NCBI RefSeq assembly: GCF_040182365.1
Contig: NZ_CP144460.1
Coordinates: 2,542,001 to 2,606,000 of the forward strand
DNA: 64,000 bases
Direction: 5' to 3'
Source of the DNA: Xanthomonas sp. 10-10
GTDB lineage: Bacteria; Pseudomonadota; Gammaproteobacteria; Xanthomonadales; Xanthomonadaceae
Under the pieces are notes generated by a model. That model was given only the letters and a program-made list of their open reading frames with translations, was not told the origin of the DNA and did no database searches. Shown one piece after another: positions 1-64,000 of this stretch. Each line of letters starts with the position of its first letter. The stretch's first letter is position 1. Both the position numbers and the translations under genes were made by a program.

Positions 1-2
1 GC

Positions 3-1085
3 GCGCAGGCTGCTGCGTTGTATGCGTGGGTGGCGCGCAATATCCGCTACGTGGCGGTGTACCTGGGCAACGGCGGTCTGGAGCCCAACAGTGCCGACAG
101 CATCCTGGCCAACCACTACGGCGACTGCAAGGACCACACCGTGATCCTGGAAGCCTTGCTGGCGGCCAAGGGCATCGCCAGCACACCGGTGCTGATCGGC
201 GCGGAAGGCGGTCCGACGCTGCCGGCAATCCCGGTGCTGGGGCGCTTCAATCACGCCATCACCTATATCCCGGCCTTCGATCTCTACGTCGATTCGACCA
301 ACCCGTACGCGCGCTTCGGCCAGCTGCCGGCCAGCGATCTCGGCGCGCCTGTCGTGCATACACGCGACGGTAAGGTCACCCAGACCCCGCCCAACGATCG
401 CAAGGTCAACCGATACGTTGCCCGTACCGAATACCGCTTCACGCCGCAGGGCGGCTTGCAGGGCATGACGACGCTGGACAGCGGCCAGACCGGCGAAGTG
501 GGGTTGCGCGCGATGTTCGTGCAACTCAATGCGCAGAACCGCAACCGCATCGAGGAATCGATCATTGCCCAGTCCGGCTTCGTTGGCACCGGGGATCTGC
601 TGATTCAGGGCGATCCGCTGGATCTGGAGGCGCCGTTCAACTATCGCTACAGCTTCCTGGCCAACGATGCGGTGGATTTTTCGGTGGTCGGCGGTATGAC
701 CTTGCCGGACATGCCGGGCGCCGAGTCGACGCGCGGGATCTACACCACCACCTCGGCCGAAGACAACCTGACCCCGTTCTACTGCAACGACAGCGTGCGC
801 GAGGAAACCTACGTGGTGACCTTCCCCGACACGGTGCCGATCATCGCCATCCCGCGCAGCAGCACCTTTCGCAATGCCGCCGGCGAGTACGCGGTGGACT
901 GGTCGCGCCAGGGACAGACGGTCACTGCGGTCCATCGTCTGCAACGTGCGGCGGTGCACGGGCCGCAGGCCTTGTGCCAGCCACAGGATTACCGTGCGTT
1001 TCGCGAGTTGTATCAGCAGGTGCGACGCGGCTTCCGCGGGCAGATCGTCTACGGCGATCTGTCCAAGGTGCAGACCGCGCACTGA
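3..1085 (+). CDS. Transglutaminase-like domain protein, 3' part (5' end outside window)
   Basis: This is the C-terminal part of a larger protein; the frame is already open at base 3 and no start is visible. The visible portion begins inside a transglutaminase-like fold: a Cys in GDCKDH, a His in FNHA and an Asp in VDST have the order of the Cys-His-Asp triad. In bacteria this domain often follows a DUF3857 domain in periplasmic or membrane-linked proteins, so that architecture is likely but unseen here. About 230 residues follow without a recognised motif, and they end in a short polar tail. It lies upstream of lolA on the same strand with a gap of about 100 bases. The fold is fairly secure; the substrate is unknown. 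Confidence 0.75.
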   Translation, partial: AQAAALYAWVARNIRYVAVYLGNGGLEPNSADSILANHYGDCKDHTVILEALLAAKGIASTPVLIGAEGGPTLPAIPVLGRFNHAITYIPAFDLYVDSTNPYARFGQLPASDLGAPVVHTRDGKVTQTPPNDRKVNRYVARTEYRFTPQGGLQGMTTLDSGQTGEVGLRAMFVQLNAQNRNRIEESIIAQSGFVGTGDLLIQGDPLDLEAPFNYRYSFLANDAVDFSVVGGMTLPDMPGAESTRGIYTTTSAEDNLTPFYCNDSVREETYVVTFPDTVPIIAIPRSSTFRNAAGEYAVDWSRQGQTVTAVHRLQRAAVHGPQALCQPQDYRAFRELYQQVRRGFRGQIVYGDLSKVQTAH

Positions 1086-1184
1086 GCCAGGCAGCTGCCG
1101 CTGCATGAACGCGGCCGTCCGATAGCGCTCGCCCATTCATCTATGAAGCTTCAGAATTGGCGTACTCCTTCCTGGAAAACCGCG

Positions 1185-1814
1185 ATGCATCGTCAGCTCC
1201 GCTATGCCGTCCTCGCCACCGCCCTGTTCGCCGGCACCGCGTTTGCCGGTGCGCGCCAGGAACTGGACACGTTCACCCGTGGCCTGAAGGGCCTGGATGG
1301 GCAGTTCAACCAGCAGGTCACCGATGCCAACGGACGGGTCAAGGAGCGTTCGAGCGGGCGGGTGGCACTGTCGCAGCCGCGCCAGTTCCGCTGGGAATAC
1401 GCCAAGCCTTACAAGCAACTGATCGTGGCCGATGGCAAGAAAGTGTGGGTCTTCGATCCCGACCTGGAGCAGGTCACGGTGCGTGCACAGGGCAACGAAG
1501 AGCAGAACAGCCCGCTGGTGGCATTGATCGACCCCGCGCGGCTGGACAAGCAATACGATGTCAGCGAAGAAGCGGCCCCGCGTGATGGCCTGCAGTGGCT
1601 GTCGCTGACGCCGAAGGTCGACACCGAGGCCAGCTTCCAGATGGCGTCGCTGGGCTTCGGCAAGGATGGCCTGGCCAAAATGGAAGTGGTCGATGCGGTA
1701 GGTCAACGCACTGCGATCAGTTTCAGTGGCTGGAAGCGCAACCCCGCGTTTGCGGCCGACACTTTCCGTTACACCCCGGCCAAGGGTGTGGATGTGGTGG
1801 GCGACGCGCAGTAA
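1185..1814 (+). CDS. lolA: Outer-membrane lipoprotein carrier protein LolA
   Basis: LolA is the periplasmic chaperone that takes lipoproteins from the LolCDE complex and passes them to LolB at the outer membrane. The product is 209 residues, the usual size, with a Sec signal peptide (basic start, hydrophobic core, cleavage near AFA-GA at about residue 19). The mature part has the family pattern of alternating beta strands, including FRWEY and a conserved region around VWVFDPDLEQVTV. An ATG 42 bases earlier is in frame, but it would put a polar extension before the signal peptide, so I chose the later start. rarA follows after a 240-base gap, the common gammaproteobacterial order lolA-rarA. 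Confidence 0.93.
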   Translation: MHRQLRYAVLATALFAGTAFAGARQELDTFTRGLKGLDGQFNQQVTDANGRVKERSSGRVALSQPRQFRWEYAKPYKQLIVADGKKVWVFDPDLEQVTVRAQGNEEQNSPLVALIDPARLDKQYDVSEEAAPRDGLQWLSLTPKVDTEASFQMASLGFGKDGLAKMEVVDAVGQRTAISFSGWKRNPAFAADTFRYTPAKGVDVVGDAQ

Positions 1815-2045
1815 CCCTGTAGTTGCGGGGCACTGACTCCGCATTGTCAGGCTGCCGCTCCTAGCCCCTTGCGCTTTGCCCGCGGATGTCGCGCCTTCCT
1901 GCGCGAAGGCGTCTGCGCGGCGCCTGTCGTGCTCCGGATGCGGTCGCCAACGTGCATCAGTGCCGCGAACGCCTCTCCGACCGTGAGAGTCCTGTCGCGT
2001 CCGCGCAACACCACATCGCTGCAATGCGATAACGCCCCGCCGCGA

Positions 2046-2051
2046 TAGAAT
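2046..2051 (+). promoter_or_regulatory. Candidate -10 element (TAGAAT) directly before rarA
   Basis: TAGAAT lies only six bases before the GTG at 2057, so a transcript started from it would begin at or next to the start codon. No good -35 hexamer is visible 17 bases upstream and there is no ribosome binding site before the GTG. This is suggestive only. Confidence 0.3.
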
Positions 2052-2056
2052 GAGCT

Positions 2057-3430
2057 GTGGCACGAACCAGATCCACCATCGACAGCACCGCCGATCTGCT
2101 TAGCGTGGACGCGGACCATCTGCGCCCGCTCGCAGAGCGCATGCGTCCGCGGACGCTGGACGAAATGGTCGGCCAGAAGCGCCTGTTGACGCCCGACAGT
2201 GCGCTGCGTCGCGCGGTGGAATCCGGTCGCGTGCATTCGATGATCCTGTGGGGTCCGCCGGGATGCGGCAAGACCACGCTCGCGTTGCTGCTGGCGCACT
2301 ACGCGGATGCCGAATTCAAGGCGATTTCCGCAGTGTTGTCGGGGCTGCCCGATGTGCGCCAGGTGCTGGCCGAGGCCGCGCAGCGGTTCGCCAGCGGCCG
2401 TCGCACCGTGTTGTTCGTCGACGAGGTGCATCGCTTCAACAAGGCGCAGCAGGATGCGTTTTTGCCGCATATCGAACGCGGCACCATCCTGTTCGTCGGT
2501 GCGACCACGGAAAACCCGTCGTTCGAATTGAACTCGGCCTTGCTGTCGCGCTGCCGCGTGCACGTGTTGGAATCGGTGTCGCCGCAGGACATCGTCGAAG
2601 CGCTGCAGCGGGCCTTGCACGACCCCGAGCGCGGGTTGGGGCAGGAGACGATCCAGGTCAGCGGCGCGTCGTTGCTGGAAATCGCCAGTGCGGCCGACGG
2701 TGATGTACGGCGCGCGTTGACCCTGCTGGAGATCGCCGCCGAACTGGCGGGCGGCGAGGGCGGGGAAATCACGCCGCAGACGCTGCTGCAGGTGCTGGCC
2801 GACCGCACCCGCCGTTTCGACAAGAACGGCGAGCAGTTCTACGATCAGATCTCGGCGCTGCATAAATCGGTACGCAGCTCCAATCCGGATGCGGCGCTGT
2901 ACTGGCTCACCCGCATGCTCGACGGCGGTTGCGACCCGGCGTATCTGGCGCGGCGTCTGACCCGCATGGCGATCGAGGACATCGGTCTGGCCGACCCGCG
3001 CGCGCAGAGCATGGCGCTGGAGGCCTGGGATATTTACGAGCGCCTCGGTAGCCCGGAAGGCGAGCTGGCGTTCGCACAACTGGTGCTGTACCTGGCCAGC
3101 ACCGCAAAATCCAATGCCGGCTACGCGGCCTTCAATCAGGCCAAGGCCGAGGTGCGCGCGACCGGCACGCAAGAGGTGCCGCTGCATCTGCGCAATGCAC
3201 CGACCAAGCTGATGAAGACGCTCGGCTATGGGCAGGACTATCAATACGACCACGATGCCGAAGGCGGCATCGCGCTGGACCAGACCGGGTTTCCGGATGC
3301 GATGGGCGAGCGGGTGTACTACAACCCGGTGCCGCGCGGGCTGGAGATCAAGCTGAAAGAAAAGCTGGATCGGCTGCGCGAGGCACGTGCGCAGGCGCGG
3401 GCTGACAAGGCCGGCAAGCCCACGGCATAA
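2057..3430 (+). CDS. rarA: Replication-associated recombination protein A (RarA/MgsA AAA ATPase)
   Basis: RarA is a clamp-loader-like AAA+ ATPase that acts at stalled replication forks and binds ends of duplex DNA and SSB. The 457-residue product has a Walker A motif GPPGCGKTT near residue 66, Walker B VLFVDEVHRF near 117, a sensor-1 region (GATTENPSF) and the C-terminal tetramerisation domain with LTRMAIEDIGLADP. Length matches the family. The start is a GTG. Upstream bases show no Shine-Dalgarno but do show TAGAAT, which suggests a leaderless message. The fluoride riboswitch of crcB begins about 10 bases after the stop, so crcB is likely transcribed at least partly from rarA readthrough or from a promoter inside it. 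Confidence 0.95.
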   Translation: MARTRSTIDSTADLLSVDADHLRPLAERMRPRTLDEMVGQKRLLTPDSALRRAVESGRVHSMILWGPPGCGKTTLALLLAHYADAEFKAISAVLSGLPDVRQVLAEAAQRFASGRRTVLFVDEVHRFNKAQQDAFLPHIERGTILFVGATTENPSFELNSALLSRCRVHVLESVSPQDIVEALQRALHDPERGLGQETIQVSGASLLEIASAADGDVRRALTLLEIAAELAGGEGGEITPQTLLQVLADRTRRFDKNGEQFYDQISALHKSVRSSNPDAALYWLTRMLDGGCDPAYLARRLTRMAIEDIGLADPRAQSMALEAWDIYERLGSPEGELAFAQLVLYLASTAKSNAGYAAFNQAKAEVRATGTQEVPLHLRNAPTKLMKTLGYGQDYQYDHDAEGGIALDQTGFPDAMGERVYYNPVPRGLEIKLKEKLDRLREARAQARADKAGKPTA

Positions 3431-3438
3431 TCGCCCGC

Positions 3439-3500
3439 ACAGGAGATGGCATTCCTCCTTGAACCGCGCGCACTCTGCGCGCTGATGATGCCTGCCACCC
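3439..3500 (+). promoter_or_regulatory. Fluoride riboswitch (crcB motif)
   Basis: The segment shows the crcB RNA pattern: GGAGATGGCATTCCTCC (P1 with its loop), then GAACCGC, a GC-rich hairpin (CGCGC, ACTCT, GCGCG) and CTGATGATGCCTG. The loop bases GGCAT (3448-3452) can pair with ATGCC (3488-3492), the pseudoknot known for this aptamer. Downstream, CCTGCC (3491-3496) can pair instead with GGCAGG (3511-3516) around an inner CCCC/GGGG stem. That fold competes with the pseudoknot and gives a plausible expression platform. It lies between rarA and crcB, exactly where the class is expected. Confidence 0.9.
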
Positions 3501-3589
3501 CCGCCGGGGCGGCAGGCCTGTGCCCCGGCATCGCTTCTTGACTCAGGATGGATGACGCCGATGTGGCACGCTATTTCTCCGAAGACTCT

Positions 3590-3603
3590 CCCCGATAGCG
3601 GGG
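3590..3603 (+). promoter_or_regulatory. Small hairpin covering the likely crcB ribosome binding site
   Basis: CCCCG-ATAG-CGGGG forms a five-base-pair stem whose 3' arm is the G-rich stretch 8 to 12 bases before the crcB ATG. It also contains the stop codon of a 16-codon upstream reading frame (3548-3598). It could hide the ribosome binding site and be part of the fluoride response, which is inference. Confidence 0.4.
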
Positions 3604-3610
3604 TGCACGC

Positions 3611-4012
3611 ATGAATGCACCGGTGTGGTGGCAACAGCTGTTGCTGGCGATGACTGGCGGTGCACTGGGTTCCGGTTTGCGTTTTGCCATTGGCGCGTCG
3701 TTGTTGCAGCGCTTCGGTACCGGTTTTCCGTGGGGAACGCTGGCGGTGAATCTGCTCGGCTCGTTCGTCGCCGGCGTACTGCTGGTCTGGCTGGATGCGC
3801 GCGGACCATCGAGCTGGCCGCTGCGGGCCCTGTTGATCGTCGGCGTGATCGGCGGGCTGACCACGTTTTCATCGCTGATGATGGAGTGCCTGGTGTTTGC
3901 GCGCACCGATCGGTCCACGATGATCGGCGTGTATCTGGCAATGACGCTGGTGGCCGGGCTGGTGCTGGTGTTTGCGGGTGCGCGGACAGGCCAGTGGCTG
4001 GTGACGCGCTAG
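3611..4012 (+). CDS. crcB: Fluoride channel CrcB/Fluc
   Basis: CrcB (Fluc) is a small inner-membrane channel that exports fluoride and works as a dual-topology dimer. The product is 133 residues with four hydrophobic segments and the family signatures [14 protein letters not shown] (pore Asn) and GLTTFSSLM (central sodium site and Phe-box region). The fluoride riboswitch upstream is independent support for the role. The ATG at 3611 follows a G-rich stretch at 3599-3602. The next 330 bases hold no convincing gene. Confidence 0.95.
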
Positions 4013-4340
4013 GCATCGGCCTTGTTGTAGGCGCTGAAGTTTGCCGGCGAAGGCTTCCGGGTGGCGCATTGCATGCGGCGGTTATCTCGGGGTGTGCGGC
4101 ACTGCGGGCGCGGCGGTTCCCATGATGCAGCCGAGCGTTGCGGTCGCTAAAACAGAGCGCAACAAGGCGCGATCGGCGCACCCACCGGAGATGTCGACTG
4201 GTGCAAGTGATTCCGCTCGCAGCGCAGCTCCGGCCGATGACGGGTTGCGGCCATAAAGAAGGCGTGCTTGCGCACGCCTTCGGTCACTGCTGATCGCGTT
4301 CGCGAGATCGGCACCTTGGCCGATCTCGTCGAACCCGTGC
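4013..4340. other. Intergenic stretch without a supported gene
   Basis: Short overlapping frames occur on both strands, but none has a recognisable domain or convincing ribosome binding site. The only clear element is the terminator at 4258-4281 belonging to the fad operon on the minus strand. Confidence 0.6.
4258..4281 (-). terminator. Intrinsic terminator of the fad operon
   Basis: A perfect ten-base-pair stem (GAAGGCGTGC with its complement) closes on a TTGC loop. Read on the minus strand it ends in TTCTTT. It sits about 60 bases past the fadA stop, as expected for the end of the minus-strand operon. Confidence 0.8.
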
Positions 4341-5546
4341 TTACAACGCTTCGATGATGCCTGCCGCGCCCATGCCGGTGCCGATGCACATGGTGACCAT
4401 GCCGTACTTCTGCTGACGGCGACGCAGGCCGTGCACCAGGGTGGCGGCACGGATCGCGCCGGTCGCGCCCAGCGGATGGCCCAGTGCAATCGCGCCGCCC
4501 AGCGGATTGACCTTGGACGGGTCCAGTTCGCTGTCGCGGATCACCGCCAAGGCCTGCGCGGCGAAGGCTTCGTTGAGCTCGATCCAGTCGAGTTGGTCCT
4601 TGGTCAGGCCGGCCTGCTTGAGCGCCTTGGGAATTGCGGCGATCGGGCCGATACCCATCACTTCCGGGCGCACGCCGGCGACCGAGAAGCTGACAAAACG
4701 CGCCAGCGGGGTCAAGCCGTAATCCTTGATCGCCTGCTCGGAGGCCAGCAGTACCGCTCCGGCGCCATCGCTCATCTGCGAGGAATTGCCTGCGGTGACG
4801 CTGCCGCCGAACTGCCCGTTACGGAACACCGGGCGCAGCTTGGCCAGGCCTTCCAGGGAACTGTCCGGACGCGGGCCTTCATCGGTGTCGACCAGCCGCT
4901 TGCGCAGTGCAATGACATTGCCGGCGAGGTCGGGCTGGTGCGAATGGATCTCGTACGGGGTGATCTCGTCGCGGAACTCGCCCGCCGCGATCGCCGCGAT
5001 GGCCTTCTGGTGCGAGGCCAGCGCAAACGCATCCTGATCCTCGCGCGAGACCTTCCACTCCTCGGCCACTTTCTCGGCGGTGATGCCCATGCCATAGGCA
5101 ATGGCCACATGGTCGTCGGCGAATACGCTCGGCGACATGGCGACCTTGTTGCCCATCATCGGCACCATCGACATCGACTCGGTACCGCCGGCCAGCATGA
5201 GGTCGGCATTGCCCAGGCGGATCTGGTCGGCGGCCATCGCCACGGCCTGGATGCCGGACGAACAGAAGCGATTGATGGTCTGGCCGGCGACGGTGTTGGG
5301 CAGGCCGGCGAGCAGCACGCCGATGCGCGCCACGTTCATGCCTTGCTCGCCCTCCGGCATCGCGCAGCCGATGATGGCGTCGTCGATGCGCGACAGATCG
5401 ATGCCCGGCGCCTGCGCGACCACCGCGCGCAGCACGTGCGCCAGCATGTCGTCGGGACGGGTGTTGCGGAACACGCCCTTCGGCGCCTTGCCGACCGGGG
5501 TACGGGTGGCGGCAACGATGTAGGCTTCTTGAATCTGCTTGCTCAT
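4341..5546 (-). CDS. fadA: Acetyl-CoA C-acyltransferase (3-ketoacyl-CoA thiolase)
   Basis: This thiolase carries out the last step of fatty-acid beta-oxidation, splitting 3-ketoacyl-CoA with CoA to acetyl-CoA and a shortened acyl-CoA. The 401-residue product has the nucleophilic Cys95 in NRFCSSG, the GHPLGATG motif with the catalytic His, and the second catalytic Cys in CIGTGMG near the C-terminus. The start has a good ribosome binding site (GGAGATAG) on the minus strand. It follows the multienzyme gene at 5703-8075 in the same direction with a 156-base gap holding an inverted repeat, and the two together form the beta-oxidation complex. A biosynthetic acetoacetyl-CoA thiolase is less likely given the partner. 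Confidence 0.93.
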   Translation of the reverse strand: MSKQIQEAYIVAATRTPVGKAPKGVFRNTRPDDMLAHVLRAVVAQAPGIDLSRIDDAIIGCAMPEGEQGMNVARIGVLLAGLPNTVAGQTINRFCSSGIQAVAMAADQIRLGNADLMLAGGTESMSMVPMMGNKVAMSPSVFADDHVAIAYGMGITAEKVAEEWKVSREDQDAFALASHQKAIAAIAAGEFRDEITPYEIHSHQPDLAGNVIALRKRLVDTDEGPRPDSSLEGLAKLRPVFRNGQFGGSVTAGNSSQMSDGAGAVLLASEQAIKDYGLTPLARFVSFSVAGVRPEVMGIGPIAAIPKALKQAGLTKDQLDWIELNEAFAAQALAVIRDSELDPSKVNPLGGAIALGHPLGATGAIRAATLVHGLRRRQQKYGMVTMCIGTGMGAAGIIEAL

Positions 5547-5564
5547 GGCTATCTCCGATAGCCG

Positions 5565-5706
5565 GGAATCGAGAATGGGGAATCGGGAATCGCAAGTGCG
5601 GATTCGCCTGAGTTCACCATCTTCATCACCCGGCAGAATTAATGGGGAGAAGCGGGGAGTCGGTTGGGCTTTTACCTATTCCCGATTCCCCACTCCCGAT
5701 TCTCAG
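5565..5706. repeat. Inverted GGGAATC-type intergenic repeat
   Basis: Between fadB and fadA the plus strand carries CGGGAATCGAGAATGGGG and GGGAATCGGGAATCG (5570-5592), and about 85 bases later ATTCCCGATTCCCC and CTCCCGATTCTCAG (5679-5706), the same sequence family in opposite orientation. Repeats of this kind are scattered through Xanthomonas genomes. The right arm touches the end of the fadB reading frame. Confidence 0.7.
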
Positions 5707-8075
5707 TTCCGCAACGGCTTACCCGTCTTGAGCATGTGCCCAATCCGCGCCTGGGTCTTTTCCTGCTGGGCCAGTTCGACAAAGTGCTTGCGCTCCAGCT
5801 TGAGCAGCCATTCTTCGTCCACCAGCGCGCCGCGATCGACCTCGCCGCCGCACATCACCGTGGCGATGCGGGTGGCGATTTCGTAGTCGTATTCGCTGAT
5901 GAAACGGCCTTCCAGCATGTTGACCAGCAGCATCTTGAAGGTGGCGATGCCGACGTCGCCGGCGACCTGGATGCGGCGTGCCGGCAACGGCGCGCGGTAG
6001 CCGCCTTCGGCCAGTGCGCGCGCTTCGGCCTTGGCGATGTGCAGTGCCTCGTAGCTGTTGAAGACGATCTTGTCGGTGGTGCGCAGCAGGCCCAGCTCCT
6101 GGGCGTTGACCGCCGAGTTGGAGACCTTGGCCATCGCGACGGTTTCGAAGGTCTTCTTCAGCTCGGCGAACACATCGCCGCCCGGACCTGCCGCCACCGA
6201 GGCACGCGCCGCGATCTCCTTCAGGCCACCACCGGCCGGCAGCAGGCCGACGCCGGCTTCGACCAGGCCGATATAGCTTTCCAGCGAGGCCACGGTCTTG
6301 GCGCTATGCATCTGGAACTCGCAACCGCCACCCAGCGCCAGCCCGCGCACGGCCGAAATCACCGGCACCTGCGCATACTTGATGCGCTGGCTGGTGGCCT
6401 GGAAGTTGGCGACCAGCGCTTCGAACGCATCGACCTTGCCGGCCTGCAGCAGACCCAGCGCACCGGCCAGATCGGCACCGGCGGAGAAGGGCTCCTTCTG
6501 CTGCCAGATCACCAGGCCGGCGAAGTCCTTCTCCGCACGACCCACCACTTCCTGCAGACCATTGAGAACATGGTCGGACACGGTGTTCATCTTGGTCTTG
6601 AAGCTGACCACGGCGATGTCGTCGCCGTCATGCCACATGCGCACGCCGTCGTTTTCGAACACCGTCTCGCCCGGCGAGAACTGCTCGCCCAGCAGCGGAT
6701 CGGGGAAGCGCTGGCGCTTGTACACCGGCAGCGCCGAACGCGGCAGCTTGGCGTCGCGCGCAGGGCTGTAGGAGCCTTCGGCACCATGCACGCCGTCGCG
6801 ACCGTCGAAGACCCAGTTCGGCAACGGTGCGCTGCTCATGCTCTTGCCGTTGGAGATGTCTTCGGCAATCCACTGCGCCACCTGCTTCCAGCCGGCGGCC
6901 TGCCAGGTCTCGAACGGGCCGAGCGACCAGCCGTAGCCCCAGCGGATCGCCAGGTCCACATCGCGCGCGGTCTCGGCGATATCGGCCAGGTGATAAGCGC
7001 TGTAGTGGAACAGGTCGCGGAACGTGGCCCACAGGAACTGCGCCTGCGGGTGCTGGCTTTCGCGCAGCTTGGCGAACTTTTCGGCCGGGTTCTTGATCTT
7101 GAGGATCTCCACCACCTCGGGTGCGGCAGTGCGATCGGCGGCGCGGTAATCCTGCTTTTCCAGGTCCAGCACCACGATGTCCTTGCCCACCTTGCGGAAG
7201 ATGCCGGCGCCGACCTTCTGGCCCAGCGCCCCCTTGGCGATCAGCGCGTCCAGCCACTTCGGCGACTTGAAATACTGGTGCCAAGGATCGTCGGGCAGGG
7301 TGTCGCCCATGGTCTTGATCACGTGCGCCATGGTGTCCAGGCCGACCACGTCGGAGGTGCGGTAGGTCGCCGACTTCGGGCGGCCGACCAGCGGGCCGGT
7401 CAGGCCATCCACTTCATCAAAACCCAGGCCGAATTGCTGGGTGTGATGGATGGTGGACAGGATCGAGAACACGCCGATGCGGTTGCCGATGAAGTTCGGG
7501 GTGTCCTTCGCATACACCACGCCCTTGCCCAGCGTGGTGACCAGGAAACTCTCCAGTCCTTCGAGCACGGCCTTGTCGGTGCCCTTGGCCGGGATCAGCT
7601 CGGCCAGGTGCATGTAGCGCGGCGGGTTGAAGAAATGCACGCCGCAGAAGCGATGGCGCAACTGCTCCGGCAGCACGTCGGAGAGCTTGTTGATGCCCAG
7701 GCCCGAGGTGTTGGACGCCAGCACCGCATGCTCGGACACGAACGGGGCGATCTTCTTGTACAGGTCCTGCTTCCAGTCCATGCGCTCGGCGATCGCCTCG
7801 ATGATCAGGTCGCAGTCGCGCAGCTGTTCCAGGCCGCTCTCGTAGTTGGCCGGGGTGATCGCCTCGGCCAGCGCCTTGCTGGCGAGCGGGGCGGGGCTGA
7901 GTTTGCCGAGATTGGCGATGGCCTTGAGCACGATGCCGTCGGCGGGACCTTCCTTGGCAGGTAGGTCGAACAGCACGGTGTCGACGCCGGCATTGGTGAG
8001 GTGCGCGGCGATCTGCGCGCCCATGACGCCGGCACCGAGCACGGCGGCGCGACGAACTAGCAACGGATTGGACAT
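5703..8075 (-). CDS. fadB: 3-hydroxyacyl-CoA dehydrogenase / enoyl-CoA hydratase multienzyme
   Basis: This bifunctional enzyme hydrates trans-2-enoyl-CoA and oxidises 3-hydroxyacyl-CoA, the two middle steps of beta-oxidation. The 790-residue protein has the dehydrogenase first: the NAD-binding loop GAGVMGAQ lies near residue 15 and HFFNPPRYMHL follows around residue 145. The hydratase comes second, with GADLAGAL, GLALGGGCEF and a second Glu region GLVEAGVGLLPAGGG at roughly 520-640. That order is opposite to E. coli FadB and matches the FadN-like type, so fadB is used here in the functional sense. An in-frame extension upstream exists, but ATG 8075 has an AAGAGG ribosome binding site and begins just before the Rossmann fold. 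It lies between a PsrA-like regulator and fadA. Confidence 0.92.
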   Translation of the reverse strand: MSNPLLVRRAAVLGAGVMGAQIAAHLTNAGVDTVLFDLPAKEGPADGIVLKAIANLGKLSPAPLASKALAEAITPANYESGLEQLRDCDLIIEAIAERMDWKQDLYKKIAPFVSEHAVLASNTSGLGINKLSDVLPEQLRHRFCGVHFFNPPRYMHLAELIPAKGTDKAVLEGLESFLVTTLGKGVVYAKDTPNFIGNRIGVFSILSTIHHTQQFGLGFDEVDGLTGPLVGRPKSATYRTSDVVGLDTMAHVIKTMGDTLPDDPWHQYFKSPKWLDALIAKGALGQKVGAGIFRKVGKDIVVLDLEKQDYRAADRTAAPEVVEILKIKNPAEKFAKLRESQHPQAQFLWATFRDLFHYSAYHLADIAETARDVDLAIRWGYGWSLGPFETWQAAGWKQVAQWIAEDISNGKSMSSAPLPNWVFDGRDGVHGAEGSYSPARDAKLPRSALPVYKRQRFPDPLLGEQFSPGETVFENDGVRMWHDGDDIAVVSFKTKMNTVSDHVLNGLQEVVGRAEKDFAGLVIWQQKEPFSAGADLAGALGLLQAGKVDAFEALVANFQATSQRIKYAQVPVISAVRGLALGGGCEFQMHSAKTVASLESYIGLVEAGVGLLPAGGGLKEIAARASVAAGPGGDVFAELKKTFETVAMAKVSNSAVNAQELGLLRTTDKIVFNSYEALHIAKAEARALAEGGYRAPLPARRIQVAGDVGIATFKMLLVNMLEGRFISEYDYEIATRIATVMCGGEVDRGALVDEEWLLKLERKHFVELAQQEKTQARIGHMLKTGKPLRN

Positions 8076-8100
8076 AGCAATTAGCCTCTTGGTGGAACGT

Positions 8101-8733
8101 TTACGGTGTGGAATGAGTGCGGAAACCGGGTTCCGCGAAACGAATGAGTTCGCGCGCGGCCCGCGCACGGTGGTCGGCCTCGCTGACCCCTGCCGGGCGC
8201 TTGATCAGCCCGAAATCGGCCATCGCGTAGGTGAGCGCACCGGCCAGAAAGTCCAGCCGCCAGTACAGCTCTTCCTTGCTCAGGCCCGGCACGCAACCGG
8301 CAATGGCCTTGCCGAATTCGCGCAGGACATGGCCGTAATGGTCGGACAGGAACTTGCGCAGGTTGTCGTTCTTTTCCGCATAGGCCCGGGCGATCACACG
8401 CACGAAGGCGCCGCCGTTCTGGCGGTCCTGCGCCATCGCCAGGGCCGGCTCGACGAATGCGGCCAGCACCGCGGTGAGCTCGCCGGGCTGGGATTTTTTC
8501 GCCGCCTCCAGCTGTTGCAGTCGCGCGGCGGTCATTTCGTCCATGCGACGGCGGAACACCTCGTTGACCAGGTTTTCCTTGGAGCCGAAGTGGTAGTTGA
8601 CCGCGGCGATGTTGACGTCGGCCTGGGTGGTCAGCTGCCGCAGCGAAGTGCCGGCAAACCCATGCTGGGCGAACAGCTCCTCGGCCGCGCCGAGAATGCG
8701 GTCCTTGGTGGAGAAGTGGGCGGGCTTGGGCAT
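8101..8733 (-). CDS. TetR-family regulator, PsrA-like, of fatty-acid degradation
   Basis: A 210-residue TetR-family repressor. The N-terminal helix-turn-helix reads ILGAAEELFAQHGFAGTSLRQLT followed by NIAAVNYHFGSKENLV; the AAVNYHFGSK helix is very close to that of Pseudomonas PsrA, the acyl-CoA-responsive repressor of fad genes. The C-terminal ligand domain shows the long helices of the PsrA C-terminal family. It is the first gene of the operon, 25 bases ahead of fadB. A palindrome with the spacing known for PsrA (CAAAC-N4-GTTTG) lies 20 to 35 bases before its start, so autorepression and control of fadBA are likely. The effector, probably a long-chain acyl-CoA, is inferred. Confidence 0.85.
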   Translation of the reverse strand: MPKPAHFSTKDRILGAAEELFAQHGFAGTSLRQLTTQADVNIAAVNYHFGSKENLVNEVFRRRMDEMTAARLQQLEAAKKSQPGELTAVLAAFVEPALAMAQDRQNGGAFVRVIARAYAEKNDNLRKFLSDHYGHVLREFGKAIAGCVPGLSKEELYWRLDFLAGALTYAMADFGLIKRPAGVSEADHRARAARELIRFAEPGFRTHSTP

Positions 8734-8752
8734 GCGCTGGGGTCGAACTCAA

Positions 8753-8768
8753 TCAAACGATTGTTTGA
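8753..8768. promoter_or_regulatory. PsrA-type operator palindrome
   Basis: TCAAAC-GATT-GTTTGA is a perfect six-base inverted repeat with four central bases. It fits the described PsrA consensus (G/C)AAAC-N2-4-GTTT(G/C) and lies directly before the TetR gene of the fad operon, where bound repressor would block the promoter. Confidence 0.75.
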
Positions 8769-8879
8769 GTCTACGGGCTCGGTTGCGGGCAGGTCATGCG
8801 GCAATGCAGCACGATTCAGGGGGCGGTGTGCAAACATGCGGGCGACGAGATAGAATTGACCATCGCAAAGAAGCCTAAG

Positions 8880-8904
8880 CCCGCGTTTTGACGCGGGTTT
8901 TTTT
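8880..8904 (+). terminator. Intrinsic terminator upstream of ndk
   Basis: CCCGCGT-TTTG-ACGCGGG followed by seven T residues is a strong plus-strand terminator, yet no plus-strand gene precedes it since psrA runs the other way. A TAGAAT box at 8851-8856 would start a transcript of only about 40 bases that ends here. It may be an attenuator of ndk, a tiny RNA gene, or the end of an unseen transcript. Confidence 0.75.
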
Positions 8905-8951
8905 CATGATAACCTCGGGCCTTCAGTGGCCCGCCCAACGGAGAATTCCCA

Positions 8952-9377
8952 ATGGCGCTGGAGCGCACCCTGTCCATCATCAAGCCTGATGCCGTCGCTA
9001 AGAACGTCATCGGCGAAATCTACAGCCGCTTCGAGAAGGCTGGCCTGAAAGTGGTGGCCGCCAAATACAAGCAGCTGTCGCGCCGGGAAGCCGAAGGCTT
9101 CTATGCCGTCCACCGCGAGCGTCCGTTCTTCAATGCGCTGGTCGAATTCATGATCTCCGGCCCAGTGATGATCCAGGCGCTGGAAGGCGAGAACGCCGTT
9201 GCCGCGCATCGCGACCTGCTGGGCGCGACCAATCCCAAGGACGCTGCGCCGGGCACCATCCGTGCCGACTTCGCCGACTCGATCGATGCCAATGCCGCCC
9301 ACGGCTCGGATTCGGTTGAGAACGCTGCCAATGAAGTCGCCTATTTCTTCGCCGCAACAGAAGTGGTCTCGCGCTGA
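8952..9377 (+). CDS. ndk: Nucleoside diphosphate kinase
   Basis: Ndk balances NTP pools by moving the gamma phosphate from one nucleoside triphosphate to another nucleoside diphosphate through a phosphohistidine. The 141-residue product has the standard length and the signature NAAHGSDS with active His117; the start [14 protein letters not shown] is highly conserved. It begins at an ATG with GGAG about ten bases upstream. rlmN follows after 18 bases, so the two are probably co-transcribed. An intrinsic terminator lies 48 bases before the start and may attenuate expression. Confidence 0.98.
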
Positions 9378-9395
9378 GGCCGAGAGAGTCGAATC

Positions 9396-10601
9396 GTGAA
9401 TGAGGTCGTGATCCCCTCCGTGTTGCAGGACGTTCCTGTCCGTACCCCGGAACTGCGCAAGCAGAACCTGCTCGACCTCGATCGCGAGGGACTGGAGCGC
9501 TTCTTCGCCGACACGCTCGGCGAAGCACGCTACCGTGCCCATCAGGTGATGAAGTGGATTCACCACCGCTACGTCACCGATTTCGACCAGATGACCGACC
9601 TCGGCAAGGCGTTGCGTGCGAAGTTGCACCAGCATGCCGAGGTGCTGGTTCCCAATGTCGTGTTCGACAAGCCGTCCACCGACGGTACCCACAAATGGCT
9701 GCTGGCCATGGGCACCGACGGCAAGAACGCCATCGAAACGGTCTACATCCCCGACAAGGGCCGCGGCACGCTGTGCGTGTCGTCCCAGGTCGGTTGCGGG
9801 TTGAACTGCACGTTCTGTTCGACCGCCACCCAGGGCTTCAATCGCAACCTCACCACCGCCGAAATCATCGGGCAGGTATGGGTTGCTGCGCGCCATCTGG
9901 GCAACGTGCCGCACCAGCAACGCCGCCTCACCAATGTGGTGATGATGGGCATGGGCGAGCCGTTGATGAATTTCGACAACGTCGTGCGCGCGATGAGCGT
10001 GATGCGCGACGATCTGGGCTACGGCCTGGCCAGCAAGCGGGTGACGCTGTCGACCTCCGGCCTGGTGCCGATGATCGACCGGCTTTCCACCGAAAGCGAT
10101 GTCTCGCTGGCGGTCTCGTTGCACGCCGCCAATGACACGCTGCGCGAGAGCCTGGTGCCGCTGAACAAGAAGTACCCGATCGCCGAGTTGATGAAATCCT
10201 GCGCGCGCTACCTGCGTGGCAGCAAAAAGCGCGACTCGGTGACCTTCGAATACACCTTGATGAAGGGCATCAACGACCAGCCGGAGCACGCACGCCAGCT
10301 GGCCAGATTGATGCGTCAGTTCGACAATGCGGTGCAGTCCAAGGATGCCGGCAAGGTCAACCTGATTCCGTTCAATCCCTTCCCCGGCACGCGCTACGAG
10401 CGTTCCGGAGAGACGGAGATCCGCGCATTCCAGAAGATTCTGCTCGACGCGCAGGTGCTGACGATGGTTCGCCGTACGCGGGGCGACGACATCGATGCGG
10501 CATGCGGGCAGCTCAAGGGGCAGGTCATGGACCGTACCCGTCGCCAGGCGGAATTCCGCCGCACATTGGAAGGGCAGGCCGATCGAGATGCGGCAGCGTG
10601 A
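9396..10601 (+). CDS. rlmN: Dual-specificity 23S rRNA/tRNA adenine C2-methyltransferase RlmN
   Basis: RlmN is a radical-SAM enzyme that methylates C2 of A2503 in 23S rRNA and A37 of some tRNAs. The 401-residue protein carries the CX3CX2C iron-sulfur motif at Cys134, Cys138 and Cys141 ([11 protein letters not shown]), the MGMGEPL SAM-binding region and, near the C-terminus, [15 protein letters not shown] with the methyl-accepting Cys. The start is a GTG; no alternative downstream start would keep the N-terminal domain. pilF overlaps its last 14 bases, an order conserved in many gammaproteobacteria. Confidence 0.97.
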
Positions 10602-11394
10602 ACTCGCGTTAATGGCCGCCGTGGCGATCGCGCTGTGCGCGGCCGGCTGCGGTGGTCGCAATGCCAAGCCGGGCAAGATCAGAAGCGTGGAGCAGGTTGC
10701 GCCCACCTACGATTTTCGCGACAGTTCGGCCACGCGCGACCGGCTTGCGTTGGAGCAGAAGCTGGGCCTCGCCAACAACCGTCTGCAAAGCGGCGATTAC
10801 GCTGCCGCTGAGCAGTTGGTGCGCGATGTGTTGAAAAAGACGCCCAACTCGATCGATGCCTTGATGTTTCTTGGCGTGATCCAGCAGGGCCAGGGTAGCC
10901 CCGCTGCTGGAGAAACCTACCGCCGTACTGCCGAATTGGCGCCGCAGCGCGGTGATGTGCTCAATAACTATGGGGCGTGGCTGTGCGCAAATGGCCAGGC
11001 GGGAGAATCGCTTGGCTGGTTTGATCGCGCTCTGCAGGATTCAAGTTATGCGCCGGCACCGGCACTCGCCAATGCCGGTGGATGCGCACTGCAGGCTGGT
11101 CAGCGCGAGCGTGCCTTACGTGATCTGCGCAAGGCGCTGGAGCTCGAGCCCTCCAACGCCTATGCACTGGAATCGATGGCGCGTTACGAGGTTGGCCAGA
11201 AAACGTATTTCGAAGCACGTGCCTTTATCGAACGCCGGCTTGCGGCTGCACCGGTAACGGCTTCCGTGTTACAACTCGCCATTCAGATTGAGCAAGGGCT
11301 AGGCGACAAGGTAGCTGCCAGCCGTTACCAACAGCGGTTGGTCAAGGAATTTCCTGACGCAGCGACCGCTAACCCCGGGGCCAATGCATTGTGA
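10588..11394 (+). CDS. pilF: Type IV pilus biogenesis lipoprotein PilF/PilW (TPR pilotin)
   Basis: PilF is an outer-membrane lipoprotein of TPR repeats that helps PilQ secretin subunits localise and assemble for type IV pili. The 268-residue product has a lipoprotein signal peptide ending in CAAGC (lipid-attached Cys near residue 22), followed by tandem TPR-like helices ([37 protein letters not shown] and others). The frame extends further upstream inside rlmN, but ATG 10588 starts the signal peptide exactly and overlaps the rlmN stop. It is followed by rodZ with a four-base GTGA overlap. Confidence 0.93.
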
Positions 11395-12248
11395 TCAGTG
11401 ATTCCAATCCGAACCCTTTCGAGCAGGAAAAGGGCTGCGGGCCGCAGTTGCGCGAGGCGCGCGAAGCAGCAGGTCTGAGTGTGGACGATGTCGCTGGCAA
11501 GCTACGCATGCCGGCGCACGTGGTGCGATCGCTTGAGCAGGAAGACTGGCAGCGCCTGGGCGCGCCGGTCTTCGTTCGCGGTCAGTTGCGCAGTTATGCG
11601 CGGCTGTTGCAGGTGGATCTGGAGCCGTCGCTGCAACAGGCCAGCATCGCGCCGATCGAACCGGTGAAGCTGGTCAGCCACACCCATACCCCGCGTGCGC
11701 GCCGCATTCTCGAAAGCACCGCACGCAAGGCGATGTATGTCGTCATCACCGGCGTGTTCGCTGTGCCGGTCTGGTATGCGACACGCTCGCATCTGGATGG
11801 CAAGGGGCCGAGTACGGTGTCGCTGGACAGCATGCCGGTCGCAGCGAAGACCAGTGCTCCCGCCAACCCTGCAGCGCCGCCGGCCGCGCCGCGCGAGCAG
11901 CCGGCACCGTACATCGCATCGATGACGCCTGTGCCGCGTGCGACGCCTGAGGCCGAGGCGGCACCGGCAGTGGCGGACGCCGGCAAACACCTGTCGCTGA
12001 GTTTCAGCGGCGACAGCTGGGTGCAGATCCTGGCACCGGATGGCAGTGCAGTGGAAAAAGCACTGATCCGCGCCGGCGAGCATCGCAGCTATTCGCCGGG
12101 GCAGGTGGGCCGCATCGTACTGGGCAATGCGTCGGCGGTAGAGGTTCAGCAAGGCGGCAGTATCGTCGATGTGAAACCGTTCCAGCGCGCTAACGTGGCC
12201 CGTTTTGCGGTATCCTCCGACGGCTCCGTGGTACCTGCTTCCGAGTGA
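11391..12248 (+). CDS. rodZ: RodZ-like cytoskeletal HTH membrane protein
   Basis: RodZ-type proteins link MreB to the membrane and keep rod shape. The 285-residue product has an N-terminal Cro-like helix-turn-helix (LREAREAAGLSVDDVAGKL, residues about 17-80), a single transmembrane segment near 105-122, an Ala/Pro-rich periplasmic linker (about 135-195) and a C-terminal beta domain of the DUF4115 type (LSLSFSGDSWVQI onwards). Translation starts at GTG within the pilF stop. Gene order pilF-rodZ is typical, although in many species ispG follows, and here a yfgM-like gene follows instead. Confidence 0.9.
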   Translation: MISDSNPNPFEQEKGCGPQLREAREAAGLSVDDVAGKLRMPAHVVRSLEQEDWQRLGAPVFVRGQLRSYARLLQVDLEPSLQQASIAPIEPVKLVSHTHTPRARRILESTARKAMYVVITGVFAVPVWYATRSHLDGKGPSTVSLDSMPVAAKTSAPANPAAPPAAPREQPAPYIASMTPVPRATPEAEAAPAVADAGKHLSLSFSGDSWVQILAPDGSAVEKALIRAGEHRSYSPGQVGRIVLGNASAVEVQQGGSIVDVKPFQRANVARFAVSSDGSVVPASE

Positions 12249-12318
12249 AGCGGACTGCGGTTTTTCATTTTCCCCTTTTGATGTTCCGCGCCTCCGGGAT
12301 GACGGAGCGAGAGTACGC

Positions 12319-12957
12319 ATGGCGATCGACGATCTGCTGGACGAACACGAACAAGGCGAACGCGTTCGTTCCTGGTTGAGAAAGAATGGCGCGGGACTGG
12401 TGGGCGGCGTCCTGCTCGGACTGGCCCTGATCCTGGGCTGGCAGTGGTGGCAGAAGCGCACCAACACCGAATTGGTGGAAGCCAACGCGCGGTACGAAGC
12501 GGTGGTGAAGTCGATCCAGGCCAAGGACCTAGACAAGGCGGCCAAGGACATCGTGGCGCTCGACGACGGCAAAGGCGGCATCTATGCCGAGCTGGCTGCG
12601 TTACGTCTTGCCAAGGCGCAGGTCGATGCGGGCAAGCACGCCGAAGCGATCAAGACGCTGCGCGACGTGCCTGCAGAAGGCGAGCTCAAGCACATCGTGC
12701 AACAGCGTCTGGCGCGCGTGCTGACCGAGAGCGGCAAGCCGGATGAGGCGATCAAGCTGCTGGCCGACGCGCAGGATCACGCCAGCCTGGAGATCCGCGC
12801 CGATGCGCTGGTCGTTCAGGGCAAGACCGATGAAGCGCGTGCGTTGTACGCCAAGGCATTGACCACGGTCGATGTGGCCTCGCCGCAGCGCCGGTTGCTG
12901 GAAACCAAGCTGATGGATGTGGGCGGCAAAGTGCCCGATCCGGCGGAGCAGATTTGA
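12319..12957 (+). CDS. YfgM-like SecYEG ancillary protein
   Basis: A 212-residue membrane-anchored protein with the YfgM architecture: a short cytoplasmic N-terminus with the acidic start AIDDLLDEHEQGERVRSWLRKNG, one transmembrane helix at about residues 25-42 (GLVGGVLLGLALILGWQWW), and a periplasmic TPR-like domain. In E. coli YfgM contacts SecYEG and the chaperone PpiD. The frame is open upstream, but ATG 12319 gives the family N-terminus. It overlaps bamB by four bases (ATGA), as yfgM and bamB are neighbours in many genomes, which supports the call. Confidence 0.9.
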   Translation: MAIDDLLDEHEQGERVRSWLRKNGAGLVGGVLLGLALILGWQWWQKRTNTELVEANARYEAVVKSIQAKDLDKAAKDIVALDDGKGGIYAELAALRLAKAQVDAGKHAEAIKTLRDVPAEGELKHIVQQRLARVLTESGKPDEAIKLLADAQDHASLEIRADALVVQGKTDEARALYAKALTTVDVASPQRRLLETKLMDVGGKVPDPAEQI

Positions 12958-14174
12958 TGAAGCAGGACACCATGTACAAGCGCATTGCGTTGATCGCCCT
13001 GATGGGCATGTCGTTGGCCGGTTGCAGCACGGTCAAGGGCTGGTTTGCTGGTAAGGATGCTGCTGCCAAGAAGGCGCAGGAACCTGCCGAGCTGGTCAAG
13101 TTCGAGCCATCGGTCAAGGTCGACAAGATCTGGTCCACCGGCATCGGCAAGGGTGAAGGACACATCGGCGTGCGTCAGCGTCCGGCCGTCGCCGATGGCA
13201 AGGTCTATGCCGCAGCGATCACCGGCGGCGTGCAGGCGCTGGATCTGCAGACCGGCAAGCGCGTGTGGGAATACAAGCCCAAGAAAGAAGAGCGTAACGA
13301 CCGCAAGTTCAAGCAGCGCCTGTCCGGTGGTCCCGGCGTCGGCGAAGGCCTGGTGGTGATCGGGACGCTGTCTGGCGACGTGATTGCGTTGAACCAGGCC
13401 GACGGCACCGAGAAGTGGCGCGCCAAGGTGCCCAACGAAGTGATCGCCGCGCCCGCCATTGCACAGAACCTGGTGCTGGTGCGTAGCAACGACGGCCGCG
13501 TCAGTGCCTTCGATGCGGCGACCGGCGAGCGTCGCTGGTTCCATGCCGAAGAAGGCCCGACCCTGTCGGTGCGCGGCAATGCGCCGATCGTGACCGGCCC
13601 GGGCGTGGTGTTTGTCGGTAACGACAGCGGCACCTTGAGTGCGCTGGCGCTGCAGGATGGCCGCCCGTTGTGGGAACAGGCGATCGGCGTGCCGGAAGGT
13701 CGCACCGAGCTGGAGCGCATGTCCGACGTGGACGGCGCGCCGGTACTGGATGGCACCACCCTGTACGCCACCAGCTTCAAGAACGAAACCCTCGCGCTGG
13801 AAGGCCCGAGCGGACGTCCGTTGTGGACGCGCGATCACGGCGGCGCCGGTGGCGTTGGTGTGTCGTCGGCCGTGGTGGTGGTGTCCGACAACGCCGGTTC
13901 GGTGTGGGGCCTGGACAAGAGCAGCGGCGCGGCGATGTGGTCGCAGGCTGCCTTGGCGCGTCGCTCGCTGACCGGTGTGGCCATCCAGGGCGATTACGCC
14001 GTGGTTGGCGATTACAAAGGCTACCTGCACTGGCTGAAACTCAGCGACGGTGCACTGGCCGCGCGCGCTCGCGCTGGACGCGACACGCTGCTGGCGCAGC
14101 CGGTGGTCGTCGATGGCATTCTGCTGGTACAAAACACCGACGGCGATCTCACCGCCTTCCGGTTGGCACAATAA
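12954..14174 (+). CDS. bamB: Outer-membrane protein assembly lipoprotein BamB
   Basis: BamB is the WD40-like beta-propeller lipoprotein of the BAM complex that inserts beta-barrel proteins. The 406-residue product has a lipoprotein signal peptide with lipobox LAGC (Cys near residue 24) followed by repeated blades with PQQ-like motifs such as [17 protein letters not shown] and [16 protein letters not shown]. It starts inside the stop codon of the yfgM-like gene; a second in-frame Met at residue 7 is an alternative start that would also keep the signal peptide. der follows ten bases later. It is relevant to the two large autotransporters encoded later in the window, whose barrels need BAM. Confidence 0.96.
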
Positions 14175-14184
14175 GGACCTTGCG

Positions 14185-15582
14185 ATGCTGCCCCTGGTCG
14201 CCCTGGTTGGACGGCCCAATGTCGGCAAGTCCACCATCTTCAATGCGCTGACGCGCACCCGTGACGCGCTGGTCCACGACCAGCCCGGCGTCACCCGCGA
14301 CCGTAACTACGGCGTCTGCCGTCTGGACGAGCAGCAACCCTTCATCGTTGTCGATACCGGTGGTATCGCCGGCGACGAGGAAGGCCTGGCCGGCGCCACC
14401 GCGCGTCAGGCGCGTTCAGCCGCTGGCGAAGCGGATCTGGTGTTGTTCGTGGTCGATGGCCGCGAAGGCGCGTCTTCGCTGGATGACGAGATCCTGGCCT
14501 GGTTGCGCAAGCTGGCGCGGCCGACCGTGCTGGTCATCAACAAGATCGACGGCACCGACGAAGAGACCGTGCGCTCGGAATTTGCGCGCTACGGCTTCTC
14601 CGATGTGGTGGCGCTGTCTGCTGCGCATCGGCAGGGTATCGATGAACTGCTTGAGGAAGTCGGTGCACGGCTCCCGGAGGAAGGGTCCGGCGAGTTGCTG
14701 GACAACGACCCGGCGCGTGTGCGGATCGCCTTCGTGGGCCGCCCGAACGTGGGCAAGTCGACGCTGGTCAATCGCCTGCTCGGCGAGGAGCGTATGATCG
14801 CTTCCGAAGTGCCGGGCACCACCCGCGATTCGATCGCGGTGGACCTGGAGCGCGATAATCGTCAGTACCGCCTGATCGACACCGCCGGCCTGCGCCGCCG
14901 CGGCAAGGTGGAAGAGGCCGTCGAGAAATTCAGTGCGTTCAAGACGCTGCAGGCGATCGAGCAATGCCAGGTCGCGGTGCTGATGCTGGACGCGACCGAA
15001 GGTGTGACCGATCAGGACGCGACGATTCTCGGCGCGATTCTGGATGCCGGCCGCGCCCTGGTGGTGGCGATCAACAAGTGGGATGGGCAGAGCGACTACC
15101 AGCGTGCGCAGGCCGAAGACCTGCTGTCGCGCAAGCTGGGCTTCGTCAGCTGGGCCGAGGCGGTGCGGATTTCTGCGCTGCACGGCTCGGGCATGCGCGA
15201 GCTGTTCCAGGCGATCCATCGCGCACACGCGTCGGCCACGCACGAGTTCAGCACCAGCGAAGTCAACCAGGCGCTGGAAATCGCCTACGAGACCAATCCG
15301 CCGCCGAGCATCCGCGGCCACGTTTCCAAGCTGCGCTACGTGCATCCGGGTGGCGCAAACCCGCCGACCTTCATCGTGCACGGCACGCGCCTGAAGGTGC
15401 TGCCGGAGTCGTACAAGCGCTATCTGGAGAACTTCTTCCGCAAGCGCTTCAAGCTGGTCGGCACGCCGGTACGCTTCATCTTCCGCGAAGGCGCCAATCC
15501 GTACGAGGGCAAGAAGAACACGCTCACCGAACGGCAGGTGGCGCGCAAACGGCGGTTGATGAAGCACGTCAAGGGCAAGTAG
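14185..15582 (+). CDS. der: Ribosome-associated GTPase Der (EngA)
   Basis: Der is an essential tandem GTPase that acts late in 50S ribosome assembly. The 465-residue product has two G domains: the first P-loop [10 protein letters not shown] lies near residues 8-17 and the second, [12 protein letters not shown], near 183. NKID and NKWD guanine-specificity motifs follow, then a C-terminal KH-like domain ending in [16 protein letters not shown] 14185 has an AAGGACC ribosome binding site; the open frame upstream lies inside bamB. The stem at 15597-15620 probably ends the ndk-to-der run or part of it. Confidence 0.97.
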
Positions 15583-15596
15583 GCGGGGTCTGATCA

Positions 15597-15620
15597 CGCC
15601 TGGCGAGCTTTCGCCAGGTG
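15597..15620 (+). terminator. Stem-loop after der
   Basis: CACGCCTGGCGA pairs with TCGCCAGGTG (one G-T pair) around a small loop about 15 bases after the der stop. There is no clear T tract, so it could be a terminator or an mRNA-stabilising hairpin. Confidence 0.5.
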
Positions 15621-15762
15621 GACACAGGGTTGGTACGCGTTCGGCCGGCCCTGATCGAATGTTTCAACAGCTGCGCACGCGAAAGTCACGTGCTTCGGAC
15701 GACTGCATGGTCGTTTTGCCAGCCGCTCTAAGTCGTCGTGTCGCACTGGTATCCTGCGCGAC

Positions 15763-16983
15763 ATGACCGACTATCCCTCCCGTATTGCGTATGCGCAGGC
15801 GCTGCAGATTCTGCAGGCCGTTGCAGCCAACAGCCGCCCGCCCGATGAGAACATCGCCACCGCGCGTGCCGATGGGCGGATTTGCGCTGCCGACCTGATC
15901 GCGCCGCTCGCCCTGCCGCCATTCACCAACAGCGCAATGGACGGCTTTGCGTTGCGGCATGTCGATATCGCTGGCGGCGATGCGTCGTTGCAACTGGTCG
16001 GCGAACAATTCGCCGGCGAACGTTGGACCGGCACGCTGAGCGCGGGGCAATGCCTGCGCATCACCACCGGCGCGCCGCTGCCGGATGGCGCCGATACTGT
16101 CATTCCGAAGGAAGATGCCGACGAGCGCGATGGCGTGGTGCGCTTCCGCACGACGCCTGCACCGGGCACGGCGGTGCGGCTGGCCGGTAGCGACGTGCGT
16201 GCCGGCGATCTGGTGATCCAGACCGGGCAGGTGCTGACCCCGGCCCGCATCGGGCTGGCGGCGGCGCTGGGCGTCTCGCGGCTGGCGGTCGCGCCGCGAC
16301 CGACCATCGCGGTGCTGGCGACCGGCGATGAATTGGTGGAGCCTGGCATGCCGCTCGGCCCCGGCCAGATCTACAACAGCAACCGCGACATGCTGATGGC
16401 GCAGCTGCGGGCGCTGGGCTATGCGCCGACCGCATGGCCGACCTTGCCGGACGATCCGCAGCGCATCCGCACCATGCTGGAAGATGCGGCGGCGGCCTTC
16501 GATGTGGTGATCACCTGCGGCGGCGTATCGGCTGGGGAAAAGGATTACCTGCCGCGCCTGATCCAGGAACTGGGGCGGATCCATTTCTGGCGTGTGCGCA
16601 TGCGCCCGGGCATGCCGGCGGTGTTGGGGCAGATCGGGCGCTGCCTGGTATTGGGCCTGCCGGGCAACCCGGTGTCTGTCCTGGCGACGTTGATCGCCTA
16701 CGGTGTGCCGTTGCTGGACGGGCTACAGGGGCGCAGCGAGCCGCGTCCGGTGTGGCACGCGGCGCTGGCAAGTGCCTGGGAAAAGCGCCACGAGCGTCTG
16801 GAATTTTTGCGCGGCCGGCTTGAGTGCGGCGTTGACGGGCGCTTGAGCGCGCAGCCGCATCGAGGCGACGCGTCGCATCTGCTGCGTGGGGCGGCCGACA
16901 GCAATGCGCTGATCGTCCTGCCGGAACAGGCGCGTCGCTTCGAGGCAGGCGAGATCGTGCAAGTGATTCCGTACGCGTTGTAG
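15763..16983 (+). CDS. moeA: Molybdopterin molybdenumtransferase MoeA, copy 1
   Basis: MoeA inserts molybdate into adenylylated molybdopterin to give the molybdenum cofactor. The 406-residue product has the conserved opening LPPFTNSAMDGFAL, TGAPLPDGADTVIPKED, the MoaB/Mog-like domain with VLATGDEL and QIYNSN, TCGGVSAGEKDY and the closing LPGNPVSV. It keeps the residues that the second MoeA in this window lacks, such as the VSAGE motif. The ATG lies 180 bases after der. A rhodanese-MoeB gene follows on the opposite strand, convergent with it, giving a small cofactor cluster. Confidence 0.95.
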   Translation: MTDYPSRIAYAQALQILQAVAANSRPPDENIATARADGRICAADLIAPLALPPFTNSAMDGFALRHVDIAGGDASLQLVGEQFAGERWTGTLSAGQCLRITTGAPLPDGADTVIPKEDADERDGVVRFRTTPAPGTAVRLAGSDVRAGDLVIQTGQVLTPARIGLAAALGVSRLAVAPRPTIAVLATGDELVEPGMPLGPGQIYNSNRDMLMAQLRALGYAPTAWPTLPDDPQRIRTMLEDAAAAFDVVITCGGVSAGEKDYLPRLIQELGRIHFWRVRMRPGMPAVLGQIGRCLVLGLPGNPVSVLATLIAYGVPLLDGLQGRSEPRPVWHAALASAWEKRHERLEFLRGRLECGVDGRLSAQPHRGDASHLLRGAADSNALIVLPEQARRFEAGEIVQVIPYAL

Positions 16984-17259
16984 CCCTGCAGCGAGGCGAA
17001 ACGGGTCTAGCCCGGGGTGCCAGGCCGCGCGTTGCGGTGCTGCGAGTGGTGCTGCGAGCGGCGCTGCTAATGCCTAGCGACTCGGCTTCAGGCGCTAACG
17101 AGCCTGGTGTGGTGCGACAACGCGGCTGACGGATCCGCTCCATCGGCCAGCTTTCCGGCTTGCTCGGGCAGGGTGAGCCGTGCTCGCACATGCGTCACCG
17201 ACACGATGTGTGCGCCGATCACGCGTTGCGCATCTGCAACGCCACCTCGGCAGATGCGC

Positions 17260-18402
17260 TCAACCGACTGCGCTGCCGCAAAAGGACGCGTAGTCCGCAT
17301 ACCCGGGGAATGCGATACCCGGCGCGCACAACGGGCAATGCGGATCGGGCGGCAGGCGGATCTCGCGGAATCGCATCGATAGCGCATCGAAGCTGAGCAG
17401 GCGGCCGCTCAGGCTGTCGCCGATGCCAAGCAGCAACTTGAGCGCTTCGGTGGCCTGCAATAGCCCGATCACCCCGGGCAGCACGCCGAGCACGCCGGCG
17501 TCCGCGCAGCTGGGTGCAAATTCCGGCGGCGGCGGTTCGGGGAACAGGCAGCGGTAGCAGGGCGCATGCCCGCGGTTGCGACCGGCATCGAATACGCTCA
17601 CCTGACCTTCGAACTGTTGCACCGCCCCGTACACCAGCGGCTTGCCGAGTTTGACGCAGGCATCGTTGAGCAGGTAGCGCGCGGCAAAGTTATCGGCACC
17701 ATCGACCACGACATCCACATCTTGCAGCAACGCTTCCACGTTGTCGGCGCTGACGCGTGTCTGTACCGCCTCGACGTGCACGCGCGGATTGAGCGCGCCG
17801 ATGCGCTGCGCCGCCGAGTCGACCTTGGCGGTACCTAGGCTGTCTTCGGTATGCAGGATCTGACGCTGCAGGTTGCTGCGGTCGACGACATCGTCGTCGG
17901 CCAGACGCAGGTGGCCGACGCCTGCGGCAGCCAGATAGAATGCGGCCGGCGAGCCAAGCCCGCCGGCGCCGACCAGCAGCACGCGCGCAGCTGCCAGCCG
18001 CTGCTGGCCTTGCACACCGACCTGGGGCAAGCGCAAATGCCGCGAATAGCGCTCAAGGAAATCCTGCTCGTCCGCCGGCAGGCTGGGGCGCACCAGCGGC
18101 AGGCCGTCGCTCATCCATGCGGTGGTGCCGCCCACCACCGATGCAACCTGGGTGTATCCCTGCGCACGCAATGTTTCGGCTGTATGCGCGGAGCGTTTGC
18201 CGCTCTGGCAGATCAACAGGATTTCGCGTGCGTGGTCGGGCAGATGCTGCGTGGGCGCGGTTTCCAGATCGTGTTGGGCAATCGCCAACGCGCCCTCGGC
18301 CTGGCCACCGGCGCGCTCATGCAGTTGCCGGATATCGATCAGCAGTGCGCCTTGCACGGCGCGTGCACGCGCATCGGCGGGAGAGATGTCATGGCTGCTC
18401 AT
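17260..18402 (-). CDS. moeB: Molybdopterin-synthase adenylyltransferase MoeB with N-terminal rhodanese domain
   Basis: MoeB adenylates the C-terminal Gly of MoaD (or a related sulfur carrier) before thiocarboxylation. The 380-residue product starts with a rhodanese domain (residues about 1-105) whose candidate active Cys is in LLICQSGKRSAH. The E1-like ThiF/MoeB domain follows, with the nucleotide loop GAGGLGSP, the NLQRQILHTEDSLG region and the two zinc pairs CYRC and CPLC. In most enzymes that combine these domains the rhodanese is C-terminal (MOCS3 type), so the reversed order is notable. The frame runs on upstream, but ATG 18402 opens the rhodanese domain. A ThiF role in thiamine synthesis is possible. 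Confidence 0.88.
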   Translation of the reverse strand: MSSHDISPADARARAVQGALLIDIRQLHERAGGQAEGALAIAQHDLETAPTQHLPDHAREILLICQSGKRSAHTAETLRAQGYTQVASVVGGTTAWMSDGLPLVRPSLPADEQDFLERYSRHLRLPQVGVQGQQRLAAARVLLVGAGGLGSPAAFYLAAAGVGHLRLADDDVVDRSNLQRQILHTEDSLGTAKVDSAAQRIGALNPRVHVEAVQTRVSADNVEALLQDVDVVVDGADNFAARYLLNDACVKLGKPLVYGAVQQFEGQVSVFDAGRNRGHAPCYRCLFPEPPPPEFAPSCADAGVLGVLPGVIGLLQATEALKLLLGIGDSLSGRLLSFDALSMRFREIRLPPDPHCPLCAPGIAFPGYADYASFCGSAVG

Positions 18403-18527
18403 GACGCTATTGTCGCGCAAACAGCGCTGTTTTGATGCGTAATGGCCTGCTGCGGAATTGGACGCGCGCAGGCCGATCCTCCGGCCCTTGACGTGCTGCC
18501 ACCAAGCGCATCCTGCGACGCTACCTT

Positions 18528-19613
18528 GGGAAGCTCTGAACGACTCCCTCTGATCCTGCGACAATCTCACTGAGCCCAAAGGGATGCCGACGATGCAACT
18601 GTCTTTCGGCGACGCCGAGCACAACGGCAAGCGCAAGCAGACGCGGCGCGAGGTGTTCCTGGCCGAGATGGATCAGGTGGTGCCTTGGAGGGACGTGTTG
18701 GCGCTGATCGAGCCGCACTATCCGACGTCGGGGGGGGGGGCGGAAGAAGCCTTGTACGACACGGTGTCGATGCGCCGTTTCGCCAAGATCGGCGGGCTGG
18801 ATGATGTGCCGGACGAGACCACGATCCTCAATTTCCGCCGGCTGCTGGAGACGCACGATCTGGCGCGCAAGCTGTTGAACCGGGTCAATGCGCATCTGTC
18901 GCGCAAAGGCCAGAGCCTGTGCGGCGGGACGATCGTGGACGCCACGATCATTGCCGCACCCAGTTCGACCAATAATCAGGACGGCGCACGTGATTCTCAG
19001 ATGCACCAGACCAAGAAAGGTAATCAATACTATTTCGGGATGAAGGCGCACATCGGGGTGGATGATCACTCCGGCCTGGTGCACCACGTGGAATGCACGG
19101 CGGCCAACGCGGCGGACATCACGCAGGCGCACAAGCTGCTGCACGGGAAGGAAGACACGGTGTGCGGTGACAGCGGCTACACTTGACTGGAAAAACGCGA
19201 GGAGATGGCCAGCAAGCGCAATCTGTGCTACCTGATTGCGGAGACGCCCTCGAAGCTGAAGCAGATCAAGAACACGCGCGAAATGAAGTGGACCAAGCGT
19301 TGGGAGCACGCCAAGGCCAGCCTGCGGGCGAAGGTGGAGCATCCGTTCCGGGTGATCAAGCGCCAGTTTGGCTACGTCAAGGTGCGCTATCGCGGCCTGG
19401 CTAAGAATACGGCGCAGGTGCTGACCCTGTTTGCGCTGACGAACCTGTGGCTAAAGCAAAAGCAGCTACTGCCTGCTGTGGGGAGCGTGCGCCTGTAATC
19501 CGGGGATTTCCTCGGAACACGCAGGAAATGGCGCAAAATCCGAGGATCCGCACGCGACTCTTCGGAAAAATGCCATATCCCGCGTTCTTAGGTCTCGTTG
19601 ATCAGAGCATCCC
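18528..19613 (+). mobile_element. Decayed IS5-family element, copy A (IS1478-like)
   Basis: The element is bounded by imperfect terminal inverted repeats: GGGAAGCTCTGAACGAC on the left (from 18528) and the complement of GGGATGCTCTGATCAACG on the right (to 19613). It contains one transposase gene that is interrupted. The family name is from recall of similar Xanthomonas elements. No clear target duplication is visible (left flank CCTT, right flank TAGG). Confidence 0.8.
18584..19498 (+). pseudogene. IS5-family transposase, internally deleted with nonsense codon
   Basis: The DDE transposase begins at ATG 18584 or more likely ATG 18593 (MQLSFGDAE), as in copy B. Two lesions are visible. Around a run of ten G at 18730-18739, about 27 codons are missing relative to copy B, joining HYPTSGGG directly to EEALYD without loss of frame. 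A TGA at 19184-19186 replaces a Gly codon expected in DSGYTG, after which the frame continues with KREEMASKRN and ends in the normal C-terminus. The usual catalytic regions (TIVDATIIAAPSS, MKAHIGVDDHSGLVHH, KVEHPFRVIKRQFGY) are all readable. It is therefore a recent but inactive copy. Confidence 0.85.
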
Positions 19614-19615
19614 TA
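19589..19615. repeat. Left arm of a 27-bp perfect inverted repeat
   Basis: This is the right terminal repeat of IS copy A. It recurs as its exact reverse complement at 20420-20446, so the two arms bracket the small membrane-protein gene at 19688-20065. Confidence 0.85.
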
Positions 19616-19687
19616 GGCGTTATGGGCTGTGTTTGATCAGAAGCCATCGAATCATGGCCTCAGCGGTGGTGGTGCTGGAATGGAGTA

Positions 19688-20065
19688 CTACAGCCTGCTC
19701 AAATACTGTTGTGCACGTTCTCGTGCATCGCGTTTGGTTTGATCGCACCGGCGCATAAACCACAGGTCGAAATGAAAGAACAGCAGTGCCAATGGCATGC
19801 AAGCGATCAAATATGCAGGTATGCGGAATCGAACAGGAATCGCTGTTGCATCCATGTCCATAAAATTAATCAGTACTGGTGTTAGGAAGAACGCCAGAAA
19901 GAAATGCAGACTGAAGATCAGGTATCGGTTGGTCCAGCGCTGCCAGCGCACCGGACTGTCGAACGATTCGGTTGATAACCTGTGGCGTGCAATATACCCG
20001 TGCTGATATAGGCCTAGCAGTGCAGAGATGCCGCCCACGGCCAAACCGATAGTGACGCCGTCCAT
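19688..20065 (-). CDS. Small membrane protein of unknown function
   Basis: I do not recognise the family. The 125-residue product has three hydrophobic segments: about residues 4-20 (VTIGLAVGGISALLGLY), 48-70 (YLIFSLHFFLAFFLTPVLI) and 84-104 (AYLIACMPLALLFFHF). A basic C-terminal tail DQTKRDARERAQQYLSRL points to the cytoplasm. It is the only gene between the two IS copies and is noticeably lower in GC than the neighbouring housekeeping genes. It may be cargo carried with the insertion sequences or a resident gene that happens to be flanked by them. Its reading frame is intact, so it could be expressed. Confidence 0.65.
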   Translation of the reverse strand: MDGVTIGLAVGGISALLGLYQHGYIARHRLSTESFDSPVRWQRWTNRYLIFSLHFFLAFFLTPVLINFMDMDATAIPVRFRIPAYLIACMPLALLFFHFDLWFMRRCDQTKRDARERAQQYLSRL

Positions 20066-20419
20066 GATGATGGGCTCAGCTCAGAGACAAAGACGACCGC
20101 TTCGCGCACGCGCGTAGGCCGAGACGGTATCCGGTGTTGGTGCCCCTGTGACTCAGATTCATGGCTTCCTTGCGCTTGGCCCCGATGGGCCTTCCCCGTG
20201 AAGCGGAGTCTAGTTTTCGTGGCCAGCCCAAGTCAACGCAGCTAGATGGCAGGCATCAAAGGTTTCAGAGCCTGAACGATCAGCGTGACAGCTCCATCAA
20301 ACACATGATGCTTGCATGACGCGCTTATCCCCTATGTCTTGAAAATTTACCAATCTCCCATCAGTAGAAGTCTTGATTTCAATCGGGATACAGCCGCATG
20401 AATAATTGCTAATTATGTT
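20066..20419. other. AT-richer spacer between the IS copies
   Basis: About 350 bases of lower GC with no supported gene. It would hold the promoter of the minus-strand membrane-protein gene. I see no further repeat apart from the one at its right edge. Confidence 0.5.
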
Positions 20420-20446
20420 TAGGGATGCTCTGATCAACGAGACCTA
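20420..20446. repeat. Right arm of the 27-bp inverted repeat (orphan IS end)
   Basis: This is the exact reverse complement of 19589-19615. It abuts the left end of IS copy B (starting 20447), so two IS-type ends lie side by side. It is probably what remains of an oppositely oriented third copy. Confidence 0.8.
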
Positions 20447-21603
20447 GGGAACCTCTGAACAACGCATCGCAGATACGCGACACTATCCATTCACGTTGAG
20501 GAGTGATGCATGCAACTGACGTTCGGTGACGCTGAGGGCTTGGGCAAGCGTAAGCAGACCCGCCGCGAGATCTTCCTAGCCGAGATGGAGTAGGTGGTTC
20601 CGTGGCAGCAATTGCTCGGTCTGGTCGCGCCGCACTATCCGATGTCGGCGCGGCTGGGTCGGCAGCCCTACCTGGCGACGATGTTGCGGATGCATCTGCT
20701 GCAGCACTGGTATGCGTTGAGCGATCCGGCGATGGAAGAAGCGTTGCACGAGATCCCGACCTTGCGGCGTTTTGCCCAGCTCGGTGGCTTGGACAATATT
20801 CCTGACGCGACCACGATTCTCAACTTTCGCCGTCTACTGGAAACCCATGGCCTTGCCGCGCAGATGCTGGAGGCCGTCAACGCGCATCTGGCGCGCAAGG
20901 GGCAGAGCCTATGGTCGGGCACGATCGTCGATGCAATGCTGATCGCTGCGCCCCAGCTCGACCAAGAACGCCGATCATGCGTGCGACCCTGAAATGCATC
21001 AAACCAGGAAGGGCAATCAGTGGTATTTCGCGATGAAGGCGCACATCGGCGTGGATGAGTTCTCCGGGTTGGTGCACCACGTCCATTGCACAGTGACCAA
21101 TGTCGCCGATGTCACGGTGACGCATGCGCTCCTGCACGGTAAGGAAGACAGTGTGTTTGACGACAGCGGCTACACTGGTGCAGACAAACGGGAAGAACTG
21201 CAGACCTGCGAGGCTGCATCTTTCATTGCCGCTAAACGCTCGACTATGCAAGCCATTGGCAACAAACGCGAGCGTGCTCGGGAAGAACGTTGGGAACACT
21301 TCAAAGCCAGTGTGCGTGCAAAGGTGGAACATCCGTTTCGCGTGACCAAGCGCCAGTTCGGCTACACCAAAGGTGCGCTATTGCGGCTTGGCCAAGAACA
21401 CGGCGCAGTTGCTGACATTGTTTGCGCTGTCAAACCTGTGGATGAAGCGAAAGTAGTTACTGTCCCCGGGGGAGCGTGCGCCTGTAGTCGGGAGATGAGG
21501 TCCGGATCGCGCCGAAAATGCTGCAAATTTTGACGATCCAAACGCAGCTCCTTGGTGAAATGCACGTCCCGCGTCCTCAGGTCTCATTGATCAGACCATT
21601 CCT
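20447..21603 (+). mobile_element. Decayed IS5-family element, copy B (IS1478-like)
   Basis: The left end GGGAACCTCTGAACAACGC (20447) and right end (complement of GGAATGGTCTGATCAATG, to about 21603) are diverged inverted repeats of the same type as copy A. It holds a transposase gene with one nonsense and two frameshift lesions. The copy is longer than copy A because it keeps the segment copy A has lost. Confidence 0.8.
20510..21456 (+). pseudogene. IS5-family transposase, broken by a stop and two frameshifts
   Basis: The frame opens at ATG 20510 (MQLTFGDAEGLGKRKQTRRE). It is cut by TAG at 20591-20593, where a Gln codon is expected before VVPWQQL. A one-base gain near 20950-20955 then shifts the frame, so that APSSTKNADH is lost and reading resumes at MHQTRKGNQWYF. 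A second one-base gain in an A run near 21367-21370 shifts the C-terminus; restoring it would give KVRYCGLAKNTAQLLTLFAL. Catalytic-core sequence such as MKAHIGVDEFSGLVHH is intact. Three independent lesions mean it has been inactive for some time, longer than copy A. Confidence 0.88.
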
Positions 21604-22090
21604 TGGCGAGTGACCGCCGCATGGCCCACGCACGTGTGGCTCGCAATTGATGCGCAGACAAAGGGAAGGGGAGCTTCGACGCTCCGGTGCTGGTGTCGAG
21701 CAGGTCATCCAGACTCACGCAGTGGCTGGATGCCGCACTCAATGGCGAGCCCAACAAGAAAGCAGCGCTCCTTCCGAGGCGACCAAACAGCGGTGAGTTT
21801 CGATCAACAACTAAGCGCCTTCCTGGCTGGGGCGATGTCAGGCGGCATTGCCTTGCCGCAACGTCCTTGCACCCTTGGTTCCGTTTGCGTGCGACCTGGC
21901 ATGGAGCATTTGTCATCAGGCTCACCGAGGCAGCGGTAGCGTGGAGGCGTGGCAATGCGGTTGGGATGCGTCAGGCGGTGCAACCGCTAGCTGAGAGATG
22001 CGTCATCGCATCGACGTTGACGCCGTCCGGGCTTGTCTGATCATGCTCTCGATACGTGACAACCGCTTTCGATCAAAGAAGGAGATCTTG
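21604..22090. other. Intergenic stretch after IS copy B
   Basis: Several frames of about 110-120 codons overlap on both strands (one on the minus strand at 21584-21955). None shows a recognisable domain, signal peptide or clear ribosome binding site. It may include decayed sequence brought in with the insertion elements. Confidence 0.4.
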
Positions 22091-22306
22091 ATGACCCACG
22101 ACATCGATGCGCAACTGAAACAATTGGCAGAACAATTACCTGAGATCCGCAGCCAGCATCCGGATGATTTCTGGGACGTGTTCCATGCCCGTACCGAAAA
22201 AATCAGTGCCGCTGCGCAGTCGCCGGAAGAGGCGGCGCAAATCGTCAAGCGGATCGATGAAATCCTGGTCGCCAATCAGCTGGGGCCGGCAGATCCCGGG
22301 GCATGA
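22091..22306 (+). CDS. Small hypothetical acidic protein
   Basis: I do not recognise this 71-residue protein. It is supported by a strong ribosome binding site (AAGGAGA, about eight bases before ATG 22091) and by a regular charged, helix-prone composition (IDAQLKQLAEQL, PEEAAQIVKRIDEIL) with no signal peptide or membrane segment. It stands alone between the IS region and exonuclease III. The open frame upstream of the ATG lies in non-coding-looking sequence. Confidence 0.6.
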   Translation: MTHDIDAQLKQLAEQLPEIRSQHPDDFWDVFHARTEKISAAAQSPEEAAQIVKRIDEILVANQLGPADPGA

Positions 22307-22655
22307 TGTCGCAGGTGTTGTTGTCGATCAACCAACAGCAGCAGCGTCCATGGCTCCATCTTCATCCGGCTTTCTGTGCGCGATGTGCGTCTTCCGGTTC
22401 GGCATGATGGCGCGATGTCGGGCGCTGGCCGTGTTGCGGGTGCGCCTGCAGCGCCGAACGGCGGCCTGCCACCTGGGTTAGCTGGCGGAGCAGTGCAATC
22501 CCGCGATTCGCCAGCGTACCTGCCGTGATCGAACGCCGTCATCAACGCACAGGCGCGCACCTGTCTATGCTGCGGCTTCACATGTCTTGAGCATCGGCTT
22601 CATGCAGCGGCCGCCATGCTGCGGCTTCACCAAGTGCGTAGCGAGCTGTTATCCC
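22307..22655. other. Intergenic stretch before xthA
   Basis: No supported gene. A small in-frame extension of xthA lies at its end but lacks conserved residues. Confidence 0.5.
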
Positions 22656-23672
22656 ATGGCAAGCGTCACACGCAAGATCGCCACGTTCAACATCAACGGA
22701 ATCGGCAGCCGATTGCCGCATTTGTTGGAGTGGCTCGGGCGCGAGCAGCCGGATATTGTGGGTTTGCAGGAGCTGAAGGCCACGCAAGAGGCGTTTCCGG
22801 AGCAGGCGATTCGTGATGCCGGCTATGGGGTGATCTGGCAGGGGCAGCGCGCATGGAATGGCGTGGCCTTGCTGGCACGCGGCGCCGACCCTGTCGAGAT
22901 TCGTCGTGGCCTGCCGTGGGACCCGAGCGACACACAGAGCCGCTATCTTGAGGCAGCGATCCACGGGGTGGTGGTCGGGTGTCTGTATCTACCCAATGGC
23001 AATCCGCAGCCGGGTCCGAAATTCGATTACAAGCTCGCCTGGTTTCAGCGTCTGATCCGACATGCCAAGACACTGGTAGACTTGCCGCATCCGGTGGCCT
23101 TGATCGGCGATTTCAATGTGGTGCCGACCGATGCGGACATCTACGACCCCAAGGGTTGGCGCAAGGATGCCTTGCTGCAACCGGAAAGCCGACAGGCGTT
23201 TCAGACATTGATGGAGCAGGGGTGGACCGATAGCCTGCTGACCCTGCATGGCGATGCGCCAATCTATACGTTCTGGGATTATTTTCGCCAGCATTTCGCA
23301 CGCGACCGCGGCTTGCGGATCGACCATTTACTGCTCAATCGCGCACTGGCGCCCGGCTTGCAGGACGCGGGCGTGGACAAGTGGGTGCGAGCTTTGGAAA
23401 AGGCCAGCGATCACGCGCCCACCTGGATCAACGTGCGTGTACCGGACACCGCGGTGGAGGCGATCGAAGATCGTGGCGCTGCATCGCCGGTGCGCAAACG
23501 GGGGGCGACGAAGAAAGCGCCTGCCCGCAAGGCAGTCGCCAAGAAGGCGGCGACAGTCACTTCGAGGCATGCTGGGAAGAAAAAAGATGCGGCAGTTGCG
23601 CCAGTCGCCAAGCCTGAGAAGGCTGGCAAGCAAGTGGCCACGCAAAGCCCAAGGAAGGGTGGGAAAACATAG
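22656..23672 (+). CDS. xthA: Exodeoxyribonuclease III with a lysine/alanine-rich tail
   Basis: Exonuclease III acts in base-excision repair as AP endonuclease and 3'-5' exonuclease. The 338-residue product shows the metal-dependent endonuclease/exonuclease fold: FNINGI near residue 10, LQELKA with the metal-binding Glu, IGDFNVVPTDADIYDP near 155-170, IDHLLLN and the final SDHAP with the catalytic His. After about residue 260, where the family normally ends, there are roughly 75 extra residues rich in Lys and Ala with repeats such as KKAPARKAVAKKA, much like histone-H1 tails. ATG 22656 gives the standard N-terminus. The tail probably binds DNA; that is inference. Confidence 0.92.
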   Translation: MASVTRKIATFNINGIGSRLPHLLEWLGREQPDIVGLQELKATQEAFPEQAIRDAGYGVIWQGQRAWNGVALLARGADPVEIRRGLPWDPSDTQSRYLEAAIHGVVVGCLYLPNGNPQPGPKFDYKLAWFQRLIRHAKTLVDLPHPVALIGDFNVVPTDADIYDPKGWRKDALLQPESRQAFQTLMEQGWTDSLLTLHGDAPIYTFWDYFRQHFARDRGLRIDHLLLNRALAPGLQDAGVDKWVRALEKASDHAPTWINVRVPDTAVEAIEDRGAASPVRKRGATKKAPARKAVAKKAATVTSRHAGKKKDAAVAPVAKPEKAGKQVATQSPRKGGKT

Positions 23673-24399
23673 CAGCGACGAACTGATTTGCGGGGTGACT
23701 TCGGGAATGGTGCAATGTAGTCACGATCAAGAAAAAAGCTGCGAGATAAGCAAATGGCAGCACCGCGCAAGCACGTCAGCAGACATGGCTGGCGAGGTGT
23801 CGTGTCCCGCACGTCAACCATTGGGCATGGTGCCGTTTCGCAGAGCGACGGTCACACTCCAAGACTGCGACCTACGAGGATGGTGATCCTTGAATCGACA
23901 TGCGCATTTGCGCTCGATGCTTGAATGCGCCGCCAGGCGCTTCTTGGCCCATGGCGTCTCGCCCACTGGATGTGATCTGCTGCAGCACACAGCCAGTGAT
24001 TGCTGACGATAGACATGGCATTGCCAACCCGATAGCCACAGCACGGCAGCGCTGCGCTGCTTTTGTGGATGAACAGCCGGCGCGACACGCCGTGGGTTTC
24101 ATCGCATCTTCGTTGCTTGTGGATCTGGTGGATCTGGCCGATCAGGATGGCGTTGGCTGGCGGCTCAAGCGGTCGAATAAGCCCATGCATCACAATGGTT
24201 GAGGACTGCAATTGCAGTTGCGGCGTGCGCTGTGGGCAGCGTCTTCGAGCAGGGGCAAGCCAGGTCGCGTAGACGGGGAGACCGTGGTTGTGCGCCCAGG
24301 CCACACGGCGTTGCGATGACGCGACGCGCGGCGCTGTACCGGCTGCGCTGCAGGCCGGTATCCTAGCCAGGTCATTCATCGGTCGGCAGTGCATTGCTC
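23673..24399. other. Long intergenic stretch before moeA2
   Basis: About 730 bases without a supported gene. Short frames occur on both strands but have no family features. A stem (ACCGGCTGC with GCAGGCCGGT, 24339-24359) lies about 40 bases before moeA2 and could be a processing or regulatory hairpin. Confidence 0.45.
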
Positions 24400-25653
24400 A
24401 TGATCAGCTACGCCGAAGCACTTGCCATCGTGCACCAGCAGGTCGCCACGCTGGCCAGCGAATGGGTCGATAGCGCTCAAGCCGAAGGCCGTGTGCTTGC
24501 GCAGGCGTTGTCGAGCCCGGCCGAGCTGCCGCCGTTCGATAACAGCGCCATGGATGGGTTTGCCATCGCCACACATGGCTTGGGTGTGGCAGCAGGCAGC
24601 GAGCATGCGGTGGTTGGCACCATCGCAGCAGGGACGGATGCGGCAGCAGCCGAGCTGGGCGCGGCATGGGAGATCATGACTGGCGCCGGGGTACCTGCGG
24701 GCGCCGATGCGGTGGTGCCGATCGAGCAGGTGGATGTGCTTGCGCATCACAACGCACGACCCAGCCGTATCCGCATGCGTGCCGATGTACGTGCGGGGCA
24801 GCACATCCGCCGCCGCGGGGAAGATGTGCGCCTGCAGGATGTGGTGATCGAGGCGGGGACGGTCTTGCGTGGTGCGCATTCGATGGTGCTGGCCGGCTTG
24901 GGCTGCGCGCAGGTCCAGGTAGTGCGGCGGCCGCGGGTTGCGCTGATCGCGACGGGCCGCGAGTTGATCAGCGACCCTGCGCAGCCGCTGCAGCCCGGCC
25001 AGATCCGTGATGGCACCAGCAGCTATCTGCGCAGCCAGGTGCAGGCGGCAGGCGCGGTGTTGGTGTGGCAAGGCCAGGTGGGCGACGACGATGCAGGGTT
25101 CGATGCCGCACTCGCACAGGCGCGCGAGGCTGGCGCCGATGTGATCTTGAGTACGGGTGCGGTGTCGCGCGGGCGCTATGACTTTGTGCCCGATGCACTG
25201 GTGCGGCATGCAGCGCGCCTGCTGTTTCACAAGGTCGCCGTACGACCGGGCAAGCCGGTGCTGCTGGCGCGGTTTGCCGACGGCGTGTTGTATGTGGGCC
25301 TGCCGGGCAATCCCATGGCAAGCGCGGCTGGGCTGCGGTTTTTTGTCGAACCTGCCTTGCGCGCATTATTGGGGATGCCGGCCGAGCGCGGCCTGCGCGT
25401 GGCCCTGGAGACGCCGATGCAGGCACGGCCGATCTGGCGCCAACATCTGCGTGCGCGCCTGTATTGCAACGCGCTGGGCGCGCTATGCGTGCAGATCCTG
25501 CCGCAGCAGGAATCGTTCCGGGTAGCGCCGTTACTGCAGGCCAATGTGTGGGCGGTGCTGGAGCCGCAGCAGGACGCAGCTGCGCCATGCATGACGGCAG
25601 AGGTGTTCGGGTTGGGCCATCTGCAACCGGCAGCTCCGGTGTTGATCGCATGA
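24400..25653 (+). CDS. MoeA-family protein, copy 2 (nitrate-cluster paralogue)
   Basis: This is a second MoeA paralogue, 417 residues. It keeps LPPFDNSAMDGFAI and GAGVPAGADAVVPIEQ from the N-terminal part, VALIATGREL, and the C-terminal LPGNPMASA. It differs where catalytic MoeA has GGVSAGEKD: here the sequence is STGAVSRGRYDFV, and QIYNSN is replaced by QIRDGTS. These changes resemble other divergent MoeA paralogues in nitrate-reductase clusters. It may have a specialised role, such as loading molybdenum for NasA, or be less active than the copy at 15763-16983. It opens the cofactor part of the nitrate cluster and is followed by mobA after 34 bases. Confidence 0.88.
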   Translation: MISYAEALAIVHQQVATLASEWVDSAQAEGRVLAQALSSPAELPPFDNSAMDGFAIATHGLGVAAGSEHAVVGTIAAGTDAAAAELGAAWEIMTGAGVPAGADAVVPIEQVDVLAHHNARPSRIRMRADVRAGQHIRRRGEDVRLQDVVIEAGTVLRGAHSMVLAGLGCAQVQVVRRPRVALIATGRELISDPAQPLQPGQIRDGTSSYLRSQVQAAGAVLVWQGQVGDDDAGFDAALAQAREAGADVILSTGAVSRGRYDFVPDALVRHAARLLFHKVAVRPGKPVLLARFADGVLYVGLPGNPMASAAGLRFFVEPALRALLGMPAERGLRVALETPMQARPIWRQHLRARLYCNALGALCVQILPQQESFRVAPLLQANVWAVLEPQQDAAAPCMTAEVFGLGHLQPAAPVLIA

Positions 25654-25687
25654 GCCGGTACGCGCACCACACCGGCGTGTGCGCTGC

Positions 25688-26257
25688 ATGAGCGCGGCAT
25701 CTCCGTGGACCGGCGTGGTGCTGGCCGGCGGGCGCTCGTCGCGGATGGGGCAGGACAAGGCCATGCTGCTTTGGCGCGGGCGGCCATTGATTGCGCACAT
25801 GCAGGCGGTGCTGCGCGATGCGGGCGCGCAGGACGTCTTGCTCAGTGGCCAGCGCCCGGGCTATGACGGCATCGCCGACACGCAGCCGGATCTGGGCCCG
25901 CTCGGCGGGCTGGTCAGCGTGGTCGGCCAGGTTGCCGACCTGACCACGCTGGTGGTGGTGCCGGTGGATATGCCGCTGCTGTCTACCCAGTTGATAGCGC
26001 GGTTGCTGGCGCCCGCACAGCAGCGCTGTGTCGCCTTCGACGAACAGATGTTGCCGATGCGTCTGTGCATCGACGCGACCGTGCGTGAGGCCTTATCGAC
26101 GTTGATGGTAGGCGAGGCATCGTCACGCTCGCTGCGCGCCTTGCAGCGTTCACTGCAGTGCCATCGCATCGCTGTCATCGATAGCGAACGCGCCGCGTTC
26201 GTCAATTGCAATACGCCCGAGCAGTGGAGCCAGCTCATCCATGAAAATCCAGATTGA
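25688..26257 (+). CDS. mobA: Molybdenum cofactor guanylyltransferase MobA
   Basis: MobA couples GTP to molybdopterin to make the MGD form of the cofactor used by bis-MGD enzymes such as NasA. The 189-residue product has the nucleotidyltransferase signature VVLAGGRSSRMGQDKAML at residues 9-27, the GPLGGL motif and VVVPVDMPLL, where the metal-binding Asp is found. ATG 25688 is preferred to an in-frame start nine bases earlier because it sits at the usual distance before the nucleotide loop. It overlaps the next gene by 17 bases. Its presence beside nasA makes functional sense, since all nitrate reductases of this type need MGD. Confidence 0.92.
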   Translation: MSAASPWTGVVLAGGRSSRMGQDKAMLLWRGRPLIAHMQAVLRDAGAQDVLLSGQRPGYDGIADTQPDLGPLGGLVSVVGQVADLTTLVVVPVDMPLLSTQLIARLLAPAQQRCVAFDEQMLPMRLCIDATVREALSTLMVGEASSRSLRALQRSLQCHRIAVIDSERAAFVNCNTPEQWSQLIHENPD

Positions 26258-26603
26258 AGGCCAGCAGGTGCGGTTCCGTATCGACGAGGCCGAACTGGCC
26301 GCTTTGCTGGCCGGGCACAGCGTCGACAATCTCAGCCGCCTGCCAAGCGGGCAGGGCGCGCGACTGGTGCGGCATAGCGTGAGCCTGACCGGCGGTCACG
26401 CTGCGTGCAATTGCGCCACCGACCATTGGCAATTGCTGGTGCCGCGCGACGCGCTGGAAGAACACGCCCGCCAGCTCCCGAGCCGCGATGGGTTGCGCTT
26501 CAGCTTCGATGTGGGCGCCGGGCATGCAGAACAGATGGCGTTGCACGTGACCTTCGATATCGATGTGCGCGACAGTGCGCGCAAGCGGTTCCCGAAGGAG
26601 TGA
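26241..26603 (+). CDS. Uncharacterised protein co-encoded with mobA
   Basis: I do not recognise this 120-residue family with certainty. The protein has no signal peptide or membrane segment; it contains a short Cys pair (CNCATDH near residue 56) and beta-strand-like stretches in the second half (LRFSFDVGAGHAEQMALHVTFDIDV). It overlaps the end of mobA by 17 bases and shares its direction, so it is very likely translated with it. A role in molybdenum-cofactor or nitrate metabolism is suggested only by that position. Confidence 0.65.
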   Translation: MKIQIEGQQVRFRIDEAELAALLAGHSVDNLSRLPSGQGARLVRHSVSLTGGHAACNCATDHWQLLVPRDALEEHARQLPSRDGLRFSFDVGAGHAEQMALHVTFDIDVRDSARKRFPKE

Positions 26604-26781
26604 GCCGAGCTGTTGGACGCGCACCCGCCGAATGCGCGTGACTGGCTGCACAGCGATGGAAGGCATGAGGCCCTTCATGCGATCTGCGCAGTCCCAATAC
26701 GGCCGCAGTGCGTTTGCGCGTCAGGGCGTCAAGAGACGTAGTGCGCAATCGTCGGGCGAGGGTGGATGACCCTCAGGCAGC

Positions 26782-26810
26782 GGAGTGCATGTGTCACGCA
26801 TGCGCACTCC
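26782..26810. terminator. Inverted repeat between the mobA and cysG 3' ends
   Basis: GGAGTGC pairs with GCACTCC across a 15-base loop that can pair further (ATG with CAT). It sits between two convergent genes and may end both transcripts. No T tract is present. Confidence 0.35.
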
Positions 26811-26866
26811 TAGCACCCACCGTGACCGCTGGTGGCTGCGTGCTCGTTTCTGTCAGCCGTTTTTAA

Positions 26867-27871
26867 TCACGGAGTGACCTGGTTGCAGCGTTCGGTGCAA
26901 ATCCCCGGCACGCGCTCGCAGGCCAATCCGTGTGCCTGCAGTGCGGCTTCGATCGGTGCCGTTGCCCCAGCGCAGTAGCCGGTGCCGCTGCGCAGCGCGA
27001 CCACGTGCAAGCCTTCGCGCGCCAGTTCCAGCAGCAGCGCTTGTTGTGCCTGGGGCTCGGGCGGCAATGCGCGCCGTGAGGCGTCGCGGCGTGCCAGTTC
27101 CAGGATCGCCTCCGGGACCTCGGCGTCAACGAGCAGCACATCGGCCAGGTTCATCGCACGCAACGCCTTCAAGGTCAGCAGGCCCGGATCGCCGGGCCCG
27201 GTACCGACCAGTTGCACGCTGCCACGCGCCGGCACGGTGCCGGCATCGTCCAGTGCCGCATTGAAGGCCGCTTCGGCTGCGGCATCGTCGCCGGCTTGCA
27301 GCAGCAATGGCACCTGCCCATCGATCACGCGATCGAACCAGCGCCTGCGCCGGTTCATATCGGGGAACTGGCTGCGGATCCGTTCGCGGTGGCTCGCGAA
27401 CAGACCGGCGAAGCGGCCGACCGACGCATCCAGCTCGCGCTCGAGCCGCTCGCGCAGGCGGCGCGCCAGCATCGGCGCCGCACCGGCCGACGAAATGGCG
27501 ATGACCAGCGGGTCGCGATCCACGATCGCCGGCACCTGATACGTCGACAGCTCGGCATCGTCCACCACGTTGACCAGCCGCTGGCGCGCGCCCGCCGCTG
27601 CAGCAACGCGCTGGTTCAGATCGGTGTCGTCGGTGGCCGCCACCACCAGCCAGACCGTGTCGATCCAGGCCGGATCGAACTCCCCGCCCAGCTGCTCGAA
27701 GCGCCCGGCGTGCATCAGTTCCGCAAGCTCGGGCGAGAGCGCGCGCGCATACAGGCGAATCTGCGCGCCCGCCTTGAGCAGCGCGAGCACCTTGCGCGTG
27801 GCAACCTCGCCACCGCCGATCACCAACACGGCGCGCCCCTGCAGGTTTGCGAACAACGGGAACAACGGCAT
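26867..27871 (-). CDS. cysG: CysG-like siroheme synthase with truncated methyltransferase domain
   Basis: The N-terminal half (residues 1 to about 210) is precorrin-2 dehydrogenase/sirohydrochlorin ferrochelatase: the NAD loop is VIGGGEVATRKVLALLKAGAQI, then VVAATDDTDLN, DDAELSTYQVPA and ISSAGAAPMLARRLRERLE with its conserved Ser. The C-terminal 120 residues begin like the uroporphyrinogen-III methyltransferase of CysG (VGTGPGDPGLLTLKALRAM) but stop before the RLKGGDPFVFGRGGEE and GITAASG regions. Total length is 334, against about 457 for E. coli CysG. A complete CobA is encoded at 37335-38111, so the lost activity is covered. It is divergent from nasT, with 83 bases between starts. The symbol is used loosely. 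Confidence 0.85.
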   Translation of the reverse strand: MPLFPLFANLQGRAVLVIGGGEVATRKVLALLKAGAQIRLYARALSPELAELMHAGRFEQLGGEFDPAWIDTVWLVVAATDDTDLNQRVAAAAGARQRLVNVVDDAELSTYQVPAIVDRDPLVIAISSAGAAPMLARRLRERLERELDASVGRFAGLFASHRERIRSQFPDMNRRRRWFDRVIDGQVPLLLQAGDDAAAEAAFNAALDDAGTVPARGSVQLVGTGPGDPGLLTLKALRAMNLADVLLVDAEVPEAILELARRDASRRALPPEPQAQQALLLELAREGLHVVALRSGTGYCAGATAPIEAALQAHGLACERVPGICTERCNQVTP

Positions 27872-27954
27872 CAGGCTCACTCCGAAAGATGACTCGCACC
27901 GACGGCATGTTGCATGGCACCATCGGCCCACGTCCACACGCCCCGCCGCCGCCA

Positions 27955-28527
27955 ATGCGTGTCTTGCTGGTCAACGATACCGAAAAGCCCATTGGCGAAC
28001 TGCGCCAGGCATTGACGCGTGCCGGTTACACGGTGCTCGACGATGTGGCATCGGTGAGTGCGTTGCTGCATGCGGTGCAGAGCCAGCAGCCGGACGTGGT
28101 GGTGATCGACGTGGATTCGCCTTCGCGCGATACGCTGGAGCAGTTATCGATGCTGCATACCCATGCACCGCGCCCGGTGGTGATGTTTTCCGGCGATGGC
28201 GACGATGCCTTGATCCATGCTGCGGTGGGGGCTGGCGTTACCGCGTACGTGGTGGACGGCCTGGCACCGGCGCGGCTGGCGCCGATCGTGCAGGTGGCGC
28301 TGGCCCGGTTTGCGCACGAGAGCAGCATGCGCAAGCGCCTGGACGATGTGCAGCAGGCATTGCAGGACCGCAAGCAGATCGACCGCGCCAAGGGTCTGCT
28401 GATGCAAAAACGTGGCCTCAGCGAGGCTGAGGCGTACGCCGCGCTGCGTCAGCAGGCGATGAAGCAGGGTGTCAAGCTGGCCGAAGTGGCGCGACGCATC
28501 GTGGCCATGGCCGAGTTGTTGGGATGA
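27955..28527 (+). CDS. nasT: NasT-type ANTAR transcription antiterminator
   Basis: NasT-type proteins bind leader RNA of nitrate-assimilation genes and let RNA polymerase pass a terminator; NasS keeps them inactive without nitrate. The 190-residue product has a receiver-like domain (residues 1 to about 120, with VVVIDVDSPSRD at the phospho-acceptor position) and a C-terminal ANTAR domain (RKQIDRAKGLLMQKRGLSEAEAYAALRQQ, about 140-185). An in-frame ATG at 27889 would leave only 17 bases to divergent cysG, so the start at the receiver domain is preferred. nasS follows four bases later. The matching RNA target lies 1.8 kb downstream before narK. Confidence 0.93.
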   Translation: MRVLLVNDTEKPIGELRQALTRAGYTVLDDVASVSALLHAVQSQQPDVVVIDVDSPSRDTLEQLSMLHTHAPRPVVMFSGDGDDALIHAAVGAGVTAYVVDGLAPARLAPIVQVALARFAHESSMRKRLDDVQQALQDRKQIDRAKGLLMQKRGLSEAEAYAALRQQAMKQGVKLAEVARRIVAMAELLG

Positions 28528-28531
28528 ACAG

Positions 28532-29602
28532 ATGAGCCAAGCCGAACTTCCCGTATTGCGCGTGGCCTACATGCCGCTGATCGATTGCGCGCCGCTGATT
28601 GCCGCACAGCGGCTGGGCCTGGATCGTAAGCACGGCCTGCAACTGGACCTGCAACGGCAGGCCTCCTGGGCCGGCGTGCGTGACCGTCTGCTGGCGGGCG
28701 AGGTGGAGGCGGCGCATGCGCTCGCGAGCCTGGTATATGCCATCGATCTGGGCATTGCCGGGCCGCAATGCCCGATGGCGTTGCTGATGACGCTCAATCA
28801 CAACGGCCAGGCGATCACGCTGGCGCCTGCGCTTGCGCAGGCCCTGGAAGAGGGGCAGAGCTTGCCGCAGGCGCTGGCCAGCCTGGGCCGCCGCGCCGTG
28901 TTTGCGCAGACCTTCCCGACCGGCACGCATGCGCTGTGGCTCTATTACTGGCTGTCCGCGCGCGGCGTGGATCCGATGCGCGACGTGGAGGTGCTCAGCA
29001 TCCCGCCGCCGCAGATGCCGGACGCCCTGGCCAGCGGCCTGGTCGACGGCTATTGCTCCGGCGAGCCGTGGGCTGCGGTTGCGCAGGCGCAGGGCAGCGG
29101 TCGCCGGGTAATCCGCAGTGGCGAGCTGTGGGCTGGCCATCCGGAAAAGGTGCTGGCCTGCCGGCGCGAATTCGCCGCGCTGCAACCCGAGTTGACCGAA
29201 CGCCTGACCGCCTGCGTACTGGATGCCTGCCGCTGGCTGGATGCGGACCCGGCCAATCGCGCGCAATGTGCGCAGTGGCTGGCCGAGCCACAGCATATCG
29301 GGGTATCGGCCGCGTATCTGGCCGCTTGCCTGGATGCCGATGTCGAAGTCGAGGCACATGCGAAGGATGTGACAGCGCTGGCCTTCCATGGCGATGGCGC
29401 GGTCAACATGCCGTGGCTGTCGGACGGCGAGTGGTTCCTGACCCAGTTCCAGCGCTGGGGTTGGCATGACATCCAGGAAGACGACATCGCGCGGCTGCGC
29501 GACATCCATCGACTGGACAACTATCGGCGCGCTGCCGCGCGCGTGGGCCTGGTTTCCCCCGAGGGCGACCACCGCAGCAATCGGTTGTTCGATACGCCCT
29601 GA
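28532..29602 (+). CDS. nasS: NasS-type nitrate sensor (NrtA/CmpA-like, cytoplasmic)
   Basis: NasS is the nitrate- or nitrite-binding partner that sequesters NasT until ligand is present. The 356-residue product looks like an NrtA/CmpA substrate-binding protein (RVAYMPLIDCAPLIAAQRLGL, SGEPWAAVAQAQ, CRREFAALQPELTERL) but has no signal peptide, so it should stay in the cytoplasm. That feature separates NasS sensors from ABC-transporter binding proteins. No permease or ATPase gene is near, which again favours a sensor. It is separated from nasT by four bases and clearly in one operon. After it come about 850 bases of repeats and regulatory sequence before narK. Confidence 0.9.
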   Translation: MSQAELPVLRVAYMPLIDCAPLIAAQRLGLDRKHGLQLDLQRQASWAGVRDRLLAGEVEAAHALASLVYAIDLGIAGPQCPMALLMTLNHNGQAITLAPALAQALEEGQSLPQALASLGRRAVFAQTFPTGTHALWLYYWLSARGVDPMRDVEVLSIPPPQMPDALASGLVDGYCSGEPWAAVAQAQGSGRRVIRSGELWAGHPEKVLACRREFAALQPELTERLTACVLDACRWLDADPANRAQCAQWLAEPQHIGVSAAYLAACLDADVEVEAHAKDVTALAFHGDGAVNMPWLSDGEWFLTQFQRWGWHDIQEDDIARLRDIHRLDNYRRAAARVGLVSPEGDHRSNRLFDTP

Positions 29603-29737
29603 GCCCGGGTGCCGAGCGCATCAGGCGGCAAGTCAGGCTGGGGTGCGTTGGATGAGATTGGATGCATTGGATCTTGCGGACAGAAGCCAAGGCAACGGCA
29701 ACGGCGCGAGGCATGTGGTCTGCGGCTCGGCCGCAGG

Positions 29738-29842
29738 GTCCTTGCCCGCCCACCATCGCAGGACACGCCGCAAGTACGTCCCTGTAGGCGCTTACGCGGC
29801 ATCCATGCCGCGTAAGGCCCGCGACGGTGGGCGGGCAAGGAC
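29738..29842. repeat. REP-like long inverted repeat 1
   Basis: GTCCTTGCCCGCCCACC (29738-29754) pairs with GGTGGGCGGGCAAGGAC (29826-29842); the 22-base arms differ at one site. Inside lies a second perfect hairpin (CTTACGCGGCATCC with ATGCCGCGTAAG). Such nested repeats are common between Xanthomonas genes. Confidence 0.8.
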
Positions 29843-29898
29843 GTGTCGAAATGCTCGGTGTGCAGAGTTTTCAATAAAACAGCCTGCAAACTTCCTGG

Positions 29899-30002
29899 TG
29901 CGGTGTCCTCGCCGCTTGCGGGACCGTGTGGCGGCTTGGATGCCGCCACCGAGCCTCCACGGACGGATTCACGGCGTGTCCCGCAAGCGGCGAGGGCACC
30001 GC
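29899..30002. repeat. REP-like long inverted repeat 2
   Basis: TGTCCTCGCCGCTTGCGGGA (from 29904) pairs with TCCCGCAAGCGGCGAGGGCA (from 29979), with one mismatch. A second hairpin, GTGGCGGC with GCCGCCAC, lies inside. The sequence differs from repeat 1 but has the same layout. Confidence 0.8.
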
Positions 30003-30140
30003 GCGCTCGACTAACACGGCTTTTGACCTAGATATTTGATCGGTATGCACGCGTCCTAGATGAGGCTTCCGAGCACAGCCGTGCGGTAGCTTTGTTGGGC
30101 GCTGTTAGTCATGCCAAGTGACAGAGCCTGCGATACGGGG

Positions 30141-30157
30141 TGCACGCTGTTGGTGCA
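30141..30157. promoter_or_regulatory. NtrC-like binding site
   Basis: TGCACGCTGTTGGTGCA matches the NtrC consensus TGCACC-N5-GGTGCA at nearly all positions. It lies about 147 bases upstream of the -24 element, a normal distance for a sigma-54 enhancer site. Confidence 0.7.
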
Positions 30158-30285
30158 AGGCTGCACGAAAGACGGGAATTGTGGGTCGCACCGGCGTGTC
30201 GATAGGCTGTCGTGAAGTCGGACGCACTGCATCCAAAACGCTATTTTTCAATGACTTGTATGGTCGTGATGCTCAGGTGAGTAAG

Positions 30286-30302
30286 TTGGCACGCTGATTG
30301 CG
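30286..30302 (+). promoter_or_regulatory. Sigma-54 (RpoN) promoter of the nitrate assimilation operon
   Basis: TTGGCACGCTGATTGCG fits the -24/-12 consensus TGGCACG-N4-TTGC without mismatch; GG (30288-30289) and GC (30300-30301) are ten bases apart. Transcription would start near 30313, two bases before the first leader hairpin. Confidence 0.88.
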
Positions 30303-30314
30303 TAGTGATTCCGT

Positions 30315-30400
30315 GCGGGCACAACGGCGTACCTGCAACAACACGAACACGATGCAGCGGATCAACGGCGATCCGCACGCATCCAGGACAACGGCGTCCT
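30315..30400 (+). promoter_or_regulatory. ANTAR-type antiterminator leader with three AACGGC hexaloop hairpins
   Basis: Three hairpins share the same six-base loop AACGGC, with the A at position 1 and G at position 4 that ANTAR proteins need. Hairpin 1 is GCGGGCAC/GTACCTGC (30315-30336, one mismatch and one G-U). Hairpin 2 is GCGGATC/GATCCGC (30357-30376, perfect). Hairpin 3 is AGGAC/GTCCT (30385-30400, perfect). Hairpins 2 and 3 are eight bases apart and make the canonical pair; hairpin 1 is extra. The loop and 3' arm of hairpin 3 are the 5' arm of the terminator, so only one of them can form. NasT from 27955-28527 is the obvious ligand. Confidence 0.87.
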
Positions 30401-30432
30401 TCCGGTTTACCGGAGGGGCGCCGTTTTTTTTT
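30391..30432 (+). terminator. Attenuator terminator before narK
   Basis: A 15-base-pair stem (30391-30405 with 30410-30424, two G-U pairs, TTTA loop) runs directly into nine T residues. Its 5' arm overlaps antiterminator hairpin 3. It would stop transcription about 25 bases before the narK start unless antiterminated. Confidence 0.92.
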
Positions 30433-30457
30433 GACCATCGCATTCGAAGAGGTCTCT

Positions 30458-31666
30458 ATGCAGCGCTCGTTCTGGCGATCCGGGCACACGCCCACCTTGT
30501 TCGCTTCCTTCCTGTATTTCGATCTGAGCTTCATGGTGTGGTATCTGCTCGGGCCGTTGCAGGTACCGATTGCGCAAGCGCTGGGATTGGACACGCAGCA
30601 GCGCGCCTTGATGGTGGCCGTGCCGATCCTGTGCGGGGCGGTGTTGCGTCTGGTGCTGGGCATGTTTGCCGATCGCATCGGCGCCAAGCGCGCCGGCGTG
30701 GTCGCGCAGCTCGCAGTGATCGCTGCGCTGTTCGGTGCCTGGCAACTGGGCGTGCACAGCATGGGGCAGGCGCTGCTGCTGGGCGTGCTGCTCGGTATCG
30801 CCGGCGCTTCATTTGCGGTGGCATTGCCGCTGGCGTCGCGCTGGTATCCACCCGAGCATCAGGGCACCGCGATGGGCATCGCCGGTGCAGGCAATTCCGG
30901 CACGGTGCTGGCGGCGTTGTTCGCTCCGATGCTGGCCGCCGCTTTCGGCTATCAAAACGTGTTCGGGCTGGCGTGCATTCCGTTGGTGCTGACGCTGATC
31001 GTGTTTGCGTCGATCGCCAAGGAGGCACCGACACCGGTCGCACGCAAGCAGTGGTCCGACTACGGCCGCGTGCTGGTGGGTAACCGCGACGCGTGGCGCT
31101 TCATGTTCTTTTACGCGATTACCTTCGGCGGCTTTTCTGGCTTTGCCAGCGCGTTGCCGGGTTACTTCCACGACCAGTTCGATTTCGACGCGCGTACCGC
31201 GGGCTGGGCCACGGCGGCCTGCGTGCTGGCTGGCTCGGTGATGCGCCCGTTGGGTGGCGTGATTGCCGACCGTGTAGGCGGCACGCGTGCCTTGCTGGCA
31301 GTGTATCTGCTGGTGGCCACGCTGGTAGGCATTGCCGGGTTCGGTGCCGGCGGCGCCACCATCACGCTGGCGTTGTTCGTGTTGACGTTGTTGTGCCTGG
31401 GCGCCGGCAATGGTGCGGTGTTCCAGCTGGTGCCGCAGCGCTTCGGCCAGGATATCGGGGTGATGACCGGCTTGATCGGCATGGCCGGCGGCATCGGTGG
31501 CTTCGCGCTTGCGGCCGGGTTGGGCGTACTCAAGCAGCACACCGGCAGCTATGCGTTGGGCATGTGGTTGTTCGCTGCATTCGCGCTTGGCGGCTGGGGC
31601 CTGCTGGCGGGCGTCAAGACCCAGTGGCGCAGCGAATGGTCCGCCGCCGGCGCGGCGCGCGTCTGA
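30458..31666 (+). CDS. narK: Nitrate/nitrite MFS transporter (NarK/NasA family)
   Basis: This is a major-facilitator porter for nitrate, the uptake step of the assimilation pathway. The 402-residue product has about twelve hydrophobic segments and NNP-family marks: Gly-rich signature segments GIAGAGNSGTVLAALFAPML in the first half and GLIGMAGGIGGFALAAGLGV in the second, plus FADRIGAKRAG between helices 2 and 3. The open frame reaches back into the leader, but ATG 30458 gives the family N-terminus. It is the first gene after the sigma-54 promoter and attenuator, and nirB follows closely, so the whole operon narK-nirBD-nasA-cobA is under that control. Confidence 0.93.
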   Translation: MQRSFWRSGHTPTLFASFLYFDLSFMVWYLLGPLQVPIAQALGLDTQQRALMVAVPILCGAVLRLVLGMFADRIGAKRAGVVAQLAVIAALFGAWQLGVHSMGQALLLGVLLGIAGASFAVALPLASRWYPPEHQGTAMGIAGAGNSGTVLAALFAPMLAAAFGYQNVFGLACIPLVLTLIVFASIAKEAPTPVARKQWSDYGRVLVGNRDAWRFMFFYAITFGGFSGFASALPGYFHDQFDFDARTAGWATAACVLAGSVMRPLGGVIADRVGGTRALLAVYLLVATLVGIAGFGAGGATITLALFVLTLLCLGAGNGAVFQLVPQRFGQDIGVMTGLIGMAGGIGGFALAAGLGVLKQHTGSYALGMWLFAAFALGGWGLLAGVKTQWRSEWSAAGAARV

Positions 31667-31688
31667 CATGTCGACAGGAATCCAGGCA

Positions 31689-34142
31689 ATGAAGCAACCC
31701 AGACTCGTCGTCATTGGCAATGGCATGGCCGGCATCCGCACCGTGGAGGAACTGCTCAAGCTGATGCCGGGCATGTACCACATCACCGTGTTCGGCGCCG
31801 AGCCGCATCCCAACTACAACCGCATCCTGCTGTCGCCGGTGCTGGCCGGCGAGCAGGAGTTCGACGACATCGTGCTCAACCCGTTGCAGTGGTACCGCGA
31901 CAACGGCATCCATCTGCACTTGAACAAGGAAGTCACGCGCATCGACCGCGTGCGTCGCCGCGTGATTGCCGCCGATGGTACCGAAGCCGAGTACGACCGG
32001 CTGTTGATCGCCACCGGCTCGGTACCGTTCGTGTTGCCAATTCCCGGCAATGAATTGAAAGGCGTGATCGGGTACCGCGATATCCAGGATACCCGCACCA
32101 TGATCGATACCGCGCGCACCAGGCAGCACGCGGTGGTGATCGGTGGCGGCCTGCTTGGCCTGGAAGCAGCCAACGGCCTGAAGGTACGCGGCATGGACGT
32201 GACCGTGGTGCATCTGGCCGGGTGGTTGCTGGAGCGCCAGCTCGACCCGGTGGCCGGCAATCTGCTGCAGCAGGCACTGCGCGCGCGCGGGCTGGAGTTC
32301 AGGCTGAGTACCGCGACCAGTGCCTTGCTGGGCAATGCGCAGGGCGAGGTGATTGGCGTGAAGTTCGCCGATGGCAGCGAGATCCCGGCCGATCTGGTGG
32401 TGATGGCAGCGGGCATCCGCCCGAACACCCGCCTGGCCGAAGACGCCGGCATCCATTGCTCGCGCGGCATCGTGGTCAACGACAGTCTGCAGAGCTTCGA
32501 TCCGCGCGTGTACGCAGTGGGCGAGTGCGCAAACCACCGTGGCATTGCGTACGGCCTGGTGGCACCGTTGTTCGAGCAGGCCAAGGTGTGCGCGAATCAC
32601 CTGGCGCAGTTCGGCATCGGCATCTACCGCGGTTCGGTGGCCTCGACCAAGCTCAAGGTCACCGGGATCGACCTGTTTTCGGCCGGCGATTTCATGGGCG
32701 GCGATGGCTGCGAGGAGATCGTGCTGTCCGATCCGGCCGGCGGGGTCTACAAGAAGCTGGTGATCCGCGACGATGTGCTGGTCGGCGCCTGCCTGTACGG
32801 CGACACCAGCGATGGCGGCTGGTACTTCAAGCTGCTCAAGGACGGCACGCCGATCCAGGCGCAGCGCGACCAGTTGATCTTCGGCGAGAGCGCACTCGGC
32901 GATGCCGGTACCGGCGGGCAGGACCGCGCCAGTGCGATGGCCGACAGCGACGAGGTCTGCGGCTGCAACGGCGTGTGCAAGGGCACGATTGTCAAAGCCA
33001 TCAGCGAGCAGGGGCTGTTCACCGTCGATGAGGTGAAGAAGCACACCAAGGCGGCCAGTTCCTGCGGCTCGTGCACGGGGCTGGTCGAGCAGATCCTGAT
33101 GAACTGCCTGGGCTCCAACTTCCAGGAAACGCCGAAAACCAAGGCCGTCTGCGCCTGCACCGATCTGAGCCATGGCGAGGTGCGACGCGCCATTCGCGAG
33201 CACAGGTTGCTGACCCATGCACAGGCCTACGCCTTCATGGAATGGCGCACGCCCAATGGTTGCGCGACCTGCCGGCCGGCGATCAACTACTACATGTTGT
33301 CGAGCTGGCCGCACGAGGCCATCGACGATCCGCAGTCGCGCTTCATCAACGAGCGTGCGCACGCCAACATCCAGAAGGACGGCACCTTCTCGGTGATTCC
33401 GCAGATGAAGGGCGGGGTGACCAATGCCGGCGAGCTGCGCCGCATTGCCGATGTCGCCGACAAGTACGCCGTGCCGATGGTCAAGGTGACCGGTGGCCAG
33501 CGCATCGATCTGCTCGGGGTCCGGAAGGAAGACCTGGTGGATGTGTGGCGCGATCTGGGCATGCCCTCCGGCCACGCCTACGGCAAGTCGATCCGCACGG
33601 TGAAGACCTGCGTGGGCAGCGAGTTCTGCCGTTTCGGCACCCAGAACAGCACGCAGATGGGCATCGACCTGGAAACCATGCTGGCCAATATGTGGAGCCC
33701 GCACAAGGTGAAGCTGGCGGTATCCGGCTGCCCGCGCAACTGCGCCGAATCCGGCATCAAGGATGTCGGCATCATCGCTGTGGACTCGGGGTGGGAGCTG
33801 CATGTCGGTGGCAATGGCGGCATCAAGACCGAGGTGGCCCGCTTCCTGGTCAAGGTGAGCACCGCCGAGGAAGTGCGCGAATACACCGGTGCGTTCCTGC
33901 AGCTGTATCGCGAGCAGGCGTATTACCTGGATCGCACCGTGCACTACATCGCACGGGTGGGGCTGGATTACATCCGCGCACAGGTGGTGGATGACGCGGC
34001 CAACCGACGTGCGTTGTACGAGCGCCTGCTGTATTCGCTGGAAGGCCTGGTCGACCCGTGGAAGGCACGCATCGCCGGCGAGCGGCGTCAGGAATACCAA
34101 CCGCTGCGTATCGCGGCGCCTGCGGCAACGGTGGAGGAATGA
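31689..34142 (+). CDS. nirB: Assimilatory nitrite reductase large subunit NirB
   Basis: NirB reduces nitrite to ammonium with NAD(P)H. The 817-residue product has an N-terminal FAD domain (VVIGNGMAGIRTVEELL), an NAD-binding loop (HAVVIGGGLLGLEAANGL near residue 145) and BFD-like [2Fe-2S] regions (CGCNGVCKGTIV, SCGSCTGLVEQIL and a further Cys pair, about 415-530). The siroheme/[4Fe-4S] domain carries TCVGSEFCRFG and SGCPRNCAESG. ATG 31689 has AGGA upstream; an in-frame ATG at 31668 is an alternative. nirD starts within four bases of its stop. Siroheme would be supplied by CobA and the CysG-like protein in the same cluster. Confidence 0.96.
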   Translation: MKQPRLVVIGNGMAGIRTVEELLKLMPGMYHITVFGAEPHPNYNRILLSPVLAGEQEFDDIVLNPLQWYRDNGIHLHLNKEVTRIDRVRRRVIAADGTEAEYDRLLIATGSVPFVLPIPGNELKGVIGYRDIQDTRTMIDTARTRQHAVVIGGGLLGLEAANGLKVRGMDVTVVHLAGWLLERQLDPVAGNLLQQALRARGLEFRLSTATSALLGNAQGEVIGVKFADGSEIPADLVVMAAGIRPNTRLAEDAGIHCSRGIVVNDSLQSFDPRVYAVGECANHRGIAYGLVAPLFEQAKVCANHLAQFGIGIYRGSVASTKLKVTGIDLFSAGDFMGGDGCEEIVLSDPAGGVYKKLVIRDDVLVGACLYGDTSDGGWYFKLLKDGTPIQAQRDQLIFGESALGDAGTGGQDRASAMADSDEVCGCNGVCKGTIVKAISEQGLFTVDEVKKHTKAASSCGSCTGLVEQILMNCLGSNFQETPKTKAVCACTDLSHGEVRRAIREHRLLTHAQAYAFMEWRTPNGCATCRPAINYYMLSSWPHEAIDDPQSRFINERAHANIQKDGTFSVIPQMKGGVTNAGELRRIADVADKYAVPMVKVTGGQRIDLLGVRKEDLVDVWRDLGMPSGHAYGKSIRTVKTCVGSEFCRFGTQNSTQMGIDLETMLANMWSPHKVKLAVSGCPRNCAESGIKDVGIIAVDSGWELHVGGNGGIKTEVARFLVKVSTAEEVREYTGAFLQLYREQAYYLDRTVHYIARVGLDYIRAQVVDDAANRRALYERLLYSLEGLVDPWKARIAGERRQEYQPLRIAAPAATVEE

Positions 34143-34144
34143 GC

Positions 34145-34504
34145 ATGCCCAATCACGCATGGGTGCGCGTGTGCGCGCTGCAGGACCTGCCGGTGCTGGG
34201 CGCACGCGTGCTGAAGGTCGATGGACTGCCGGCGATCGCCATCTTTCGCACTGCCAGCGATCAGGTGTTTGCACTACGCGACCGTTGCCCGCACAAGGGT
34301 GGGCCGTTGTCCCAGGGCATCGTGGCTGGCGACACCGTGACCTGCCCCCTGCATGGCTGGGCGATCGGCTTGCAGAGCGGGCAGGCCTGCGCGCCCGACG
34401 TGGGCTGCGCGCCGCGCTATCCGATCAAGGTGGAGGCCGAGGCGGTGTGGATCGTCCTGCAGCCGGTAGAGCAGGACGATGCCGTGACCGAGCCGGCAAC
34501 ATGA
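34145..34504 (+). CDS. nirD: Nitrite reductase small subunit NirD (Rieske type)
   Basis: NirD is the small partner of NirB. The 119-residue product keeps all four Rieske ligands: Cys48 and His50 in DRCPHKGG and Cys67 and His70 in TCPLHGW. Some NirD proteins have lost these residues, so a real [2Fe-2S] cluster is likely here. GGAGG lies eight bases before ATG 34145, which is better placed than for the ATG six bases earlier that overlaps the nirB stop. The stop codon overlaps the start of nasA (ATGA), showing tight translational coupling. Confidence 0.94.
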   Translation: MPNHAWVRVCALQDLPVLGARVLKVDGLPAIAIFRTASDQVFALRDRCPHKGGPLSQGIVAGDTVTCPLHGWAIGLQSGQACAPDVGCAPRYPIKVEAEAVWIVLQPVEQDDAVTEPAT

Positions 34505-37422
34505 GCGAAGGCCTGCAGCCACCGTCGCCAGCCAACGCGGCGCAGCCACCGACGGCAGGGCCGATGCATCGCATCACGCGCTCGACCTGCTGTTATTGCG
34601 GTGTGGGTTGCGGCGTGCTGATTCACAGCACGCACGATGTCGATGGCGAACGCATCGTCGGCATCGAAGGCGACCCGCTGCATCCTGCAAATTACGGCCG
34701 TCTGTGCAGCAAGGGTCTGGCGTTGCCGCAGACCGTCGCAAGCACGCAGGGGCGCGTTCTTGCGCCGGAGTTGCGCCGGCATCGGCAGGCGTCGCGTGCG
34801 CCGGTGAGCTGGGATCAGGCGCTGCAGCATGTCAGCAGCAAGCTGGCCGCCATCATCCAGGAACATGGCCCCGATGCGGTGGCGTTCTATCTGTCCGGGC
34901 AGCTGCTCACCGAGGACTATTACGTCTTCAACAAGCTGGCCAAGGGGCTGATCGGTACCAACAACATCGACACCAATTCGCGCCTGTGCATGTCCAGCGC
35001 GGTCACCGGTTACAAGCTGGCGCTCGGCGCCGATGGCCCGCCGACCTGCTATGAAGATCTGGAGCTGGCGCACACCGTGCTGTTTGCCGGCAGCAACATG
35101 GCATACGCGCATCCGGTGCTGTTTCGCCGGCTGGAAGACGCGCGTGCACGCAACCCGGACATTCGCTGGATCGTGATTGACCCGCGGCGCACCGATACCG
35201 CGGCCATGGCCGACCTGCACCTTGCAATCGAACCCGGCACCGACGTCGCCCTGTTCAACGGCATGCTGCATCACCTGATCTGGGAGGGTCTGGTGGATGC
35301 GCGCTTCGTTGCGGCAAACACGCAGGAGTTCGATGCCCTCAAGCGAATGCTGCGCGAGTACACCCCGCGCATGAGCGCCGAGATCTGCGGAATCTCGCAC
35401 GAGGACCTGGTGCAGGCGGCCGAGTGGTTCGGGCGCAGCCCGGCAGCGCTGTCGCTGTATTGCATGGGCCTGAATCAGTCGGCGCACGGCACCGACAAGA
35501 ATCTTGCGTTGATCAATCTGCATCTGGCCACCGGACAGATCGGCAAGCCCGGCGCAGGGCCGTTTTCGCTGACCGGCCAACCCAATGCGATGGGCGGGAG
35601 GGAGGTGGGCGGCATGGCGACGATGCTGGCGGCGCACCGCGAGATCGGCAATGCGGACCATCGTGCCGAGCTGGAACGGCTGTGGGGCGTGCCGGCGGGG
35701 CGCATCTCGCCCAACCCCGGCGCGCCGGCGGTGGAGTTGTTCGAGCGGCTGCGCGCCGGCAGCCTGAAGGCGGTGTGGATCGTCTGCACCAACCCCGTGC
35801 ACTCGATGCCGGACGTGGCGGGTATTCGCGCCGCACTGGAACAGGCCGAACTGGTGATCGTGCAGGATGCCTTCTCCGGCACCGACACCGTGCCCTATGC
35901 CGACGTCTTGCTGCCGGCGGCCAGCTGGGGCGAGAAGGACGGCACGGTGACCAATTCCGAACGCCGCGTCACCCGTGTGCGCAAGGCGGTGGAAGCGCCC
36001 GGGCAGGCGCGTGCCGATTGGTGGATTGCCAATGAAGTCGCCCGTCGACTGGAGGCGCGGCTGGCACCGGCTACCGGCGCCGGCCTGTTCGCGTTCGACA
36101 GCACAGCACAGGTCTTCGACGAGCATCGTGGGTTGACGATAGGGCGCGATCTGGACATCGGAGGGCTGGATTACGCGGTGTTGGACAATGGCCCGCAGCA
36201 ATGGCCGTTCCCTGCAGGCGCCACGCAAGGGCAGGCGCGTCGCTACACCGATGGGGTGTTCGCCACGGCCGATGGCCGTGCGCGGTTTCATGCAACGCCG
36301 TATCGCAAAGTGGCCGAGGCCACCTCGGCGCGCTTTCCGATGCGCCTGCTCACCGGTCGCCTGCGCGACCAGTGGCATGGCATGTCGCGCACCGGGCGCG
36401 TGGCTGCGGCCTATTCGCACAGCCCGGAACCCTCGTTGCGCATGCACCCGGACGATGCCGCGCGCCGCGGGCTGGTGGCCGGCGAGTTGGTGCAGGTCGC
36501 CAGCAAGCGCGGTGGACTGGTGCTGCCGTTGGAACTGTCGGAGGAACTGCGCTCGGGCACCGTTTTTGCCGCGATGCACTGGAGCGGACAGACGCTGTCC
36601 AGCGGCGGCATCAACGAAGTCAGCACGCCGGCGGTGGATGCGCGCTCGCACCAGCCCGAGCTCAAGCACGCGGCCGTGCGTGTGGACAAGGCGGTGTTTG
36701 GCTGGCACCTGCTGGCGGCACGGCGCGGCGATGCGCTGGCCTTGCAGCAGTCACTGCAACCGCTGCTGCGCGAGTGCGGCTATGCGAGCCTGCGCCTGCA
36801 TGCCGAGCCATTGACCGATAACGCCGGGCAGTGGGCGGTACTGCACGCCGCCTGCGCGCGCGCGCCCGATGCCGCGTGGATCGATCGCCTGGTTGCCGCG
36901 CTGCAATTGCCCGCTGGTGCCGACGTATTGGAGTACCGCGACCTGCGCCGTGGATTGATGCGGCGCGTCGGTTGGCGCATGCAGGACGGCCACAGCCATA
37001 TCGATGGCCTGCTCCTGACCGCCGCACAACCCAGCGATGCCAATCAATCGCTGCTGACGGTGGCATTGGCCGGCAAGCCCTGGCCGGGGGCGCGGCTGGC
37101 GGTGTTCGCCCAGACGCGCGCCGCGCCCAGCGACCCGATCGTGTGCACCTGCATGCAGGTCTCGGCCGCCGCGATCCACGCAGCCATCGACGACGGTGCC
37201 GACGTCGCACAGCTCAAGCAACGCCTGGGCTGCGGCACCGTCTGCGGCTCCTGCGTTCCGCAACTGACCCGGCTGTGTCGCCAACCGCGGCTGGCCTGGT
37301 GCACCCCACCCATCCCTACATTGCGAGATCTCTCATGTCAGTCGGACCGTCCTGCGCGCGTGATGTGGTGTTGTTGTCTGCCGGCCCTGGCGATCTGGAA
37401 CTGCTCACCATCAAGGCGGTGA
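34501..37422 (+). CDS. nasA: Assimilatory nitrate reductase catalytic subunit NasA
   Basis: NasA is the cytoplasmic bis-MGD molybdoenzyme that reduces nitrate to nitrite. The 973-residue product has an N-terminal [4Fe-4S] motif at Cys30, Cys33, Cys37 and Cys69 (CCYCGVGC, GRLCSKG), the molybdopterin oxidoreductase body with NTNSRLCMSSAV-type and GLNQSAHGT motifs, and a dinucleotide-binding C-terminal part (MRLLTGRLRDQWHGMSRTG). A BFD-like [2Fe-2S] segment follows near residue 880 (VCTCMQVS, GCGTVCGSCVPQL). After that the frame runs on for about 45 low-conservation residues and overlaps cobA by 88 bases. Whether those last residues are real, or a frameshift moved the stop, is unclear. It starts within the nirD stop. 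Confidence 0.94.
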   Translation: MSEGLQPPSPANAAQPPTAGPMHRITRSTCCYCGVGCGVLIHSTHDVDGERIVGIEGDPLHPANYGRLCSKGLALPQTVASTQGRVLAPELRRHRQASRAPVSWDQALQHVSSKLAAIIQEHGPDAVAFYLSGQLLTEDYYVFNKLAKGLIGTNNIDTNSRLCMSSAVTGYKLALGADGPPTCYEDLELAHTVLFAGSNMAYAHPVLFRRLEDARARNPDIRWIVIDPRRTDTAAMADLHLAIEPGTDVALFNGMLHHLIWEGLVDARFVAANTQEFDALKRMLREYTPRMSAEICGISHEDLVQAAEWFGRSPAALSLYCMGLNQSAHGTDKNLALINLHLATGQIGKPGAGPFSLTGQPNAMGGREVGGMATMLAAHREIGNADHRAELERLWGVPAGRISPNPGAPAVELFERLRAGSLKAVWIVCTNPVHSMPDVAGIRAALEQAELVIVQDAFSGTDTVPYADVLLPAASWGEKDGTVTNSERRVTRVRKAVEAPGQARADWWIANEVARRLEARLAPATGAGLFAFDSTAQVFDEHRGLTIGRDLDIGGLDYAVLDNGPQQWPFPAGATQGQARRYTDGVFATADGRARFHATPYRKVAEATSARFPMRLLTGRLRDQWHGMSRTGRVAAAYSHSPEPSLRMHPDDAARRGLVAGELVQVASKRGGLVLPLELSEELRSGTVFAAMHWSGQTLSSGGINEVSTPAVDARSHQPELKHAAVRVDKAVFGWHLLAARRGDALALQQSLQPLLRECGYASLRLHAEPLTDNAGQWAVLHAACARAPDAAWIDRLVAALQLPAGADVLEYRDLRRGLMRRVGWRMQDGHSHIDGLLLTAAQPSDANQSLLTVALAGKPWPGARLAVFAQTRAAPSDPIVCTCMQVSAAAIHAAIDDGADVAQLKQRLGCGTVCGSCVPQLTRLCRQPRLAWCTPPIPTLRDLSCQSDRPARVMWCCCLPALAIWNCSPSRR

Positions 37423-38111
37423 AGGCGCTATCAGTGGCGCAGGTGCTGCTGCTGGACGACCTGGCCAACCCCGACATCGTCGAGCTGGCACCGCAGGCGC
37501 GCGTGATCCGCGTCGGCAAACGCGGTGGTTGTCGTTCCACGCCGCAGGAGTTCATCTGCCGGTTGATGCGGCGTTACGCGTTGCAGGGGTTGCGCGTGGT
37601 GCGGGTCAAGGGCGGCGATGCGTTGTTGTTCGGCCGCGCGGGCGAAGAGATCGACTTCCTGCGCCGCGCCGGCGTGGGCGTGCAGGTGATCAATGGCGTG
37701 AGCGCTGCGTTCGCTGCCGCAGCATCGCTGGAAGTGTCACTGACCCACCGCAGCCACTGCCACGGCATCACCTTCGTCACCGCGCACACGCACGACCATG
37801 GTGAGCCGAACTGGGGGGCGCTGGCGGCCAGCGGTACAACGCTGGGCATCTACATGGGGTTGCGCCGCGCAGACGCGTTGGCCACGGCGCTGCTACTGCA
37901 TCTTCCGGCCAGCACGCCGGCCGCCATCGTGCAGGCGGCCACGCGACCGGAGCAGCAGCGCAGGCTGACCACGCTGGGCGAGCTGGGAACTACTGCGGCA
38001 GCGCTGCTACCAGGTCTGCCCACCTTGCTGTTGGTGGGCGATGCATTGTCCGAAGCATCGCTGGCCTGCGACGACCGCTTCGGTGCGGTGCAGCAGCAGG
38101 CGGCAGGGTAA
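37335..38111 (+). CDS. cobA: Uroporphyrinogen-III C-methyltransferase (SUMT)
   Basis: SUMT makes precorrin-2 from uroporphyrinogen III with two SAM molecules, the first step toward siroheme. The 258-residue product has the SAM-binding start LLSAGPGDLELLTIKAVKAL, VVRVKGGDALLFGRAGEE near residue 90, and the NGVSAAFAAAASLEVSLTHR region. Compared with typical CobA, the Pro of GPGDP and the Phe of GGDPFVFGR are replaced, mild departures that probably do not abolish activity. ATG 37335 has no ideal ribosome binding site and lies inside the 3' end of the nasA frame. As the last gene of the nitrate operon it supplies the siroheme needed by NirB. Confidence 0.9.
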   Translation: MSVGPSCARDVVLLSAGPGDLELLTIKAVKALSVAQVLLLDDLANPDIVELAPQARVIRVGKRGGCRSTPQEFICRLMRRYALQGLRVVRVKGGDALLFGRAGEEIDFLRRAGVGVQVINGVSAAFAAAASLEVSLTHRSHCHGITFVTAHTHDHGEPNWGALAASGTTLGIYMGLRRADALATALLLHLPASTPAAIVQAATRPEQQRRLTTLGELGTTAAALLPGLPTLLLVGDALSEASLACDDRFGAVQQQAAG

Positions 38112-38660
38112 GCGTACCTCGCCATGCCGCCCGGGATCGTGCGGCGTGGCATGAGCTGATCAGACGCGCGTGACGGCGCGAGCGAGTGTGTTGCAACAGG
38201 CTTGACCCGATGCGGGACGTGTGCGGGCTTGATCGCTGGTCGATCAGTCGCACAGTGTGCAGACGTATCGCATCCGTGCCACAGCCGCGTGCGGGCGCAT
38301 GACGCCGGCACCTACGATGCTCTAAGGACGATCCTGCGCACGCTCCGCCTGCAGCAGGAGCGCTGCAGGCTGCCAGCCCATCTCGCGCCTGCGTCCACCA
38401 TCCGATAGGGCAGGGCACAGTACGGGGCGCGTCGCTTCGCAACGTGCGTCCCGTAGATGATGCCGTTCCCCAACACGCAGGCGTGCATGCCATCTGAGCG
38501 CCAGGATAGCCGTCGGCAGCAACTGCGCCGTCATTGGTAGCGCTAACCGTTTCGCGATGCGTTGAGCCCTTCTTTGCCAGGCAAGGTGTGCAAGATTTGC
38601 GCAGCGAGCGCAGCGGTTTTTTCCTGCATGTGCTCGTTTGCCACCATTTTTGCTGTATTT
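38112..38660. other. Intergenic stretch after the nitrate operon
   Basis: About 550 bases with no supported gene. Frames on the minus strand here lack conserved features. I see no strong hairpin with a T tract after cobA. Confidence 0.5.
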
Positions 38661-38665
38661 GCGGG

Positions 38666-38682
38666 TTGGCACGAATGTTGCG
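38666..38682 (+). promoter_or_regulatory. Sigma-54 promoter before the KGG gene
   Basis: TTGGCACGAATGTTGCG matches the -24/-12 consensus without mismatch; GG (38668-38669) and GC (38680-38681) are ten bases apart. The start site would be near 38693 and the GTG start codon lies 38 bases further on. No obvious NtrC-type palindrome is seen upstream. Confidence 0.85.
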
Positions 38683-38730
38683 TTGAGCTCCTCACCGAAT
38701 GACGTACCCGATGCATCGAGAGGAGGCACA

Positions 38731-38988
38731 GTGGAAGACGGACAGAACAGTACTCGTAGCCGGCGCGGCTTCGCCGCATTGGACCCGGAGAAGCGTCGCG
38801 TGCTGGCCAGCAGCGGTGGCAAGGCTGCGCACGCCAGTGGTAACGCGCACGAATTCACTAGCGACGAGGCACGGGAAGCAGGTCGGAAAGGCGGCCAGGC
38901 AGTGAGCCGCGACCGTGATCATATGTCGCGTATCGGCAGCAAGGGCGGGCGATCCAAGCAGGCCAAGCCGCAGGAAGAATCCGCGTAA
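38731..38988 (+). CDS. KGG-repeat stress protein
   Basis: An 85-residue hydrophilic protein with the KGG repeat family pattern: SGGKAAHASGNAHEFT, RKGGQAVSRDRDHM and GSKGGRSKQAKP are three Gly-Lys-rich units as in con-10/GsiB/YciG-like stress proteins. The precise molecular role of that family is not settled. The start is a GTG at 38731 with a strong GAGGAGG ribosome binding site; the upstream open frame is not supported. A perfect sigma-54 promoter precedes it and a 14-base-pair intrinsic terminator follows, so it forms a single-gene transcription unit. Confidence 0.88.
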   Translation: MEDGQNSTRSRRGFAALDPEKRRVLASSGGKAAHASGNAHEFTSDEAREAGRKGGQAVSRDRDHMSRIGSKGGRSKQAKPQEESA

Positions 38989-39034
38989 TCAACGGCACGG
39001 CGCGCAACCGCGTGCCGTCGGTGATTCAGGGGGC

Positions 39035-39074
39035 GCAGGCCCTGCGCTGCAGAGCGCAGGGCCTGCTGTTTTTT
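39035..39074 (+). terminator. Intrinsic terminator of the KGG gene
   Basis: A perfect 14-base-pair stem (GCAGGCCCTGCGCT with AGCGCAGGGCCTGC, loop GCAG) followed by TGTTTTTT lies about 50 bases after the KGG stop. A smaller stem (ACGGCACG with CGTGCCGT) lies just before it. Confidence 0.9.
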
Positions 39075-39765
39075 AAGGCGCAAGCCGCTCAGATGCGCGC
39101 CCGCACAAACAATCGATTGCAACCGGATGACCTCGGTGACGGCCATTACGGCGTCCTGTTCATCAGTGCGGCCCTAACCGATTGATGTGCAACGCATTGC
39201 TAACGCTTCGGAAATTTTTGCAGCTTTTGCTGCTCTCACTATCGATTGCAGGGCGAATTTTCCGGCTTCCGCTGTTGAGCGTTGCAGCGTCGGCAGAATT
39301 TGCAGACCTCGCAAACCCTGCCATGCGGTGACGCTGGCGCTGAAATATCCTGCTATCGACGACAGCCAGGACATCGGGGGCAGGATGGCCGCGTGCGGCC
39401 AGGCCAAGGGTGAGGCGACCACCTCCAAGGCCATCGTCGAACGCGCGATGGCGAGCCGCCTGTTCGATCACCTGGAGATCGGCACGTAGACCGCATTGTC
39501 GGGCGCGGCCAGGAGGGCGGATGTCGAGATAATTCATGTCTGCAAGCAGATTCTTCAGCGGGAGCCGCCGTGGTGCGCTGGCGGGCGGCGCATCTGCCCC
39601 AGGGGATCGAAGGCTGCCCGATTCGCGACGCCACCCTGTCACCTTGCCAAGCAGCAAACCGCGGGTGCGGTACGGTCAGCCCCATGAATGACCGCGCTGC
39701 AAGGTTTTTTGCTTCTGCGCGGCAAGCGCTTACCCTTGAACGTTCTTTGGCAACGCAAGTGGATC
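39075..39765. other. Unassigned stretch with long frames on both strands
   Basis: Two overlapping frames stand out, 39187-39489 on the plus strand (100 codons) and 39163-39657 on the minus strand (164 codons). Neither shows a domain, a signal peptide or a good ribosome binding site, and at most one could be real. The minus-strand frame looks like composition-driven sequence, so I annotate no gene. Confidence 0.4.
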
Positions 39766-40686
39766 ATGACGACGCATCTCGATTACCCGATCGGTACGCC
39801 TGGCCAGCCGTGGGGCGATGGCGAACGCAGTGCATGGCGCGCGCGTCAGTCAGTGCAGCGCAGTTACGCATCGGAGGTGGTACGGCTCATCGAGGCCGTG
39901 GATGAGCGCTACCAATGCGTGCACTACGGCACCATCGAAGCAGGCCCCGCGCAGTACCCGCTGCTGGCATTGCGCAGTGCCGTATGGGACAGCACGCTGC
40001 CGTGCGCATTGGTGACCGGCGGCGTGCATGGGTACGAAACCAGTGGCGTGCAGGGCGCGCTGCTGTTTTTGCAGCAACGTGCTGCCGATTATGCGGGCAG
40101 GATCAACCTGCTGGTTGCACCGTGCGTCAATCCGTGGGGCTATGAGCGTATCCAGCGCTGGAATGCCGAGGCGGTCGATCCGAACCGCTCATTTCGTGCC
40201 AACAGCCCAGCCGCAGAGTCGGCGGCCCTGATGCAACTGGTCGCCGCAACGGCGGGCAACATGCTGGTGCATATCGACCTGCACGAAACCACGGACAGCG
40301 ATGAAAGCGAGTTCCGTCCTGCGTTGGCGGCGCGCGATGGCGTGCCGTTCGTGCCTGGCAGCATTCCGGACGGGTTCTATCTGGTGGGCGATAGTCAAGA
40401 CCCGCAAGCGGCGTTTCAACAGGCGGTGATCGCGGCAGTGGAGCGGGTCACCCATATCGCACCGGCCGATGCGCAGGGGCAGATCATCGGTGCGCCGGTG
40501 ACCGGCCATGGCGTGATCAATTACCCGGTACGACGCCTGGGCCTGTGCGCCGGCATCACCGATGCGCGCTATCGCACCACCACCGAGGTGTATCCGGACA
40601 GCCCACGCGCAACGCCGCAGCAGTGCAATGCCGCGCAGGTCGCGGCGATTTGTGCGGCACTGGATTACGCGCTCTCACAAGCGTGA
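39766..40686 (+). CDS. M14-family metallopeptidase (carboxypeptidase-like)
   Basis: A 306-residue zinc peptidase of the carboxypeptidase A/AstE superfamily. Zinc ligands are visible in GGVHGYETSG (HxxE near residue 88) and in MLVHIDLHETTDSDESE, and a catalytic-type Glu lies in TTEVYPDSP near the C-terminus. There is no signal peptide, so it should be cytoplasmic. ATG 39766 is favoured over an in-frame start 78 bases upstream, which would add a non-conserved segment. It stands alone; the next gene is convergent. The substrate, a peptide or an N-acyl amino acid, cannot be told from sequence. Confidence 0.85.
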   Translation: MTTHLDYPIGTPGQPWGDGERSAWRARQSVQRSYASEVVRLIEAVDERYQCVHYGTIEAGPAQYPLLALRSAVWDSTLPCALVTGGVHGYETSGVQGALLFLQQRAADYAGRINLLVAPCVNPWGYERIQRWNAEAVDPNRSFRANSPAAESAALMQLVAATAGNMLVHIDLHETTDSDESEFRPALAARDGVPFVPGSIPDGFYLVGDSQDPQAAFQQAVIAAVERVTHIAPADAQGQIIGAPVTGHGVINYPVRRLGLCAGITDARYRTTTEVYPDSPRATPQQCNAAQVAAICAALDYALSQA

Positions 40687-40801
40687 AACGACGCAGGCTG
40701 CTGCTCGATCGCGTGCTCGCGACGCGCTCGAGCCGCCTGGTGCCGCATGCGGGCAGGCGGTCCCTGCAGGCAAAGGACTGGCGCAACCACGCGGCATTGC
40801 T

Positions 40802-42586
40802 TCAGGGCAGGCGTCGCTGCGCGGTGGCGTCCTGCACATAGGTCGCAACCAGTTGCGCCTCAATCGGCTTGGACAACAGATACCCCTGGGCCTCATCGCA
40901 GCCCCAGCTTCGCAGCAACGCAATCTCGTCGGCATGCTCGATGCCCTCGGCAACGGTGCGATAGCCCAGCGCGCTGGCCAGGCGCACCACCGCTTCTGCG
41001 CGCATCTGCATGCCTGCCTTGCTGGCGATGCCGGTGACCAGCGAGCGATCCAGCTTGAGCACATTGACAGGCAGTTCGGTGAGGTAGCCGAAATTGCTGT
41101 AGCCGGTACCGAAATCGTCGATGGCCACGCTGACGCCAGCGTCGCGTAATGCGCGCAGCCGCGGAATGGCCTCGACATTGCTGCGCAACCAGCGGCCTTC
41201 GGTGATTTCCAGCTCGATTCGGCTGGTGGGGATGGCCAGGTCCTTGCAACGATTGATCACATCGGCGGCCAGGTTGATGTTGCCGAAATCGCGCGAGGAC
41301 AGATTGATCGAGATGGAAAAATCCAGGCCTTGCGATCGCCATTGCGCCAGTTGCAGCAATGCGCTTTCGATCACCCAGTTGGTGACCGTGCACATCAGCG
41401 CGGTCTTTTCGAACAATGGAATGAACTCGTCCGGGCCGATCGGGCCCAGGCTGGCATGCCGCCAGCGCAGCAGCGCTTCGAATCCGATCACCGACAGATC
41501 CTGCAGGTCGATGCGTGGCTGGAACACCAGCCGGAAATCGCCAGCGTCCAGCGCCTTTTCCGCGTCCAGCGCCAGCCGATACGAGCGCTGGATCGCGTCG
41601 TCCTGCGATGCGCTGTACCAGCACATCACCGCATTGTTGCTGATGGCATCGCCCAGCGAGACCAGCCCCTTGCGCATCACATCGTTGGTGTCCGGTTGTT
41701 GCGGTGCGAAGCGCACCACACCGGCATGGAACGTCAGCGACATCGGCACACCGGCGGCATCCACCGGCTTGTGCAGCATGTCGCGCAAATCCAGCAACAG
41801 GTCTTCCATCTCGTCGGGCGCTGAGTTCAGCAGAAAAAAAGCAAAGCGCATCGGGGCGACGTGATAGACGGTGGCCTTGCCACGCAGGGCGCGTGTCAGC
41901 ACGTAGCTGGCATGACGGATCAGCTCTTCCAGCGGCTGCATGCCCAGCGCCTGGCGTGCCTCGTTGGCCGCCTGGGTGTCGTAGACCTCGATGAAGGCCG
42001 CGATGGTCGGCACGCTGTGGCTGCCGAAGGCCAGGGCATCCAGGTCCGATTGCAGCTGACGCGCATTGAGCAGGCCGCTATGTGGTTCACGCCGGCCCGC
42101 GCCGAACTGCAACTCCAGCTGCGCAGCGGCCACATTGGCAAACATCAGCAGCTGCTGGTGTTCCTGGCTGGCAAGGCGGCGCTCGCGCGTGTCGATCACG
42201 CACAGTGTGCCTGTGATGCCCGCTTGCGGCGCACCGACCGGGACGCAGGCGATAAAGCGTGCAGGCAGTCCGGGGAAAGCGGAGTCGCCGAGTTGAATCG
42301 GCTCAAGCGCGGGATGTTCGATCAACTCCGTCACCCCGTTGGAGGCGGCGGGGGCACGCTGACACAGCGCGATGGCTTGCTCGACCTGATGGGTGCTGAT
42401 GCCGCGCGATGCGAGCACACGCATGCGGCCGGCTTCGGTAATGGTCAGTGCCGCTGCCGGTGCGACCAGCGCATGGCAGAGCAGGCGAGCGATCTGTTCG
42501 AGCGGCTCCATCCCGCCGAGATCGATCGGCACGCCGGACCAGTCGAACTGGCGTTCCGGTGATTTGTCTCCCGAAGCAAGCGTCAT
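40802..42586 (-). CDS. GAF / degenerate GGDEF / EAL cyclic-di-GMP signalling protein
   Basis: A 594-residue soluble protein. The first part (about 20-165) looks like a GAF sensor domain. The middle (about 175-330) has the size of a GGDEF domain but lacks that motif, so it cannot make c-di-GMP. The C-terminal EAL domain has the phosphodiesterase residues: FEALLRW, the NLSSRDF Asn, ELEITEGR, IDDFGTGYSN, LKLDRSLV and VAEGIEHADE. It should therefore hydrolyse c-di-GMP, with the other domains as regulators. ATG 42586 is chosen because upstream starts lack a ribosome binding site. It points away from the giant adhesin gene, with 740 bases between them; c-di-GMP often controls surface adhesins. Confidence 0.88.
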   Translation of the reverse strand: MTLASGDKSPERQFDWSGVPIDLGGMEPLEQIARLLCHALVAPAAALTITEAGRMRVLASRGISTHQVEQAIALCQRAPAASNGVTELIEHPALEPIQLGDSAFPGLPARFIACVPVGAPQAGITGTLCVIDTRERRLASQEHQQLLMFANVAAAQLELQFGAGRREPHSGLLNARQLQSDLDALAFGSHSVPTIAAFIEVYDTQAANEARQALGMQPLEELIRHASYVLTRALRGKATVYHVAPMRFAFFLLNSAPDEMEDLLLDLRDMLHKPVDAAGVPMSLTFHAGVVRFAPQQPDTNDVMRKGLVSLGDAISNNAVMCWYSASQDDAIQRSYRLALDAEKALDAGDFRLVFQPRIDLQDLSVIGFEALLRWRHASLGPIGPDEFIPLFEKTALMCTVTNWVIESALLQLAQWRSQGLDFSISINLSSRDFGNINLAADVINRCKDLAIPTSRIELEITEGRWLRSNVEAIPRLRALRDAGVSVAIDDFGTGYSNFGYLTELPVNVLKLDRSLVTGIASKAGMQMRAEAVVRLASALGYRTVAEGIEHADEIALLRSWGCDEAQGYLLSKPIEAQLVATYVQDATAQRRLP

Positions 42587-43323
42587 GTCGTCAGGTTCCG
42601 TGTTGAAGATCACACACTGCATGGCTACTAGAAACAAATCGAAGTCATCGACGAGTGACGAGCGGGAGCATGCTGCCATCGCAAGCGGTCGCGTCTGCGA
42701 GCAGCACACCACACTAATTGTTAAGCGCCGCGCGTCTCGCCTCAAGCCTTGGCTTATACAAATATCGCATTGCACCGCCCGGCGTCGACCGTTAATTGGT
42801 TTTATCGATCCAAGCGGGCTCAGGCAATCCGGTTGCGCTCATCACATTTTTTTGCAGCACGGAATAAACTTGTCGTGCCCGCTTATAGGGTTCGATTAGC
42901 TGTCACGCAATTCGGCACGTATCGGTTCGCGTGATGCTGCGGGCTCGACAAATCAATCAGCGCCTGCATGCGGCGACAGATAGAGGATTTACCCGTAGTG
43001 CCCGCTAGAAGGTCTTGCGGGTTGCGTCCCGTGACGCTCGCATTTTCGTCTGAAGCGGGCGCTAGTAAACAGGTCGACAGTTTATGGCCGTGTAATGGAT
43101 GTGTTTATGGTTAGTGATACTCAGCACAGTTTGATCAAGTTGATTCGCCTATTAATTTGGCAACGCATTTACCAGGGATTGGTATTAATCACCCTCATCC
43201 TTAAGTGGCCCATCTGAAGCGGGTCACGCTCTAAATCCATCGGATTGCCATATCCACCTCCGTCTTTCGAAGGCGTGCATATCCGTGTGCGCTGATCTAT
43301 TGCGGTCAATCAGGGGAATCGGA
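42587..43323. other. Long AT-richer divergent intergenic region
   Basis: It separates the EAL gene (minus) from the adhesin gene (plus) and must hold both promoters. GC is lower than in the flanking genes. I find no clean sigma-54, Clp or PIP-box match by eye. Confidence 0.5.
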
Positions 43324-46300
43324 ATGAATCGTGCATTTGCGCTGGTCTGGAACGCAGCCATCGGCAACTGGGTCGTGACGCATGAGCTGGTGCGGCGTCG
43401 ACGTAAGCCCGGCGCGACGCGTCGGGCGTTGCCGAGTCTGGTGGTTCTGGCGGTGGGGGCCGCCGCTCCCGCATTGGCCTGGGGTGCATGCACGCCCGCA
43501 CTGCCTGCCGCCGGCGCGACCGTCACCTGCAGCGGTCTGCCGGTCACCAGTAATGCGTTTTCCAGTGGCGCAAATAATCTGACCGTCAACGTGGCTTCCG
43601 GCACACAGATGACCGCAGGCTTGCTGGGTGGTACCGCCATCGCGCTCAGCGGCACCAATGCCACGCTCAACAACAGCGGCACCATCGATCCATCTGTGCT
43701 TGGCCTGCTGTCGGTATTGAGTACCGGCGTCAGCATGGGCAATGCAAGCTCGACCTCGGTGGTTGCCAATAATCTTGTCGGCGGCACCATCTACGGTACT
43801 GGCGGGTTGCTGGGCGCCAACCTGCTCAATCTCGATGGAATGGCATTGGGAATGACCTCTGCCAGCAATGGCGTCGTGCAGATCAATAATGCCGGCACGA
43901 TCACCAGCCGCTCGCTGCTCAACCTCTCGCTACTGGGTGCCGACACGCCAGTGATCGCCGTCAGTGGCGGTGGCACCGTCAATGCGGTCAACACCGGCAC
44001 CATCGAGGGACGGGTCGGTTTTCAGAGTTCGGCCACCGGCAACAGTTTCGTCAACTCCGGCACCATCAACGGCAGCGTGTCGATGGGTTCCAACAGTAGC
44101 AATACCTTCACCGCAGTCACGGGCGGGAGCATCAACAGCGCTGGCGGACTCGGACTGGAATTGCTTGGCCCAGGCGGCTTGCTGAGCTTTGCCCGCACCG
44201 GCGTGGTGGATGGCGGTGCGGGAGGAACCAACACGCTGATCCTGCAAAATTCAGCCACCGGAACCGGCAGCGGCGTGACCGGCGTCGGCACGGCAAGCAC
44301 CGATCAGTACATCAATTTCGGCAGCCTGCGTGTCAATAGCGGCACCTGGGCCTTGAGCGGCGCGAGCAACTTTGGCAGCAGCGCGCTCAATGGAGGTGTG
44401 CTGCAATTTGCGACGCCCGCACAATTGGGCACGACGATCGCGTCCAACGGCGGCACGCTCGAAGCCACAGCTGCCGGGCTGACGCTGGCTCCGGCCGGTG
44501 GCATTGCGCTTGCGGCGGGCGGTTTGACCGTGCAGGGCACCAATGCGCTGACGATCGGCAGCACGCTGACAGGGACGGGCGCACTCACCAAGGCCGGTAC
44601 CGGCGGATTGAACCTCACCGGCAGCAATACCTTCAGCGGCGGCGTCAATCTGGGCGCAGGCACGCTGACCGCAGGCAATAACGCTGCATTGGGAACCGGG
44701 ACCGTCACCGCCTCCGGCGGGAGCCTGCTGGCCGGTGCCGCACTCGACTTGACCAACGCTTTTGTGTTGAACAACAACCTTGGCATTGGCGGGACCAATA
44801 CCGTGCGGCTGGGCGGTGTTGTCAGCGGAGCCGGTGCGCTCAACAAGACCGGCACGGGCACGCTCACGCTTGGCGGCGCCAATACCTACTCCGGCGGCAC
44901 CACGCTGAGCGCGGGCACCACGGTGCTGGAAACCTCCGGCGCGCTCGGAACCGGTACCGTCACTGCGGCAGGCGGGTCGCTGGACACCACCGCACCGTTG
45001 ACCTTGAACAATGCGTTTGCACTCAATACCACGCTGAGCCTGGGTACAAGTGGCGGTGCACTCAGCTTGACCGGTGCACTTGCAGGAACCGGCGGCATCA
45101 CCAAGACGGGCTTCGGCACGCTTGCGCTTGGCGGAACAAACACCTATTCAGGCACAACGACGCTGACAGCAGGCACGCTGCAACTGGGCAATAGCTCGGC
45201 GCTGGGCACCGGGGTGTTGCGTGTTACCGACAACGCCAGTCTCAGCACCAGCGCATCGCTGGCGGTGAACAACGCGGTCGATCTTGTCGGACCGTTGACG
45301 TGGACGGGCGCGCAGGCACTGACCCTGGGTGGCGCCATCACTGGCAGCGGCAGCCTGATCAAGAGCGGTGCCGGCGATCTCACCTTGACCGGTACCAACG
45401 GCTATACCGGTGGCACCACGTTGAACAACGGGCGCCTGGTGGTCGGCTCCAACGCCGCACTGGGCACCGGCACCTTGACCGCCAGCGGCGGCGTGCTCGA
45501 TGCAGGCACTGCGGCGACATTGGGCAATGCGATTGCGCTCACCGGCAATCTGGGCGTGGCCAGCAATGGCACTGCCCTGAACTTGAGTGGTTCGATCAGC
45601 GGCACCGGTGCGTTGAGCAAGCTCGGCACCGGCACGCTCACGCTGGGCGGGTTGAACACTTACAGCGGTGGCACCACGCTTGCCGGCGGTACCTTGCAGG
45701 TGACCAACAACGGGGCGCTCGGCAGCGGCGCACTCAGCCTCGCCGGCAACGCCAACCTGCAGGGCACGACGCCTACCTCGCTGACCAACGCCATCGCATT
45801 GAATAGCAGTGCGTTGACGCTCAACGGCGCGCAGGCGCTGACGCTGGGCGGCGGTATCAGCGGTGCCGGCAGCCTGGTCAAGACCGGTAGCGGCGATCTG
45901 ACCCTCAGCGGCAACAATCTGTACACCGGCGGCACCTCGCTGAATGCGGGCAAGCTTGTGGTCGGCAGCGACACGGCGCTGGGTGTGGGCGCATTGACCG
46001 CAGCGGCCGGCACCACGCTGGACAATCTCGCGGTGAACACGCTCTCCAATGCCATCGCGCTGACAGGTTTGGTCAGCATCGGCGGCAGCAATGCGCTGAC
46101 ACTCACTGGCGGCATCAGCGGTGCCGGAAGCCTGGACAAACTCGGCCCCGCCAGCCTGACCCTGACCGGAAACAACACCTACACCGGTGGCACGCTGTTG
46201 ACTGCGGGCAGCCTGGTATTGGGCAGCGATGCCGCACTGGGCACAGGCAGCCTCACCGTTGCCGGCGGCCAGCTCGATGGCACCGCGGCACGCGTGCTCG

Positions 46301-49300
46301 CCAACGACGTGGTGTTGAATGCCGATCTATCGCTCGGAGGCAGCCAGGACCTGGTGCTCAATGGAGGCATCAGCGGGGCGGGCGGCCTGGTAAAAAACGG
46401 TGCTGCTGCACTGACGCTGGCCGGCGCAAACACCTTTACCGGCGGCGTGGATCTCAATGCGGGCGCATTGCTGATCGACAGCGGCGCGGCCCTGGGAAGC
46501 GGTACGTTGACCGCTGCCAACGGCACCCAGTTGCAGGCGACCACCGCAGCGACGCTGGGCAATGACGTCGTCTTGAACGGTGCGCTGTCGCTGACCGGCA
46601 ACAACGCGCTGGGCTTGACCGGCACGGTGAGCGGAGCCGGCAGCCTGATCAAGCAGGGCACCGCTGCGTTGACGCTGGCCGGCAACAATGCCTATGCCGG
46701 CGGCACGCTGTTGGATGCGGGGTCGCTGATCGTCGGCAGTGACACGGCGCTGGGTAGCGGTGCGCTCATTGCGGCCGACGGCACGCTGCTCAGTGCCGCG
46801 ATCGCTGCAAGCCTGCAGAACGCCGTCACGCTCAATGGTGCGCTCGGCATCGACGGCCAGGCGCTCACGCTCGATGGCGTGATCGATGGCGCGGGCAGCC
46901 TGATCAAGAGCGGTACGCAGACGCTCACGCTCACAGGCAACAACAGCTGGGGCGGCGGGTTGCAGCTGCAAGCGGGCGGGTTAGTGGTCGGCAGCAACAC
47001 GGCATTGGGGACCGGCACGCTCACCGCTGCAGGCGGCACGACGCTCGATGCCACCACGTCCGTGGCGTTGGCCAATGCACTTGCCTTGAACGGAGCGCTG
47101 ACGTTGCCCGGTACGCAGGACATCGCGCTGGACGGCGTGATCAGCGGCGCCGGCAGCCTCGTCAAGCAGGGCACGGCAACACTGACCCTGGGCAATGCCA
47201 ATACCTTCAGTGGCGGGGTCACCCTGGATGCCGGCCGCCTGGTGCTTGGCAACGCTGCAGCCTTGGGCGTGGGCGGACTGTTGGTCGGTGGCGCTAGCGA
47301 ACTGGATGCCAACACCGCGCTTGCGGTCGGCAATAGCGTGCAATTGAACAGCCAGCTCTCGCTGATCGGCAGCAACGACCTGGCCTTGAACGGCACCATC
47401 AGCGGCACCGGAAGCCTGGTCAAGGACGGCACCACCACCGTGTCGCTCAATGGCAGCAACAGCTATAGCGGCGGCACCACGCTCAACGCCGGCACGATTG
47501 CGGTGGGGGCCGACAACGCGCTCGGTACCGGCAGCTTGTCGGTTACCGGCGATTCGGCGCTGAGCAATGCCATCGCGGTGGCCTTGAGCAATGGCATCGA
47601 TCTGTCTGCGGCGCTTACCTTCGACAACGCGGCCGACATGCTGGCCAGCGGTACCATCAGCGGCGCGGGCGCGCTGACCAAGACCGGCCTCGGCACCTTG
47701 ACGCTGAGCGGCGGCAATACCTACACCGGCCCGCTGGCGATCCAGGCCGGCACCGTGGTGGCCAGCACCGCCGCATCGCTCGGCAATGCAAGCAACGTCG
47801 ATGTGGCAGCCGGCGCATCCTTGAACCTGACCAACGGCGGATTGATCAACGCACTCACCGGTGCGGGTGGCGTCGATACCGATGCCGGTGCCACCCTGCA
47901 GTTGGGCAGCGGCAACTTCGCCGGCAGCCTGGGCGGTGGCGGCAATCTGGACAAGGTCGGCGCCGGCACCGTGAACCTGCTCGGCTCCAGCGTGATCGGC
48001 GGCGCCACCCAGGTGAGCGGCGGCACCCTGGACGTGGTGGGCAGCCTGGGCACGAGCGCGTTGAATGTGCTCGCTGGCGGCACGCTCACCGGTACCGGCC
48101 CCAGTGGCAGCATCGGCAGCGATGTGACCATCGGCAATGGCGGCCGGCTGGCGTTGAGCAGCGGTTCCTCGCTCAGCATGGGCGGGCTGACGTTGGCACC
48201 GGGCGCCTTGATGGACGTGTCGCTTGCGGCGCCCAGCAACACGCGCCTGCTTGCGGTCAACGGCAATCTCACCCTCGACGGCACGCTCAATGTCATCGAC
48301 ATCGGCGGCTTCGGCTCCGGCGTGTATCGGTTGATCGATTACACCGGCGTGTTGACCAACAACGGCATGCTGTTCGGCAGCATTCCCGGCAGCGTCGATA
48401 TCAGCCAACTGGCATTGCAGACCGCGATCGGCCAGCAGATCAACCTGGTGGTGACGGCGCCGGGCAGCATCGTGCAGTTCTGGGACGGCGTGCAGACCAC
48501 GGCCAACGGTAGCGTCGATGGCGGCTCGGGCGTGTGGGGCGCTGCCACCAACTGGACCGGCCAGGACGGCTCGGCCAACAGCACCTGGCAGGGCGATTTT
48601 GCCGTGTTCTCCGGCACTGCCGGCAGCGTCGGCGTGCAGGGCACGCAAAACATCGGCGGGCTGCAGTTTGCGAGCGATGGCTACCTGTTGAACGATGCCG
48701 GTGCGGGCACGCTGGCGGTGGCCAGCCCGCTCACCGCAATCCGCGTCGACCCGGGGGCCACCGCCACGATCGATGTCGCCATCGCCGGCATCGGTGGCGT
48801 AGAGAAACTCGACACCGGCACCTTGGTGCTCGACGCAGCCAACAGCTATACCGGCGGCACCGCGCTCAGTGGCGGCACGCTGGTGCTTGGGGATGCGCAG
48901 GCACTTGGCACCGGCGCATTGACCGCCGCGGCCGGCACCAGCCTCGATAACAATCAGGCAGTGGTGTTGGGCAATGCGGTGGTGGTGAATGGCGCACTGA
49001 CTCTGGTTGGCAGCAACGACCTGAGCGTGTCCGGCCCGGTCAGCGGTGCGGGCGGCTTGATCAAGAACGGTACGACCACGCTGACGCTCGATGGCAGCAA
49101 CAGCTACGCGGGCGGCACCGTGTTGAACGCCGGCACGCTGGCGGTGGGCGGCAACACCGCCCTGGGTGTCGGCAGCCTGTCGGTGCTGGGCAATTCCACC
49201 TTGAGCAATGCCATCGCGCTGGCGCTGGGCAACGGCGTCAACCTGGGTGCGGACCTGACCATCGCCAGCGCTGCGGATCTGGCACTAACCGGCACGCTCA

Positions 49301-52300
49301 GTGGTGCCGGTGCGCTCACCAAGACCGGTCTGGGTACCTTGACCTTGTCCGGCGCCAACAGCTTCAGCGGCCCGGTGGCGGTGCAGGCGGGTGTGCTTGC
49401 CACCTCCGCCACCGGCAACCTGGGGGCCGCCAGCGCGGTGGATGTCGCCGCAGGTGCGGGGCTGTCGTTGGGCAGCAGTGCAGCGCTGGGCGCGGTGACC
49501 GGGCAGGGTGCGGTCGACATCCTCGGGGGCAACACGCTGCAGCTGGGCGTCAACAACGTCGGCAGCACCTTTGCGGGTAGTCTGAGCGGCGCCGGCAACC
49601 TGGACAAGGTGGGCACCGGCACGCTGCAGCTCACCGGTACCAGCGCGCTGGGCGGCACCACGCAGATCCTCGGCGGCACGCTGGATGTGGATGGCACGCT
49701 GGCCAGTGCTGGCGGCCTGAGCGTTGGTGCCGGCGGCAGCTTGAGCGGCAGCGGCCTGGTCGATGCGGCGGTCAACGTCAACGATGGCGGCCGTCTGGTG
49801 GTGAGCAGTGGCGCATTGCTCACCACCGGCAGCTTGAGCATGGCGCCCAACGCCACGCTCGATGCATTCCTGGGCATCCCGAGCCAGACCGGCGTGCTGG
49901 CGGTCAACGGCGACCTCACGCTGGACGGCACGCTCAACATCACCGACATCGGCGGCTTCGGTACCGGTGTGTATCGCCTGATCGACTACAGCGGTGCGTT
50001 GACCGACAACGGCCTGGGCATCGGCACGCTGCCCGGCACCGTGGACCCGACCCAGCTGACGCTGCAGACCGCACTGGCACAACAGATCAACGTGGTGGTG
50101 CTGGCGCCGGGCAGCAACGTGCAGTTCTGGGATGGTGCGCAAACCGTCGCCAACGGCGCCATCGATGGCGGCAGCGCTGCATGGACGGCCGGCGGCACCA
50201 ACTGGACAGCGATCGACGGCCTGACCAACGATACCTGGCAGAACAGCTTCGCAGTATTCGCCGGCACTGCCGGTACCGTGGCCGTGCAAGGCACCCAGGG
50301 CATCACCGGCATGCAGTTCGTCACCGATGGCTATGTGCTGAGCGACGGCGGTGCCGGTGCGTTGAGCGCCAATGCCGCCAACACCATCATCCGCGTCGAC
50401 CCTGGTGTAACCGGCACGATCGATGTCGCCATCGGCGGCGCAGGCGCACTGCAGAAACTCGACACCGGCACCTTGGTGCTCGACGCAGCCAACAGCTACA
50501 CCGGCGGCACCTTGCTCGATGGCGGCACGCTGGTGCTGGGCGATGCGCAAGCGCTGGGCACCGGCACGTTGACCGCAGCGGCCGGCACCAGCCTCGATAG
50601 CAACCAGGCACTGGCGCTGGGCAACGCGGTGGTGGTGAATGGCGCGTTGAATCTGCTTGGCAGCAACGACCTGAGCGTGTCCGGCCCGGTCAGCGGTGCG
50701 GGCAGCCTGATCAAGAACGGCGCCACCACGCTGACGCTCGACGGCAACAACAGCTACGCGGGCGGCACCGTGTTGAATGCCGGCACGCTGGCGGTGGGCA
50801 GCAGCACGGCCTTGGGCAGCGGCACGTTGTCGGTGACCGGCGCTTCGGTGCTCAGCAATGCGATCGCCGCCGCGCTGGGCAATACGGTCAACCTGGGCGC
50901 AGCGCTCACCGTCGACAACCCGGCCGATCTGACCTTGTCGGGTGCCATCGGCGGCAACGGCGCGCTGATCAAGACCAATACCGGCACGCTGACGCTGGAC
51001 GGCAGCAACAGCTATACCGGCGGCACCACCGTCAGTGCCGGCACGCTGGCGGGCAATAGCGGCAGCTTGCAGGGCGCGATCGTCGACAACGCCACCGTGG
51101 CGTTCAACCAGGCAGCCGATGGCGTGTTCAGCGGTTCGATCACCGGCACCGGCAACGTGGTCAAGGACGGTGCAGGCGCGCTGTTGCTCAACGGTGCCAA
51201 TGGCTACAGCGGCGGCACCACGATTGCGGCGGGCAGCTTGATCGGCGACAGCACCAGCGTGCAGGGCGACATCGTCAACAATGCGGCACTGGTGTTCAAC
51301 CAGGCCACCGGCGGGGTGTATGCCGGTGTGGTCAGCGGGACCGGCTCGCTGGAGAAGGCCGGCAGCGGCGCACTGCAACTGACCGGTGCCAACAGCTATG
51401 CCGGCGGCACGCTGGTGAGTGCCGGCAGCTTGATCGGCACGACCACCAGCCTGCAGGGCGATGTGGTGAACAACGCCACGCTGGTCTTCGACCAGTCTGC
51501 CGATGGCACCTTTACCGGCATCGTCAGCGGCGCCGGTAGCGTGGTGAAACAAGGTGCCGGCGTGCTCACGCTGGCCGGTGCCAACACTTATAGCGGCGGC
51601 ACCGCCATTGCCGACGGCACGCTGCAGGGCACCACCACCAGCCTGCAAGGCAACATTCTCGACAACGGTGTGCTGGTCTTCGATCAGGCCGGCGACGGCA
51701 GCTTTACCGGCAACATCGCCGGCAGCGGTGCGCTGATCAAGGACGGCAGCGGTGCGGTCACGCTGGATGGCGTCAACGGGTATCTCGGTGGCACCACCAT
51801 CAACGCGGGTACCCTGATCGGCGACACCGACAGCCTGCAGGGCAACATCGCAAACAACAGCGCGCTGGTGTTCGCGCAGAACGCCAGCGGCACCTACGCA
51901 GGTACGCTGTCGGGCACCGGTAGCCTGCTCAAGGACGGCATCGGCACCCTGCTGGTCACTGCAGACAGCAGCGGCTTCACCGGCCCGACCGCCATCACGG
52001 CGGGCACCTTGAGCGTCGGCAACCCGGCCAACCCGGGCGCCGCGATCGGCGGGCCTGTGACGGTGGGGCCGGGCGGTACGCTGACCGGCAGCGGCAGCAT
52101 CGGCAGCCTGACCACGACCGGCGGTACCCTGGCCATCGGCGGCACCACCGGCACGATCAATGTGGGCGGCAACGCCACCATCGGCCCCGGCTCCACGGTG
52201 CAGGTCACGTCCGGCACGGGCGGTGTGGTGACGCCGGTAACGGTAGGCGGCGCGGCCACGCTGGCGCCGGGCAGCTCATTGGTGTTGGTACGTGCGGCCG

Positions 52301-53523
52301 ACCTGCCATTGTTCACCGAGATTCCGGTGATCAACGCTGCTGGGGGACTCACCGGGCAATTCACCAACGTCTTCTCCGATTACGCGTTTATCGATCCCGA
52401 CGTCAGCACCAGCGCAACGGGGTTGTCGGTGTCGCTGGGGCGCAACACCGTCGGCATGGTGGATACGGTGACCACGCCCAACCAGCAGTCCGCTGCCGCT
52501 GCGGTCGACGGCCTGTCGATCGATAGCCCGGTGTATCAGGCCGTCGTGCGTCTGCCGGACGACGCGCAGGCAGTCGCCACCGCCTTCGCGTCGCTGTCGG
52601 GCGAAAGCCATGCCAGCACCGCGACCGCCATGCTGGACAGCCGCTTTCTCAACAGCGGCATCGGCAGCCATCTGCGCGGCGACAGCCAGGACACCCGCAT
52701 CGGTGACACCACCGTATGGATCACCGGGCGTAGCCTGCCCAATCGCGTCGACGGCGATGCCAACGCGGTTTCGGTACGCCGCGAAGACAACGGCATCATG
52801 GCCGGTGCAGAACGCCGCATCGGCGAGCGCAGCGTGCTCGGTGTGGCGGTGGGCAGCCAGGACATCGAAAGCTGGTCGCGCGAGTGGGGCGACCGCTCCG
52901 ACATCGACGGCACGCATGTCGGTGTGTATGGCCAGGCCGATTGGTCCGCATTCTCGCTGCAGGGCGCGGTGGACTATGCGGACTACAGCGTGGACGGCGC
53001 GCGCCGGGTCGTGCTGCCCGGCGTGCTCGAGGAACGGCTCACCAGCCAATACGACGCCACTGCCGTGACGGTGTCGCTGGAAGCGTCGTGGAATCTGCGT
53101 ACCGGCAATGCGGTGTACAGCCCGTTCATTGCCGCCGACTACACCCATCTCAAGACCGACGGGTTCACTGAGCGCGGCGGGATCTCCGGGTTGTCGGTCG
53201 ACAGCGCCAAGGACGAATTCACCACCACTACCCTGGGTGTGCGCGGACGTTGGGAGCTTGGTCAGCAGGCCGCACTCTATGCCTCGGCGGGCTGGCGCCA
53301 CGCGTTTGGCGATCGCGCGGTGCAGCGATCGGCGGGCTTCATCGGCACCGGCTCGGAGTTCTCGGTGCAAAGCGTCACGCTGGCCAGGAATGCGGCCATC
53401 GGCGAGTTGGGCGTCAGCCTGATCACGTCGCCCAACAGCCGCATGTCGCTGTCGTTGCAAGGACTCAGCGGCGATGGACAGACCGCCTACGGCGGACAGG
53501 TGACCTGGGGCTGGAGTTTCTGA
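43324..53523 (+). CDS. Giant repeat adhesin, type Va autotransporter with ESPR signal
   Basis: A 3,399-residue surface protein. The N-terminus is an extended signal peptide (ESPR): MNRAFALVWNAAIGNWVVTHELVRRRRKPG, then a hydrophobic core ending near ALAWG at residue 54. A passenger of roughly 2,900 residues holds about 24 autotransporter-associated beta-strand (PATR) units of the form NTYSGGTTLNAGTL. The C-terminal ~330 residues form an autotransporter beta-barrel that starts near ASLSGESHASTATAM and ends in an aromatic Phe (TWGWSF). ATG 43324 follows AGGGGA; the open frame 13 codons upstream would spoil the ESPR. It should be exported by Sec, inserted by BAM and shown on the surface in adhesion or biofilm. 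It converges on a protease autotransporter gene. Confidence 0.93.
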   Translation: MNRAFALVWNAAIGNWVVTHELVRRRRKPGATRRALPSLVVLAVGAAAPALAWGACTPALPAAGATVTCSGLPVTSNAFSSGANNLTVNVASGTQMTAGLLGGTAIALSGTNATLNNSGTIDPSVLGLLSVLSTGVSMGNASSTSVVANNLVGGTIYGTGGLLGANLLNLDGMALGMTSASNGVVQINNAGTITSRSLLNLSLLGADTPVIAVSGGGTVNAVNTGTIEGRVGFQSSATGNSFVNSGTINGSVSMGSNSSNTFTAVTGGSINSAGGLGLELLGPGGLLSFARTGVVDGGAGGTNTLILQNSATGTGSGVTGVGTASTDQYINFGSLRVNSGTWALSGASNFGSSALNGGVLQFATPAQLGTTIASNGGTLEATAAGLTLAPAGGIALAAGGLTVQGTNALTIGSTLTGTGALTKAGTGGLNLTGSNTFSGGVNLGAGTLTAGNNAALGTGTVTASGGSLLAGAALDLTNAFVLNNNLGIGGTNTVRLGGVVSGAGALNKTGTGTLTLGGANTYSGGTTLSAGTTVLETSGALGTGTVTAAGGSLDTTAPLTLNNAFALNTTLSLGTSGGALSLTGALAGTGGITKTGFGTLALGGTNTYSGTTTLTAGTLQLGNSSALGTGVLRVTDNASLSTSASLAVNNAVDLVGPLTWTGAQALTLGGAITGSGSLIKSGAGDLTLTGTNGYTGGTTLNNGRLVVGSNAALGTGTLTASGGVLDAGTAATLGNAIALTGNLGVASNGTALNLSGSISGTGALSKLGTGTLTLGGLNTYSGGTTLAGGTLQVTNNGALGSGALSLAGNANLQGTTPTSLTNAIALNSSALTLNGAQALTLGGGISGAGSLVKTGSGDLTLSGNNLYTGGTSLNAGKLVVGSDTALGVGALTAAAGTTLDNLAVNTLSNAIALTGLVSIGGSNALTLTGGISGAGSLDKLGPASLTLTGNNTYTGGTLLTAGSLVLGSDAALGTGSLTVAGGQLDGTAARVLANDVVLNADLSLGGSQDLVLNGGISGAGGLVKNGAAALTLAGANTFTGGVDLNAGALLIDSGAALGSGTLTAANGTQLQATTAATLGNDVVLNGALSLTGNNALGLTGTVSGAGSLIKQGTAALTLAGNNAYAGGTLLDAGSLIVGSDTALGSGALIAADGTLLSAAIAASLQNAVTLNGALGIDGQALTLDGVIDGAGSLIKSGTQTLTLTGNNSWGGGLQLQAGGLVVGSNTALGTGTLTAAGGTTLDATTSVALANALALNGALTLPGTQDIALDGVISGAGSLVKQGTATLTLGNANTFSGGVTLDAGRLVLGNAAALGVGGLLVGGASELDANTALAVGNSVQLNSQLSLIGSNDLALNGTISGTGSLVKDGTTTVSLNGSNSYSGGTTLNAGTIAVGADNALGTGSLSVTGDSALSNAIAVALSNGIDLSAALTFDNAADMLASGTISGAGALTKTGLGTLTLSGGNTYTGPLAIQAGTVVASTAASLGNASNVDVAAGASLNLTNGGLINALTGAGGVDTDAGATLQLGSGNFAGSLGGGGNLDKVGAGTVNLLGSSVIGGATQVSGGTLDVVGSLGTSALNVLAGGTLTGTGPSGSIGSDVTIGNGGRLALSSGSSLSMGGLTLAPGALMDVSLAAPSNTRLLAVNGNLTLDGTLNVIDIGGFGSGVYRLIDYTGVLTNNGMLFGSIPGSVDISQLALQTAIGQQINLVVTAPGSIVQFWDGVQTTANGSVDGGSGVWGAATNWTGQDGSANSTWQGDFAVFSGTAGSVGVQGTQNIGGLQFASDGYLLNDAGAGTLAVASPLTAIRVDPGATATIDVAIAGIGGVEKLDTGTLVLDAANSYTGGTALSGGTLVLGDAQALGTGALTAAAGTSLDNNQAVVLGNAVVVNGALTLVGSNDLSVSGPVSGAGGLIKNGTTTLTLDGSNSYAGGTVLNAGTLAVGGNTALGVGSLSVLGNSTLSNAIALALGNGVNLGADLTIASAADLALTGTLSGAGALTKTGLGTLTLSGANSFSGPVAVQAGVLATSATGNLGAASAVDVAAGAGLSLGSSAALGAVTGQGAVDILGGNTLQLGVNNVGSTFAGSLSGAGNLDKVGTGTLQLTGTSALGGTTQILGGTLDVDGTLASAGGLSVGAGGSLSGSGLVDAAVNVNDGGRLVVSSGALLTTGSLSMAPNATLDAFLGIPSQTGVLAVNGDLTLDGTLNITDIGGFGTGVYRLIDYSGALTDNGLGIGTLPGTVDPTQLTLQTALAQQINVVVLAPGSNVQFWDGAQTVANGAIDGGSAAWTAGGTNWTAIDGLTNDTWQNSFAVFAGTAGTVAVQGTQGITGMQFVTDGYVLSDGGAGALSANAANTIIRVDPGVTGTIDVAIGGAGALQKLDTGTLVLDAANSYTGGTLLDGGTLVLGDAQALGTGTLTAAAGTSLDSNQALALGNAVVVNGALNLLGSNDLSVSGPVSGAGSLIKNGATTLTLDGNNSYAGGTVLNAGTLAVGSSTALGSGTLSVTGASVLSNAIAAALGNTVNLGAALTVDNPADLTLSGAIGGNGALIKTNTGTLTLDGSNSYTGGTTVSAGTLAGNSGSLQGAIVDNATVAFNQAADGVFSGSITGTGNVVKDGAGALLLNGANGYSGGTTIAAGSLIGDSTSVQGDIVNNAALVFNQATGGVYAGVVSGTGSLEKAGSGALQLTGANSYAGGTLVSAGSLIGTTTSLQGDVVNNATLVFDQSADGTFTGIVSGAGSVVKQGAGVLTLAGANTYSGGTAIADGTLQGTTTSLQGNILDNGVLVFDQAGDGSFTGNIAGSGALIKDGSGAVTLDGVNGYLGGTTINAGTLIGDTDSLQGNIANNSALVFAQNASGTYAGTLSGTGSLLKDGIGTLLVTADSSGFTGPTAITAGTLSVGNPANPGAAIGGPVTVGPGGTLTGSGSIGSLTTTGGTLAIGGTTGTINVGGNATIGPGSTVQVTSGTGGVVTPVTVGGAATLAPGSSLVLVRAADLPLFTEIPVINAAGGLTGQFTNVFSDYAFIDPDVSTSATGLSVSLGRNTVGMVDTVTTPNQQSAAAAVDGLSIDSPVYQAVVRLPDDAQAVATAFASLSGESHASTATAMLDSRFLNSGIGSHLRGDSQDTRIGDTTVWITGRSLPNRVDGDANAVSVRREDNGIMAGAERRIGERSVLGVAVGSQDIESWSREWGDRSDIDGTHVGVYGQADWSAFSLQGAVDYADYSVDGARRVVLPGVLEERLTSQYDATAVTVSLEASWNLRTGNAVYSPFIAADYTHLKTDGFTERGGISGLSVDSAKDEFTTTTLGVRGRWELGQQAALYASAGWRHAFGDRAVQRSAGFIGTGSEFSVQSVTLARNAAIGELGVSLITSPNSRMSLSLQGLSGDGQTAYGGQVTWGWSF
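47662..50952 (+). repeat. Tandem duplication of a ~1.64-kb module inside the adhesin
   Basis: The segment starting GAGALTKTGLGTLTLSG at 47662 recurs at 49303, and the cognate position after copy 2 is at about 50953, giving modules of 547 and 550 codons. Both contain the same order of landmarks: NLDKVGxGT, LDGTLNxxDIGGFG, QFWDGxQT, a Trp-rich stretch (NWT and TWQ) and LDTGTLVLDAANSYTGGT. The copies are diverged but clearly paralogous along their whole length. Confidence 0.88.
51009..51900 (+). repeat. Array of ~64-residue PATR units
   Basis: After the large duplication the repeat period drops from about 85 to about 64 codons (near 192 bases). Units carry LxGxTTSLQGxIVNNAxLVF and NSYSGGT landmarks. 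About five units are visible before the linker to the barrel. Confidence 0.8.
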
Positions 53524-53547
53524 TCGGCTCCCCGCAGTCAACGACAA

Positions 53548-53573
53548 AGCCCCGGCACGCCGGGGCTCTTTTG
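53548..53573 (+). terminator. Terminator of the adhesin gene
   Basis: AGCCCCGG-CACG-CCGGGGCT followed by CTTTT lies 25 bases after the adhesin stop. Confidence 0.85.
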
Positions 53574-53609
53574 CCGATCCGCTCGGCCAGATGCGCACCG
53601 AGACGGATG

Positions 53610-53633
53610 AAGGCCCCGGCATGCCGGGGCCTT
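53610..53633 (-). terminator. Stem-loop after the convergent protease gene
   Basis: AAGGCCCCGG-CATG-CCGGGGCCTT is a perfect ten-base-pair hairpin between the two convergent autotransporter genes. It resembles the adhesin terminator but lacks a T tract on the minus strand. Confidence 0.6.
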
Positions 53634-53693
53634 CGCAGTCGCTGGCGTTACGCGGCTGGCGGATGCCGTCGCGCAACCGCCGCCAGCGCTGGA

Positions 53694-56444
53694 TCAGAAC
53701 TGCCAGCGTAGACCGACATTGGCGTTGATGCTGTTGGAATCGGAACGTCCACGCTCGGCGCCCACATTGCCGTACAGCGAGAACGCGTCGTTGACCTGGT
53801 ACCGCACGCCGACCGAGGCGCGCACGGCCTGCCTGGACACCGGCGTCCCGGCCACGTTGAAGCGCGCTTCCGGCAAGCCGGTGAACCAGGCGCTGAAGTC
53901 GGCGTTGGGGTTGCCCAGCAACGAGCGGTAGGCGACCAGACCATCGAAGCCCCACTTGCCGTGTGCCAGATGGCCGCGCACGCCCGCCTCGGCATACCCC
54001 GCGCGCAAGGTATCGCTGCCGGCGCTCAGGCCCAGACCGGTCACCGAGGCTTCGCTGAAGGCATCCTGGGTCTGGCTGACCACACCTGCGGCAACGAAGG
54101 GCGACAGCCCGGCATGCGGCAGCAGGCCGACCTCCGCGCGCAGCGACCAGTTGGTGTCGTGGCGACGGTCCTGCAAGCGCTCGCCGACGCTGCCGGCCTG
54201 CACGTTGCGCTCGGTCTCCACATTGCTCATGCCATACGAACCGATGCCCGACAGGTACGCCTGGCCGATCGGCTGGTACAGGTACGCGGTCATTGCGTAA
54301 CGGTCCGAGCGCAGACGGCTGGCCGAAGCATCGATGTGCGCGCGGTCCTGACCGGAGGTCACCGCAGCGCCCACCACCGTGCCGACACTGCCGACCGGCA
54401 CATCCACACCGAAGGTGGTGGCCTGCTGGGTGTAGTCGGCCGATGCAAACCCGCTGCGGCTCAGATCGCCATCCAGGTAGCTGCCCTGCATCCAGGTGGT
54501 CAGCGTGGTGGTGTCGGCCAGGTAGGGCAGGCGATCGGCAGCAACACGCGCATCGTTGAGTGCCGACTGGAAGCCCAGCGTGCGCTCGATACCGTGCACC
54601 TGGCCGGCCAGGGTCGGCAGCGATGCGGCAACCTGCGCATTGGATGCCGCCAGCAGCGAGCCGGTGGCGCTGATCAGACCACCCAAATTTGCGGTGTCGC
54701 CGGATGCCACGCGGGTGTCCAGCACCTTGACCAGCGCATCAGCCTGGGCAGCGCCGTTGACCACGGCCTGCGGCGCACCCGCGGCCTGCGCACTGGCGGC
54801 CGACGCATTGCGGGTCAGGGTTGCGGTGACAGTGGTCGGGTCGTAGGAAAGCGATGCGGTCCAAAAGAAATTGTTGGCGTACTGCACGCGGTCGAACGTG
54901 CCCTGCAGGACACCGGCCCTTACGATCTTCTCGCTGCTGCCGACGCTGTAGCCGGACGCTTCCGGCAGCAACAGCAGATTGCCCTTCAGGCTGGCCAAGC
55001 CTGTGACGGTCAACCCCTTGCCCAATTCGATGGCGGTGGTGCCGGTGCTGTTGACCAGGCTGTAGCCGCCGTTGATCACGCCGCCGCGCGACTCGAAGGT
55101 GGCCGAGTTGGCCACCACAAGATCCGAGCGCAGGCTGCCGGACAGCGCCAGTACGCCGTCAGTAATCGTGGTGCCGCCGGTATAGGTGTTGTTGCCGCTC
55201 AGGGTGAGTTTGCCGCTGCCATTCTTGGTCAGGCTGCCGCTGCCTGAAATGTCGTTGCTGAAGGTGCTGTCGTAGCCTGCACCCACGGTGGCGGACCAGT
55301 TGCTGGCAAACTGGCCCGGGCCCTTGATCGCCTTGGCCGCGTTGACCAGGCCCCAGCCATACAGCGCATCCACGCCCGGGTCGCCCAGGTCGGTAGCGGT
55401 GGTCAGCAGGGTCTGTTGCAGGTTGGAGGCGCTCATCCACGGATACACGCCCAGAACCTGCGCCGCGACGCCGCTGACCGCAGCGGTGGAGAACGAGGTG
55501 CCGGCGATCTGGCCCTGCAATTCGGTGCCGGCCAGCGCCGGAGCGGTGAAGCTGCCCGGTGCCACCAGGCACCATTGCGCAGCGGCGCCACAATGGTTGG
55601 AATAGCTGGTCAGACCGGCCGCATTGCCGGCACTGTCGACATTGATCGCGCCCACCGCCAGCCAGTTGTTGCGCACGCTGGCTTCCTGCACCGGCGTCGC
55701 CGCCGGATACGAGGCTTCGGCGGCGCCTTCGTTGCCGGTCGAGGCGACGATCAGCGCGTCTGCCTGCACCAGCGGCGTCAGCGCAAATCGCCAGGCGGCT
55801 GCCGCATTGGCGCTGCTGGCGGCGTCGGCATACGAGGCGCCCAGCGACAGATTGGCGATGCGCACGCCGGAGGCGGCCAGATCCACCGCCGCGCGGCGGG
55901 CCTGCTGGGTACCGCAGGAATTCTCTGCGCAGATCCGCGCATAGAACAGGTCCGCATCCGGAGCGACGCCACCGGCAAAGCCGTCCTGCGCCGAGCCCAA
56001 CGCCAGCGCCGAGACGATGGTGCCATGGCCGCGCAGCGCGTTGGACGACGACTCGGGCGTACCCGGGCTGGCGGTGTAGTCGGTGAAGCCATCGACCTTG
56101 CCGGCAATCGGCGCGTAACTCGGCATCAGGTTGTCGTCCAGCACCGCCAGCTTCACGCCCTGGCCGCGGGCACCGGCCTGCTGCGCCAGATCGGCATTGA
56201 TCGGCACCAGCAGATTGCTGCCGACGCCTTGATAACGGGCAGGCGCAGGTGTCGGAACCGGCGCGGTCTTGGGCAGCGGATCGGAGGTGGTGCCCGGAGT
56301 GGTCGGCGCGGTCGGCGTAGGTGCCGGCGCAATCACCGTACTCTGCGGCGGCTCACTGCGGACGTTGCCGCCACCGCCACCGCCGCCACATGCGGTCAGG
56401 ACAAGACAGGAGGCGATGGTGGTTGCAAGTAGCGAGCGATTCAT
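53694..56444 (-). CDS. Subtilisin-type (S8) autotransporter serine protease with lipoprotein signal
   Basis: A 916-residue protein: a lipoprotein signal with lipobox LTAC (Cys19), a Gly run and Pro/Thr-rich linker (20-70), then an S8 protease domain (about 75-390). The triad lies in AVLDDNLM (Asp), LRGHGTIVSA (His) and GTSFSTAAVSG (Ser). One PATR unit follows (GSGSLTKNGSGKLTLSGNNTYTGGT). The C-terminal autotransporter barrel (about 630-916) ends in VGLRWQF. SphB1 of Bordetella, a protease that releases another surface adhesin, has the same mix of lipid anchor, subtilase and barrel. The adhesin gene converges on it, 170 bases away, and could be its substrate, which is inference. Confidence 0.93.
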   Translation of the reverse strand: MNRSLLATTIASCLVLTACGGGGGGGNVRSEPPQSTVIAPAPTPTAPTTPGTTSDPLPKTAPVPTPAPARYQGVGSNLLVPINADLAQQAGARGQGVKLAVLDDNLMPSYAPIAGKVDGFTDYTASPGTPESSSNALRGHGTIVSALALGSAQDGFAGGVAPDADLFYARICAENSCGTQQARRAAVDLAASGVRIANLSLGASYADAASSANAAAAWRFALTPLVQADALIVASTGNEGAAEASYPAATPVQEASVRNNWLAVGAINVDSAGNAAGLTSYSNHCGAAAQWCLVAPGSFTAPALAGTELQGQIAGTSFSTAAVSGVAAQVLGVYPWMSASNLQQTLLTTATDLGDPGVDALYGWGLVNAAKAIKGPGQFASNWSATVGAGYDSTFSNDISGSGSLTKNGSGKLTLSGNNTYTGGTTITDGVLALSGSLRSDLVVANSATFESRGGVINGGYSLVNSTGTTAIELGKGLTVTGLASLKGNLLLLPEASGYSVGSSEKIVRAGVLQGTFDRVQYANNFFWTASLSYDPTTVTATLTRNASAASAQAAGAPQAVVNGAAQADALVKVLDTRVASGDTANLGGLISATGSLLAASNAQVAASLPTLAGQVHGIERTLGFQSALNDARVAADRLPYLADTTTLTTWMQGSYLDGDLSRSGFASADYTQQATTFGVDVPVGSVGTVVGAAVTSGQDRAHIDASASRLRSDRYAMTAYLYQPIGQAYLSGIGSYGMSNVETERNVQAGSVGERLQDRRHDTNWSLRAEVGLLPHAGLSPFVAAGVVSQTQDAFSEASVTGLGLSAGSDTLRAGYAEAGVRGHLAHGKWGFDGLVAYRSLLGNPNADFSAWFTGLPEARFNVAGTPVSRQAVRASVGVRYQVNDAFSLYGNVGAERGRSDSNSINANVGLRWQF

Positions 56445-57643
56445 AAGCGTGGTCGATTCCGTTGTAGGCGCGCCGCTACCGCTGATTCTGAAATTTGGCG
56501 CAGAAGGTCCCAGCGCTGGCGGTCACCAACGAAGGCGTTTAATTTCACGTGTTATTCACTTCAAACCACAGCGGTCCGTCCCCTCGGAGTTGCGCTGACG
56601 AAGTACTCGGCAAATACGTTGATGCACTTGCCGTGTGCCTGCGGTTTGTTTAACGGCGCTAGCCATTAACTCTAAAGTCTGAATGGACAGTTGCTATTCA
56701 GAGAAAAAGATCATGCGATAGGCAGCGCCGATTCACCCCATAGCGATATCAGCCTAATAGGCGGCTAACAAATCAAAACACGGAAAATTGTCGGACCGAA
56801 CGCAACAATAGTCAGTCACATTTCGCAGAGGGCGGCAATCCTAAATGCGATGAAGAGCGTGGGTAATCGGGGAATCACGTCGAAGATGTGGGTAAATCCC
56901 TCACGCCTTGTGGCGAATTCAACCGGAAGTTAGGCGCCCTAACGGACTCTGCTGTAAGCAGCGTGATTTTGAATAATTTTGAAGGCGACGATGGTTTAAA
57001 CGGTCCAGGCGAAATTGTCCCCCGATGTCATTGCGATAAAAACGTCCTCTCACAGCGCCGAGCGGCCTCGTCCGATTGTGCGAAATTCGACGTCTAACGG
57101 CGCTGATTGCGCAATCGGTTGCGACGAAAATGAATGATTTGAATAATTTAGTTTATTTTTTGAGGATTTTCTCAAGGTCGTCGCCTTCTGGGACGCCCAG
57201 GATGATCTGGGCGTTATTTAATTATCCGATCTTGCAACCCCTTTAGGTTCTTGGGCGAATGCGAGAGGGGGAGGGCGGTGCGAACAAGCTTTTCGCATAG
57301 CCAGCGTCCGAAGCCTGCAGAGGTTCAGCCCGCTTGGTGTGGACGCCGGTAACCGCAGCCTCAGACGTATCGCGCAAGGCGGTGAGTCGCGGCTATCAGG
57401 TTTGAGCGATCTGCTCAGCCAGGGCCGCCAGTCGTCATGCACGGCACGGCGTGGAGGCCGGCCCGGTGCCCGCACTTTCCGCAGGTGTGGGCGTGGGCGT
57501 TCATAGTCGACAGGCCGGTACTGATTCAGCAGGCAAGCACGCATGCAGCAGCGGCGATTTCACGTGGTCAGGTCGCTCCCAGCCACGCAGCAGCGCATCG
57601 GGCGAATCGCCCTCCCGGCGGCTGCATCAGCGGATCGGCATTC
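56445..57643. other. AT-rich 1.2-kb stretch without a supported gene
   Basis: GC drops sharply between about 56,600 and 57,230. A 69-codon plus-strand frame at 56888-57097 has no ribosome binding site and no recognisable feature. A small hairpin at 57193-57214 lies in the middle. The protease promoter should be near its left edge. Confidence 0.45.
57193..57214 (+). terminator. Stem-loop with a weak AT-rich tail
   Basis: ACGCCCAG-GATGAT-CTGGGCGT is a perfect eight-base-pair stem followed by TATTTAATTA. It could be a terminator for an unrecognised transcript from the left. Confidence 0.45.
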
Positions 57644-58441
57644 TCACTGCGTCTTGGCCAAGGCGGCCTTGGCACGGGTGCCGGCGGCCGCACCTACCCG
57701 TGTATCCAGCACCTGCGCCAGCGCATTGAGCTGCGCGCTGCTCACACCGATGTTCATGCTGATCTTCAGATGCGACTGCAGTTGCGAGTCCACCCCCTCC
57801 AGCGCTGCGAGCATGCTCACCGTTGCCAGCTCGCGGCTGACCCAATCGAGGTTGTCGCGCGCGAAAATGTCGCCGAACAGATGCGTCTTCAAATAGGCAT
57901 CGATGGCCGGTGCGAACTCGAACAGCGGCCCAGACACCGCCGCCCCCACCAGCTGCGTTTGATTGGCGGTGCCCAACGCAAGCAGTTCCGGGCCGGTCGG
58001 CACCGGGCCCGGCAGCTCGCCCTGCGTGTCGGCAAGGCCGCGCTGTTGCCGCGCTTGAACCACCTGCATCAGTGCCGACAGCGCATTGAGGCTGCGCGGA
58101 AAGCCGGCATAGGCGTAGACCTGTACCAGCACTTCCTTGCATTCGTTGATGGTCAGCCCGGTGTCCAAGCCTGCCTCCAATGCGGTGGTCAAACGGCCGA
58201 TATCGCCGGTCGCCGCAAACGCGGCAATCGGTGCGATGGCTTGCTGTCGGGGCAACAGACTTTCCGAGATGGGCATACCGATGGACTCCGGGGAAGGTGT
58301 TGCCGCGGGGGAGGGGGCAACCACACAGACAGCGACCGCGCCAAGGACGCTGGCCACGAGGCGCGCGAGCACGTGAGGCCGACGCACCGAAGTGGTCGGT
58401 CTGTCAGATACAGATCTAGGGGTCGCTGCGCTGAAATCCAA
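57644..58441 (-). CDS. Exported carboxymuconolactone-decarboxylase-family protein
   Basis: A 265-residue protein with a basic N-terminus and hydrophobic signal segment (VLARLVASVLGAVAVCVVA, about 24-43), then two AhpD/CMD-like modules. The first (about 70-135) has LTINECKEVLVQVYAYAGFPRSLNAL and the second (about 185-260) VSRELATVSMLAALEGVDSQLQSHLKISMNIG. The usual CMD Cys-x2-Cys pair is not present: only one Cys is seen in the first module and none in the second, so the AhpD-type redox function is doubtful. The start is a TTG at 58441 with AAGGAGA eleven bases upstream. Its role is unknown. Confidence 0.8.
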   Translation of the reverse strand: MDFSAATPRSVSDRPTTSVRRPHVLARLVASVLGAVAVCVVAPSPAATPSPESIGMPISESLLPRQQAIAPIAAFAATGDIGRLTTALEAGLDTGLTINECKEVLVQVYAYAGFPRSLNALSALMQVVQARQQRGLADTQGELPGPVPTGPELLALGTANQTQLVGAAVSGPLFEFAPAIDAYLKTHLFGDIFARDNLDWVSRELATVSMLAALEGVDSQLQSHLKISMNIGVSSAQLNALAQVLDTRVGAAAGTRAKAALAKTQ

Positions 58442-58686
58442 GCGTTATCTCCTTGAGTGATGCGATAGCCGCAGGCCTGGGCGGCTGCGCGATGGGCCAT
58501 GCACGCACCGCGATGCGTCTGGACAGGACATGGCGCCAGCATGCCGTATCCGCCTCGCCGTTCCAGCCGCGTGTACCGCATGCAGTTATGAGGTGCGCTC
58601 ATTACCGCGTGGCGGTAACGGTGTGATGCGCCGAGATCGTTTGATGCGCCGACACTCTCTGCAAGCGGGGCGATGGCAGCCCACGA

Positions 58687-58875
58687 TTAGACAGGCAACG
58701 GACCATCCAGCGGTTTGCAGCACGTAAGTGCGCAGCGCTCTGCGCAGACCCAAGACGCCACCGCCTCGCGTGCCAATTCTGTGGTGGCGGGCGCAGCCGC
58801 GACAGGTGGTGCAGCACGCGCTACCCCGGCTGCGCTCAATACCGCTGCCAGCAGCACTGCTCCGATCGTCTTCAT
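58687..58875 (-). CDS. Small exported Cys-containing peptide
   Basis: A 62-codon frame with a clear Sec signal peptide (MKTIGAVLLAAVLSAAGVARA, cleavage near residue 21) and a GGGAGCAG ribosome binding site. The mature part of about 40 residues has four Cys (WVCAERCALTCCKP). I do not recognise it. The signal peptide and ribosome binding site favour a real gene, but its short length and the overlapping frames call for caution. The four Cys could form two disulfides or bind a metal in the periplasm. Confidence 0.5.
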   Translation of the reverse strand: MKTIGAVLLAAVLSAAGVARAAPPVAAAPATTELAREAVASWVCAERCALTCCKPLDGPLPV

Positions 58876-59213
58876 CTGCCTGCTCCCTGAGTGGATATGG
58901 CCAGCCTAAGAGCGCGTGTTCGCTGCACCGAGCACTCCATGACCTGTGGTCGGTGTGCCGGTTCAGTGGTCGTGTGGCGGGATGAGCGGCGAGGTGTCTG
59001 GTCGAACTGCGCGAGTGATTATTGATGGATGCCGACAGCATGAGGGTGCCAGCTGGCCTTTGAGCATTGCCAGGCGCAACCGCGCAACGACCCGGCGCGT
59101 GCAACAGTGCGTTCATGGCATGGGCAGGGGCGGTGCACGCGAAATCGTCCTGCTCGTCACACGCCAGCTGGCAGCATCGGGGCACGTTTCGCCATTGCCC
59201 CAACGAGTCCGCC

Positions 59214-59630
59214 ATGAATGCAGCTGTCGTTTCGCCCCGCCGCTGGGCCATCCATCCATTCCATGCAGCCGTGCTCGGCGGCGTGTGGCCTTTGTTCCTT
59301 GGTGCGCTATGGAGCGACTACGCCTACTGGAGCAGCTACCAGATCCAATGGGCCAACTTCGCGTCCTGGCTGTTGGTGGGGGCCATGGTGGTGACCACCT
59401 TCGCGCTTGTGGCCGCCATCGTCGGGCTTGTGCGCGGCAGCCGCAACGTCATTTATGTACTCGCATTGGTGGCCACCTGGATCGTCGGATTCTTCGATGC
59501 GCTGCATCACGCGCGCGATGCCTGGGCCATCATGCCGGCGGCTTTGACGCTGTCAGCAATCGCCACGCTGTTCGCTTTGGTCGCCACCTGGGCGGGATTG
59601 TCTGGTCTGCGCATGGGAGGTGCACGATGA
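59214..59630 (+). CDS. Four-helix membrane protein (DUF2231-like)
   Basis: A 138-residue inner-membrane protein with four hydrophobic helices: about residues 16-36, 48-70, 78-98 and 105-130. The motif WAIHPFHAAVLGGVWPLFLGALWSDYAYW near the start resembles DUF2231 proteins, which are probably membrane redox or haem-related. It overlaps the next gene by four bases (ATGA), so it is probably a membrane partner of the PQQ-type dehydrogenase. ATG 59214 is preferred to upstream in-frame starts that would add a non-hydrophobic extension. No direct evidence for substrate or cofactor is seen. Confidence 0.82.
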   Translation: MNAAVVSPRRWAIHPFHAAVLGGVWPLFLGALWSDYAYWSSYQIQWANFASWLLVGAMVVTTFALVAAIVGLVRGSRNVIYVLALVATWIVGFFDALHHARDAWAIMPAALTLSAIATLFALVATWAGLSGLRMGGAR

Positions 59631-60949
59631 GCCGCTACACACATGTGCTTGCAGTCTCCGTCCTTGCCGCAGCATTGGCCGCCTGCGGCAAGGCGCCCGA
59701 GCTCGATCAGCACGGCGCCACGCCGGAATTGCCGGCCCCGGATCGCGGGGTACTGCCCGACATGACGATCGCCGAGCCCACCGCATGGGGCGACCGCAAG
59801 CCGACCGTGCCGGCGGGGTATCGCATCACCGCCATCGCGACCGACCTCGGCATTCCGCGCCAGACGCTGGTGCTGCCGAATGGCGACATCCTGGTGGCCG
59901 AAGGCCGCGGCGGCTCTGCACCAAACCTCAAGCCCAAGGACATCATCGCAGGCCCGATCAAGGCCAAGGGCACGTCCAAGGCCAAGAGCGGCAATCGCCT
60001 CACCTTGTTGCGCGATGCCGACGGCGATGGCACCTATGAAATGAAGACGGTCTTTGCCGACAAGCTCAATGCGCCCTACGGGCTTGCGCTGATCGGCAAC
60101 GCGCTGTATGTCGCCAATCAGGACGCGCTGCTGCGCTTCGACTATCGCGAGGGCCAGACCAAGGCCAGCGGCGCACCGAGCAAGGTGACCGATCTGCCAT
60201 CGGCCATCAATCACCACTGGACCAAGGCGCTTACCGCCAGTGCGGATGGTCGCTACCTGTATGTGGCGATCGGCTCCAATAGCAACATCACCGAGCGCGG
60301 CATGGTCGCCGAGGTCGATCGTGCGCAGGTCTGGCAGGTGGACGCGGCAACCGGCGCGCACAAGCCATACGCCACCGGCCTGCGTAATCCCACTGCATTG
60401 GCCATCCAGCCCGGCACCGGTGCGTTATGGGCAGTGGTCAACGAGCGCGATGAAATCGGCCCGAACCTGGTGCCGGACTATCTGACCTCGGTCCGCGAAG
60501 GCGGCTTCTACGGCTGGCCTTACAGCTATTGGGGCAAAAACGTCGACGAACGGGTGATGCCGCAGGATCCGCAGAAAGTGGCCTCTGCAATCACACCCGA
60601 CTACGCGCTGGGCTCGCATGTGGCCGCGCTGGGCGTGGCGTTCTCGTCGCCGGTGATGGGCGCGAAGTTTGCCGACGGCGCATTCGTCGGCGAGCACGGC
60701 AGCTGGAACCGCGACCCGCCAGTGGGCTACAAGGTGGTGTTCGTACCGTTCCGCGACGGTCGCCCGGCGGGTCAGCCGATCGACTTCGTCTCCGGTTTCC
60801 ATGGCGATGACGGCAAGACGCGCGGCCGCCCGGTCGGTGTCACTGTCGATCCGCGCGGCGCGTTGATCGTAGCCGACGACCTGGCCAACATCATCTGGCG
60901 CGTGACGCCCGAAGCAGCCGCAACCGCAACCGCAGCTACGCCACAGTAA
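59627..60949 (+). CDS. PQQ-dependent sugar dehydrogenase (sorbosone dehydrogenase-like) lipoprotein
   Basis: A 440-residue periplasmic beta-propeller of the soluble glucose/sorbosone dehydrogenase type. It has a lipoprotein signal ending in LAACGKAP (Cys20). Propeller landmarks include LVLPNGDILVAEGRG, NAPYGLALIGNALYVAN, GLRNPTALAIQPGTGALWAVVNERDEIG, GGFYGWPYSYWG and FVGEHGSWNR. In this family the Arg-Asn and Trp residues of the later motifs lie near PQQ. No PQQ synthesis genes are in the window. It is translationally coupled to the membrane protein before it, and a good terminator follows. The likely substrate is a sugar, but it cannot be specified. Confidence 0.88.
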   Translation: MSRYTHVLAVSVLAAALAACGKAPELDQHGATPELPAPDRGVLPDMTIAEPTAWGDRKPTVPAGYRITAIATDLGIPRQTLVLPNGDILVAEGRGGSAPNLKPKDIIAGPIKAKGTSKAKSGNRLTLLRDADGDGTYEMKTVFADKLNAPYGLALIGNALYVANQDALLRFDYREGQTKASGAPSKVTDLPSAINHHWTKALTASADGRYLYVAIGSNSNITERGMVAEVDRAQVWQVDAATGAHKPYATGLRNPTALAIQPGTGALWAVVNERDEIGPNLVPDYLTSVREGGFYGWPYSYWGKNVDERVMPQDPQKVASAITPDYALGSHVAALGVAFSSPVMGAKFADGAFVGEHGSWNRDPPVGYKVVFVPFRDGRPAGQPIDFVSGFHGDDGKTRGRPVGVTVDPRGALIVADDLANIIWRVTPEAAATATAATPQ

Positions 60950-61349
60950 GCCGCAATGCGAGAACCGCCCGCGTGCATCATGCGTCGGGCGGGTTTTCTT
61001 TTGTTGTCGTGATACGCAAGGCGGCCAGACAGCCAGATGCCTGGCCGTGCGCCCAGCAGGGCAGGGCGCGCGCGCAACAACGCGAGGCAGGTGGCGTGCG
61101 CGCCATGCACGCCATGCCTGCGGATGAGTCGCACACTGCGATGTAGTGCGTCGCCAGTTGATCGTCGCGCGCAACCTGCAGGAGATAGCCATCCCCACCG
61201 CATTCGCATACAGTGCCGGCCCTGCGTCGGCACTGCCGCGTGGACGTCTGGCGTCAGGACAGCGCCGGGCAAGGCCATCCGGCTGAGGGTGCATACACGG
61301 GAAGAACGCATGGACGACTTCTACCGATCGCCAAGGGACGTTGTTGTCG
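60950..61349. other. Intergenic stretch before the nuclease gene
   Basis: Apart from the terminator at 60963-60997 I see no gene or clear regulatory site in these 400 bases. Confidence 0.55.
60963..60997 (+). terminator. Terminator of the dehydrogenase operon
   Basis: AACCGCCCG pairs with CGGGCGGGTT (one bulged G) with an inner GCAT/ATGC stem, and TTTTCTTTTG follows. It lies 14 bases after the dehydrogenase stop. Confidence 0.85.
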
Positions 61350-62036
61350 ATGTTGTTCAGATGGGTGTGGGGTGTTGTTGGTGTCGCGCTCGTTCTGCCT
61401 GCCAGCGCAGCAGAGCTTGTCGGTCGGGCCGCCGTCACCGACGGCGATACCATTACCGTGGCGCACAAGCGCATCCGGTTACGGGGAATCGATGCGCCGG
61501 AAAGCGCACAGCAGTGCAATGGCGCGGATGGCGTTGCGTGGCCTTGCGGTCGTCGTTCCGCGGCGGCGCTGGACGGTTACCTGATGGACAAGACCGTGCA
61601 TTGTCGGCAAACCGATACCGACCGTTACGGGCGTCTGGTTGCCGACTGCTTTGTACAAGGGCAATCGGTCAACGGCTGGATGGTGCGCAACGGCTGGGCG
61701 GTGGCGTATCGCCAATACGCCACCGCGTTCATCGCCGATGAGCGCATCGCACAGCAGCAAAAACGCAATCTCTGGCAGGGAACCTTCAAGCAGCCTGCCG
61801 AGTACCGCCGCAACAAGCGCCAGCAGATTGCTGCGCGCGCGTCGGCAACTGTATCGGCAGCGGTGCCAGGTGGGTGCGTCATCAAGGGCAACATTTCGGG
61901 CAAGGGCAGCAAGATCTTTCACATGCCCGGTCAACGCGATTACGCGCGTACCAGCATCTCGACCGAGAAGGGCGAGCGCTATTTCTGTTCGGTGCAGGAT
62001 GCGCTCAATGCCGGTTGGCGGCCTGCCGCCCGCTAG
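61350..62036 (+). CDS. Exported thermonuclease-like protein (SNase domain)
   Basis: A 228-residue protein with a signal peptide (cleavage near PASAA at residue 19-21) and a staphylococcal-nuclease-like fold: VTDGDTITVAHKRIRLRGIDAPES, DRYGRLVADCFVQG and VRNGWAVAYRQYA. The catalytic Arg (IRLRGID), Glu (APES) and Asp residues of SNase appear present. The C-terminal ~70 residues (CVIKGNISGKGSKIFHMPGQRDYARTSI, then RYFCSVQDALNAGW) form an add-on often seen after SNase in proteobacterial proteins. It should cut DNA or RNA outside the cytoplasm. ATG 61350 is preferred; TTG codons six and nine bases upstream are alternatives. No coupling to neighbours is seen. Confidence 0.87.
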   Translation: MLFRWVWGVVGVALVLPASAAELVGRAAVTDGDTITVAHKRIRLRGIDAPESAQQCNGADGVAWPCGRRSAAALDGYLMDKTVHCRQTDTDRYGRLVADCFVQGQSVNGWMVRNGWAVAYRQYATAFIADERIAQQQKRNLWQGTFKQPAEYRRNKRQQIAARASATVSAAVPGGCVIKGNISGKGSKIFHMPGQRDYARTSISTEKGERYFCSVQDALNAGWRPAAR

Positions 62037-62203
62037 GCGGGGAACCGGATCGGTAGGCCGGGCATGAGATGCACACAATGCGGCACGCGCACCGGCCGTG
62101 TTCGCTGCGCGGGGTTGCAGTCCCGTGCCTGAGCCGCCATGCCGCGCCGATCGAAACGCGTGGTTTGCTAGCATCGACCGCTCCACGACAACGCGGCGAC
62201 CCC

Positions 62204-63259
62204 ATGCCACTGCTCCACGTTCCCGAGCCCGATCTGTTCGTGCCTGGCCAAGGCGAGCCATCCCTGCGCTGGGGCGTGCTGGGGCCGGGCGCGATTGCAA
62301 CCGCCTTCGTGCGTGCGTTACGCAACAATACCCAGCAACGCGCGGTGGCAGTTGCTTCGCGTAGCGGGGAGCGTGCGAACGCGTTTGCGAAGGCATGGGC
62401 GATCAAGCGTGCGTACGACAGCTATCAGGCGTTGGTGGAAGACCCGAACGTCGATATCGTCTACGTCGCCACGCCGCATAGCGAGCATCTGGAGCACGGC
62501 CTGCTTGCGCTACGTGCGGGCAAGCATGTGCTGATCGAAAAGCCGATCACCACCTGCGCCGACGACGCGCGCCTGCTGGTACAGCAAGCGCGTGCACGCG
62601 GTCTGTTCCTGATGGAAGCGATGTGGACCCGCTACCTCCCGCACACCTCGGTGATCCGCAAATTGCTTGCCGACGGCGCGCTTGGCCATGTGCGCCAGGT
62701 GTTTGCCGACCTGAGCCAGCGTGGGCCCAGCGACCCCGCGCATCGGCAACGACGGCCCGACCTTGGCGGTGGCGCGCTGCTGGATCTGGGCGTCTACGCC
62801 GTGCAGTTTTCCTCGATGATCCTGTCCGCGCCCACCGCGATCGCTGCCGTCGGCGAACTCACCGACACCGGCGTGGATGCCTTTTCCACTGTCGTGCTGT
62901 CGCATCGCTCGCAGGCGCAGTCGACCTTGATCAGCTCCATCGTCGCGCGCAGCAGTTCGATGGCCTACGTCGCCGGCACCGAAGGGCGCATCGACCTGGC
63001 CGGGGACTTCCACAATCCGTCCAGGCTGCGGATCGGCAGCAACGATGACGCCGGTACGCCTGTCGAATGGACAGACCCGACCGGCATTCAGGGCTACGAC
63101 GGGCTGTCATGGCAGGCCAACGCGGCCGCACGCTACATCGGAGAAGGCCGTCGCGAGTCGCCGCTGCATCCGCTCGACGAAGTGGTGCAGATCATGACAA
63201 CGCTGGACCTGGCGCGCGCGCAGCTGCAGGCAGCGGCGGTCAGCGCCGCCGTGGCTTGA
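62204..63259 (+). CDS. Gfo/Idh/MocA-family oxidoreductase
   Basis: A 351-residue NAD(P)-dependent dehydrogenase. The Rossmann loop is WGVLGPGAIATAFVRAL near residue 24, followed by DIVYVATPHSEH and the family signature GKHVLIEKPITT with the conserved Lys of EKP near residue 112. MEAMWTRYLP and GGGALLDLGVYAVQ in the C-terminal domain are typical of trans-1,2-dihydrobenzene-1,2-diol dehydrogenase-like members. The true substrate, probably a sugar or cyclitol, cannot be told. ATG 62204 fits the family; the upstream open frame is not conserved. No signal peptide is present. Confidence 0.9.
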   Translation: MPLLHVPEPDLFVPGQGEPSLRWGVLGPGAIATAFVRALRNNTQQRAVAVASRSGERANAFAKAWAIKRAYDSYQALVEDPNVDIVYVATPHSEHLEHGLLALRAGKHVLIEKPITTCADDARLLVQQARARGLFLMEAMWTRYLPHTSVIRKLLADGALGHVRQVFADLSQRGPSDPAHRQRRPDLGGGALLDLGVYAVQFSSMILSAPTAIAAVGELTDTGVDAFSTVVLSHRSQAQSTLISSIVARSSSMAYVAGTEGRIDLAGDFHNPSRLRIGSNDDAGTPVEWTDPTGIQGYDGLSWQANAAARYIGEGRRESPLHPLDEVVQIMTTLDLARAQLQAAAVSAAVA

Positions 63260-63409
63260 AGCGCATCACCCGTGGCAGCGACAGCGCAGCCGATACAACT
63301 TAGGCCGCCTGGTGCCTGATGCTTGCGCTGCACCGCAACGACACTGCCGCATCGCGTCAGTCGGACTGCCTGCACTCCCGGCAACCGAAGGCAACGCGGA
63401 TGTCACCAG

Positions 63410-63729
63410 TCAATCGCTCTCGCGTCGCACCCGGGTGCGGTAGGCAGACACATTGTCGCCGGCGATCTGCGCGTTGCGCGTGCCGATGATCGTATCGACC
63501 TTGATGTCGGTACCGCTCACCGGCTTGGCATCGATCTTGGTTTCGCGCTCGAACGCATGCGATTGATCGGTGTTGCGGTGTTGGCACCACGCCCGGCGTT
63601 GCTGCCCTGCGCAACCGCCGCAAACAGCGCCGCCGTGGCCGGCAGGCCCGTCGGTACGGTGTAGAAATCCTTCCACTGGTCGGCCAAGACGCCGCTGACC
63701 GTACCCACCACCGCCTGGATCAGACCCAT
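63410..63729 (-). pseudogene. Remnant of an SPFH-type (virion core-like) gene
   Basis: The minus-strand frame starts with MGLIQAVVGTVSGVLADQWKDF, the N-terminus I associate with SPFH-domain proteins called virion core protein. After about 50 residues (near GRGANT, about 63575) homology stops. Reading then continues in another frame with HAFERETKIDAKPVSGTDIKV and ends at a stop at 63410. The full SPFH protein is over 300 residues, so most of its middle is missing and the two ends are joined out of frame. A shorter real protein cannot be ruled out. The identification is from recall of the N-terminus only. Confidence 0.5.
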
Positions 63730-64000
63730 GAGAACATCCTGTCGTTTAATAGACCGGCAGCGTACCTGTCTTGCGCGCGCAACTCTATGCCCTGCAGCAG
63801 GTGCAGCGCGGCGTTGACGGCGACACTACAGAGCGATGTGCCGATCCAGCAACGACGGCGACTGCAACGCACCACCTGCATCCCGGCGCCACACATGCAA
63901 AGCCCCGCATCTGCGGGGCCTTGCATCATGCATGCGGCGCCGCGGTAAGGCGCGCTACGCGTGTCTGGCGATCACGGTAGATCGCATTTGATCTTGCCGT
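63730..64000. other. Window end without a supported gene
   Basis: The only structure is a GCCCCGC-ATCT-GCGGGGC hairpin at 63902-63919, probably a terminator for a gene outside the window or on either flank. No coding region is supported in the last 270 bases. Confidence 0.5.

Follow-up and report, generated by a model that had tools for sequence, protein, structure and literature searches.

The predicted leader RNA of a narK-type nitrate/nitrite transporter gene in the window (the whole 64 000-nt stretch of Xanthomonas DNA analysed here) is a real, conserved new variant of the ANTAR antitermination leader. Folds give three hairpins with C-G-closed AACGGC hexaloops inside the window at 30314-30400 on the + strand, each loop with the A1 and G4 that ANTAR proteins recognise (available text of PMC3369931 and PMC7496416). 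We hold with about even confidence that the first two hairpins, HP1 and HP2, are interchangeable recruitment sites for the ANTAR protein NasT, which would be passed to the third, HP3, before the overlapping terminator folds.

The leader and the genes around it

Features of the locus are listed by window coordinates; hairpins and terminator were called from folds.

27955-28527, + strand: nasT, 190 aa, receiver-like and ANTAR RNA-binding domains (Pfam PF00072, PF03861)
28532-29602, + strand: nasS, NMT1-like binding protein (Pfam PF13379, E 1.7e-78)
30141-30157, + strand: NtrC-like site, pattern match to TGCAC-N7-GTGCA
30286-30301, + strand: sigma54-type promoter, TTGGCACGCTGATTGC, pattern TTGGCAC-N5-ATTGC, transcript start predicted at about 30313
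30314-30337, + strand: HP1, predicted 5' end of the RNA, hexaloop AACGGC at 30323-30328; proposed NasT recruitment site
30357-30376 (core), + strand: HP2, extended to 30351-30383 by GATGC/GCATC, hexaloop AACGGC at 30364-30369; proposed second recruitment site
30385-30400, + strand: HP3, hexaloop AACGGC at 30390-30395; proposed antiterminator, folding at RNA ends 30400-30412
30390-30432, + strand: intrinsic terminator, 16-bp stem 30390-30405/30410-30425, 4-nt loop, nine T
30458-31666, + strand: narK-type nitrate/nitrite MFS transporter (Pfam MFS_1; best NCBIfam model TIGR00886, 269.6 bits, below its cut-off of 311.7)
31497-34142, + strand: nirB reading frame, nitrite reductase large subunit, start likely at about 31668-31689 (TIGR02374, 914.6 bits, above cut-off)
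33889-37422, + strand: molybdopterin oxidoreductase reading frame (Pfam PF00384, PF01568, PF04879)
34058-34504, + strand: nirD reading frame, nitrite reductase small subunit (TIGR02378, above cut-off)
36831-38111, + strand: uroporphyrinogen-III methyltransferase reading frame, siroheme (TIGR01469, above cut-off)

The initial annotation had described three AACGGC stem-loops with A1 and G4, the third sharing bases with the 5' arm of a terminator, and the sequence and folds agree on both points: the terminator 5' arm is made of the HP3 loop and the HP3 3' arm, and HP3 and the terminator are mutually exclusive in the computed folds. Its terminator of 15 bp and nine T is right for the T run (30424-30432, with two T inside the stem), but the folded stem has 16 bp. 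Its gap of 20 bases between HP1 and HP2 holds for the core stems but shrinks to 13-14 unpaired nt with the extended HP2, which leaves 1 nt on its other side; the HP2-HP3 linker is accordingly 8 nt by core stems or 1 nt. The HP1 stem forms 8 of 9 pairs in the window genome, with one C.A mismatch. The HP1-HP2 linker is A/C-rich, and at 30338-30350 it holds an unpaired CAA that is near-invariant in the alignment described below (50, 49 and 52 of 53 leaders) and a mostly kept G (44/53) four columns past the last A; this conservation could mark a recognition element.

When growing RNA ends were folded, HP1 formed first, HP1 with HP2 next, and all three at ends 30400-30412; at 30417 another fold was best, and the terminator appeared at ends of at least 30422, its 3' arm emerging some 10-25 nt after HP3. 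The full leader was computed at -62.4 kcal/mol in its terminator fold, compared with -49.0 kcal/mol when HP3 is forced. Given this advantage of 13 kcal/mol for the terminator over HP3, NasT would need to intervene co-transcriptionally, before the 3' arm emerges.

Chance origin of the triple was ruled out with 5000 dinucleotide shuffles of 30312-30402, whose minimum-energy folds contained no A1/G4 hexaloop in 4864 cases, one in 135, two in 1 and three in none. A covariance model of the leader, run against the whole 5.17-Mb genome, gave a single match (E 1.2e-24); the next (E 0.08) leaves no convincing second copy in that genome. A search for plasmid relatives of the leader gave no match.

The calls at 30286-30301 and 30141-30157 use the consensus sequences that we take to be those of sigma54 and NtrC, respectively. 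Of 56 narK loci, that of the window among them, 50 have a looser version of the latter pattern, GCAC-N7-GTGC, upstream of the gene. From the sigma54 site narK, nirBD and the nitrate reductase gene are probably transcribed as one operon. The molybdopterin oxidoreductase at 33889-37422 is likely to be this assimilatory nitrate reductase; NCBIfam models of nitrate reductase and of formate dehydrogenase score there, all of them below their cut-offs.

A whole-genome ANTAR search returned NasT as its one match, and NasS is likely, by analogy with Paracoccus NasS-NasT (available text of PMC3795266), to be the nitrate/nitrite sensor that holds NasT. The initial annotation had both genes immediately upstream; they do lie upstream of the target operon, but some 0.7 kb separates the nasS end (29602) from the promoter. 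That gap contains three pairs of inverted arms: 25 nt at 29738-29762/29818-29842 (92% complementary), 54 nt at 29758-29811/29931-29984 (76%) and 25 nt at 29900-29924/29978-30002 (96%). The repeats at 29738-30002 are possibly a mobile or REP-like element, and their core word has no clear repeat elsewhere within the window.

Conservation within and outside the family

Of the genomes searched, 25 of 35 in the genus and 45 of 297 in the family carry narK; the two sets overlap. The 57 narK loci (L002-L058) were reduced to 56 by leaving out L003, from the window's species, and leaders were extracted with a rule that combines the sigma54 motif with GACA[AT]NGNNGTC, so that A1/G4 of HP3 is built in and HP1 and HP2 lie outside the rule. 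Two loci (L051, L053) fail it; the 54 of 56 that pass gave 53 distinct leaders after the duplicate row L054 was dropped, and G310, with a partial narK, was not included.

In the alignment of these Xanthomonadaceae narK leaders, a check that the initial annotation had proposed, A1/G4 is kept in all three loops of 50 of 53 leaders and the stems covary. Loss of the first hairpin or of its loop identity in close relatives was the outcome that the initial annotation had set against its own claim; HP1 and its loop identity are kept in 51 of 53. Loops were lost for HP1 in L031 and L041 and for HP2 in L056, and for both in none. Taken singly, the HP1 loop has A1 in 52/53 and G4 in 51/53, the HP2 loop has A1/G4 in 52/53, and the HP3 loop is AACGGC in 53/53, its A1 and G4 being preset by the extraction rule. 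The closing C-G pair is present in 53, 52 and 53 of the 53 leaders for HP1, HP2 and HP3, respectively. Counts are taken from the alignment because an automatic fold rule overlooks loops closed by an additional pair; over the 56 own-family loci that rule called three loops in 32, two in 7 and one in 4, with 13 failing the promoter/terminator pattern.

The HP1 loop itself drifts around its two fixed letters. Its variants are AACGGC (39 leaders), AACGGG (6), AACGAG (2), AAAGCC (2), AACGAC (1), AATGCC (1) and loops other than A1/G4 (2), with entropies of 0.27, 0.45, 0.69 and 0.74 at positions 2, 3, 5 and 6 against 0.14 for A1 and 0.23 for G4. Twelve leaders thus have an HP1 loop that is unlike that of HP3 and still A1/G4. 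This variation bears on the notion that, in the antiterminated state, AACGGCG of HP1 base-pairs with the freed terminator 3' arm (CGCCGTT). The minimum-energy fold with HP3 forced does pair the HP1 loop region with that arm, but HP1 would have to open, and the 12/53 differing loops (AACGGG, AACGAG, AAAGCC and others) would mostly pair more weakly; we put the idea aside as a general mechanism and give it only a very slight chance.

Compensatory changes, with both sides of a pair altered, occur in 6 of 9 HP1 pairs, 6 of 7 HP2 core pairs and 13 of 21 pairs overall. Double-changed cells number 113; shuffling gave a mean of 35.8, and no slid control exceeded 17. Pairing holds in 90.7% of cells, compared with 83.5% after shuffling and no more than 50.0% after sliding. 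MAFFT aligned the leaders by sequence, but the structure is that of the window, which biases the comparison with slid controls in its favour.

In the Pseudomonadaceae the corresponding leaders are matches to P11, which we take to be NalA. P11 matches occur in 35 of 59 Pseudomonadaceae genomes, and 30 of the 37 listed places were examined: 29 have A1/G4 in HP1 (accepting an HP1 with at least two pairs next to the loop), 18 in HP2 and 18 in both. Under a stricter fold rule, 14 of the 30 have three loops, 10 have two and 6 have one. HP1, treated by the initial annotation as simply extra, is therefore the more constant of the two upstream hairpins there. The initial annotation also knew of no three-hairpin leader elsewhere; the triple is carried by the same 18/30 P11 leaders and by six loci of the Neisseriales.

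These six came from a Xanthomonadaceae-trained model run over 68 chosen loci (the named NasT loci number 71). The best six of its 58 matches (E 9e-14 to 7e-10) are Neisseriales loci with three A1/G4 hexaloops, from Aquitalea (three), Jeongeupia, a Neisseriaceae isolate and Paludibacterium; Crenobacter and two Chitinimonas leaders have two such hexaloops. A class-wide survey found the HP3-terminator pattern at 27 places in 25 of 369 genomes, and since the reversed control pattern gave 15 places, some of the 27 must be chance; L081, L083 and L086 look so when read individually. Among the 25 class-survey places outside the Xanthomonadaceae, three A1/G4 hairpins are present in L072, L074, L075, L077, L089 (with a mismatch in the second stem) and L095. 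Outside the family the fold rule failed to yield a usable leader in 13 of the 28 class-survey loci and in 16 of the 29 named ones. The Neisseriales, Pseudomonadaceae and class-survey triples rule out an oddity confined to Xanthomonas.

Two genomes (G474, G574) have two leaders each (L085 and L095; L075 and L094), 2-4 kb apart, one read with two hexaloops and the other with three. In the Thiohalocapsa leaders L182 (about 4800-5015) and L184 (about 4780-5000) the promoter motif lies 164 and 173 nt from HP3, and six hairpins fold, three of them with A1/G4 hexaloops.

Single losses, regulator type and proposed NasT recruitment

NasT matches were found in 61 of 66 family genomes tested and in 55 of the 56 of these that carry narK. 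The sole narK genome without NasT is G262 (locus L051), a single draft assembly of 90 contigs and 99% completeness in which the ANTAR search gave no match. Its leader retains the promoter motif and an HP1 loop that reads GACGGC, with A1 changed; neither HP2 nor HP3 nor the terminator is left. Outside the genomes with narK the system decays as well: among the 10 genus members without narK the NasT match is absent in 4 and broken or partial in 6 (remnants in G001, G007, G011, G014, G029 and G033), and the nitrate system was likely lost repeatedly within the genus. A search of these 10 for leader remnants, run without a positive control, found none.

Loss of HP1 alone accompanies a regulator that is still present. 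L031 and L041, which come from different genera and have mutually similar leaders, retain the HP1 stem (10 pairs called) with a loop that is not A1/G4 and an intact NasT. L053, also with NasT, retains HP2 (loop AACGCA) and HP3; by the rules used it lacks both the sigma54 motif and HP1. HP1 is therefore dispensable in these three. The retained stems, and the start of HP1 at the predicted first RNA bases, would suit an HP1 that is mainly a 5'-end stem, protecting the RNA or spacing the promoter from HP2, with its loop a relic. Against this, A1/G4 and the closing C-G pair persist in HP1 at the frequencies given above despite the drift of the other loop letters, and A1 is lost in the ANTAR-less genome; we consider such a role improbable.

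Spacing and the same losses bear on a canonical dual-hairpin arrangement, in which one NasT dimer would sit on HP2 and HP3 and HP1 would be a weak auxiliary site or affinity booster. Loop spacings in 50 leaders are 36-42 nt for HP1-HP2 and a tight 21-26 nt for HP2-HP3, the latter like the 20-29 nt between the upstream loop and HP3 of several two-hairpin leaders, and L031, L041 and L053 manage without an A1/G4 loop in HP1 or without HP1. The HP2-HP3 pair is, however, not an invariant unit: L056 has lost the HP2 loop and kept HP1, the P11 leaders keep HP1 far more often than HP2, and in other two-hairpin leaders (L187, L180, L181, L169) the upstream loop lies 37-109 nt from HP3. We judge this arrangement unlikely.

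Two-hairpin leaders are common in other NasT genomes (e.g. G394, G580, G445, G645, G338, G483, G614), so a third site is not generally needed under NasT. In a 54-row NasT tree the hairpin number changes 14 times, at least 7 of these forced by starred branches, so the third hairpin has no single origin there; clustering of the number is only weak, with 32 of 500 shuffles giving as few changes. The tree is a quick one, with long-branch warnings, hairpin labels assigned by hand and 23 of its 50 inner branches left open. Twelve near-identical Xanthomonas rows were dropped from it, and L222 gave no usable protein.

The type of regulator was examined in 29 genome tests for ANTAR proteins, covering genomes without a close NasT or without upstream A1/G4 loops, plus comparison genomes. 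NIT and ANTAR domains lie on one protein (NasR type) in G724, G534, G439, G365 and G658; in G331 they lie in different frames, and there is a second ANTAR match. The regulator lies no more than about 0.5 kb from the leader in G534, G439 and G331, distant in G658 and on another contig in G724. None of the six NasR-type genomes, a small sample, has a triple leader: two hexaloops occur in L063, L065 (by eye) and L066, and the terminator loop only in L064, L076 and L119. L119 is also the only one of the 30 Pseudomonadaceae leaders with A1/G4 in neither HP1 nor HP2, and its genome has a NIT-ANTAR protein and no NasT match. The NasT genomes examined mostly have two or three hexaloops; at L070, a second place in G338, the rule found none. 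That triple leaders are tied to NasT and not to NasR is suggestive only, given six NasR-type genomes.

The same pattern would suit a NasT oligomer of two or three dimers that grips all three loops at once and so steepens the nitrate response: freed Paracoccus NasT is oligomeric, with about six monomers by its authors' estimate (available text of PMC3795266), and NasR is a dimer (available text of PMC7496416). The NasR sample is small, however, and such a complex would be disrupted where HP1 or HP2 is lost on its own; simultaneous binding seems to us quite unlikely.

The losses among the 53 leaders, of HP1 or HP2 singly and never together, along with the decay of the G262 leader where NasT is gone, favour interchangeable recruitment over one fixed pair. 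The initial annotation had suggested that a second NasT dimer could bind HP1, or that 1+2 and 2+3 could be alternative pairs; HP1 and HP2 as interchangeable partners of HP3 fit the pattern of losses better than a fixed pair of HP1 with HP2. Under the recruitment reading, nitrogen limitation would cause the leader RNA to be made via the sigma54 and NtrC-like sites, and nitrate would free NasT from NasS. The freed NasT would load on HP1 or HP2 while the RNA is being synthesised, the two recruitment hairpins lengthening the time for its capture, and would be handed to HP3, which as antiterminator would block terminator formation and allow read-through. We infer NasT binding, nitrate release, antitermination and the division of labour among the hairpins; recruitment and hand-off, likewise inferred, extend a published EutV proposal, and the hand-off is a proposal even for EutV.

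The distance between HP1 and HP3 (57-68 nt, loop to loop) far exceeds the 5-12 nt between the two hairpins of eut leaders (available text of PMC3369931), and a 20-nt extension abolishes EutV activity (PMC8934654); direct transfer from HP1 to HP3 would therefore need HP2 as a folded bridge. More generally, such antitermination might be a relay with a tunable number of catching sites, in which one or two upstream hexaloops, interchangeable in position, load NasT and hand it on to the terminator-overlapping loop. The two-site form would then evolve repeatedly where the regulator is the two-component NasT, but not where it is NasR, a one-piece sensor. We regard this general relay as possible but somewhat doubtful.

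Comparison with known leader RNAs

The regulatory setting resembles the Paracoccus nas system, which shares the NasS-NasT pair upstream of nas genes and the leader hairpins (available text of PMC5424462 and PMC3795266). NasT is released there from NasS by nitrate or nitrite and binds the nasA leader (PMC3795266, same text). The Paracoccus nasA leader has two hairpins, HI and HII, in the available text of PMC5424462, against three in the window. Nas leaders in the available literature are dual-hairpin or, in PMC3795266, 'a series of regulatory hairpins' whose number is not given. The dual-hairpin ANTAR targets (eut, amiE, nasF; available text of PMC3369931) share the A1/G4 hexaloops, a last hairpin overlapping the terminator and an ANTAR regulator in the genome; they have two hairpins, and the conserved window leader has three. 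An actinobacterial survey defined dual stem-loops with linkers of 2-25 nt (available text of PMC8164766), and three hairpins near the PPE1 start of Mycobacterium tuberculosis are a possible PdtaR target (available text of PMC8131098). No triple nas leader is described in the available text of the literature surveyed (including PMC3369936 and PMC6759348), and the primary NalA papers may describe the three loops of NalA, on which NasT is reported to act in the available text of a review (PMC12830290).

The EutV-RNA structure paper (PMC8934654) leaves as an open question why there is an upstream hairpin if one dimer binds one hexaloop. The present leaders form a natural series, with upstream sites lost singly in relatives and both gone in one regulator-less and one NasR-type genome, that could test recruitment and hand-off against simultaneous gripping. 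The leader could thereby reveal how ANTAR proteins capture RNA in time.

The initial annotation had advised a search with Rfam models, and the leader falls below the cut-offs of both related families; in 20 related loci there were no gathering matches to any Rfam family. P11 (RF00625; window leader 42.4 bits, cut-off 70) shares with it, in the same order, a sigma54-type promoter, an early hexaloop hairpin, a middle hairpin and a terminator with an overlapping hexaloop, in P11 GGAC(AAAGGC)GTCC. P11 differs in having mostly other loops, shorter spacing (HP1 about -41 and HP2 about -18 from HP3) and an HP2 loop that is often lost, and HP3 is absent from the structure drawn in the Rfam model, which consists of hairpins one and two and the terminator. 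The narK RNA (RF03032; window leader 28.2 bits, cut-off 43.2) shares a promoter-like 5' part, an AACGGC hairpin and a second A1/G4 hexaloop sequence in its consensus as we interpret it; it has one drawn hairpin, and two hexaloops by that interpretation. P11 and narK RNA are separate Rfam entries ('Pseudomonas sRNA P11' and 'narK RNA') without a clan and look like the same NasT/NasR leader type. The present analysis would unite them with the unlisted leader of Xanthomonadaceae and Neisseriales as one NasT/NasR leader group. Since the triple occurs also in Neisseriales and P11 leaders, the window leader is a variant of a known system.
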